Source: Watersipora subatra (taxonomy: Eukaryota > Bryozoa > Gymnolaemata > Cheilostomatida > Watersiporidae). From it: a stretch of 64,000 nt of DNA. Made by a program: the position numbers and the translations under genes. Below the pieces are notes generated by a model. It saw nothing but the letters and a program-made list of their open reading frames with translations. It was not told where the DNA came from and did not search any database. Shown here in pieces: positions 1-64,000 of the stretch. Within the stretch, counting starts at the first letter, position 1. Every line of letters begins with the position of its first letter. The stretch is taken from the NCBI RefSeq assembly GCF_963576615.1, contig NC_088711.1, positions 18,198,182 to 18,262,181 on the forward strand, in the 5' to 3' direction.

Positions 1-559
1 TAAATAGTCTCCAAACCCTTGAGTATAATTGAATGTGTATCAGATATTAATCGCTGGTTGACTCTATTACCTATTCTGTCCTTCTCTAAAATTGGGGCTT
101 CCTTAGATCATAAAAACAGCAATTGCCAATCAATACGGCGGATACTGCTGACTCAGGTGACCCGGCTGATTCAGCAGATATTAGGAAGTCCAAAATATGA
201 GTCATATCATTTACTAAACATTAATTAACAAATAAGAAGCCCAATTAAAACCCAAAAGATATGACTAACTAAACTTTAGACTGTAGTTATAAAGACCTAA
301 GCAAACCAAAGAGACTGTTAGATATATAAATATATAAAAAGTAATTGATACTATTGTACTGTAATAAAGGCACCAATGGGTGTGTTAGTACTGATGGTGT
401 TCCTATTACTAGAGTCTTTCATAGTGTGAGTTGTCTTTTTTGTTCAGATGCAGAATTTCAGGTTCAGGTAATTCCGGCCTCCAAAAATTGCTCACCAGTA
501 AACAGGTTTTGGAGCACACTGCAGCACATGCCAAATTGCTAATATGCTAATCATTCGCT

Positions 560-790
560 ATACCATTAATATCACACACCTAGTTATTACTGTCAAACAC
601 AATGTTAGTAGTGCTACACCATTCTACCAATGCCGTGCTACGAGTGTCACATGCCATGTCATTAGTGTCACATATCATTTCACTACTGTCATGGACTATA
701 CCGCTACTGTCACACATTATGTCACAACTGTCATAGAATATGTCACTGGTATCACATACCTTGTTCCTAGTGTCAGACACCCAGCCACTT
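560..790. repeat. Degenerate GTCA-rich tandem repeat
   Basis: The motif GTCA followed by CAT/TAT-rich spacers recurs about every 18-24 bp, for example TGTCACATGCCATGTCATTA. The open frames seen on both strands follow from the repeat and are not evidence of a gene. Confidence 0.5.
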
Positions 791-1879
791 AATTTATTTA
801 CTATGGTGTCAGCTCTGCAAATTACTCTCCTAGTATTACATACCATGCTTCTACAGGTACCATAAACACTTCGTATTTCACGTGTCACATATTATTGAAA
901 TGACATCACATATTATGCCCTTAATTTCAAGCATGTTATTCTATAATACATTGCTAATGCTGTGGTTGGCCACAAACACAAAACTCAAAAACAAATGCTA
1001 AAAATGTCACAAACTCTATCTCAGCTAAATGTTTAAGAAACTGTGAAACAATTATTTAGAACAAACACCTTCAGCATTCACCTATAATGAAAACTGCACT
1101 TGAAAATTCAAATACCATTTATTATACAAGGTATATATATTACCAAGATATATATACAAGGTATATATATATTATACAATTACAATATTATACATATTAT
1201 ACCTAATTGCCTATTTAGATTTGGTAACCAATTCAAATATTCAAGTACCTATTTGATAGGGCTCCTTGTACATCTCCAAATTGGCTTGATGATAGTCATT
1301 AATTTAAAACTGGAAGGCAGGAAAGATTGACATGCTTAGTCGCTTACACAGATGGGAGTATCAGCAATCTTGTTTAATTTTTTTGTTTTAGGATCTTAAG
1401 ACATAAAACTAAATGGTTAGATTTGACGATGAGATCATGAACACATATTCAAAGCAACCAGAAATAAAGACTTTAAGATGCTTTTTAAAATTATAATGAT
1501 TTGGCTAAGAGTGTTTATCACAAATTTTATTTTGAAATTTTTTTTAAAACTCACGCTATTTATGAGGTTTATCAATTATGATGATTTTTATTGGCCGCAC
1601 AAACACATGTAGGGCACTGATTTTCATCTGTTTAGTCTCAACACTACATATAGTTGTCCCATACAGACTAGTAAACCTGTTCAGCACAAATGTAATTGCA
1701 TTTCAAATTCTAATATTCATTGAGTATGGCATGTCAATATTACTAAGGATAGTGAATTTTACATTTGCTAGAAAGTTTCTTCCTGTTGTTTAGGTACAGC
1801 ATGTGCCGTCATGTTCTACATATTCCCTCTTTAGCAATTTATGCATATGAAACTGTAGCGACTTTCCATTCTCTGTGTC

Positions 1880-2030
1880 TCATACCTCTCTCTGTTATTG
1901 ACCTTTCTCTTCCTGTCTCCCACTGTCCTCTCCATAAGCGCTCCCCCTTCTCTCTATGTCCTCTTCTCTCTACGCCCTCTTCTCTCTACGTCCTCTTCTC
2001 TCTACGTTCTCTCTCATCCTAATTTCACTG
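1880..2030. repeat. CT-rich low-complexity tract
   Basis: Units such as CTCTTCTCTCTACG repeat several times in a pyrimidine-rich stretch. No coding signal. Confidence 0.6.
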
Positions 2031-3555
2031 CCCCTCTTTCTTATTCTCTCTTGCTCTCCTGGTTTTTATTTATTTGAATAGCTGATCATATTGCATGTTA
2101 TCTTGCCGTGCCCAACTTGGTGAGTATTTCTATTTTTAGTACAAGCATTACCTCACAGACTAGCAACCAGCATATCATCCATATTTTCCAAAAAACACTG
2201 ATATGAAAAAGGTCTTTTTGCAGCTACAAGATATGCGCAGACAGTACCAAAAAAGATGATTAAATTAGAGATGGTTATTAGTGTTTGTCTAGCAGCGCTG
2301 AAATCTAATATATGCAACATTTTCAATCGTGATAACCACCTTAAATCTCATAGCTTTGTGGGATTATGGGGTCTATCTATAGACAGCAACTTTATTCAGT
2401 GGTAGAGCATGCAGATAGCCTGAGTTCCGCATCGCCATTTTAATAGAGCCAACTATTTTAGCTTTAAAACTTGTCTTTTAGGAATAACAGATAGCTCTTC
2501 TATAATCTACTAGAAAAAATAACTTAAATTGAAGTCTAGTATCTGGTGTAGCAAAGGTAAAAAAGAAAAATAAGGGAACATGTGAACAGAAAAGTAGGAG
2601 ATATAATTAGGAGTAAGAATGTGAGTCATAAAACAGAAATACTTATGTAATTAGAGCCATGGCCAACTTAATATTCTGATAGATAACGAACATACACCTA
2701 CCGCTATCAAAAGTATTCACCGAATAGAAGTAAGTTTTACTTCACAAATATGAAAACTTACTCACGATCTAGAAGAAATGTGTACGATTACTCGAACGCA
2801 GCCGAGCGCTTCAACGATGCAGCGCATAGTCATTAAAAACCTTTCTTCTGACAGTCTTTGGCGTTTCAGGGGCTTATTAACTTACTAGCTCTGCGAATCA
2901 ATAATTGTGCAAAGCAGTAGGGAAGTGCAGCTGGGACTGTATGAAAGGCACTTATCATGTTCCATTATCTCTTAGCATAATGGCACGTCGGATGAACTAA
3001 AAATATGTCTTTGTTACATTTGATCATTTAATACACGTGAGTATAGACAGAGCAAATACAGAAATAAGTAAATAATTTTCTGGGTTACATTTAAATTATA
3101 TGCGAACTAGCTGACAGAATTAAAACCTTTTTGTTGATGTGCAGATTATCATATCTGCTTTCACTAAGCATGTCATAATAACATAAAAATATCCAATAAC
3201 TTTATATAGCTTAGCAGTGGCTTTACTATAAAAATGAAATATCCTGTATCGCGCGAGCTGTTTCTGGATTAAGCGTACATTTTGTGTTTGGTGGTATTTT
3301 ATATCTTTCAGTAGCTGCCATAACTTATCCTAGTTGGTTCACCCACATGATACAAAACAATAACTATTGCATCTTAAATAATTACCACATAAATTTTTTT
3401 GGTTTGCCAGTATCAACTTTTCACTTATTAAAAAAGCTTAAACTGTATTGGCGTTTCCATGAATGAAAAGTTGATAATTGGCGTGTTCAGTGTTTTACGG
3501 CTTTCAGCATGAAAAAAGGAAGGCGCTCTCTATAATAAACATGTCATTTAACATT

Positions 3556-3725
3556 CACAATGCAAGCATATAGCCAACAAACTTTTTTATCATACATTTT
3601 AGTGCAAACTGGTGATTCCTTGCCCTACTTCCCAATGCACGCATAATTATAGCCAACAATGTTTTTTATCATACATTTATGCATTTTTGGTGCAGAGTGA
3701 TGACTCACTGTCCTACAACTTCATC
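3556..3725. repeat. Diverged tandem duplication, period about 90 bp
   Basis: Two adjacent copies share a core of ATAGCCAACAA, TTTTTTATCATACATTT and a following GTGCA...GTGAT...CCTAC...TTC pattern (first copy from about 3560, second from about 3643). The copies have diverged, so the duplication is not recent. Confidence 0.55.
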
Positions 3726-6700
3726 GTTTTTTTCTGTGATATTCATAAGTCTAAGGCTTATTGTTATAAAAGGAATCGATGTGATGTATTTTTAGAATAC
3801 GGTCAGCCTATTTTTTAAAAGGCGTACATTACATAAGAGTATATATTTGTATGCTGACCAATCTTTGGCTGACATTAAAATGAAACTGTGAGTGTCAAGG
3901 ACTGTGACAGCTTTTTTAAGGTACTTTCTTTGTGCTGTTCCCCTGTTTGTTTTTATTACAACTAATTATAAATAATGTCTGACATTTGAAAAAATTATAA
4001 TTTCTCATGCATGATTGTCTGCTTTATCATAGCAGTGATAATTTTTTAATAATAGATGTTTGTAGAATTTTTGCTAGTACATTTAATCAATCAAAACAGT
4101 GTGACACCTTTTAATATTCATATTTGCAGTAGATTCTAACATAGCAACCTCTATGGCATGTAGAGTTAACTCAAGCAAAATATTACCGTCAGAAAGTGCT
4201 TTTCAATGCACAAATTTTAGAAAGAAACAACACAATGAGGCTAGATAAAAATCTAAATTTACCCGTCTACGTTGCGTATATTCACAGGACGTCATCATAT
4301 AAAAGTACATTTAATGCATAGATGATTACTTTAATGCAACCAAAGTAGTCAAACGACAATCTGATCCAAGTACACTGTACAGTACAGTACATCAATGAGT
4401 AGGCCTACACTCAAAATGCTAACATGTAATTATAATAGACAACTATGATATTCTACGAAGAGTTGTCTCCTGACGTTGTCAATAAACAAAATGAGCAGCT
4501 TACTCCTATTATTTGTATAGCTCTGTTTTGTCGTTGAGAATATGTTCGATAATCTATAGCCTAAGAGTTGATTTGCTCAGAAATCAGAGAAGTAGTTGTA
4601 CATATTTATTACGATCGTTTATTTTACGCAAGCTATTACGGTAGCTTTATGTTACATGTCTAGCGCGCCCGGTTTAAAAAATCTAAAATTGTAAATAGTT
4701 GCTGTATATTTTGCTAGTTTTCTGGCAAAAAATAACTTGTCTCATTAGTACCATTTTGTCATTATGTTACAGTTGAATTAGCTATATTAACAATTTTTCT
4801 ATTTTATTGCCCGGACAAAATCGGTAAATTACTGCATTTCTGGAAATTAAGCTGCATAATTTTACAGTGTTATATTTCAGACTGTTCAATGAGCGTTTTC
4901 ACATTTTAATTTGTTCTGGGACGATTATTAGTGAATAAACTGGTGGTAAGAGATCAACGTTGGAGTGTTCGGCATACAATTAATGAATCATTATCTGACA
5001 TACTGCATCATATCTGAAAATATTATTTATTCATTGATAAAGAATTACCACAATAAAGATTGCTGATAATAAATTGATGTGTTGACAATGATCAGCGGCA
5101 AAACTTCTTGAGGCAATCGTGTTTCAATGCTGTATATTATTCTTGCGGCTCTTTTTCTGTGCAATTCTGGTTTTAGCTGATTTTTTCACTACTTATGATG
5201 TCTGCCCGGACGGTAATACCTTGAAAACCACTAGCCAATAGTTTTGTATTGCAATGTCAATGTTACGTTTAACTTAGACAATTTATTGTGAGCCATCTCG
5301 AAATATTAAAGTTTTGACACCACATTTCTGTGATATCGTGACTTCTGATCTTTCTTCTTTCCTGATTTACTCTTGTGAGATGGCTCAGATCAGATCCTTG
5401 GTTGTCTCCATAGGATCATTTCACATTTGACTAAACAAACTCTGTTTTAGTTCTTGCTCAACAAGTTATCTTACCTGGCCTAAAATGGTACATTATGGAA
5501 ATATGTCAATCTGTGCTAATTTTTCAACAGTTGCAAGCTGGGTCTAGGAAAAATGTTCCTAGGGGTACATCGGTGATTGTATTTTCAGTAGTTTTACCTA
5601 CACATTGAGTGTCTCTGATAAAAAGGAGCCTAGATCTAAAAACATAAACCTGTAATTCTTGCTACAAATCTTCACAAGTTGAAAAGCTAAAAATAAATGT
5701 ACATCACATATATAATAAAATCTGTATTGAAGGCAATAAACATAGTGGCATTTCTAATGCCTTTTTTACAGAATATTATACAGAAAATTATGTTGTAAAG
5801 AGAATAATAAAATGTTACTACTTGCTAGACAAAAATAAATACCACAATTAAACAAATTGGTAAAGCTAAAGCGGCCAGTGAACAAATGCCCAAAATCTAG
5901 ACAGTTTAATTAAAGACACTCTCTGATAAGGTGACTACGTTTTTGATGTTTTATTGCAAAAAATGTTGTGCATTTTTTTTTCTAATTTTCATCAAAATTA
6001 ATATGACAGGCAGGACTAGACCCTGGAACTCTCTCATAGTAATCAGGGCACTGAACTACAAACATACTAACTGAATTAGTGCAGCAAATAAACCTTAGAC
6101 CTTCGCTGAGTGCACTCGAATTGAATCTGGGCTTAGTATAAAATCGCTCATAGGTGCCTAAGCAATGATTTTATTTTTAAGAAGCTGTTGGAATTAAGGA
6201 TTACAGCCTCTTTGTGTAATGCGTTTTTAGGCAAGTTATTCATATTCAACAGCTGTAATGGATGCGCTCCATTACTGTGAGACATTGCTCTTATGGCTAC
6301 ATAAACATGTCGATAGTACAATTCCTGTCATGCACAATGTGAATAGAACATGGAAAATGCTCAGAAAGTAGTACTTAGTCAAGCGAGATTGCCTAAGTAC
6401 TCTAAAGGTATCCTCAATTCTAATCAGCTTACAACCAAAAAAGAATAGTTTTCATCTCACGACCTTTGCATTTCATAAATCTTACACTATAGCATTAACA
6501 ACTGTGCGTTGTCCTGTTGACAAAAAACTTTTAGTACTTCGTAAACTTGAAAATTGCAAAAATTATTGCTGAAAATGAAAATTGTTCAAGAGAGTTATCT
6601 TTGAACTACCCACCATGAATACTATATTATGTAAAACTGATTAAAAGGCATTTTGTTCATGGTAATGTTTCACAAAGGCATGTGCCATTTCTCTGACTAT

Positions 6701-6835
6701 AAATAGTTTATATCTATAGGGTTCAGTCTCTCATATTCTCAGTAAATTCATAATTTAGACATTACAAGCAATATATGTCCAACAATTGCTACCGTAATCT
6801 TTGCTTGATATTTGTAAGGAATATTGTACCTCAGG

Positions 6836-9800
6836 ATGAGCACACAAAATTCCTGCTTGTTAGATGAAGAGATGGACTTGGTAGAGAGTTCTCCTGCAAG
6901 GTAATGTTAAAAATAGATTTGTAAATACCAAAATATGGCTGACCATGAGCATTACCTTGGGTTGGAGAGTCACTTCAACTCTAAAAGACAAACATACTAA
7001 ACTAGAAAGTTCAAATCATTGGAGGCAGATGGTCACACGATTAGTTAGTATCTTTTCATATTGCTGCTATCTGAGTACCAAACTTGGCTGGCTGATATAG
7101 TACATGTCTAGCTTCTCCGTTAGACTAGCTATCAATGGAGCTTTGCGCTGTTCTGTTGTTGATTAACCTTCTCTTTGCTGATCAGTGAGAAGAAAGTAAA
7201 ATATTTGACTGTTGAAGAGGAAGCACTCAAGCTCGCGGACTATTTGTTGAAATCACGGGCTATAAAAGGTACTGTGGATTGTATGCATGGTACATGACAA
7301 TTTGTTGAAATCACGGGCTATAAAAGGTACTGTGGATTGTATGTATGGTACATGACAATTTGTTGAAATCACGGGCTATAAAAGGTACTGTGGATTGTAT
7401 GCATGGTACATGACAATTTGTTGAAATCACGGGCTATAAAAGGTACTGTGGATTGTATGCATGGTACATGACAATTTGTTGAAATCACGGGCTATAAAAG
7501 GTACTGTGGATTGTATGCATGGTACATGATAATTTGTTTGAGTTTGCATGAGAGTGAGACTTGGAAACTGCAAGAGAAAGTGCGAAAAACTTTGTAGTTT
7601 ACAGTTTCGAATCTTGGCTTTTGGTCAGAGTTGTAAAGAACTATTTTTTAATATAAATGATACTGTTATTTTAAAGAAAAAATAACTTTGCAACACCAGA
7701 TGGCATTAAATAAAAGAAAAAAATATATTCACACCATGAATTCTAAACTTGGCTTGTTAATTGAAATGGGGTTGAATATCGCTCTCATGATTTCAGCCCT
7801 GTGCAGTTTCTACCAACTACTCATGACAAAACATCGCTAAACTCTTTTATGATCTGTGATGTACATGTATTTGGCTTAATAGACACTCTGCCAGCATATA
7901 CTATTTATGTCTTTGGATCTTGATAAATCTTTCAAAACTGTTTAATTTTAATTATTTAGTTTGTACTTTTGTTTCAATTTTGTGGTTGAAAGTTTCTTTA
8001 TTGTAACTATTTTAATGTTTCTCAGGCAGCTCCTCTGAAATTAAAGTTAAGGATAGATTTCCCTGTGATAGTGAAGGCAACTATCTGTTGCTCTCTGTCC
8101 ATCTGCTGCAGCTGAGTGTTATTAATGAGGCGTCTAATTATTTGGGTGACTCTGCTCAAGTGTAACAGCTATTTTTAGCACAAAGTGCAATAAGTTGATA
8201 ATAGCGTTTTAGGAAATGTTCTTAACCAGAAATAAGTAAAACTACCCAAATGCGTTGTTTTGAGGTTATAATATAGACAAGACAGTTCACTTTCTCTATG
8301 TATTCTCAACAGAGGGTTTGTGTTTTGTGCAGGTTGAAGGTTGCCACTTTTTCTAGAATTCTCCATTGTGTAAGGCAGACGCGATTCTGTATAACAACAA
8401 CATTATAACAGTATAACACCAGCATTATAACAGTGTAACAACAGCATTATAACAGTATAACAACAGCATTATAACAGTGTAACAGCATTATAACAGTATA
8501 ACAACAGCATTATAACAGTATAACAACATAATTTTAACAGTATAACGACAACATTATAACAGTGTAACAACAGCATTATAACAGCAAAACCGCACTATAG
8601 CAGTATAACAACAGCTTTTTAACAGTATTACAACAGCATTATAATAGTATAATAACAGCTTTATAACAGCATTAGAGACGTTTTGGCAACTCATATCAAT
8701 TCAATATTTAATCGACTTCTTCTATTGCAGGTGCAGCTGAGGATGATGCAGCCACTGATACAGATGATGATAGTGATATGTTAGTGCCAACAGCTAATCT
8801 CCTTCCTCTCACTCCTACTCCCATCTGTCGTCGCAAACACCGCCGAACGGTAGGACATTCTAAAGGTTTCTTCCTTGCTGAGGAATTTTGGGAAAAATTA
8901 TCTAAACAAGGAATCGACTGGAGGTTTATTTTAAGTCTTTTTCAAGAGTTATAAATCAGTGTAACGTGGGCATGACATGTTGTAGTTATATTTTAGCACA
9001 ATGTTCATAAGTCTGCCAAGATCGGTAGTCTTGAGTTTTTCCTAGCTCCAACGTTTCGCTTTGAACTAAACATAAATGGCTGAACAGACCTAGAAAGATA
9101 AACATTGAAAGTGATGTCCATAATAGACACTGAAAAATATATAATACCAGTTCTCACTGCATGACGCTCAATGTTTTGTATTATTTCACATCTCGAAGTA
9201 TTGCTTGGAGTTGTCTGACTTTTGACAACGGATTACAAGCACTTTTATTCAGAATTGCTATGGCATATAGTAGAACTCTTGTCTTCATTTCATGTACTCT
9301 TAAACCTTGTGAATCTAAATAATTTATAAATACAGTACATTATATGCTTCGGCCATTCTATTTAATTTTACTTGTTAATGTTTATTTTACTTGTTAAAAC
9401 CTAAAATATTTAAAGGTTTTTCTAAAACATGTGAATTTTTTACCTAGATGTCTTAAAATGTACCGAGAAAGGTTCTGCTTCTTTAAAAGAGAAGACATCA
9501 ATGCTATGCACAGGTTATAAACTACAGAAAAAACTGCCTGCTCATACAACTGCGTATAAATTTTTACAGCAGTTGTTTTCGACAAACTTCTTGCCAGAGC
9601 AAGTTTACTGGTTTATCTGTTTATTGTGTAGATGGTGACCCAGGAGTTACAGGATATGTTTGGGTTTGAGGCTACCCCACTACCTAGAACAAAGCCTAAG
9701 ACTAGACGAAGACTAAATCCAGAAGGAGCCACTCAATCAGAAGAAAGGGCATCAACCTTGCAAGTAAGTATAGTTAGTCCTCTTTTCCTGTCAACCATAT

Positions 9801-12800
9801 TTAAGGGAACTGAATAGGGAAGACAGTTCATCTATTGTTTATGTCCGTAAACATTAGTAAGTCTCTGGTCGTCAGTTGGAACATGAGGGTTTATGCTTAA
9901 TATAGGCTGAAAGGTACATATATCATGGTGTAATGCAGAAATATTGTTTTTCTAAAAGATTGATGACACAAGCATTTTTTACTTTGTCGTTCATGAATGG
10001 AAGTTTCTAGCTAGGAATCGAAACTAATTAAACAATATATATAAAATGATGTGTTTGTTTCCACATGATTTCTATGTCATATCGACTTAAAAATGACTGC
10101 CCAGAATTGTTCGGAAATTGACACTTAGCTTACTGAGTTCTTAGTAAAGGCGTTAAAATAAAGTTGTGCAAAATTTTTAAAGATTTTTAATATTATTTCC
10201 ATGTAGCAATATACATGTATATGGATTTAATCAATCTTGAATTTAAAAAAAAGATTCTCAAGCTTTTTTAAATTTAACCTTGATTTAATTAATAAAGATC
10301 ATAATCCGCTAGCCGCCATTGTGAGGTGTTACAAAACTGATTAGCAATGAATTCAAATGACAAACTTGACTGTTCTAGAGCACTCTATTGGTTTTAAAAT
10401 ATTTTGTGGAGCCTTTTTCTTATGAAAGACTATATTTATGAATTTTCCAAGTTACAAAATGTCAATCCTCAAAAATTTTGCTTCGACTTCTGAAAAATGT
10501 TTCTAGATATAAAAGATCTTTTGTATTTTGGTTTGTTTGCTTTCTATCTTGGCCCGTGTGTTTGTTTCGTATCCTTGCCTGTTTGTTTCTTTCATATCTT
10601 GGTCTGTTTGCTTCACCTTGGCCGAGGCCAAAATTAAACTAACAAATATACCGTTTGTAGTTTTTATTCGTTATTTCTCTGTTTTCCATATGTACATTTT
10701 CTATTTATTATGTAGAATAGAAATTTATACAAATATTATGTCCAAAGTTTGAAGGGGGGCTTGGAACGGATTGCGGAATTTATATGATAATTGTTTACCT
10801 ATGAAATGGCTTTCAGAACGAATTAATTTTGCTAGTAAACATTCGATTGTACTTGTAAAATAACTAACCTGTTTACTACTGCTGTGTAATTCTCAACTTT
10901 ACCATTTTTAGCAAAAAGCTAATACTCCATATTTCACAACCGTCTATGTTATAATTGTATTCCTAAATTTTACACCGATGGATTGTGGTGTTTTTTTGCC
11001 ATTGTTATTAGTTACCTTTGCCTGATAGTTGTTTATCATTATATAACTCATCGCTGAGTTATAAAATTTCAACACAATTTTAGACATCGGTGAGTCAATT
11101 TTCCACAAAGATTTTCATATTAGAAATGATCAAGTCGATGAAGCACTCGCAACTTAAAAAGATGATGCAGGAAATTTTTTGTCTAAGATGGTGTTCAAGT
11201 TTTATAGCTTGTCTTTTTATTTATGTGACTTTAGCCTCTGATGAAATGTTAATAAACTATAAAAAATTTTCCTTATCTAGAACCAGCTTGTTAACTACTT
11301 TTTTAAATGGTTAGCAAAGATGTCTGTATTATTTGAAGACTCTATAAAATAGTAGTTTGTGATAATTATACTTTTTACCTACTGGTCATGTAACCTATAA
11401 ATGACATGACTAAAATAAATTAATCCGTATGTAATACCCTAGAAGTTGCCAGTTAAGAATAGCCTACGGTTAGTGTTATCACAGGTATCCATATCTTATG
11501 GTTAAATGAATTGCTTTAGGAGTTATTTGAATGCTTACCATAATCATTGTTATTTTGAGATTTTGCACTATGACTAGATGAATGCCCGGCATTGCCTGGG
11601 TGATAAATATAAATCTTTGCACAGAAATTTTTTTTTATTTAACATATAACAACATTTACCATTCCGACGTTCAAACTTCATATTTTATATATTAAGAGAG
11701 ATAGATCTGAAGGGCTTCATGTAATACAATGTAGCTATTAATTACCGTATATGAATATTTAAAAATTGCGGAAAAATTCTTAGTTGGCTGGATTCTTCAT
11801 ATGAGGGCACTAAGCTGCTACAAACATATTCTTACCACAGCTGCACTCATACCTGCTGAGGCTGCTGGTTTGATAAGCTGCCCTCGGCAATCTCCTACAC
11901 TCTTTCTTTATCACGACTTTGTATGTAAGATGGCTGTTTATAAATATATTTTAGGTATCAGATTTTTAGTCAATTATGTTTATGTATTAGTGTTGAATAA
12001 ACCTGTTCTTTTTTAGCCAATAGGTAAGGCGTCTGCAATCACGGAACTAGGGAATGGTATTGCCAGTATTGAAAAGGTAGACGATGAAGTGAGGGGAAAT
12101 GTGACAGGTCCTAACAAGCCAGCAGCAAGTGGCGTTGCAGCCGGTAGATTGAGCACCAGGAGACAATCACAGACTACGACTCAATCTCAGCGGAAAGCCT
12201 CTGCCACTAATGTAGGTCTTGTCTTGCCATGTAGTATCATTTTGCCTGTTAGTTAAAGATGTTTTTTTCTGAGGCTTGTGCGCAAATTTTAATCACTAAC
12301 AAGCAGGTATGGTGTGTGATACCCCTTGCAAGCTCATACATGTAGGTGGTACAACGTTCTGGCAGCAAGTGTTGCTGGTTTTCTTCAGAAACCAACTAGC
12401 AGCGTTTAATATATCACAGCAAAGTTTGTGACTAATTGATATCTCTTAAAAGCAGGCTTGTGTAATGGTTAATATCTAACAAAAAACCTATGTAGTGCTT
12501 GATAGCCCATACCTCTGTCGTTCGTTGGCCTTTATGCTCGTGTGGTGTTTGGTATCTCCTAGAGACATACTCGTGTAGTGTTTGGTTTCTTCTAACAACA
12601 TGCTTGTGTAGTGTTTGGTATCTCCTAGAGACATGCTCATGTAGTGTTTGTTATCTCCTAGTGACATGCTCGTGTAGTGTTTGTTATCTCCTAGTGACAT
12701 GCTCGTGTAGTGTTTGGTATCTCCTAGCGACATGCTCGTGTAGTGTTTGGTATTTCCTAGAGACATGCTTGTGTAGTATATGGTATCCCCTAGAGACATA

Positions 12801-14325
12801 GTTGTGTAGTGTTTGGTATCTCCTAGAGACATGCTCATGTAGTTTTTCGTATCTCCTAGAGACATGCTTGCCATGTCATGTATAAATACCAAACATGTCA
12901 TACTTGCTAGTGACATGTTTGGTATGTCCAAGCGACATATCGTGCAGCGTTTGGTATCGTCTAGCATCTGACCTGTGCATTGTTTAGAATCACATAACCA
13001 TTAGCTTATGCAGTGTTTGGCATCTCTTAACAACCAATTGTAGTTTTTGCCATTTCCAAGCAACTAGCTTGCACAGTGTTTGGTATATTCTAGAAGCTAG
13101 GACTGCTAGGTTGTGCAAGGCTTGTGGTACTTCCGAGCAACTAGTTTGGTCAGTATTTGGTAGCAACTACATAGCAGCACTTCACTGAACTTGCAGTGTT
13201 TGGTATTCCCAAGTAACATGCTTAAATGGCTTTTCATATATTCTAATTTCTCCCTTGATAAATAACTAAAGCTGTGCTTCCGTGCCCACCAATTTTGCAA
13301 AAATGTATGCATTGTTAATTTTGTCACTGTAGAACATGTAACCGAAATTTATGAAATAAGTTTTTTCAGAAACATTGCAAATTTTTCTGCTTGACAAGCA
13401 TATAGAAAGGTTTGTTCATTGCATGCAACTCTTGTAGAAGCCTGCTGTTCTTAACAATCCAAAGGAAAAACTTCCTTCCGCATCAACTAGGAGAGTAACA
13501 AGAGGCTCTGTACCGATTACCAGACCAAAGGCTAGCAAGCCAACTGAACCAGTTATCAGCACAAATGAAGGCGACTCTGCTGTTAGGAGTCGACAAAATT
13601 TGCAGAAGGCGAAAATGATAGCTGCACCTAGAAGGGTGGCACAAGCAAAAGTTGACAGCGGTAGAAAGTCGGCTGCACCTAAAAATCCTGCGATCACACA
13701 ACTCGACACAATTGCCTCTAAGCCCCAAACATCAGGCCTGAAGGACTCCCAGACATCATTTCGACTTCCATCTACTAAGAAAACTATCACTTCGAAAATA
13801 GACACTGGTCAGCATTCAAAGAAAAACATTGCGTGTAACTCCAAACCCATTTCCAGAGATCAACAATTTTCGAGGAAAGCCGTAAAAGGTGACCCCATGC
13901 AAGCGCTAGGAGCAGCACGCACTCCTAGTCATACACTAGGCATGGTGAGCAACAACAAATGTAACACTGTTCCCTGCCGAACTCCTCGCACTATTTCTTC
14001 CAACATATCTGACCTCACATTAGTTGCAGGACCCACTCAGACACCAGTGTCCACACGAATACCACCGCGTCAACAAAGTCTCAATACTCAGCGGCCAAAT
14101 CATAGTCAGTTTCAAAGCCGTTTATCTACTTCTGCAAACACAAAATCACTAAAAATTAAATCAGAAAACACCGAGAATGAATCTACAATGTTTAAAAGGC
14201 CTCCACTAACCGTAAAACCAACTGGGAAAAAATCTGTGGCTAATGTTTCGACCAAAGGGAACCAACCCGGAGTAACTCAGCGCCGTTCAATGACGAATCT
14301 GACCAACAGACGCTCACAGCTATGA
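6836..14325 (+). CDS. Uncharacterised basic Ser/Thr-rich protein, 7 exons, 533 aa
   Basis: Exons by splice sites and phase: 6836-6900, 7186-7268, 8026-8145, 8731-8849, 9632-9763, 12017-12211, 13438-14325. Joined, they give 1602 nt with no internal stop. The ATG at 6836 (MSTQNSCLLDEEMD...) has an in-frame TAA a few codons upstream. The N-terminal ~50 residues are acidic/helical, residues ~90-105 form an Asp-rich patch, and ~115-165 is Lys/Arg-rich (ICRRKHRRT; PRTKPKTRRRL). The last exon (295 aa) is Ser/Thr/Pro/Lys/Arg-rich and looks disordered. The charge pattern suggests a nuclear or microtubule/chromatin-binding protein, but I recognise no domain. Exon 3 is 120 nt and symmetric, so skipping it keeps frame. 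The exon 2 donor sits in a tandem array (7244-7533). The gene converges on TEX261. Exons 5-7 are the most secure; the end of exon 3 is the least secure. Confidence 0.75.
7244..7533 (+). repeat. 58-bp minisatellite, 5 copies, containing an exon end and donor site
   Basis: Five near-identical 58-bp units start at 7244, 7302, 7360, 7418 and 7476, differing by only one or two bases. Each contains the last 25 nt of exon 2 (from TTGTTGAAATCACGGGC), the donor AAAAG|GTACTG and about 30 nt of intron. The near-identity points to a recent expansion. Confidence 0.9.
8391..8672. repeat. 22-bp minisatellite in intron 3
   Basis: About twelve units of the type AACAGCATTATAACAGTATA fill this stretch, with small changes between copies. 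It lies between exons 3 and 4 of the 6836-14325 gene. Confidence 0.85.
11574..11690 (-). mobile_element. Helitron-like 3' terminus, truncated copy
   Basis: Read on the minus strand, this ends with a GC-rich hairpin (CCCAGGCAATGCCGGG), a short spacer and CTAG followed by T. That is the hairpin-plus-CTRR(T) terminus typical of Helitrons. The adjoining sequence matches the copies ending at 30274 and 39821. It lies in intron 5 of the 6836-14325 gene. Confidence 0.5.
12535..12870. repeat. 33-bp minisatellite in intron 6
   Basis: About ten units of 33 bp (core GTTTGGTATCTCCTAGAGAC then ATGCTCGTGTAGT). Because 33 is divisible by three, both strands stay open, which creates long spurious frames (on the minus strand a repeated MSLGDTKHYTS). 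Flanking sequence to about 13220 holds more degenerate units. Confidence 0.85.
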
Positions 14326-14493
14326 CAATAGTCACTTTAATTTTATGATAGCTAGCATGTAGGCTTCACAAACTGATTTTTATATTGTTTTTTCAACTTT
14401 TATTTATACAGTTCTTTAGATCCTATCACCCGCTTCGATTTTTCTTATTATTTTGTTTATTCTACTCTTTTACCCAGTGACAATAACATACAA

Positions 14494-14517
14494 AATAAAT
14501 GTAGCTGAAACAATAAA
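14494..14517 (+). terminator. Candidate poly(A) signals of the 533-aa gene
   Basis: AATAAA occurs at 14494-14499 and again at 14512-14517, about 170-190 nt after the stop codon at 14323-14325. They lie just before the convergent TEX261 stop codon, so the two 3' UTRs probably meet or overlap. Confidence 0.55.
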
Positions 14518-14744
14518 TATGTTGTCTATGAATTATAGATGAGACAGTGTCTAACACTGCAGAGGTAACAAGGGAGAAATATGCTTCCAGCGTGATAAGA
14601 CATCAAGCAGATGCACAAGCAGGTGTGTGCATAACCGCATCTCACAAGACTGATAATACACTGAGCAGATCGATAATCAACCAGATGGCATGTCCTAATC
14701 AGTCATGTTGCTGACTCTAGCCAAGCTGCCAAATTAAATCATAA

Positions 14745-21840
<7,096 letters not shown>

Positions 21841-23389
21841 ATTAGAAACAACAATTATTCGTTCACTAAACGATTACAAAACGGCGTTGAAGTCTCCAAC
21901 AGGCACTGACCTTTATGCGATCTTGAATTATCTCAGAAATATAAACAATGGTTTCGTATTAAATATATACTGCATTTTAATGTTATGCAATAATATTTAT
22001 TTTAAAAAATAACAAAAAAATACGTAAAATAATTTATTATGTTAAATATTTAAACTGCAAACTAATGCAAATTTAAATTCAAGCTTCAAATTATTGGATT
22101 CGTGAATATGCAGAAAGTTACTAAGCTATAAATTTCCAACGTAACAAAAATCACCATTCATTACAAGTTACCCATGTTATATAGTCATAATACCGGCCTT
22201 TACTATAATAAATAAACGATACTTAAATTACATCAGGCTAAAATGTAGTTATTTAAACCTGTTAAAAATATAATATTCTGCTATGATGGATTTTATTATA
22301 ATTAAGGTTATTAGTAAATCATAAATACACGGAGTAAAACAAGCATTGTGCACAGAGAGGTTTGCAGGGTACAAATGTGCCTTACTTTTGTGTACACCTA
22401 GAAAATTTATGTATGTTTACGCGGTGTTTTTTGTATTTAGTTTCAGGTTCATTTAACTTTTTTGCGTGTTTCTGCCAGTCCACTGTTTGCAAGGTTTGAC
22501 CTACATATGCGCCTTCTTTTGTGCTATGTTCAAAGATTTCGTCTTCTATAACTTAGTTTCTTGACATATTTTTTGACACAATTTTTTTTATTTTGTGACA
22601 TGAATGACGTTATTCTAAGTATCTAATGCTAACAACATAGAATTTTGCTCTTAAAGGCCATATAATATTCCTGTCATCATTAAGAGACACTTGGGGCATA
22701 TTAGTGGAAGATTTATGTTTATAATGCACATGTTGTAATAATACCTGTGTTTATAATAACATAAAAAACTTTTTTCTTTATCACGGTGAAACTTTGTGTT
22801 CGTATGTGTAACCAACACAGCACAATTATATTCTCACTGACTGTCAAAACTATAAGTCAACTTCATCCAAGGACTGTTAGCAGAGGACTGGTCTCTTCCT
22901 CATGCAGGCAGTAAAACAGTATCTCATTGGTCAGTGTAATTTGGTGCCATCTGTCACGTACACAATTAATAAGGGTACGCATGACCTATGTGTTATAAAC
23001 AGCCATTCTTATAAAAGTGCACATAACCTATGTGGCATGTTGCAGTATAATATAATTCTACATGTATATGTAGTACTACCTATGTGCTAAAATACTAAGT
23101 ACGTTTAGTGTACAGCCTAAAAATTCATAAATGCTTCATTTGAGACGAACAAAAATAGTTGTGTTATTGGCTAATCAATGCCTAATTAAATTTGCGCTCA
23201 ATATAAAATAATAGCTTTATAAATCATAATGTTTTTGCTTCAGTGTCTGCAAAGCAGTTAAGGTTGCAGCACATCAATTCTGTTGCAGAGATAAATTAAA
23301 GATGGTAATATTATTGTAGCTGATTCTGCACAAGTGCATTTGCCTCTCGACTAGCACTCGCACACCGTTAAATCTCGGTCCTCTCAGCT
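21841..23389. promoter_or_regulatory. Divergent intergenic region of TEX261 and TRABD
   Basis: About 1.55 kb separates the two start codons, which point away from each other. It must hold both promoters and 5' UTRs. No TATA box, CpG-rich core or conserved element stands out in this very AT-rich stretch. Confidence 0.5.
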
Positions 23390-26300
23390 ATGGCAGAAGT
23401 TTTTGGGGAAACCTCAGAATCAGTAGCCGACAGTTTGCCGCGCACATGTACAATTGTTGAGAAAAACGCAGAGAGAGAAGTGTATATAGTAGGAACAGCT
23501 CACTTCAGTAGAGAGAGTCAAGAGGATGTTGGGATCGTAAGTTTATCTATTTTTTACTTGCGTGTTCCAAATATGTTGACGCTGCAGGCCGGTGTTTTTT
23601 GTGGCTGTTTTGTGACACGAATTATGTTGACAGACGCATGTTCATGTAGTTTAATACTTGCAGGTGATGCAGACTGTTCAACCGCATGTAGTCTTTCTTG
23701 AGTTGTGTAAAAATCGTCTTGGAATTCTCGAGCTGAGTGAGGAGAGGGTTCTTGAGGAGTCAAAAGATGTTAGCTTCCACAAACTTCAGCAGTCAATAAA
23801 GAAGGTATTACAGTTTACCTTAAACTTTCTGTTCTTTGTTTGATAATTAATTAACAAAATTAAATTAAAAACAAAATTAATTAATTACCTCAAGCTCTCA
23901 AACCTTTGTTGGCGAACTTAATTACATGTAGAATACGTAGCAAATTTTATTAGCACTTTTTATTAAAAACTCACTTTACCGAGCATCTCGTTGTTGATTC
24001 GTGCTGTTAGCAAGCAGCCACACTTATGTTGGAATGTGCTAACCAAATGCCAAAGCAAGCACTTTACTAATATTTGAAGTTTATATTTATCATCTGTTAG
24101 CTACAGTCCATGTGCTTGACTATAGATTTATTATATCTTTGCCTCAATGCTGCCTGCAATTGTCCTATAGCGAAAGGTTTTTTGAGGCAAATCAATCTGT
24201 TCTGTAGTTAGCTATCATGTCATCACTAATTCTATCATATAAAATAACTTGTTCCTAGGTATAGTTACACAGCAAATTTTAGATATTATTAATCACGAGG
24301 TTGGACACTACTTCAAACTCATCGTCAAATATTATTTAGTGATGGAAGTGAGTGACATTATCTTGTTTTAGAATGGTGTAGTCAGTGGCCTAATGCAGAT
24401 ACTCCTTCTTAATCTCTCCGCAAAAATCACAGAAAGTTTAGGCATGGCTCCAGGTGGAGAGTTCAGAAGGGCTTTTGAAGAGGTAAATATACACAAACTT
24501 TACACCTCCATTTATGTAGCAAATAGGTCTCTATAACATACAAATTATGTTGAGATTTCACTCCTCACGAGTTGGTCAGTTTAACTGCGATATTTTGCTA
24601 CTAAACAAGCTATGAAATTTTTTAAAATTTATCATATCAGTGCATAGCTTACCAGTTCTTAGTGGGATTGGTTGAACTCATGCATATGTCTATCTCATAC
24701 CAGGATGTTAAATAATGGTAACTGCTGCAGTATGGTAAAGTGTTTCAGCTAATTACAAACCTGTACATGCCTTAATGCTACAGCTTTGTCAACAGTCTTA
24801 ATGTTGTATTTTAGTCATTACGTACAACTCCTTTTAGCTGTATGTACTTACGTATTACTCTATTGTATCTGTGTTTGTAGTCCGGCGGATGACATTTTTA
24901 TGACAGATGCTATCGATCAGGGCATTTTGTTCGATGTTTTGAGGCAAGCTGAAGGCTTCTCTGTTGACGATACATTCTACTTATTTACAGGCTAGAAGAA
25001 TTCCACACTGCAAGGTTGTATATGGAGACCGTCCTATTGGTATTACCTTGCAGAGAGCTATAGGCAGTCTGTCCTTCTTCCAGAAACTGAAGTTTGGATT
25101 TAGCATGATTACCTCAGATATAGACTTGAGGTGAGAGCTGATCCTTGCATTTTTCTTCTGTTGCTGAGATACTATGATAGCAAAATTACTATGATTTTAT
25201 GAAAATCATCTCTGCCCAGTCTGTAATAAATACGAGCATATTATTAAAGAATAATGATTGTCAATCGAGAGGTCATCTTGATATTGTTGTTTTTGTTGTT
25301 ATAAATGAAAATAGTTTCTCGCTTTCTTGAATGCAATGTTTTTAGAAGTCAGACCTCACCAAGTTCATCTATTTATGACATAATCCACCCCGCTCAAGCA
25401 CTTTCCTCGGTATATATTCTTGTTATTATTTTAGAAGGCTAAACTTTAGCCTAAAAACTTATGAAAAAGCCCTAGGTTTTCATATTTGTTGCTTTCTGCT
25501 GAATTTGTTAAGGATGCCACATGCTGTTCTCAGAACTTCACTATTTCATGGAAGGTCGGGAAATGGGCATATTATAAGATTAGAACACTAGCTTGTTTTA
25601 GTTCCAATATCGCTCATTCTAAAACTCGTCAGATTTGAGATAATAGCCATTACATGATTATGTATTTTATATGACTAGCGACATCTCTTTAAATGGTGAC
25701 GATTTTCAAATCGGCTACCTGAAAAACTGCCCTCAAACAATTAAATCGGCATGTCGTGAAGCTCTAGCTGCTCTTAGTATGTTTCATATCGAGACATAGG
25801 TGAGTGCTCAGTATTCCATGGACTTATTCAGGTAACATTGGCTTTGTATAACTTACGGTCTTTTCTCTAATGTAGCCCTGAGGATATTGAGAAATGCAAA
25901 GAGAAGGACATGTTGGAACAGATGCTTACAGAAATGGCTGGGGAGTTTCCGAGTCTGACCAGAGTATTTGTAGACGAGAGAGATGTGTTTCTAGCACATT
26001 CTCTTAAACGTAGCACTCAAGTTCAGCTTGGCCCTGCGGGTATGTCAGCTTTAGTTCTTATTTTATGAAAGCATTAATACTAATTACGAATGTGATTTCT
26101 TTCTCATCATGATGTAAAATAGTTGACTGTCCTGCTTCTTATAAAATCTCATCTTTCATCCTTTAAATGGCTCCGAAATATGATCTCTACACTTTTTGCT
26201 CACTACTTAGTGCACTAGCCACTAACCTTTGTGGAGTAAAGATCAGTGAAAATATGTTCATTTCACTACTGTGAAACCTTTTACTATTGCAGCAAGCTGA

Positions 26301-27678
26301 AGTCATTTGTAACTTATATGTAAACCACTCCTAATTTTTACAAACTTGCTGGATATACAAACTGGATCTGGTTGTTTGATATAAACTTATTCTAATGAAA
26401 TTCTAAATTTAAACTCTTAAAAACAAGAAAGTATGCAGGTTTCTATGTGCCATTCATCACAAAATGTTGTGATTTGTTATCGATGCCTAACTAATGCATA
26501 ATTTGAAATGGAAAACATTCTGTATGGCATCTCTTGTCAAATCTTGTAGCTTTTAGCAATTGTAAGCGATCAAACTGCTACCATGGATGAGGTTATATAT
26601 TTCTTATGTATGCCAGTGCTATAATCGATGTCTCTATGCTGATAGAGAGTGACTGTAGCTTACCCATCATAACGTTCACTCTCACTCAGTGCACAACTTT
26701 CTGATTCATTGAGCAGCAGAATGGTGGAGAGGAGATTACATAACATATTTGCTAAAAAGATATTGCATTGAATTGGTTGATTAACATTTTTAATTTAATG
26801 ATAATAATTTAATAAATTTAATAGTTAATAAAATATAATAATTTTAATTCTAAATCAAATCTTTCATTACTGTTGTATTTTGAGCGCGTAGTTTACATAT
26901 GCGTGTGGCTTGCAGTCACTATCATAGACTTTCCACCAGAAATGTGTTTTGGAATACAAGCTAGTATTGGTGTACAAATTTGTTTTTTTTTAACTACAGA
27001 CAACTAATTTTAAACGAATTAAATTCAGCCCACTGAATAGTAGGTCATTTTGCACCTAATTCAGACCGCACTGGCTCTGCTGTCTTAACTGGAAATAATC
27101 AGTTTTGCTTTTCTGACTTATTGTTATTCCTTACCTACAGGGCAATACACTAGGCCTATCAAGGTTGTGGCTGTGCTAGGAATTGGTCATGTAAATGGAG
27201 TGGTGAAGAAATGGGATGAGGATCTATCAGAAGAGGTGAAGAAAGTTCTGGAGTAAGTAACTCTATAGATGTTAGCTATAGATTTAACTACAACTTAGCT
27301 TATGTTCCATGAAAACAAAATAGTGGTCTTTGGAATTGAAGCTAGACTTTGCTTTTAGGTTGACCAATGACTGCTGAAGTGGATTTCATTTTCCGTGTAT
27401 CTACACATAATTATTATCAGAATATATTTTATAATTGGTTTACTGGTTATGATTAGAAAGTGTCATTTGTAAGTAGCTTTAATGCAAGACACCGAAGAGG
27501 CTACAGGCATGTAGTTTGTACACTTTAAATTGTGACATATTGCAGGGTGCCTAAACCTACCGTGGCAGGACGGATTGTAAGTTTAACTGTCAGAACTGCT
27601 GTACTCGCCAGTCTAGCCTATGGCTCATTTCGTCTCGGAAGGGGGACGTTCAGGTTCTTCCGTGGTCTTGTCAAGTGA
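23390..27678 (+). CDS. TRABD: TraB domain-containing protein, 7 exons, 315 aa
   Basis: Exons: 23390-23536, 23664-23804, 24372-24482, 24991-25130, 25876-26039, 27141-27252, 27546-27678 (948 nt, phases consistent). The protein follows the animal TRABD pattern: YIVGTAHFSRESQEDV (first GxxH, G35-H38), then VVFLELCKNRL with the conserved Glu (E62), LGMAPGGEFRRAFEE, HCKVVYGDRPI, the Cys/Lys helix EDIEKCKEKDMLEQML, EMAGEFPSL with DERDVFLAHSL, and a second GxxH in VLGIGHVNG (G248-H251). A hydrophobic stretch near residues 285-305 may be a C-terminal membrane anchor. TraB/PrgY proteins belong to the TIKI/EreA/ChaN-like fold; the animal protein's reaction is not established. The ATG is preceded by CTCAGCT and followed by G. 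The gene looks intact. Confidence 0.95.
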
Positions 27679-29814
27679 ATTAGCCTAATTTTTTTGTACA
27701 AGGACTAATTTAGTTCACAAGCTGTTACCTCCTTTCTTACAATGTTTTCATGTTTTTAAAACTTTATTCTTCTATTTTCAAGTTTTTTGTTGATGAGTTG
27801 TTATCATAAATTACACGCACATTTATTGCCATAATGCAACCATTAATTGCCATTTAATGATAAATTGTGAATTATCTGAATGAGTCTTCCTATAGCAGCT
27901 GTTGTATGATGTGGAGTAAGCTACGAGTGGTTACAATTTTGATTATAAACTTTTGTATGCGCTATTCAAGAGAAGAAATATGCATATTAATCACTTGGTC
28001 AACCACTTAAACATGACTTGTTAAATTTATGAAGACTTCCCAGAATTTGACTAGCTCTTGTAGTATGCTGATAATATTATTTTCGCTCATGTATATTATC
28101 ACTATAACCTTTTGTCACATATATTATGTGGTGAAAGGAGTATCATAGTGATAATAATTTGCAGAACAATATATTCATTCAGCCTATAAATGCTATCCTG
28201 TTATGGGTTACTTTGAGCTTGCAGCAATGAGGAAGAGGCATTAGTTATGAGAGCTGGGTCAGTAATCTGGGATTTGTGCTCACCCGCTCAGACGAAACCA
28301 CTGAAGACTGGGCAGTCTCATTATTCCTATTTGTTACTGAGCAGGAGTGTATAACATGAGCCTTGCATGTACTTCTATTGTAATTTACTGAGAGAACGAC
28401 TTGACGTATACGATGGATGTTTATACGTATAGTGCAGTTATGCATGATTAAATATTTGACACTTGTGTCTCTAAACTGAAGGTTAATAGTTTTCATGTAT
28501 GATATGCAAACATCACCTTGCTGTGAACTAACCAGAGTTACTGCTGCTATCACAGTCATCATTGCTCTAGGAAAGGAAAATTGATGTTTTTGTTATATGG
28601 TAGTAGGCGCAAACCTAACGTATATTTTATGGTATTAACTTGGTTCTAGTAAATATCAAATCTGATACTTCACCACTGTAGGCAATAAAATACTATAAGC
28701 AAAGATGGTTGAAGACATTCAGTATAACACTGAGCAACAGGAATTAGCAGGTGACTGAATACATAGATGTCGAAAGACACAAAGTTGGTTCAGCAAGGGC
28801 CATGAAAGTCTTTAATTGAGATTGGCCTACACCCCTACAATGTAGTTGGAGCGTTGAATGATTTAGAACCTAGGTTGAATCATTATATCATAATGCCTCC
28901 TGTCTATACCTAGTCTCAGCTATAAATGGGAGACTGTAAGGAAAAACCCAAACAAACATGACAAATATTAGACACACCAGTAAAAAATACCATAGAAATG
29001 TCTATTTACAGGAATATATAATCAGTAGGAAAGATTAGTAGCAAACTTAGTAAAGGTTTGAGACCACACGCTATCAATAAAAACATCTGGCATGTCAAAG
29101 CCTCTCTCTATGGGAATGCCTTGTGAAGATAAAACATTACCAGTCAGTGGTTCTCAAGGGCCACAACTACTCCTTCTCTGATACAGCACCTGTGATCCCG
29201 ATCAGCTTCAGCAAAGCTTTGAATGTTTTACATGGAAGAAGCCTAAAATCACCCCGGCTTAGTGACAAATTTTTCATTAAATTTTGTTGAATCAGACGAA
29301 CCGAGCTATATAGTAGTTGTACTTACAACTTGAGAACTTATACAGTACAACTGATATTCTCGAATGGAAAGCTATATGAAAGTGAATATGCAACATTCTA
29401 GACACAGATGATAAGCTCCAATTTAATTTAATGCTTTTAAGAGACTACAATAGCCATATACAAGTATGTACAGATGACCTTATAATGTTGGATATCACTA
29501 CAATCACTACAATACAAAGCATATAGCATCATGCTCTCCTAAAGCAGGTGGCATTATATAAAGCATTATAAATACCATTAGATCCCTCACAAACCATATA
29601 GCATCATCTCGCTATCAAAGCATATAGCATAATATTCATCACAAAGCTACAGTTATGTAGGTTTAGCTAGCTTTCCACTGCTAATAGATCGAAGCGAACT
29701 GCGAGAGTCAATTAAGGAATCCTAAGCTATGTTGTTTCACGGAACTTTTTGAAAGCTACTGACAGATGAATTTTATACGCATCTATACAGATAAATCTTA
29801 ATGTTTCTTTGTCA

Positions 29815-30274
29815 CCTGTAGTTTGTGTGTCCAGTTATAGCAATTAAAATCTAGGAATGAAAAACCTGCTTCGCTCTGGAATTGAAATTGGAAACCCTGG
29901 TTCTGCAAACAGGCGTGCTATCCAATATGCCACACGACCTATTTGCCATACCATTGGAATAATTGTAAACATAGTTATTACATCTGTCAATCTTTATTGG
30001 CATTTGGTTAAAACAACCACACTCCATGCTTCTTCATCTAGAGCGCTTGAACTAATTTACTAAAAGAAAAAATTTTATTAGAAGAAAATATGTTCCCAGA
30101 CTTTCCCGAATTGCTGGAATATGTATATATAGCATTAACTTAATAAACTTATAGCACACAGAAATAAACAAACACTTTCATTTAAAATGGGCGAATGGTG
30201 TATATGTTGATTAAAAATAAATTTGCTAAGCAAAAAATTTTTTATTACCTGTGCAATGCCAGGCATTCATCTAG
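29815..30274 (+). mobile_element. Helitron-like non-autonomous repeat, copy A
   Basis: Starts near TCCAGTTATAGC (29831) and ends with a hairpin (CCTGTGCAATGCCAGG) and CTAG then T, next to a (TA)n tract. About 440 bp align in the same order with 39385-39821, including GTCAATCTTTA, GGTTAAAACA, CAGAAATAAACAAACA and TATGTTGATTAAAAATAA. A tRNA-like B-box (GAAATTGGAAACCC region, reverse strand) lies near the left end. No coding capacity. Confidence 0.55.
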
Positions 30275-30291
30275 TATATATATATATATAC

Positions 30292-30384
<93 letters not shown>
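30275..30384. repeat. (TA)n microsatellite
   Basis: Near-pure alternating TA with a few CA or GA interruptions, between the Helitron-like 3' end and the pogo-like element. Confidence 0.95.
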
Positions 30385-30388
<4 letters not shown>

Positions 30389-31503
30389 CAAACATGGATA
30401 ACTCGAACTTCAAGGGACCGAGCAAAAGTGTTCGAATTATCAGAGCGTTCAAGTTATCAGAGCACTGTCACAAGTCCATATATTTACTTATTTATTAGTA
30501 GATACATGTACATATACAAACTATAATATAAATCAAAAGCGCAAATGGCTTGTTTAAAATTAAATGCTTCTAATGTAAAGTTTAAAACGTTTTCATGAAA
30601 AAGTATAGAGATTTTTCTATCACTTGGGATTGGTTTGTTGTTTGAGGTGATGGTTATTGCCAGGACGTTTTTCAGATTGACATTGGCAAAACTTGATCGT
30701 TGTTGAAATGCTCAAAAGAAAAGACACTTTTTTCTTTTGGGGTTTTACCCACGATCAATTTTGCCGTTTTTTCTTGAAGTTTATGCAGATTACCTTACTT
30801 TACCTGGGATTAATTAAGAGCAACACTCCGAGGCAGTTCAATTAGAAGTTTTACGAGGTTTTACGGTACATTCTATATCACTCACGCTTTTTTAATAGAT
30901 ACTTATTGAATGTACACACGTATTCTGTGTTTAGGTCAAACGATGAATAGTTTTTTGTAGCTCAGACAACGTATACTTTTAATTACAACATTTTTTAAGA
31001 CGTTTTAAACATTCAACATTCCGACGTTGATTCAACACGGAATCAACGTCGGAAAACTATTCATCACGGGCTAGCCGAGTCACGCGCTCAAGGATTTTCG
31101 CCACGCACATACAAAACAATATGCGATTTTTGTTTTGTATGTGCGTGGCGAAAATTCTTGCGCGCGTGACCCGGCTAGCCCGTGCTATTCATCGTATCGC
31201 AGTATAAATCAAATTTCACCAAACTTTTAGAAAAGTCGTTGGCAAAAATATTTTGCCGATGGTGGTAATAACGACGCTTATGAATTACGAAAAGATGAAG
31301 TTTACCTCTATGGCTTTGAATAAAGTGATTTTCTAAAGCGAAAACAACCGTTTCGGTAGCTGTTGAGCAAAAAAACAGTTCGAATTAACAGTGTTGAGTT
31401 CGAGTTATCTATAGCAATTTATCATTACGTGGGAACGGACCAAAGGAAATGTTCGAATTAACCATGTGTTCGAGCTATCCGTGGACGAGTTATCCATGTT
31501 TGA

Positions 31504-31506
<3 letters not shown>
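30385..31506. mobile_element. Pogo/Tigger-like non-autonomous DNA element, 1122 bp
   Basis: The ends are CAATCAAACATGGATAACTC and, in reverse complement at the right, CAGTCAAACATGGATAACTC: one mismatch in 20. CAGTCAAAC-type ends and TA on both sides fit Tc1/mariner pogo-type elements. There is no transposase. Inside lie a long foldback (31055-31195), a small palindrome at 31021-31052 and several further TTCGAATTA / GTTCGAGTTATC-type words that echo the ends. Confidence 0.75.
31055..31195. repeat. GC-rich foldback hairpin inside the pogo-like element
   Basis: Two arms of about 60 nt are near-perfect inverted repeats: ACGGGCTAGCC, TCACGCGC, TTTTCGCCACGCACATAC and AAAACAA occur and then recur inverted around a loop of about 10 nt. 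It is much richer in GC than its surroundings. The short word CGATGAATAG near 30943 repeats the outer edge of the arm. Confidence 0.85.
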
Positions 31507-31540
<34 letters not shown>

Positions 31541-31605
31541 TATATACATACATATATATATATATTGTGTATATATATATGTATATATATACACAGTATA
31601 TTAAC
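31507..31605. repeat. (TA)n microsatellite
   Basis: Alternating TA with TACATATATA and TGTGTATA interruptions on the right side of the pogo-like element. Confidence 0.9.
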
Positions 31606-31862
31606 CAAAATTCATTTTTAGCATAAACACCCACCGAATGACATCAAATTGTGGAACAGATTTGTTGTAGAAAAAATTAAAAATTATACTTTCCAGATAA
31701 GTTTCTACTTTAACTTATTACTCCACTTATTACTATTAATGTAGTTATTTTAAGGCTTGGAATTTTATGTTATGCATGTTTAGTTGTCGATTTACTTTTA
31801 GTAGTAGGATAACTAACTACAATATATATATATGTATATCTTATATATAAGATATATATTAC

Positions 31863-32010
31863 TTACGCAGATATTACAATTATTTCCTTTTCATCGCAAA
31901 ACCATTTTGGTATTGCGATTGGGTTAAGAGAGAGTAACACACTTTCAAGTTTAATGACCAAGCTTGCGTAGACATTCCATAATGATATAATTACTTTGAA
32001 CAAGAAAACA
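31863..32010 (-). pseudogene. Possible SDR first-exon relic
   Basis: An open minus-strand stretch encodes a hydrophobic helix (FLFKVIISLWNVYASLVIKL) followed by IPKW...DEKEIIVIS and a GTAAGT donor. The layout matches exon 1 of SDR16C proteins: membrane anchor, basic/Pro linker, then the first beta strand before TGAG. No ATG opens it, the donor phase differs from the intact gene, and no second exon follows. It may be a relic of a tandem SDR copy or chance. Confidence 0.25.
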
Positions 32011-32194
32011 AACCAATGATTTGGTGGATAATGTTTAAAAAAGTAACAACCGAAAACAATTAAAATTGTATGGGTTGAACAGCCTTCTATGTTCAGTATC
32101 AAGTTTACCTAACTACAATCTATAGATACATGTATATTATAACTACAATCTATAGATACATGTACTACATGATAGATACATCCTACTTTGTCAC

Positions 32195-32196
<2 letters not shown>

Positions 32197-32232
<36 letters not shown>

Positions 32233-32250
32233 CGTGTGTGTGCGTGTGTG
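32197..32250. repeat. (TG)n microsatellite
   Basis: GTGTGTGTG run with a few GCGTGC interruptions. A direct duplication of AACTACAATCTATAGATACA lies just before it (32113-32164). Confidence 0.95.
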
Positions 32251-32889
32251 ATGGATTTATAGCATATAATTGTGTGTGTGATATGTTGGCCATTTTTTGT
32301 TTGGCTGAGCATTTTGCCTTCTTCATGACAAGCAACCGGTAGACTGAAATTATGAAATGGTGAATCATGTTGTTTGCTAAGAACGGTGGTCAGCTTGGTA
32401 TTTTTGCTGACTCCAGAACTACAGAGTAAATAGCTTACATGTAAAAGGATAATGATTGGACCAAGTATATAGAGACTCTAAGTTTATTGGCCTACCATTT
32501 ATGTTTAGAGGGTATAAAATAATGTGTTACTTTATTTTTACTCAGTCTTTTTCCTGCTCTTATCTGAATATCATTCTAAGTCTTATTCTATATTCAAGGT
32601 ATGTCTTAGTCTGAATTAGTAAATAAAAGGAATTATAACATGTGAAATTAAGCTTGTTATTATATCTATCAATCTAAATTGTGGATAAGATATTTTAGTC
32701 GCATGCTATTCTAGGCTGTAACGGCTTATCACTAAACAGCGTTGTTTTATCAATATCTGATTATCTCAGATATTGTTTGAGTTTGTACAACTTTCCATAG
32801 TCATCATGTCACTATGTCAAGTTGATTATCCTAAGTCAATTGATTGTCTCAATTACATAGGGCTACGTTATGGAAGTGGCAATTATAAC

Positions 32890-33045
32890 ACAAAAGTCAT
32901 CTTTTCGGGGCTATGGGGTTACACTAGTACTGTTGATCACAGTTTAGTGTAGCTGCGGGCATTATCAATAAACAGGAAATCGTCCTTTCAGGATTATGTG
33001 GCTACGCTAACACTGTTCATCACAGTTTAGTGTAGCTATCTAGGC
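32890..33045. repeat. Tandem duplication, period about 90 bp
   Basis: Two copies share TCATCTTTTC/TCGTCCTTTC, GGNTATGNGGNTAC and ATCACAGTTTAGTGTAGCT. It lies just downstream of the last SDR-type exon. Confidence 0.6.
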
Positions 33046-33472
33046 CTATTTAAATATTAGGGTTATTATTAGTCTGACAGCAATTAAACTATAGCCTGTG
33101 AGTTTTTTCGAAGGTGTATTAATACGTAGGTATTAAGGAAACCCCCTCACATGTGTGCGTGTTCCAAATTTTTTCCCGATTTCATCCAGACTTCACAAGG
33201 CCTTCTACTAGGTCATTAAAAATATTCGGTTTTCAAACTCCATCTGGTTCCTAAAAACCAGCCTCCAAAACACTCACCTACAGGCTATCTGATTCAAAAT
33301 AAAATATATGCTGAACATCGCCAGCCTTACTGATAGTACTAAAAGTTAACATTTTGTAAATATATATCTATAATTTTTTAAATATACTCATAAGACTATA
33401 GCGCATCAAAAATACTATCCTTCTATTATGGTAAATAGACAGTTATAACTGTAAGACTATTGATATAGTTAC

Positions 33473-34966
33473 CCCTTTAGGACTGGTAGAGCATAATTGG
33501 CCTTCGGTATGCAGAGGACCTCCTGATTTGTTTGTATCGCTAAGATTGTTTTCTGAACAACTTCCTCAATCTTTAAGACTGGAACAACTTTGGGGTACCT
33601 AAAAGATTGTAAGCAGTGTTCATGTTATGTACATATTTTATGACCAAGATATGCAACATCAATGTTGCAAAATACAGAGAGAGAAACGCTGAAATATCAA
33701 TAACTTTGTGTGATTCTTTTAAGGGACTTATTTCAAACAAAATACAACAATGTTTGTTTGTTTTATTTCATTAAACGAAAGTAAATACCTGTGAGAAATG
33801 AAAAAAAGGTGCAACGAGGATCCACATAAGCAGTAACATAGCTAGTCATGGCTGTGAGCCTTGGTTGGCGGTTTGATAATTTATTTAAATGAAAAAATAC
33901 ACAGCGACTATTTGAGTGAATCAAGAGGTTGCTTGAGACTTGATTTGAAGTGATTAAAACTGCTTATTTTTCTGATGTTAGTTGACAAAGAGTTCCATAC
34001 TGCCGACACTTGAAACATGACCCGCCTATTACCCGATGCAGAGGAGGAAGGTGGAGGTGGTAGAACCATTAAGGAATGATGTGTGTAATATGTAATCAAT
34101 GGATTAGTGTTTCTAAAAGTATGGAAGGCTAAAAGAAAATTACGAAATTCGTAAAGTGTCTGGATGGGAAGAATTTTAGATTTTTAAATAATCCAACAGT
34201 TACTGATGGAAATGTTGCTTTTTGTGATAAATGATGCAAAGCAGACGTTTTTGTTTTATGACAATTTTGTTTAAAAATGACCTTATGCAAAATGGCCTGA
34301 CTGAAGCACCCACTATGTTGAGAAGCACCCACTATATAGAGAAGGCATTGGACAGCACTTTTTCCTGTTCCAAATCTTTACTATAATAAGAGCCGTCTCC
34401 ATTCATAGCCACACTAAGTGCGTTAGGAAAAAAGATCACCTGGCACAGGAATCGAACCCGAACTAATAGATTCAAAGGCAAGTACACTACCACTACACCA
34501 CTTAATCACCTTGACCTATAACAAAATAATTATGGATATAATGATTACACATGACAGTCTCTCACGGCTCACAGGACTGTTAGACTGCTAGCCTATATAA
34601 TTTTCAGCCAGCCCCTGTCAGGAATTGTCAGCCCCTGTCAGAAATTGAACCTTTACTCAATATACTAAAGATTTGCATGCCGCAATTAAAATGAATCCAT
34701 GTACTTGGCCTCATGACATATTGCAGCCAGTACTAGGCTGTTAGAGCCTTAGTACAACCAGAGGTAAGGGCCAGCACTCCTTAAGACCTCGAAACACACT
34801 CACGCACATGCTGACATGTGAACAGGTAGCAGGAAGAGAACACCTTACTTTGTATATATTCTGCACTTGTCAAGCATTGGAGTGTCGACAAATGATGGAC
34901 ATACAACTGTAGTTTTGATCGACTTTTGTTCGACGTGCAGCTCCAGTGTCAGTGCTTCGGAAAATC
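33473..34966 (-). CDS. SDR16C C-terminal exon cassette (exons 5c and 6b)
   Basis: Two exons lie 3' of the stop of the 311-aa SDR. Exon 5c (34849-34966, 118 nt) encodes GFSEALTLELHVEQKSIKTT then VVCPSFVDTPMLDKCRIYTK. Exon 6b (33473-33598, 126 nt) encodes YPKVVPVLKIEEVVQKTILA then IQTNQEVLCIPKANYALPVLKG. Both have good splice sites, and their phases match the main gene: exon 4 (GCTGTTG) can join 5c, 5c joins 6b, and 6b ends in the same phase as 6a. Frames are open with conserved residues, so they look functional. I could not find a matching terminal exon before 32.1 kb. They are an alternative 3' end of the main gene or the rest of a partial tandem duplicate. A LINE fragment and a tRNA-like repeat sit in their intron. 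Confidence 0.75.
33880..34380 (-). mobile_element. LINE 3'-end fragment (CR1/Jockey-like RT C-terminus)
   Basis: The minus-strand frame from 34099 to 33908 contains VMFQVSAVWNSLSTNIRKIS and FNHFKSSLKQPL, the family's typical C-terminal RxxFxxxxVWNSLPxxIR...FKxxLK motif. The preceding frame (34332-34129) looks like its upstream continuation shifted by a small indel. It lies inside the 5c-6b intron of the SDR locus. Confidence 0.65.
34438..34512 (-). repeat. tRNA-like sequence (SINE head or tRNA pseudogene)
   Basis: On the minus strand TGGTGTAGTGGTAGTG resembles an A-box and GGTTCGATTCC is a perfect B-box, about 35 nt apart, followed by TTTTTT. The acceptor stem does not pair, so it is not a good functional tRNA gene. 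Confidence 0.5.
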
Positions 34967-36253
34967 CTACAAAATTTTAGTATTATACTATTTATTATGA
35001 TAGATAACTAGAAATATATCTTTGCAGTTATAATCTAGCTATCTGTTCAGATGATCAATGGGTTACAAGTATTTATCTAAACTCTACGATATGGAAACCA
35101 AATGCATATAACCATTTAAATAATAATAAGCCTATGAGTGACCACTAGCTACACGGCTACAGCCAGTAAAGCTTTGCTTTTTCTCTAGCTTGTGTGCAGC
35201 ATATACAATGTAATAAGTTTACCCAAACAAAATCATAGATACGATGAGTGTAAGGTGGGGTGTTAGGCGAGGGTTAACACCAACAACAATAATGAGACCA
35301 CTAATTGAACACCAGCAAACTATTTGTATAGTGGCTTTATAGGCATATACTATAATACACATTATTTTACCTATGCAAATGATAAAAATAAAACACAAAG
35401 CCATGAAGGGTCAAATCAATTTTTCATGTACAAATATGCACGCACGCTGCAATGTACACCCCTTCATATTGTCTGTACATTAATAGGACATAAACACAAA
35501 AGCAATGACATTTATCTAGTGCCAGGCAGTTGGCATAAAAATGGCTCACATATCCATAACTTGCCCTTTCTCAGACACTTCTATCAAGGAGTTGTCTACC
35601 CTTGATGAAAATTACAAAAATAGTTGTTACCGCTCGTGTCAAGATGCAGGGAACTGAGCTTTTCTTTTAGGGGTTTGCGCGAACAACCGCCAAATAATAA
35701 GCTACATAGCTTACAAGTAGATGGTCAATTAGTTTTCGTGATGAAACAAGAAAAATGTTGGATGCAATCAAAAGTTTATTATATATGTATTTATAAATGA
35801 TTATATCTTTACGGAACGAAAAGAAGACATTACAATAATCATAATGGGATTCTCCAATGGCAAGCAGACAAAAGAAGGTCCATGCAGCAAGTGGTTCATT
35901 TATACATTGCCATCAGCATTTTAGTTTCTCAAGAATGCAGGTTTTTGTAAGTTTTACAAAAATGATTATCAAAATGCTAAACAAAGTAATGCGCCTGACC
36001 TTTAAAAAAAAGTGGAAAAACAAAAAAATCTACAAGTGTGTAATAGAAAATTTAAAACATTGAAAACACAATTTTTCTTGCAAAATATTTCCAATCAGAC
36101 TGCCAGGCAGTATAACAAGAAAAATTCTGTCAATAAACTACATAAAAATCAGGTGAAGACAATTACATTTCAAAGGAAACTAGCTGTGCGTATAGCTAAT
36201 GAACTCCTAAAATCGAAGCTGGCTTTTAGTGAACCAGTAGGAAGTCAATTAGC

Positions 36254-39200
36254 TCAATCTGATTTTAATGGTTGCCTTCCAGTGAACTGGTCCATTGAGT
36301 TAGCTGTTCCTGTGTATTTCTGGAGGAGCATCGCGGCTTTATCAGGCAAAAATCTACAACATTTAATCAACATACAGCTTTAAATTTACCCAAATATGAG
36401 CATTATCCTGTATAGTGATCAGTGCAGTCGTATCACTCACCCCTTAAGAGCAACGAGCGAATAAATAACTTTGGGAATGTATAAGGTCCTCTGGTTAGTA
36501 AGAATTGCATCCGTTATCTTACTGACAACAAAGTCGGTCTCCAAAATGGGTAAGATACTAGGGAACCTGCAACGTGGAAAGTAAGACAGGTAATTAAACT
36601 CAGCATATGTTATACATCCTTAATTTCATGTTCTGATGTACAGGAAAACTGAGAATATGATTGTCACAAAAATAGTCCACCGACCAGCATGACTCACAGC
36701 CCTTGTAGCTGTAAAAATGAGCTGAGAAGTTTACCTGCGGCTGTAAAATTCATGATTGATAATTAATACAACTGAACTAAACATTTCTAAAACTACCGTA
36801 TTCTACGAACTAAAGGTCAGGTTTTTCAGTGCAGTCGAGGGTGCGCCTCATACTTCGGAGTGACTTTTGCAGGAAATTATTGACACATTACCGAGCAGCA
36901 GAAAGAAAAGTTAGAGTTGGTGAGAAACTTGAAATGGAAACTGGGAAAAGGCGGAGGCTACTCTTATTGAAATGAAGAAAACAAAAGTGTCAATTGCAGG
37001 CTAAAAGCTAAGTGGCCGATTCTTCTACCTCTGCTGTTAGTGTTGTTGAAAAGTAGCACCGTTGACGAAGATTTCATTGGATTGACACAGATAATTGACA
37101 CAGATAATTTCTGGCAAATTTCTTAGCATGCTATCATGCGAGAGTTATTGGAATAACTCTTAGCATGTTATGCTAGCACGCTCAGTTGTGTCATCATGTC
37201 ATGTAGTGTAAGCTATACCGTTCAGCCTGTTGTTGTATCTATTATATTTTTAATTTGTCCGTTATTTAAAATTTAAATATGTCTGTTTTTGTTCAATTTT
37301 ATCAAATAAATTTTCCCAAACAAATTTTCCCAAAAAAACTTGACTTACACGCCAGTACGACTTATATATGGCTTTTTCTTCATTATTATACATTTTAAGG
37401 CTGGTGCGACTTAAGCCCAGAAAATATGGTTCCTTTAAGAATGTGGGTTCGATGTCCCTCATCTAGTTTTTTCCTGTCCATATTTATTTGGTTACCACAT
37501 CAAACAGGTATGTCCTAGCTCAAATAATACTCTGCTCTTCAACAGCAATGGTCAATGATAGGGCTGCCGGTACCAGCGGCATACCTGAAGCACTATACAA
37601 AACATCTTAGATAAATATGCTAGCAAAATTTATAAAAATAATATTTTTGTGAACTTTGGAAAGTAAAAAATAACTTTAAAAAAGCTTATAAATTGTATTA
37701 CGTTATCTACAAACAGTTGGATGATAGAATTGTAAGGAAAAGCATAATCAATAAATAATGAACCGTTGGGTTTTTACTCACATATCTAGTGATTATCATG
37801 TAATAATCACCCACTCAGCAAGATATAACAGCAGTAAAACAAGCCTTCATGAACTACTATGTTAGCCTGAGGGAGTTACAGTAAGATATACTTTAAAGGT
37901 GTACCTAGTGGATGCGCCATCAAAAAGCCCTGTTTTGACAAAGAAGGTGCACACAGACGTCGTTTCTATGGACTTGTGCATGCTGTTCAGCTCGACACAC
38001 AGCGACTCCATAAAGCCTGCATATAGAACAGTAAGGGACGCATAACTCACCGGCTCTTAAATCCGTCAAACAGGCCAGTGTTGACACAGTAAGGACCAAC
38101 TACGGTAGTGTCTATATTTCTGGCTGCTTGCACCAACTCAACTGCGAGAGACTCAATGAACCCTGAGCAAACATAGAGAGCAGCGGGTAATGAGATGACA
38201 CCAATTGAGCTTCCGAGCAGGAGAGCAGACAGTGAAGAAAGCAAAAGTTAGACAGGTTACACAATGTCATAGCATGAGCTGTTAGAGCTGGATCACCTGA
38301 GCAAACTGGTATTCACAAATAGCCTGTGGTATTAGTTAGACAAGGTAAAGGTTGACTAGCTGAGCAGACACTAGAACTGTTAGTAATATAGCCTGTGGTG
38401 CTGATTAGACTAGCTGGGAGTTGACTAGCTGAGCAGACACAACTGTTAGTAATAAAGCCTGTGGTGCTGATTAGACTAGCTGAGAGTCAACTAGCTGAGC
38501 AGATACTAGAACTGTTAGCAATATAGCCTGTGGTGTTGATTAGACTAGTTTGGAGTCAACTCACTGAGCAGATACTAGAACTGTTGATAATATAGCCTGT
38601 GGTGTTGATTAGACTAACTGGGAGTCGACTAGCTGAGCAGATACTAGAACTGTTAGTAATATAGCCTGTGGTGTTGATTAGACTAGTTTGGAGTCGACTA
38701 GCTGAGCAGATACTAGAACTGTTAGTAATATAGCCTGTGGTGTTGATTAGACTAACTGGGAGTCGACTAGCTGAGCAGATACTAGAACTGTTAGTAATAT
38801 AGCCTGTGGTGTTGATTAGACTAGTTTGGAGTCAACTCACTGAGCAGACACTAGAACTAAAATGGTTTTGTTAGTGAGACTAGCTGGCGGCGGACTGACT
38901 GAGTTCAAGTACTAAGTGTGTAGCTGCTGACTAACTCACTAACTGACGTGCATAGAATTGATTACTCAAGTTGCCAAGGTAACAACTGAAACATTAAATA
39001 ATACCAGAGAATATTAATTTGCACTGTTTACCTACAAATTTATTTTATATAGATTCACATAGATGAATTTTTAAATAAGCATTTATCAGTTTCTGAAAAC
39101 ATTAACCATGCATCTTGTAAAGCCGAAGTTTCATCAGGACATAGAAAAAAGAGCTTTTTACTTAATGTAACAGCAGCAGTTGATCGTCAAATGCTAACTT

Positions 39201-42200
39201 TGAGAAAACTCCTCAGACACTGATTATTCGTGACAGATAGTTTCTCAGACGTTCAGGTAAGTCATGGTGTAGATAACTCCTCAAACAATAAGATTATTTG
39301 TGGTGATGACAGCTCTTTACACCATTGGATTACTCATCTTCTATCTGTATAAATCCAAGTGTTCGATGGTCTGTCATTGGTTGGTTTCTCATCCACATGT
39401 CCAGTTATAGCGATCAAGTTTTAGTAACGAAAAAACCACTTCGCACTGAAATTGAACTCAGAAACCCAGGTTATGCAGACAGGCTTGCTATCCACTACAC
39501 CCCATGGCCTACTCGCCATACTATGCAATAACTGTGTGCATACTTATTACACCTGTCAATCTTTAATGATGATTGGTTAAAACACGCACTTTTCACACTG
39601 CAGCTACCACGCTTGAACTACCAGAAGCAAAATACATGCCCGACTTTTCCTTTATGCTACAAATATATGTTTATATATTAACTTTAACTTACAGCACACA
39701 CAGAAATAAACAAACAACTTAATTTAAAAGTTAGAATGGCAAATGTTGTATATGTTGATTAAAAATAAGTTTTCTGTGCAAAAGCTTTTTATTACCCATA
39801 CAATGTCGGGAGTACAACTAGTAATAGATATTACCCCTCAGACACTCCAGTTACTCACAGTAAAAATAACTCATTCCAGAGTTATTTATAGCGAAGATAA
39901 CTCATTAGACATTACGATTGTTTGTAGTCAATTTTAACTCTTAAGATGCATGGTTTATTAATAGTGAAGATAACTCCTCATAAAATCGCATTATTCAGAC
40001 AAAAATACACTTGATGTGACACAATAAATCATCTTGGAATGGCCAGTAAAAGCAGATCAGCTGAACGGCAGAACAAAATTAATCTAAAATAAAAAGAGGC
40101 TTCTCATGAAATTCTTACTAATGTTTACGTCAAACATAAACTAACAAACAAGTAATGAACCCCGGGGGGGGGGGGGGGGGGGGGTAAAATTCTTTTTCAT
40201 TCCAATGATGAATATAATCTCATATCTGCTTGAGCCAAACTTGTGCAAGATAGCTTTATAAAGACAAGGCCCAGGATGGTAATAAATAGTAATAAACCAA
40301 TTATGTAAATGGTGTTTTAACGTATTCAATAAAAAGATTACGCCTATATGTCGACTCTCAATATGTCCTACCATATTGAGAAGATGACTGGGTTTCAACA
40401 AAGATTACCAATTGGTGAATCATTAAAACCGTGAGATATAATACTCCTCCTGTTCCCAGACTAATAGTATTAATAATATTATTCCATGTAAGAATAATAA
40501 TGGAATAATATTATTCCATGTTCCTAGACTGCTAGACTAAAACTAGGTATAAATGTATCTAAACTAAATAACACTAGACACTATGTAAGCTACAGGTTAT
40601 GGACAGAAGATACTATACAATGCTTTCAATGTATATAACTTCTAGACTTCAGGGTAATTAAATATAAATATAGGGGCCACCGGCTGTTATAAAAATGTTC
40701 GATAGGATGCATATAAAACAAACCATTGAAATATCAAGTACACTTGGGAGACGAATGTTCCATCTTTTTGATCGTACAATCGCACCACTTTTAACTAGAA
40801 TACGACATGCTGTAGCTCAACAGTAATTAGTCACAGAAAGCAACATAATTTACAGAGAAATACAACTGAAGAGCTAAGCTTAGAAACAGTCACTTATTAC
40901 CTTTCAGATCTGTCCAATCGGTTTGAAGGAAATCCCAAGGTCACTTAAAACCATTATAATTCGTGAGGGGCAGTGCCCATGACCCGCAATTGTGTATGAG
41001 GACCTCCCCGAACATAGCTAACAATACTGCAGAGCATCTTAGAGCGATATGTCAGCTTTAACAAGTGAACACTGAACTCTCTGAGTGTATCAATGCTATT
41101 TCTCCTCCAAACGCATACAGACATAGTGTTCGTCCTAACATAATATATAGTGATAATACCGGTATTATATATACTGTATACAGTATATATAATATACTGT
41201 TACACGTTACTATATACTGTATACAGTATATAGTAACATGTAACTTTTAGCTTTAGCATTCCACCCCAGAGCACAGCATTCAGAAAAAATGTGCAATAAA
41301 TTACAGAAATACTTGAACCTTATTAAAAGATTTAAAGCATTGATTGATTTCGTGTTCCTTTTATATGTTTAGTCCACCATTCAGTACAACCTTAATTGTG
41401 AAGTTCTGCTAGTAAAAGTTACCTGTGGTATATGAACTACCATAATAAACCCTCTCATAATCAATAGAACATGGTAATGCTGATAGAAAACCGATTCGCC
41501 TAACTTATTTACTGCTAGAAATACTAAATAGATGGTGACAGATCCACCTAAACAAGCTCAGACAAGTACCGTAATAACTTCGAGATGGAAAGACCATCTC
41601 ACAGTTGCTGCATGCAAGAATTGGCAAATAGAGTGTGGAGCTAGCTAAAGACTAAGCAGTTACACAGGAAATGATGAAGGAGCACAGGCACTGAAACCTA
41701 ATGCTACAAAGCACATATGCTAGCCTGTGCACAACTCGCTCATCATGAGGAGTGTTGCATGAAATGACAACTCTCCAAGCTAAAATCCTCTGGATTCTAT
41801 TATCTACTGCTTTGAAAAACTCCTTTAGCTTGTTGCTTTCACCAAAAAACAACTACATAAAGAGGTGAAAATTCAATAGATTGCTGATGCACCAGCTCAT
41901 CTTGATTGGCCTATCACCAGGGGAGGATGAATCCATTCAAATCGAAAAGTCACAAAAAAGCTGTTCCTATGATCACTCAGCTTACGGATTACATACTGAT
42001 TCAAATATAAAAAGATTTATTTGAGTGCTGCCCCCATATGGACCACTTTCCTATTTGTGAAATTAATCCAAAGTTAGGATTGAGGCTTTAACAATGTTCC
42101 TTTGACAACAATTGAAAACCTGAGCCATTGTCTCTCGATGCATTAGTTCAGCTGTATCTGACCCCCAACTCACCTTAACACTCACAAAATGCATTTGCTC

Positions 42201-45200
42201 ACCTCAACTCAGTTGTTTCAACTGTAAGATGAACAAATTGAAGCTTTTTTAGGTCTGAGTTCTCAGACTGTTAGCCTATAATCGTGCCAGCCTAAACAAA
42301 CTGCTGCGATATTTATTCAATTAGTTAACGATTAACAGTTAACAATTAGTTAACAGTCAATCACTTAACGATATGTGAAGTGCTAAATAATTGCACTTTC
42401 CAGACCCATTCGATTCCTGGAGAGCATCTGCACAGGGAGAGCAGTTGTAACCATCTAGTCTTCTTCTAGGTGGTAACATCCTACCCTTAGACACCTTTAC
42501 ATGTTATTTTGTATATGAACTACACCTTTGAACCATGTAGTCCATGGCCACATCATGTGATCATATGGGTAATAGGGTTGTCGAACCTGTACAGGATGGT
42601 ACCTATACCCACTAATATCTTAAATCAAAGCCTACTAAGCATAATTCACTGACATTGCTGAGAGATTCGTAGGAACCTCCCACCAATGCCTCACACATGA
42701 TATGACTAATTCTCTTACCAACAGCGGCGAACTTGCTGGCGCAGTAGTCAGCCAATCCGTTTACACCTACAAGGCCTGCTGTACTGGCAATGCTGACAAT
42801 GTGGCCATGATCCCGTTCTATCATAGCTGGGAGAAAAGCCTTGGTAGTCTACAACAACACCTTCATATTAAATAATCACAACGATAAACAAATGTTGTTC
42901 AACTAATCAGCTACTAAGGCATAGAGTAGTGATTCTTTCTTAAATTAGCTTAAGACCCAACCATCAGCACCTAGTACTGTTGTAAAATGCTCTGCTCCTT
43001 ACACTGTACCTTCATCAAACTCACGCACAAGACAAGTGACACTACTCAGCTGTTTATGGTACAACTACCTGAACAACTGCCTTTTTCTTCTTGGTGTTTA
43101 CATAAACAAATTCCTTATAGACAAATTACGAACAAAACTTACAAACAATTGATTATTCGTCTACAGTGCCGAACAAATAGTTGGCACATACTATCAGAAA
43201 CGCATGGATTCTTTGTACTTTTTGGATTTGAACCACTGTCAAGTTTTTACAGATAATTTTTTAAAACTATACATATATTCTAATTCTGTATACTGTTAAT
43301 AGTTTTATCATTTTTAGTCAAGGTAGACATCTTTCAAGTCTACAAGGTAGACACCATTTAAGGTAGCATATCTACAAGTATCACCAATAGTTGCATTTTT
43401 AATAAAAAAAACGTCTCTGATCCGAACTCCCTAATATTCTTTCATTACAGGTTTGAACAACTCTTTGTAATATCACAGCCCTGAAAACGGTCATTGGATT
43501 GAGGAAATTAGCTTTACCATATGGTAGTATTTGGCAATCTTCTTAAAATTTGAGTTACAATGAACGTTGCTGACTAAACGGAGAGAAGATTCAAATTTTC
43601 CTTTGAAAATAGATTAGTTGGATGCCTGAGTGTCTAAGCATACCACTGATATATAAATACCCATAATATCTGGATGAGAGACAACCATATGTTGAGATAA
43701 CAAATTTGGTTTAAACTAGCCAATTTAGCATTCTCGTCCAGACTATTTTGCCCGGCATTGTTAATATGGTATTTTTGAATTCCCTATGCTTAAGGGAAAT
43801 GAGTATGGAACAGATGCATAAGATGTGGGGTCTGATCCTACACCCCTACTGATTGTAGGAGGTGTAGGATAGCTTGTGCAGTCATTATATTACATGATAG
43901 TGTACTGAGTATAACTAGAGTCAGGTGAGTGTTCATCGAGTCATTAAACAGTTATTAGTTAATGATCTCAATTAAAGACAACTAACAGCTTGTCGCATAA
44001 TAAATCTCTTCATGGACTCATCCACGTGACATCCTTTAATCAATAGAGTAATTACTTTGTCTAAGGCATCTTGGTGAGAGCAGTATGTGGAGGATAACTC
44101 CACGTTTATGAATACATAAATTAAATTTATGTATGAATTATGTTTATGAATTAAAGGTTTCAAGATCCCTCATGATTTGTGTCGTTTTTCAAAGGACAGC
44201 TCCAGGTTTTCAACTCTCTTGTCGGCTCTTGATTTATCTCCCTTGCCAGCTCTGAGCTGCACTAAGGAGACTTCAATAGCCGAAGCAGTACTGACTGCAG
44301 CATTAGTATATGCTCCCTTACTTCGGTTCGGTTGAGCACTCTGTGAGAGGTGCGGCACTATTAGCCTTAGTGCAAAGCTCATTATGTTTGTGATTCGAAC
44401 ACTTTTATGTCAGCATATTGACCTTCTTAAAGTGTGTGGGGCAACTTCGTTGTTTCATAACAAAAAGTCAACTCTCATTGGCAATAAGATTTATCTCCCT
44501 TGTTGGCTCTAAGTTGCACTGATGAGGCCTCAATAGCCGAAACAGTACTGTCTGTGGCATGAATATATATGCATGTTTCTTCATTTTTTCACACATGCTC
44601 CTCTTGGTGTGCATGAGAAAGCACCCTTAGTAGGTAGGTGAAAGAGTGGTGGACTCACCCAAAAATGCGCCATAGCGTTCACTTGCATGCTCTTCTCAAT
44701 AAGGGCATCTGGACAATGAAGGAAAGTTTTTCCCGTCACTATTCCAGCGTTGTTAACAAGGATATCAATCACACCCACCTCTGACAACACCTGCACAAGA
44801 AACACTCAAGGCTATGAGATCGGCTGTAGAAGAGACAAACAATGCTGTGGATACACCTGCACTAGAGACCAATTTCTAGAAGACAAGCCTGTGGACACTG
44901 ATTATGGTATCCAATTTACAGATTTTTTTAAATACAACGCTTTGGCTCTTCAAACCTTTTGTGCTTGGAGAGGGCATTTGCACCTTTTCTAATCAGATAA
45001 AAATGGAATAAACATAAACATAAAACTACGCATACCATATTTTATAAAACTTTTACACCCAACAGTAAAAGTAGTTCACCACCATTAGGTTAATTGTGGG
45101 ACGCACTGGTGAAGACCAGCATTTAGTTATGATATCACAAAGTAAATTACTGTGCTATATTTTTAATAATTCAGCTGCAATTTATGTCTTGATTTCACAA

Positions 45201-48200
45201 AACTCATTTATGTACATTCGCCCTCAGAAAATATCGAGAAACCATGATGCGCACGAATGAAAGAAAATAAAAAAACAATACAAAAACACGTATGTCCATT
45301 TTATGAATGCTACTGATTGATCATTGAAAACAGAAAATAAAAGCTAAAATGCAGCAAGAAAGCACCATGCATTTACAATAACAGGAGGGAAAGCAACTCG
45401 TTAGGCTGTTTTCTTAAGATATGATAAGATATGGTCATAAAAGACACACATAAAATCAAATGCCATGGATTAACTTTCGTAATATATCAATATATATGAT
45501 TATACAGTCAAACCTCAGCTTACATCAGCTCACCATACAATATTTTCAACAGAAGCTGTAAAACTTGAGAAATATATGTATGTCACAAAGTAATTTTCAA
45601 CATGCAGGGTTCAAAATTTCATGAAACATTTTAAATCCCTGCACATATACTGTATCTAGTTCTCCTTCATAGAGTGTGATTCTGCAACATTCGAATAATG
45701 TTCAACAGTGCTTCACACCTTTCTTCTTTAGTTTTAAAATCATTTACATTTCCATAAGACGAGTGTGAATGGTAGTCGGGCTGAAGAATGAAGGTAATAC
45801 TTGGAATGGAGACAACGAATAATAAGAAATTGAACAACTATACTTTGGGTTAATCTTTCAAAACATCTACAAAGACTTCTGGTAGTCATCATGAGAACTA
45901 CCAGAAGGCTTTGTAGATGTTTCAAAAAATTGATCAATGAGGAATGAATGAAGAAGAAAGTGATGGTGAAGAAACGAATGCTTGCAATGAGTGAAGAAGA
46001 TCATGACAAGTAAAAACGATATTTAAAAAATAACCACGATCAAAACATTATAGTTAAATCATGTTGGTTTAAACTTCACCTTTAGCAAGTTATTAAACAA
46101 ATTGTGTGCCTTTACCAGCAACTTCACCCATTAACCATCCCTCCTCTCAATCATCAAGGTTCATCCTGTTTTTACTATAGAGGCAAAGTGAGAGCAAATA
46201 CCTCTTTTGACTGATTTTCAATTTATTTAGTTTCGTTATATAATTTAATACATAATTCTATATAATACATGTCCTAATGCCATATATAATTACCTGCAGT
46301 ATTGCTCATTGTCTTATGGTCTGTGAAAAGAATTAAACAAAACATTTTTTAGGAATATTTCTAAAATATGAAACAAAATTTTCTTCAATTTTGAATGCTA
46401 CAACCCAATCCCAATTTGTTTACCTGGTCAGCAACTTTGTAGACATCTTCCCGTTTGCTCAAGTCAACAGTATAGGTGTCAGCGCGTCCACCAAATCTCT
46501 TTATTTCTGAAGCTGTAGCCTCATTTCCTTCTTCATTAATATCCCAGAGCACAAGCCGGCAGCCATGCTTAGCCAAGCTGATAGCCAGAGCCCGCCCAAT
46601 TCCACTTCCTAAAACAAGCTATAATATGAGAGTGATTCGGACAGGAAATGAGCAGCAATGATGCAATTATTCTGCGACAACTGAAATTACACACTCATCA
46701 AAATAGTTCTATTGATATTACTGAAACCGCTGCGTGATACAACTCCATTGTTTTGATAATGTAAAAATTGGATATACGGATCATAATTGAGGTAAAATGA
46801 CAGGACTTGCCTAACAGTGTGTCGAGACGAATGTTGATGACCAATAACAGCAGAAGATATGTTAGAAGCAGAAGATATGCTAGAAGCGGGCGATATGTTA
46901 GAAGCAGGCAATATTTTAGAAGCAGATGATATGTTAGAAGCAGACAGACGATATGTTAGAAGCAGACAGACGATATGTTAGAAGCAGACGATATGTTAGA
47001 AGCAGATGATATGTTAGAAGCAGACGATATGTTAGAAGCAGACGACATGTTAGAAGCAGACAATATGCTAGAAGCAAACAATACGCTAGAAGCAAACGAT
47101 ATGTTAGAAGCAGACGATATGTTAGAAGCAGACGATATGTTAGAAGCAGACGATATGTTAGAAGCAGACGATATGTTAGAAGCAGACGATATGTTAGAAG
47201 CAGATGATATGTTAGAAGCAGATGATATGTTAGAAGCAGACGATATATCAGATAAGATCTTATGTTATAAGTTTGGATTACAGCTAAACATGTGAAAACT
47301 GACTAGTTCACACTATATTCATATGTAGTGTTAATCACGAAAACTCTGGTAATCGTTTGTAATAAAAGTGTTCACACTATCACAAACCCATCAGTGTTTC
47401 CATCAGCGAATAGTCCATTGTATGGCGTTTTTCCTCATACTACGGGATCACGAAAACAATAAAATACTAGCCCCGCAGCAACCATCATGAAAGAAGATAT
47501 AGATCAAGCAATCCACAACGACCAATCATCATCGTTGAAGCAGTGCACATTGCATAGGCTGTCGTTGATGCTGAGCTAACTATCGGAAAAGTTTGACAGC
47601 TGCAAACTTTGCCAATGTGTCTGCGATGCCTCGATGATGCCATCGGTTACGGTGCATATAGTCAATGAATAATCGCCGAGAGGACATCGCTGACAGATGG
47701 CGATATAGTGTGAATCAGCCTTAAACCAACCATCAACATACGTATGTCTATAAGCTTTTTTATGAAAACTTCAAAACGACTGTCAGGTATCTTTTATTTA
47801 ACTCGAAATAAAAAGTATAAGCAATTGTTTGCAGTAGAATGCCGATCAGAGGGTGCATAATGCATTGCACTGTCGGTCTTATGATGAACAAAGATGAAGG
47901 CATAACCCAGGCAAACTATTGAGCCTTAGAGAATGTAGGTCAACTGATGAAAGAGATTAGCAAGCGGTCCACTCTCACTTCTTTTATATACACTAAGCGA
48001 CCAAAGTCTGCGCATTATCAGTTGCCAGTAAGGTTAGGAGATGATGTAGTCAGCTTATCTAACAGGATGTGTGCTAACTTCAGCACGCTGTGTGTTATGT
48101 TATCTTTCAACAAAATTCGCTTGACATATTCTATCAACCGGTGCAATCTCGAACAGCTACCAAAGTTGCTCGCAGCTGGATTTTCTTACCTGTTGCTAAA

Positions 48201-49426
48201 TGACCTTTTCAATATGAACTTACAAAAAATTTTAGCCGATTTCATCTGAAACTGTGGGTATTTTTTTATCATTTGCGATTGTTTTATGTTCGATGTGATC
48301 TGACTCGAGATTAACATCAACAAAACTTGATCAGAGATAAACTGCTCAGATCAAGCGACAGTGTAATTATGTCCATAGCTGCAAAGAGATCGATAGAATA
48401 CAGACTCGTCATGCTGCAACTTGGATGCAATATCCTACAGTGGTGATCATAATAATGGGAACACCTGGTAATTTCATAATGATCTTTTTCATTTATGGCA
48501 TAAATTCCCTTTCCCTATAATCTCAGACCATACATACTATACATAGTTGAAAAGCAAACTTTCTAGACATCTTGTCGACAACCAAAGGTGCACTCTAGTG
48601 ATAAAATCTGTTTAATGGGCACCCATTATATCCTCTCATGTCAGTCTAGGCTTATGGTGTTAAAAATGGAAGAAATTGTGTTAAAAATGGCTTATGGAAC
48701 TTAAAAACATGACCAATTAATTTTTTCAGAGCTATGTTCTAAAATTATGTCAAATTAGGTTGTGTTTTGCACAAATTTAAACAGTATTTGTTTTGGATTT
48801 TTGTACCACTTTATGCCAAAAATGCCATATTGTACCGAAATCAAACTAATAAAGCAAATATCCCTTAGTTTTACATAATATTCTTATCCAGTACATTCTG
48901 AGCTTTCCATTGATGTGCATATTGTCATAATTTACACAATACCGACGGAACAACATATGAATTAACAACAAAAAATGTGTTTATTTCAAGTGGTCCAATA
49001 ATTACCCATTATCACCACCGTATATAAACTATCGCAACAATAACAAGTGGTGATGCCATTTTGAATGTTGTTTTTTTCCGAGCATTTTAACTGCGATCAA
49101 GTTTTGTTGAATTTAATCTTGAATCAGGTCACCTCAAACATAAAACAATCGCAAGTGATAGAAAAATACTGATACTTTCCGATCGCATCTACTAAAATGT
49201 TGTGTAATTTTCACCGAAAATTACCGAAAAGCGAACCAGAAGGCCTTGAATAAACAGGCAGGATACAAAACTAACCTGCCCCAGTTACTAAAGCCGTGTC
49301 CTTTGAAATATCTTTCTTGGGAAGCCAACTGACTGGAAGGACTGCTTTGACCATTCCGCTGACTATGTAGAATAACGTCAGAAAGAGCGTTATTATCGTC
49401 TCTAATATTAGCTCGAAGTCCAACAT
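36254..49426 (-). CDS. SDR16C-type short-chain dehydrogenase/reductase, 7 exons, 311 aa
   Basis: Exons in transcript order: 49276-49426, 46424-46608, 44659-44790, 42719-42848, 38051-38162 (5a), 36441-36566 (6a), 36254-36353; 936 nt, all phases fit. Residues 1-30 are a hydrophobic N-terminal anchor; TGAGSGIG (48-55) binds the cofactor; VLWDIN follows; NNAG is at 125-128; the catalytic Ser is S178 (IAST) and YCASK gives Y191/K195. D in LVLWDIN suggests NAD preference. The C-terminus NSMDQFTGR is typical of RDH10/HSD17B11/RDHE2 relatives. Members oxidise retinol, steroids or other lipid alcohols at ER or lipid-droplet membranes; the substrate here is not predictable. Exon 5 has an in-phase alternative, 5b (37905-38016), giving another 311-aa form, and cassette 5c-6b lies further 3'. 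The start is the only ATG before the anchor. Introns carry minisatellites, MITEs and Helitron-like repeats. Confidence 0.93.
36790..37445. mobile_element. DNA-transposon relic with ataagtcgca-type ends
   Basis: The left part begins TACCGTATTCTACGAACTAA and the right part carries ACTTAAGCCCAGAAAATATG with direct words GGTGCGACTTA and GTACGACTTATA. These resemble the 'ataagtcgca' ends of common pogo/P-like DNA elements. A degenerate basic coding remnant (GTGAAACTTGAAATGGAAAC region) lies inside. Family assignment is tentative. It is within SDR intron 5. Confidence 0.35.
37905..38016 (-). CDS. Alternative exon 5b of the SDR gene
   Basis: This 112-nt exon encodes [20 protein letters not shown] then [18 protein letters not shown]. 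About half its residues equal those of exon 5a ([10 protein letters not shown]...VNTGLFDG). Splice sites are TATATGCAG| and |GTACACC, with the same entry and exit phases as 5a. It replaces the usual Pro of the V-C/G-P motif after the beta-6 strand (VGPYCV in 5a, VCPSFV in 5c) by Thr. Only 34 nt separate it from 5a, and joining 5a to 5b would shift the frame, so use of the two must be mutually exclusive. Confidence 0.85.
38335..38865. repeat. 69-bp minisatellite in SDR intron 4
   Basis: About seven units of 69 bp, for example TAGCCTGTGGTGTTGATTAG followed by ACTAACTGGGAGTCGACTAG and CTGAGCAGATACTAGAACTG. Two sub-variants (ACTAACTGGGAGTCGAC and ACTAGTTTGGAGTC) alternate, suggesting expansion by dimers. 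It lies within 170 bp of exon 5a. Confidence 0.9.
39385..39821 (+). mobile_element. Helitron-like non-autonomous repeat, copy B
   Basis: Starts near TCCAGTTATAGC (39401) and ends with the hairpin region ACCCATACAATGTCGGG, a spacer and CTAG then T. It aligns over its length with 29815-30274 at a moderate level of divergence. It lies in SDR intron 4. Confidence 0.55.
40164..40184 (+). repeat. Poly(G) tract of 21 G
   Basis: An uninterrupted run of 21 G preceded by CCC, in SDR intron 4. On the transcribed (minus) strand of the SDR gene it is poly(C) in the pre-mRNA. Confidence 0.95.
41145..41245. repeat. Cluster of perfect palindromes
   Basis: 41206-41237 is a perfect 32-bp palindrome whose half is GTTACTATATACTGTA. 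The core TATACTGTATACAGTATA also occurs just upstream (about 41169-41188), and ATAATACCGGTATTAT lies near 41153. It is in SDR intron 4. Confidence 0.9.
44165..44570 (-). repeat. Duplicated segment in SDR intron 3
   Basis: Two minus-strand segments about 290 bp apart encode related peptides: [20 protein letters not shown] (near 44240-44300) and [20 protein letters not shown] (near 44490-44550). The source is unknown; it may be a fragment of a LINE ORF1 coiled coil or of a host exon. Confidence 0.45.
45857..45926. repeat. 30-bp inverted repeat with 9-10-nt loop
   Basis: The arms AACATCTACAAAG-CTTCTGGTAGT and their inverse pair almost perfectly around CATCATGAGA. It lies in SDR intron 2. Confidence 0.8.
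46848..47250. repeat. 18-bp minisatellite in SDR intron 1
   Basis: About 22 units of 18 bp (ATGTTAGAAGCAGACGAT). As 18 is divisible by three, the plus strand reads as repeated MLEADD and stays open. It lies in the intron of a minus-strand gene, has no splice context, and is not a gene. Confidence 0.9.
47300..47722. mobile_element. MITE with TTCACACTATA ends
   Basis: Left end AGTTCACACTATATTC and, inverted at the right, GATTCACACTATATCGCC. The right end is followed by TTAA, as in the MITEs at 15.7 and 16.3 kb. No coding sequence. It lies in SDR intron 1. Confidence 0.6.
48255..49175. mobile_element. Possible inverted-repeat element in SDR intron 1
   Basis: ATCATTTGCGATTGTTTTATGTT then GATGTGATCTGA near 48268 recurs inverted near 49110-49160 (AGGTCACCTCAAACATAAAA then CAATCGC). 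ACAAAACTTGATC also occurs in both. The same words appear near 20626 and 30617, so the family is dispersed. Confidence 0.45.
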
Positions 49427-52400
49427 CTTTAGCTGTATCCTAAAAGTTAGGAGACTAAATGAAGTGAAACCTCTGTGTTAATAGATTATCTTATTTCAAC
49501 GGGTTAAAGAGTGCACTACATATTGGTATGAAATTATGTGGTCAGAGTCCATCAATATGGCCAGAGTCCATCAATACGAGCATGTGAAATCATTACGAAC
49601 ATGGTCCACCCATATGAATATACTGTAGTCTAATAATATGAAAATGGTCCATCAATATAAATATATTTTATCAGTATGGACAGGTGGCATAGACTTGATC
49701 GTGCTCATTAAATAGGATTTGTTCTATATAATGTAGAACTTATGCCAATAAGTGCTACATTTCCTTGTTATCATTTCATTTAAAAGATAATATGGGTAGG
49801 TCTACTAACTACTAATGCAAGTGGCTTGAGGAAGTTAAATACAACTGTGAACTTGAGACATCAAGGTATTATTGGTTCCAACACAAATGCAAAACACTAT
49901 TAAAATTTCAATAGTGTATGCTGATGCTCAATTTCAGTTACAGTAATACAGCAGTGCAGTTGAGTAACACAGCCACATAGCAATATAACACAGCCACATA
50001 GCAATATAACAGACTTTTTTTCAAATAATTTATTGAATATCATTTTAGAAGCGTTTGCCTATATGCATCACCTAAGTTTGATTATGTCATCACTTTTATT
50101 GTTCTAATATAATTCACAGTGCTGAATTTTCTTCGAAAGCAGTTACCAAAATTCAGCAACATCATTAAAGTTTTCACGGGTTCCTCAATACGCTTGCACA
50201 TGTACCAGAAAAACTCAAATTCCCAATGTGAAATATTCGCTGCATTAAAAGAAAAGCTTCAGATTTGGAATTTTAGTCAAGTTGCGAATCTAAAAAACAA
50301 ATTCTACTCAACCACCGCTAAGAGAACAGTCAGTGATCCGCCCACTTCCAACTAAGTCATTACAAATTGTATGGCCTACCATAAGTTCTAGCGCATAAGT
50401 CGAAAGTTGGACACCAGATTTCAAGTGTAAAAAGCCATCCTCGACTTATACTTCTAGTACAATTTACCTTCACAAAACCATAGCAAATCAAAATTACATG
50501 ATATGACAGGATTTATTTATAAAATATTAAAATACTAGTAATCCTATTCAACATGAGATGGATCATACATTAAGTCCCAATTTTCACAATTCAAATTATC
50601 ACCGCTACAATTCTCTTCAGGAATAACATTTCTTTTGAAATTTAATGTTTTTTTCGTAGTGTCTGCCCAATAAACCCAAACTTCGGTAATACATTTGACA
50701 CATCCACTATCGTTCATCCATCCTTTTTCTTGTCCATGAATCACGATTCCTGACAGAAATCTGTTTTGCGGCATGACTTTTCAGTTACAAACGTGCATAT
50801 TACCAAAGGTGGGAATATGCAGTTATAACAGATTCGTTCTATCAGCGAGGCGGGCCAATACGATGGTGAAGTACTGTTTGAAAATTTTTGTTAATTGCTG
50901 TGCATATTGCCGACAGAACAAATAAACATGGGCGTTTTTGAAGGCCATTTTTTCAGCTACGCATCACCCACCCCTTATGCCGACTCAGCTATTAGCGATC
51001 AAATGATTTGAGCCAGAGAAGGAGGTCGACAAATACAGCAAGTACATGTTAAAACCAGGTTTTTTAAACCAAACTTTAAAACACCAGCGTTCCTGTGTCC
51101 TTGCATTTGTCTCACTGCATTTTCCTATAGTTTGGTGTTCTTGCAAGAATGATCATTGTGTTGCTATTACAAATGGTCTGTATTTGAAAGGCGCTTAAAG
51201 ATGGCTCAAATACATTGTTGTTGCTTGTGAAGATTAGTTGTTTTGAGGCTGGGCAGTTTTGTAGCATACTTGGTCATTTTGAAGTTTTTGTGTTTATTTA
51301 TTGATTGGTGCATTTTTTGGTCCGTTATGTGATTAAGGCTCATTTCCCAAATTGTTTTATGTATTTGCGATGCTAGTGTTTATAATACTTACTACACTAC
51401 AGCCAGCAGCTGTTGGGGTACAATGTCTATCCATGATATCACATATCATATTTCCATCATCATGTTCAGCACAGACAACAAACTGTATGGCTTATAAAAA
51501 GATCAGCTCATTTTACAATTGGCTGTTTAGCCAGAGCAAAGCATTCTGGCGTAATGGGTTTTTATCAACTTTGCTGGGTTCTGTTGTCAGTTAATATAAC
51601 TCAATCAGATAGAAAAATTTAATCGATACCACTTAGTTGTCGCTGGTAAAAAATGGTATCTAAATTTAATAGATGGTTGTCAGAAATGGTCATACATACT
51701 GTAAATTCGCGCATATACGCCGAGTCGACTTGTATGCGCGAATTACGGGAGAGATCGTCGACTTGCTGATAAAACGCAGAAAATAAGTAGCTGCTTAATT
51801 ATTCAGACATGCCCAATGACAGTCGATTTGGGCAGGTGTTGGAGTGTCGGACTACCAAACAGAATGTCACGAGTTGGAGTCTCGCTGAAAGTGATGTTTA
51901 TCCTAACCTTTAATCCTGGCTTCGGACGGATGGGCAGAGAGACAACGCTTTTATTATGATAGAGATATCTTTTTGGTTAACTTTTTTAGACAAGCATTTT
52001 TTCTTTGTGGAGTAGACCTTCCTGTGTAGGAAAAAGTGAAAACAATCGATTCAAATTGACATTAAAGGTGTACGATTCCCTTAACGTAAAATTACCGTAA
52101 TCATTGTCCCCAAACCAAATAAAAGTGATAAAAAAGAGAAAAGTGAAGGATAATACAAACTATTTCAAATCACGGACACTGTTAAGTTATTAAATTAAAA
52201 AGTCAAGTTTAATTTTTTCTTATTTAATGGGCTTAATGGGTGAGTTTGGGCAGATCTAGGAATGGATTAGGCAATTTACATGAATTTTACTATTCGTATA
52301 ACATAAAATCACTATAACGTAAACATTCTCGGAACATTCTAGAAGAGTATACTGTATTAAATTAAAATGCCATTTGTTCAAGCTTGACCCATCCATTGAC

Positions 52401-54142
52401 AGTAATGGAAGTCATTATCTTGGCACTATTAAAAAGAGATCTATCATGCCAAGCTATGAGAAACATCTCATTCTGGCTACAAATTCTTAATTTTATTGCA
52501 TGATACCCTTTTCAACTGTTTATATTCTGGAACTGTTGATGCAAGAATCTTGGATGACATAACCATAGACTCATAGTGCAATACTTGAACAGTCTGTATT
52601 TGCATGAAAGGTCCAATTTCAACGACGGAAGATTCAATATCTTAATATCAATGAACAAGTTTCTTGGGGCAGCCCATTGGATAAACAAGGATCTTCAATG
52701 AATAAACAAGAACAATCCTTTTAGCAAGCGCTAAGCAACCAGATGAGATTCATATTCAATGCAATCTATAGATAAAAGATAATGCGAATTCAAGTTAGGT
52801 TTCTGGTATGGGGCTAATTTTATATGCTTAGGACAAAATGATGCAATAAAAAAGCCTGAACAGCTAGCAAGTCACAATGTTTTTAAACAAACGAAAACAA
52901 GCAGTAAGGACTGATAAGCAATTATGGGTATCTGGCAATGAGACAACTTAAAAAATTCAACTCTGCTGACAAATAAGGCACAAAACGCTTCATTGGGTAA
53001 GGATAACCATGAATTATGAAATAAATAAAACTGTTAGAGTTTTCTACTGGGGTGGCCAGTTTACTGTTTGAGCGAAGAAATGACTATATGCAGCAACTAA
53101 AAAGCTGTGGTAGATCTAGCTGCAGCATTTCTTTTAATGTACACGAAAAATGTAAAAGCTTGACTACACTTGATTAATTCCAAAGATACAATAGAATGGC
53201 TGTGCATAAAGGTATAGACTTGTTTCAAACTTAAAAAGCTTCTACGCATATATTATCTGGACTTCAGAGTTAGTGATATCCCTGCTGTGAAGCTGAATTT
53301 CATAGAAGGGATTTCGTTAATGCATGAGTCAAATTACAGTTATTAAAGAACTGACTAATATTACTGCACGATCGGCTTATTCTCTTTCTTTTTCACCAAA
53401 CTCAAACAATACGCAACCAACCACAACAGCTTTCAATAAACATTAAACTCTAAAGCGGATAAGAAATGGTCTCAGCTTACGCACTGCAATGTTGACAACA
53501 GAGCCCATTTTATTGCACGAAACCTAGTGAAAAAAATTAACTGCCGCTATGACAAAAAAAGTAAAAACCGACATAATACTTTGCATCACTTGCAAAGTTC
53601 AATTTACTTTTTGCACAGCCAACTACTTCTAGTGAAAAAAAACAATTATTTTATTTACTGTCGCAAGACAACAAGTATAATTATTCGACAGCAGTCAAAT
53701 CAAAACGAGAAGCAGCCTTTTTCAAAAAATAAAACAGTTTTGCTAAACATCGTCGACGCAATGACGATGTGCAGGACTTCTTATGGAGGGCGTGTCTTAT
53801 TAAAGTGAGGCGTTTCACGTTGCACGGGAATCAATTCAGTACTTACATATACTGTACCTATTTGTGTAAACGGCAAGTCGTAAAACTGGTAACGAGGAAC
53901 AATTAGAAACCATTGCAAAATATAACTGATGATACCAAAAGCATAACTATAAGGGTTTTATTGTGCTGTTGACACTTCACACGTTGGTAAACATGCACAA
54001 AAACTTACCAAGTAAAAACAACGCCTATTTAGTTTGTATAAAGCGATTAAAGCCGCTTTCAATTTTGTGTGAATCCGAAAAAATATGAAGGCCGGGCGTC
54101 GGAGAGGTTTGCAGCGCTTTTCCTTATAGGTAATTGATCTGT
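49427..54142. other. Intergenic region with transposon debris
   Basis: Upstream of the SDR start codon. Apart from the pogo-like fragment at 50544-50790, I see ATATACGCC/AAGTCGAC-type words (50390-50460 and 51700-51770), a tRNA-like motif near 51836-51895 (+), and pogo-like end debris near 52060-52350. No intact gene is supported. A 5' UTR exon of the SDR gene could lie here, since TTTTAG precedes its start codon by about 16 nt. Confidence 0.5.
50544..50790 (-). pseudogene. Pogo/Tigger-like transposase fragment
   Basis: A 76-codon minus-strand frame contains GIVIHGQEKGWMNDSG then CITEVWVYW, which resembles the KGWMN...W..EVW block of the pogo-family DDE domain. The rest of the transposase is missing. 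Assignment is by eye. Confidence 0.4.
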
Positions 54143-54149
54143 ACGCGTA

Positions 54150-54790
54150 AGGTCAGGTATAATTGCAGTGGCTCAAAACCTGGTCAGTTTCTGGGTCGTT
54201 TTGTAGGGGTGGAGCTTAATCCGGAAATACAAAAGCTTTAAAGTTAGTCGAACCACTGCAAACGTTTAGTTGTTGATAAATCGAGTAGTTATCTTTTTGT
54301 TTAACAAAATATCACGTAAGCATCTTTTCCAAGCAAATTTTTAATTACAAATATGAGTTCTTTTAGCAAAATAACATAGAGTATTTACATAGCTGTTTAT
54401 CGTAGTTTTTTCTTGTTAAGAATAAATGGTAACACGCTCACAAAACGGAAAAAATCTTCTCAAAAATACACCATTAATTATTCTGTATTCGTTTATATTT
54501 GAAAAATAGTTATATATTTTTTTAATATGAATACACTTTTGTAAAGCGGTATTACATAAAATATTGAAAAGTTACGATTATGTTCTGAACAAAGAAAATG
54601 CATATTAAAACGGTTGTCCACTTTGTTACCATTCTGAGAGCCTAAAATGATTCTATTTTAATTCACTGTAAATATTAGTATTAGCATCTCGTTAGGCATT
54701 GATTGTAAAAATGAAGGCAACAGAAGACATCAGTTTTTTATCTTTACTGTATTTGCTGCAAGCACACACTTTTTTAACAACTAACTTTAT
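54150..54790 (+). repeat. Left terminal inverted repeat
   Basis: Matches the inverse of 59522-60185. Shared words in order include CTGGTCAGTTTCTGGGTCGT, GTGGAGCTTAATCCGGAAAT, GTTTATCGTAGTTTT, ATTAATTATTCTGTATTCGT and AACAACTAACTTT. Confidence 0.85.
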
Positions 54791-55217
54791 ATTACTACCA
54801 AGTCTCAACTGTAGCACATTTTGAAACAACGACAGTATGTAGCTACCTAAGGAACAACCATTTAATTGTGTATCTCAAATTTTATTTGAACTTGTTACTA
54901 CAATGGTGCGCCGTCAGTAGCACCGCCAGGCCTAGGCTGTATCTCATCTGTTTGGTTCACAAAAAGTGTAGGAGAGGAGGCAAGGTAAAGCAAGTTTTTG
55001 TAGTCTTCTGCAATGCAGGGCAGTTATATTTTTGGACTAGACAGCCTGCCTGTGATCAGTAGTCCTCAGTAGTCAGAGTCGCTTACTGCTTGCAATTTGT
55101 CTTAAAAAATTAATTGAAATGCACTGCATATTCATATTGCTTCAAGACCTCAGTGGGTCATCATGTATTCATAACTGACTTTTTGTATTCATCATTTCAT
55201 CTTCTATATAGACCTAC

Positions 55218-55303
55218 CTACAGGCCTCCCGTGCCTGTAGTCGGCAATCATGTCAGTAGGTTATCGAAGCCTCGATAGCTGAATGACATGATCGCTGACG
55301 ACA
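55218..55303. repeat. Pair of hairpins before the unknown gene
   Basis: CTACAGGC...GCCTGTAG (55218-55240) is followed by TCGGCAATCATGTCA...TGACATGATCGCTGA with an inner TATCGA...TCGATA. They lie about 70-150 nt before the ATG at 55372. Confidence 0.7.
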
Positions 55304-55371
55304 GTCAACTTCTACGAGGAGCCTGAGGGCCTACCAAATATATATTTTTAATTGCGGTGCATTTAAGCATT

Positions 55372-58300
55372 ATGCCGCTCCTTCTTGCCTCATTGTTAGA
55401 CGAGTCTGAGCAAGCTATCAAAGCCCATGAAATCGAATATGGCAACAAGTTTTACACAAACCATGAGGACGGCATATTCAACAAGCATAAAAGACTTTTT
55501 GAAGGTAATCTCATATCCTTAAAGCACTTTTTCTTCACTGCCTAATTTGTGATCTTGCGTTGAAAATGAACATTTTATACCTCGGATATTTTAGTGTAAC
55601 CTTGATGTTGAAGTGTAACCTTGATTGTAAAATGTAGGCCTATGCTTGGTTGTTGTGCAATAGAAGTACATGTCAATAGTAGCTTATATGTTTTTATGCT
55701 GCAGTTTGATGAAGCCCTTTTTGGTTTATTTTTGTACCATGTGATCTATGACGTCACAGGCCCTACTTGAAGCAGAGTTGACACAATTTTCATCAGTTCA
55801 CTAGCAACTCACACTGGATACACACCATCTAAGTCTCAGCAATAAAGGATTACTCTCTATAGACACTCAACTCTTAAGCTTAATTTGACGAAGTGGATAT
55901 TCGTGTATATACAGACATGCAGTGGATTACGATCAAGCTTATAGTGCAGCCTTGATTAGAAGATATACATGGACTTCAGTGTACAAGCATTGGCATGCAA
56001 TTGAGATGACATTAAAAATCATTGTATATATTAATAACTACAATCAAGCAAGCAATAAATGTATCAAGCATCATATACATGCAGCAGTTAGTTCCCAATT
56101 GAGTGTTAGCAATCAAGTAAGGCTAAAAACCTACAACGTCTTCAGCCAATGAATCTAAAAAATCTGTACCATGTTTCTTAATTTTAAAATTTTATCTGCT
56201 CTAATTTAGCAAGGTGAAGATATTTGGAGAGGTAAGAACGTCATCCATGACAGTCAAAGCTATTTATGTATGTATGGCGAAGAAAAAGAGTATGGCGAAG
56301 AAAAAGAGTATGGCTGCATGTACGGCCCTGAAAGACAGCAAACCCAGAAGGAAAAGTACAAAGAACAGCGGAGGGTAAGTTACCGGTACACCAATAATAT
56401 TTTACTCAGCCTATTATAAGGGATATTTTTGGACAGCAAAACTCGGTCATTGTATGTCCAATATATTTAGACAGGGCTATCCTTCCATGTCTTTGCAAAT
56501 GCACAGATAGTATAGTATGGATTTTACATAGAGATGATGAATAATATTTATTACTTTTATGGATTTTAAATTGTTTTATTTCTGAAATAGCTATCTTGTA
56601 ACAAAAGCATGCGTGCACATTTATATTCTTGTAAGCCAAAATCAGAGAATGCAGTAAATCTAAGTCTACACTACTGTGAGGGTTGCGACATGTCTAAGTT
56701 GTATTCGATACTTTGCTTTCGGTCTCACAATACATCAAAGTTCAAAAACATTTTCTCTTATTTTAATTTATCTACTCTCTCATAGAAATTTGGTAGAATT
56801 GCAAAGAAACACGGACTTGATTGGAATGCTCAGATACCATATCCTTGACCCAATAGCCAGTGAAGTTTACGGCAATCTGTCTCATTTTTCTTGAGAATTT
56901 CTCATCCCGAGGCCTCACACATGCGCCAGATAGTATTATATCGCAGTTCACACCTTTGGTTAAACTTGGACGTAATATTTTATTTTACATTTAATATTTC
57001 ACACCTAAAATTTGCAAAAACAATCATTAAAAGCAAGATAAAATGAATGCTTATTTTGGAGCCCTGGCAACAAGGCCTTTGTTTGGACTCTTTTGCCAAT
57101 TTGAATTTAGTTAGATTGTGCCCACAAATATAAATATGCTATACATGTGCATAAATTCATATATGTTGTCACATGGTGTCGATATACATAATTTACGTAT
57201 TGTTTATATTTTTAGTCACAGAATCCAACAAAGAGACCGCATCCTCAAGACAATACATCTGATAGTAACACGGAGGTACTCACTCACATAACCAGCAATA
57301 AAATTTTAGGCAAATTGTGCAATATTAATTATGGTTAAATGTGGAATTTCATTGGTAGGCGCATCTTCAAGCCATTTATAGCCCTAGATTAGTTGCTAGA
57401 AAAACGTGAAGTTATAGTAGGATAATGCAGAAGAACCCCTTGTGTAGGCAGGATTAGGTTTCAGAAACAAATTATTTGCTGCCAACTGCGATATTTGTTA
57501 AGTTGCCTGTTCACACCCAGCCAAACGTTCAATGCCTCGAGCATTCTGATTTATAGCTCAAGATAAGGAGGAAACGCAGTGCTTGCTCAGGATGGGTAGG
57601 AGTAAGAGCAGAGGCTATGTGAGCTTCCATAGATGTGGGGAGCATCTACGAAACGCCACAAACGACAGCATTATAGATGTAACTCAGACACCTGATGTTA
57701 CTTTCATACCTAACATTCCGGTGAGTGGTAATATTCAGTAACTCAGTTTTAAAATTAGAACCCTGTTGCATGATGCTTTTGTGTCACTTTAGTGTAAGTG
57801 CTCAGTGTCTGAATTGGAGAGAGTTGTGCAGCGATGTTCCCAAGTCTTTGATTCCAGATTTGTAAAGCATATCAAATCGCTGACATGCGTTTTGCTCCAA
57901 ATCAAATCACTTAGAAGGGTGACTGCTCAGCTTTCAAATAAAATGAAATTAAAACCATCATCCACTATGTAATTGATGGTTTTAATTTGATTTAATTTAC
58001 AAACTGGGTAATCCATTTTTATGGTGCTTTGATGCCAATCTCACGATTGGTGATTTGATGTAATGTGCAAATCTCTAATCAGGATTTGGGAGCATCTCTG
58101 GAGTTGTTATCAACTCTTTGAGAAATTGATAACAAGGTGCCACAACACCATCCGATTCATAGACTGAGTACTTAGACTAATTTCGCTGTTGTTTTGTACA
58201 AGTCAACTCTATGGGCTAAGTCGGTTGAGCAATGTAGGATTGGAGAAGATATATGAAGCCAGGAAATAATTGTGAAATAAAACTACTGTAAAAACAGTAA

Positions 58301-58576
58301 TAAAGTCAGGAACTAGCAAAAGCAGATTTGTCCGGTTCTTTGAGATCGCCAAATTACCTTCCAGCTAATCACAATGTCCAATGTAACTTTCCAATCTACT
58401 TCATTAAATTAACAAATAGTATTCCTGTCAAAGTCAAAAATTGTCGCAAATAATGCCACTTGAATACTGCATTCACAGTACTTTACAAGTTCAAGGAGAT
58501 GTAAATACACATGCTATGATTGTTTTTATTTTAGATCAAGGATCTCCAAGAGGAGTTTGCAGGGAGTAAGAAATGA
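55372..58576 (+). CDS. Multi-exon frame of unknown family inside the long-TIR element
   Basis: Candidate exons: 55372-55504 (ATG start, MPLLLASLLDESEQAIKAHE), 55923-56116, 56210-56374, 57216-57275, about 57568-57720, then 57793-57972 (stop TAA), or 57793-57918 joined to 58535-58576 (IKDLQEEFAGSKK, stop). All junctions are GT/AG with matching phases, except that the start of exon 5 is uncertain (AG at 57566-57567 or 57569-57570 keeps frame). This predicts about 294 aa. Exon 3 has an 18-nt tandem repeat (YGEEKE twice) and is rich in Glu/Lys; exon 5 has Cys/His (FHRCGEHL); exon 6 has CKCSVSELERVVQRC, helical. A further option joins exon 3 to 56786-56845 (KFGRIAKKHGLDWNAQIPYP, stop). No domain is recognised. 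It could be the element's own gene or a host gene caught between two repeats. Confidence 0.5.
57946..57990 (+). repeat. 15-bp perfect hairpin spanning a stop codon
   Basis: AAATTAAAACCATCA pairs with TGATGGTTTTAATTT around a 13-nt loop that contains the TAA stop of exon 6 of the unknown gene. It might be a 3'-end or splicing-control structure, or a chance palindrome. Confidence 0.6.
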
Positions 58577-58619
58577 CAGAGCAAAAATGCTTCCTGAGGC
58601 TTTCTAATACAAGCAATAT

Positions 58620-58764
58620 CTAGATAGGCATAGAGCAAGTTTGTTCCCCATAGCTGTGGGTGAACTGGCAATGAAGGGAAGTCACGCCAGATGGCATCTG
58701 GCGTGCCCTCTACCTCATTGCCAATTCATCTGCAGCCATAGAGAACAAACTTGTTCTAGATAGG
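58620..58764. mobile_element. Foldback element with 9-bp target duplication
   Basis: A 127-bp element (58629-58755) is nearly one large palindrome: AGCAAGTTTGTTC, CCATAG, TGGCAATGA and CACGCCAGATG recur inverted. CTAGATAGG flanks both sides (58620-58628, 58756-58764). A 9-bp duplication and foldback form fit MULE-type foldback MITEs. It lies 3' of the last candidate exon of the unknown gene. Confidence 0.75.
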
Positions 58765-59521
58765 AATACTTTTATATGCAAAATCTCGAACTGTTTCAGC
58801 TTGTACTGTGCTCAATTTTGAGTGAATATATTGATCAAATTAAAACATACCTACATACATAAAACATTCAGGATTTTCAACACTGATTTTTTTTTAAATA
58901 AACCAGACTTATATTCACTTATTTTCACATATCTACATGTAGTATATGTAGCCCTTTTCTACTGTGTTATTCTGTTCTCATTTGTGCTTGTTAAAGGCCT
59001 TTTATGGCTTTGGTGCTGATGTGGTAGTAATTAAGTTATGTGCAACATTTTCTTTTTATATCAAATAAAGTAAAATTATTAAACTTTACGATTTATCATG
59101 ATAGATTCGTCCGATAACTAAAACAACCTACTTCCCATCATTGTTCCAGTGGTCCATCACCAGACATTTTGTCATTGCGCATCGACTTTTCAAACAATGT
59201 ATGTTGTACAACATCAGCAATGCCAATAGACATACATCATGCTGAAGGTTTTGTGTGTGCTGCCCTCTGATTTTCCAGAATTGGCTACATTGTGCTTGTG
59301 GAGGTAACGGGAAAGCTGCTAACAATGATGCACAACAATTGCCACATGCATTATTTATATTGGAGCAAGAAAATACATCATCATGCCAACAAAAAAAAAA
59401 AATTTTTGCTCAACAAATCAAGAAAATTTTTTTGGTCACACAATGCTGTACATAAATAATAAATATATAAGCAAATTGACAAATGAATACCTACAGAGTG
59501 CGGTCATGTTCAAAATCTAAA

Positions 59522-60185
59522 CAAAGTTAGTTGTTGGAGAAGTCGGTGTTTGTAGTAAAGATAAGATAGACTAATGTCTTCTGTTGCCTTTTCACAATCT
59601 TTGTCTTACGATACGCTAACATAAATAGTTACACTAAAATGAAATAAAATCTTCTTTAGCTCTCAGAATGGTAGCAAAGTAGACAATTGTTTCAATGTGC
59701 ATTTTATTTGGTTAGAACATAATCACAAATATTCAATAACTTATATAATACCGCGTTACATACATGTAAGTGCAATCATATTACAACGTATGTAAGACAT
59801 TTTTTATACACACTGTATAAACGAATACAGAATAATTAATGATGTATTTTTGAGAAGATTTTTTTTCCGTTTCGTGAGCATGTTACTATTTCGTCTTAAC
59901 ACGACAAAACTACGATAAACAACTATGTGAATACGTTATGTTAGTTTGATGAAAGATCTCATATTTTTGATTAAAGATTTGTCTAAAACGATGTTTATGC
60001 TTTATTTTGTTACAAAAAAATAATAAGATTACAGACTCAATTTCTAACCGACTAAACATTGGCACTTGCTTAAAACCTCGTCGCTTAGTGCCGACAAAAC
60101 ATTTGCATTTCCGGATTAAGCTCCACCTCTACAAAACGACCCAGAAACTGACCAGGTTTTGAGCCACTGCAATTATACCTGACCT
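59522..60185 (-). repeat. Right terminal inverted repeat
   Basis: Inverse copy of the left arm at 54150-54790; see the parent element. Confidence 0.85.
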
Positions 60186-60192
60186 ACGCGTA

Positions 60193-61149
60193 AATGGTGC
60201 AGGGTCGTCGTTTTGAATAGTTCTATGCAACTGGCAGTGGTTCGTTTGTTGACTGCTCTATATTGAGTAGATGGTCATGTTTAAAACAGTCTATTGAGTA
60301 TAGATTTTTGGTACGGCTTGATCGATGCTAAATAGTTCAGCTTCCTCCAAGTGTATTTGCGAGTGATGTCAGCGAAAGGGTGCTGATTTTGTTTTTTCAT
60401 CAACTTTTCCCGACACGTCGGTAGTTCGTTGAATTTTCATAATCATATAGAAATGAGACATATAGAGGAGAAAAGTTGCACGTTTGCAATGTTGGAGCGA
60501 ATTGTTACTTCTAAAAACTCATTTTTCCTGTAAAATACGTTACCATTTGAAACCGTTTGCAATCGCCCACAATATTGCTGTGGAAGTCAGCGCTGACTAG
60601 CCACTTGCAAGTGGGTTCTGCGTACAAGTTGTCTTACACCGAATGAGTAATAGCTCTCATGCACAACTGTAATTGTTGCAAACAAAGTGTCTGGTGAATA
60701 ATGGATTTTATTCACACAAGCTCTATAAACATGAAAGATAAACAGTTAGATACAATTCACTACAATCAAGCGTAATGCTGAAATGAGTTGCAAATAATAA
60801 ATACTCAAAACAGTTACACTTGTAAATGTAAGAATGTTAAGCAATATTATATATGTTACCAAAGATATACAAAGCTGCACAAACGTAGGTTAATGTTACC
60901 GCACTGTTCTTAATGCAGATTAAGAACGTAACTCTCAGTCTTTAGTTCTGTCGTTTGTAGTCTGTATCGCTAGCTCTGTGCTCTTTGTTCCCCGTCTTAA
61001 CACTGAAGCACCTTTGCTTATATAGCAAGGGCTGAGTGTTAATCAACGGGCTTTCCACGCAAGCTGGCTTTTAAATTATAGGGCTAATCTGAGAATAGCT
61101 GAATGCTTATGGTAATTAAAGCAGCTCAGCTTAGTAAATCCATCACAAT
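60193..61149. other. Intergenic sequence between two mobile elements
   Basis: No open frame with coding character. A word GCTTATATAGCAAGG near 61014 resembles a TATA box, but nothing downstream supports a promoter call. Confidence 0.4.
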
Positions 61150-61389
61150 ATTAATGACGTTGAAGGAGAACCCATTGAAAAGACCATTTTTGATTTAGTT
61201 TCAGAACTGAGCATTCCAGAGTCCAACATTGTCCACATCAGCTGTGTTGGTAAGCAGCACGAGAATAAAACTCGCCCCGTCAGAATAGATTTTAAATCTG
61301 AAATTAATAAATATAGCTTTTTAAGAAAGCTAAACTCTGCGCCAAAAGAGAAGAAAGCTATCGGTATCTCATCCAGAAATCAAATATAA
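61150..61389 (+). pseudogene. LINE ORF1 C-terminal fragment
   Basis: Open frame to TAA at 61387-61389: INDVEGEPIEKTIFDLVSEL then HISCVGKQHENKTRPVRIDF and KKAIGISSRNQI. This resembles the C-terminal half of the ORF1 nucleic-acid-binding protein (RRM-like then a basic domain) of L1/CR1-type elements. The start is missing. Confidence 0.6.
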
Positions 61390-61437
61390 GATAAAAAATA
61401 ATAAAATATATAAGGTCTCAGGGGATGAATTAATTCA

Positions 61438-64000
61438 ATGTTAAAATCTATTAGGCCTAAATGCATTACCTGGAATGCCAATGGTCTAAGAAATAGAACA
61501 CACGAACTTAACCTATTAATCTACAGCTATTCCCCTGTCATCATAGCTATAACAGAAACCAAACTGGATACCAGTGTGCAAGATGGTGAATTAACAAATC
61601 TTTACATGATCTACCGCCTAGACCGGACTAAAGGCCCAGGCTTAGGCTGTGGTGTCCTTATAGCTATCAAAAACAGTTCCACTATAAACGTATTATGTGT
61701 AGATGAACTTGTGGATTCAGAAATTCTTACTCTCAAAATAAATATACATAATTTTACCTTCCATTTTTCTTGTTTTTACCATCAACCTTGTGTAAAAAAC
61801 ATTGATGGCCCACTCGACTGAGTTGAATTCCTTGCCAGCCCATTTTTTGTCATTACCGGTGACTTACCTGAGATACAGTGGCCTGGTAAGACCTTGAAAT
61901 CCAGTCGAGACAGGAAAATGCATACTGATTTTCTTCACCTCCTTCAAACACATGATCTCCCCCAACCTGTTGATTTTCTAACACATATTAAAGGAAACAC
62001 CCTAAACCTTATGTTGTCCTCCATGGAAATTAATAATGCCCATGGAGAGCCAAGCACATCTGACCATTTTTATGTGCACTTTGAGGTGAGCATACCTGAT
62101 AGTCTCAAACAGGCAAACCTCTCCAAACTATTGCCCGTTTTTAAATTTAAATATAGCCAAATTAATAACACTGAACTAACAATCCAATCCCAAGCCCTTG
62201 ACAGACAAATAACTAATCTCATATCAATCAAATCCAACATTAACGACATTTGGCAATTCTTTAAAACTGGAATTATGGCAGCAGCTAAGGCCTCTATCCC
62301 TCATTTTCCCCTCAATAAATGCAAACAGAAATTTTGGATTAAACACACCAACATTAAAGAGATTCATAAAAGGAATATATTGTGTAAAACATTTAAAAAG
62401 TGCCCGACCGCCGACAATAAACAGATGCTCCAGCTTCAGATTAAAAAATGTAAAAAACTAGTTAGACAAGACTATAATAGCTTTCTAAATATCCATTTCT
62501 GCCTTTAATTGACGGAAGGCAACAATAAATCTCTTTTTAAATTCATATCTTCAAAAAGAGGATCCAGTAACACAGTCAAAACCTTGCACGACAACACTGG
62601 CAAACCATCTGATAATATAGCCAACACCTTTTCTGACACGTTTTCTTCCATTTTCACAGTTGATAATAGTGCTTATCCCATTCCCCCAACAAACGAAACT
62701 GTAGCAAACTCCACCAAACAGAAGACCAAGGCAATAACTGTTTCCAACGATGGTGTCTTAAAACTTTTAAAACAACTTAACCCTTCTAAGGCTGCTGACC
62801 CAGATGAACTGAGCACCTCGTTGCTGAAACACCTAGCCTCCTATATTGCACCCACTTTTACCAAGATAATGCAACACTCTTTATCCAACCATACTGTCCC
62901 TAAGGATTGGAAAACGGCTACTGTCATACCCATTTTTAAAAATAAAGGTAGCAGGCTTCTGCCAACTAACTATCGTCCAATCTCTCTGACATGTGTACTT
63001 TCAAAAACCACAGAACACATAGTCGCACACTCCATCCGCAACTTTTTAGACTCTATTGATTTTTTCCATGACTGCCAACATGGTTTTCGTTTGAGGAGAA
63101 GCTGCGAAAGTCAGCTAATCCTCACAACTCATGAACTCATTCACTATGTTTCCATGGTGCGCAGTACTGCGAAGCAGCCCCCTCCGAAGTCGAGGGGATT
63201 GTACGTTTCCATGCTGCGCAGTGGTTTTCAGCAAATACCGCAAATTAGCCAGAGAAGAGAAATTGTATAAATCGAATCGCCTGATGGAGAAATAGAATCG
63301 ATCACGGATACCGAACGTCATAAACGGTCTTTTTATGATTCTGTCGTCATACTTTTATTTACAATACACATTCACAAGGTTTTACAAACCGTAACACACT
63401 TTTTACATAGTAATATATTTTTAATAATTATTTTTAAGTAATATATTATTTAAACGTTAATTTAGGACTTGCCACATATTTTTCGAAAAGTGTTGGCATC
63501 GATAACAAAGTCCAGGAAAGTAATCACCTCATCATCCTCGTGAATGCAGACCTTAATTAAATATAGGAGAAAGAAGATCGGAAGAATAGTAAAAAAAAAG
63601 ATTAGCAGGACAACCTTTGTACTAGTTTATGGCCCTCGAAGAGTCCGTCTCCACGGCATGAGAGCTATGCGCAGCCACTGCGCAGTCGCTGTTTCCTTGC
63701 TGCGAATTTGCACTGGCTTCGCACTGATCAGTGCGCAGTGATTTCAGTGCGAAGACGCCGTTTCCATGATTCGGAGATAGCGCAAATCCGAAGCACTGCG
63801 CATCATGGAAACATAGTGATTGAATCATTTGATACTGGAATCCAAGCTGATGCCATTATCCTGGATTTTTCTAAGGCCTTTGACAAAGTGTCCCACAGCA
63901 AACTTTTATTCAAACTTACCCAAACTAATCTAGACAGAACAATTATCACCTGGGTCGAGGATTGGTTGAAGGATCGCTCACAAACCATTTTTATAAATGA
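61438..64000 (+). pseudogene. LINE ORF2 (AP endonuclease and reverse transcriptase), broken and partial
   Basis: ATG at 61438. The endonuclease shows CITWNANGLRNR (catalytic Asn), IAITETKLD (catalytic Glu), GCGVLIAIKN, GDLPEIQW (a P-E for the usual N-D/NxPxIxW) and TSDHF. The reverse transcriptase shows VPKDWKTATVIPIFKNKGS, NYRPISLTCVLSKTTEHIV, DCQHGFRLRRSCESQL, then after the insertion ADAIILDFSKAFDKVSHSKL with the first catalytic Asp. Stops lie in frame at 61819-61821 (TGA) and 62506-62508 (TAA); the frame is otherwise continuous. The YxDD box is beyond the window. Confidence 0.85.
63142..63818. mobile_element. 677-bp CACTA-ended non-autonomous DNA element
   Basis: The ends are CACTATGTTTCCATGGTGCG and, inverted at the right, CACTATGTTTCCATGATGCG. 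ATT is duplicated on both sides (63139-63141 and 63819-63821). Variants of the end (GTTTCCATGCTGCGCAGT near 63206; GTTTCCTTGCTGCG near 63690; GTTTCCATGATTCGG near 63761) recur inside, like the subterminal repeats of CACTA/EnSpm elements. No transposase is present. Without it and one ATT the LINE reading frame is continuous (HELI then ESFDTG). Confidence 0.85.

Follow-up and report, generated by a model that had tools for sequence, protein, structure and literature searches.

Can two versions of one exon lie so close together in a gene that only one of them can enter any transcript? A locus of the bryozoan Watersipora subatra raises this question. It lies in a stretch of 64,000 nucleotides (contig NC_088711.1, positions 18,198,182 to 18,262,181), which we refer to as the window. 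Reading the letters alone, an initial annotation had described within it an SDR gene with two alternative fifth exons, 5a and 5b. We followed up that description by comparing the exons with one another and with homologues, by examining AF2 models of the 5b and 5c isoforms and by weighing several explanations for the pair. The explanation that we favour, to which we give a probability of roughly three in four, is that of one gene with an ancient duplication of exon 5, in which 5a and 5b exclude each other, a third choice is offered by a separate block of exons (5c-6c-7c), and the resulting enzymes are altered on their substrate side.

Gene layout and annotated isoforms

The minus strand of the locus carries one SDR16C5/RDHE2-like dehydrogenase gene, a classical SDR of the SDR16C5/HSD17B11/13 group. 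The gene model contains motifs expected of this subfamily, namely TGAGSGIG (TGxxxGxG), NNAG and YCASK (YxxxK), and its product has a predicted N-terminal helix. The PDB sequences nearest to the product are those of HSD17B13 and HSD17B11, and the NCBI name is epidermal retinol dehydrogenase 2-like. Exons 1-4 followed by either 5a or 5b and then by exons 6 and 7 encode an open protein of 311 residues either way. In window coordinates the features are as follows.

49276..49426, minus strand: coding exon 1 (from the ATG), 100% in NCBI isoforms X1 and X2
46424..46608, minus strand: exon 2, with the second part of the TGxxxGxG nucleotide-binding motif (gene model and NCBI isoforms)
44659..44790, minus strand: exon 3, with the NNAG motif (gene model and NCBI isoforms)
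42719..42848, minus strand: exon 4, with the catalytic YxxxK; the 5' partner common to 5a, 5b and 5c (gene model and NCBI isoforms)
38051..38162, minus strand: exon 5a, 112 nt, phase 1 to 2 (splice sites, frame and profile match)
38017..38050, minus strand: spacer between 5a and 5b, 34 nt, containing the 5a donor and the 5b acceptor
37905..38016, minus strand: exon 5b, 112 nt, phase 1 to 2 (in NCBI isoform X1)
36441..36566, minus strand: exon 6, partner of 5a and 5b (gene model and NCBI isoforms)
36254..36353, minus strand: exon 7, terminal coding exon with the stop, C-terminus ...RQPLKSD (gene model and NCBI isoforms)
34849..34966, minus strand: exon 5c, 118 nt, phase 1 to 2, third alternative (in NCBI isoform X2)
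33473..33598, minus strand: exon 6c, 126 nt, entry phase as for exon 6 (NCBI isoform X2)
29167..29242, minus strand: exon 7c, alternative terminal coding exon with a stop (NCBI isoform X2)

The equal length of 5a and 5b, their entry in phase 1 and exit in phase 2 and the 34 nt between them had all been given by the initial annotation, and all of them hold at these coordinates: each exon is preceded by AG and followed by GT, and the spacer reads GTGAGT...GCAG. The other predicted introns of the gene, counting all alternative joins, measure 87 to 7752 nt. Elsewhere in the window, exon-like stretches at 23372-26053 (plus strand) resemble a TraB-domain protein (GTAHFS motif), and open stretches at 61429-63998 (plus strand) resemble, by their motifs, a LINE endonuclease/reverse transcriptase. 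An open stretch between 5c and 6c, at 33911-34183 (minus strand), is similar to the C terminus of a LINE reverse transcriptase. Rfam families gave no match in the window at gathering cut-offs.

Two of the three versions of exon 5 appear in annotated proteins. NCBI isoform X1 (epidermal retinol dehydrogenase 2-like) is composed of exons 1-4-5b-6-7 and is identical to the predicted product at 311 of 311 residues, and isoform X2 is composed of exons 1-4-5c-6c-7c. The join of exon 4 to exon 5b (42719-38016), which the initial annotation had named as its test, is thereby made in X1 at the level of annotation. The pair that it described is there, but its picture of two exons was incomplete, the third version 5c-6c-7c having been missed.

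The doubt consequently shifts from 5b, where the initial annotation had placed it, to 5a. A protein database search (7995 candidates scored) returned no entry containing 5a among the best 120 of 7810, and the 90%-identity cluster of X1, into which a 94%-identical 5a isoform would be expected to fall, has one member. Searching for short fragments gave no Watersipora sequence for either 5a (8 of 16 candidates passed) or 5b (11 of 20 passed); the best matches to 5a reached 58% identity over nearly the whole query and up to 66% over part of it, and those to 5b up to 68%. Since fragments from this genus are missing for both exons, the database seems to hold no such short fragments, and the absence of 5a says little. 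From its constraint and its splice sites, set out below, we infer that 5a is spliced into transcripts.

The annotated isoforms also invite a reading in which the choice is three-way and mainly one of alternative 3' ends, 5b-6-7 versus 5c-6c-7c, with the difference between 5a and 5b being minor. This reading is compatible with the one that we favour, and we rate it a little short of even odds. The two forms in question are precisely the two annotated isoforms, their proteins are 80% identical as against 94% for the 5a and 5b isoforms, and AF2 models the 5c isoform confidently (pLDDT 93.0). Furthermore, the equal phases of the exon-5 versions and of the entries of exons 6 and 6c leave all six 5-to-6 combinations in frame. 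However, the retention of 5a is then left unexplained, and X2 could be a gene-prediction join to an orphan 3' block. Separate exons 1-4 for the 5c block were not found in the window by tblastn.

A paralogue (P0004) lies on the same contig at 18269040-18276236 (plus strand), divergently oriented, with ~21 kb between the start of its first exon and exon 1 of the gene described here. One copy of exon 5 was found in it. In a tree of the N-terminal half the paralogue is sister to this gene (100/99), whereas in a tree of the C-terminal half it groups with 5c-6c-7c and not with 5b-6-7 (92/97, below the star threshold). This split grouping indicates that the 3' blocks have a separate history: either both blocks were already ancestral, or one block was copied between neighbours. 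More generally, the locus suggests that blocks of exons 5-7 in this gene family may undergo duplication and exchange between neighbouring genes.

Age and constraint of the exon pair

The share of residues common to 5a and 5b had been put at about half, and the count agrees, with 20 of 38 identical. Slid along every position of both window strands, 5a matches 5b at 20 residues, 5c at 15 and anything else at 10 at most. We also searched with an exon-5 profile made from 107 non-Watersipora homologues. Run against 5662 open stretches (at least 12 residues) of a 102-kb region, it recovered 5b (E 9e-15), 5a (E 1e-13), 5c (E 7.5e-12) and the neighbouring paralogue (E 9e-7), the next match having an E of 0.56. 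Together, the sliding comparison and the profile search rule out a chance ORF or a non-coding repeat.

Identity between 5a and 5b amounts to 25, 25 and 10 of 38 at first, second and third codon positions, respectively. Over the first 33 codons, which are gap-free in all four copies, the figures are 23, 23 and 9 (Fisher p 7e-5, treating positions as independent), and where the residue is identical the codon is the same in 5 of 18 cases. By NG86 the pair has a dN of 0.41 and a dS that is undefined (saturated), 5a/5b being one of two pairs with undefined dS. Because synonymous change is saturated, the duplication is old, and the saturation of third positions rules out a recent one. At the level of sequence, therefore, 5a and 5b are an old duplication in which both copies have kept the protein.

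Both copies also retain what homologues conserve. In 47 non-Watersipora sequences, fifteen columns reach a conservation of 90% or more; 5a and 5b each keep 12 of these, 5c keeps 10 and the paralogue 9. Neutral simulation gives a measure of how readily such features would be lost: at 0.2 substitutions per site without constraint, about 1% of runs keep the frame, the splice dinucleotides and at least 12 of 13 conserved residues (counting Val as acceptable for Ile at one column). The simulation begins with present-day sequences and thus bounds recent decay only. Since an unconstrained exon would look intact in so few runs, neither 5a nor 5b is a long-dead relic.

These results weigh on the possibility that only 5b (with 5c) is spliced today, 5a being a recently retired exon that still looks intact and the pair a relic of duplication. 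In its favour, the NCBI isoforms X1 and X2 use 5b and 5c, an entry with 5a was not found in the database search described above, and 5a has Gly in place of Cys222, a residue that is invariant in the 47 other sequences. We nevertheless consider it unlikely. Exon 5a is open, keeps 12 of the 15 conserved columns at a level that about 1% of unconstrained copies would match, and has the strongest of the nine donors scored (CCG/GTGAGT, 10.1 bits, versus 2.8 bits for TAG/GTACAC of 5b, the weakest, on a matrix of approximate weights). Moreover, in an exon-5 tree of 42 columns with 1 starred branch of 23, it is 5a and not 5b that groups, weakly (80/94), with the Bugula exon. In Bugula neritina, represented by one model, exon 5 occurs in a single version.

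Probable exclusion of joint splicing

Joining 5a to 5b had been said to shift the frame, and it does so with premature stops; premature stops also arise when neither exon is included and when the spacer is retained. The loss of frame rules out a normal 34-nt intron between two constitutive exons. The exons are adjacent and homologous, have compatible phases and replace the same protein segment, and the frame is disrupted by joint inclusion and by joint skipping, all of which is characteristic of mutually exclusive exons.

The spacer itself points to how joining would be prevented. Its only match to the branch-point pattern yUnAy is CTTAC, with its A at +19 relative to the 5a donor and 16 nt short of exon 5b. 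The other spacer adenines upstream of the acceptor AG lie at +4, +8, +27 and +29 from the 5a donor, and the sole AG in the spacer before the 5b acceptor is at +4/+5. All candidate spacer branch points for 5b are therefore at most 29 nt from the 5a donor. Two more yUnAy matches inside exon 5a make the 5b branch point uncertain, but a branch point within 5a would make 5a-5b joining impossible too. Published steric thresholds are ~50 nt from donor to branch point, and 25-41 nt suffices in OGDH, according to the available part of PMC7969005; here the whole spacer is 34 nt and the predicted branch point falls within the limit.

The loss of frame would act as a second barrier. In the excerpt available of PMC5740500, frame incompatibility is reported for 377 (60%) human mutually exclusive clusters, with joining reads in 83 (22%) of these, so that frame incompatibility alone appears to be an imperfect lock. 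The steric-hindrance design proposed by the initial annotation is well supported at the sequence level by the spacer, the branch-point distance, the frame and the old, constrained duplication, and exclusion enforced by both steric hindrance and frame is our best reading. We infer that steric exclusion operates in vivo.

Under our preferred explanation, exon 4 would be joined to 5a or to 5b and never to both, the joint frame being broken and the 34-nt spacer being too short for an intron because no branch point within it would be more than 29 nt from the 5a donor, the best candidate being 19 nt away. Either exon would continue into exons 6-7, and the third choice would skip these in favour of 5c-6c-7c. 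Some regulator would still be needed for the choice between 5a and 5b.

Two further explanations fare worse. Exclusion might instead be due to RNA pairing (docking/selector) or to regulators at a minisatellite in intron 4, the short spacer being incidental. Intron 4 does contain inverted repeats and a 69-nt x 7.9 minisatellite (38319..38858, minus strand) that ends 156 nt upstream of 5a, and this repeat holds 5 of the 9 branch-point-like TACTAAC heptamers on the minus strand of the window. However, the local fold of 361 nt around 5a/5b is no better than that of shuffles (z 0.29), and a 34-nt spacer with frame incompatibility needs no extra device against joining, which makes this account improbable. 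An assembly artefact, with collapsed or mis-joined haplotypes and no real tandem pair, is barely credible: misassembly can in general create exon pairs, but nothing direct points to it here, the saturated third positions speak against alleles or a recent misjoin, a whole-genome DNA search places the 5a/5b pair at one place, and the assembly is from PacBio HiFi according to the portion of its description available.

The exchanged segment and comparison with known systems

The swap had been assigned to the beta-6/alpha-6 region and the start of the substrate loop. Beta-6 and the loop start are borne out, and 'alpha-6' proves imprecise: in the AF2 model of the 5b isoform, the exchanged residues 200-237 run from the C-terminal half of helix 189-211 through strand 217-223 into the first part of the loop that follows. 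This model has a pLDDT of 93.2, with 85-88 in the loop part. The remark that 5b lacks the usual Pro was likewise correct. Of the best 120 of 7810 homologues, 118 showed the motif; 117 of these have Pro at the position where 5b has Thr, and the one exception is the 5b isoform itself. This hinge Pro (CP motif), which is commonly conserved and is no strict SDR16C5/HSD17B11/13 family criterion, is found in 5a (as GP) and in 5c, and the Thr of the following xTG is kept in 5a and 5b. It aligns to P218 of HSD17B13, in an alignment where chain numbers exceed the published ones by one (Tyr 186 for Y185). The published HSD17B13 text available gives helix 183-207 as the dimer interface and P218-T239 as the substrate-binding loop.

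Because the swap takes in the end of the dimer-interface helix, strand beta-6 and the substrate-loop hinge, the isoforms would differ on the nicotinamide/substrate side, while the coenzyme fold and the half with the catalytic Ser-Tyr-Lys would stay constant. From the position of the segment it is plausible that one locus yields enzymes of different substrate range. A clue to the effect of the hinge comes from the Comamonas 3-alpha-HSD/carbonyl reductase, whose P185 we consider equivalent to the hinge Pro of 5a and 5c: in the part of that study available, P185A and P185G raise kcat, K(androsterone) and Ki(NAD), which its authors read as faster cofactor release. By analogy, 5a would give a conventional enzyme, and 5b, with Thr for the hinge Pro, is predicted to bind NAD(H) more loosely, with altered turnover and/or substrate fit, without necessarily being dead. 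The isoforms are thus predicted to differ in enzyme behaviour. Going further, 5a, 5b and 5c may form a three-position switch in which 5b is a selected form, through faster NADH release, another substrate, or service as a catalytically poor lipid-droplet/dimer partner; this is a tentative idea, which we rate well below the explanation as a whole.

If both 5a and 5b are used, one dehydrogenase gene alters its nicotinamide/substrate side by splicing and offers a naturally occurring test of the substrate-loop hinge in the HSD17B13/RDHE2 group. According to the available part of PMC9969402, it is not known what HSD17B13 does physiologically or which of its substrates matters in disease. If the three-position switch is true, it would be, within the literature searched, the first mutually exclusive exon set that tunes the active site of an SDR, and the substrate switch of COQ-2 would have a counterpart in a bryozoan. 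The locus would also be an extreme, 34-nt case for steric mutually exclusive splicing, in a phylum with little study of splicing.

Steric hindrance between mutually exclusive exons is itself familiar. The sections available of PMC7969005 describe it for OGDH exons 4a/4b, and titles cited there name alpha-tropomyosin and alpha-actinin as further cases; this type makes up 57 (9%) of 629 human mutually exclusive exon clusters in the available part of PMC5740500. The Watersipora pair resembles these cases in having adjacent homologous exons, a donor-branch point distance below ~50 nt and, as in many known examples, a broken joint frame. It differs from OGDH, where the branch points alone lie 25-41 nt from the donor, in that the whole spacer is 34 nt, the branch point here being predicted. 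The mechanism is thus known, and the gene and the site are apparently new; the spacer is unusually short and the third 3' block is unusual.

In open-licence literature, covered by the titles and abstract openings of the papers listed, we found no mutually exclusive pair in SDR16C5/RDHE2, HSD17B11, HSD17B13 or any SDR, and unlike SDR16C5/RDHE2, HSD17B11 and HSD17B13, 5b is without the conserved hinge Pro. Within the same subfamily, the Mya arenaria epidermal retinol dehydrogenase 2-like isoforms X1/X2 (P0014, P0021) swap a homologous last segment at the boundary equivalent to exon 6/7; there the last segment alone is swapped and the exon-5 segment is not. These isoforms hint that 3' exons have been duplicated repeatedly among lophotrochozoan SDR16C5 genes.

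In functional terms the case comes closest to COQ-2, an enzyme that likewise has exclusive exons of equal length. Its exons 6a/6e, of 134 nt each, are mutually exclusive and remodel the enzyme core, and their swap switches the substrate between ubiquinone and rhodoquinone synthesis in helminths, annelids and molluscs, as given in the available part of PMC7434440. In contrast to COQ-2, where function was tested, the case made here is one of sequence; the enzymes are unrelated, and in Watersipora a third version comes with 3' exons of its own.
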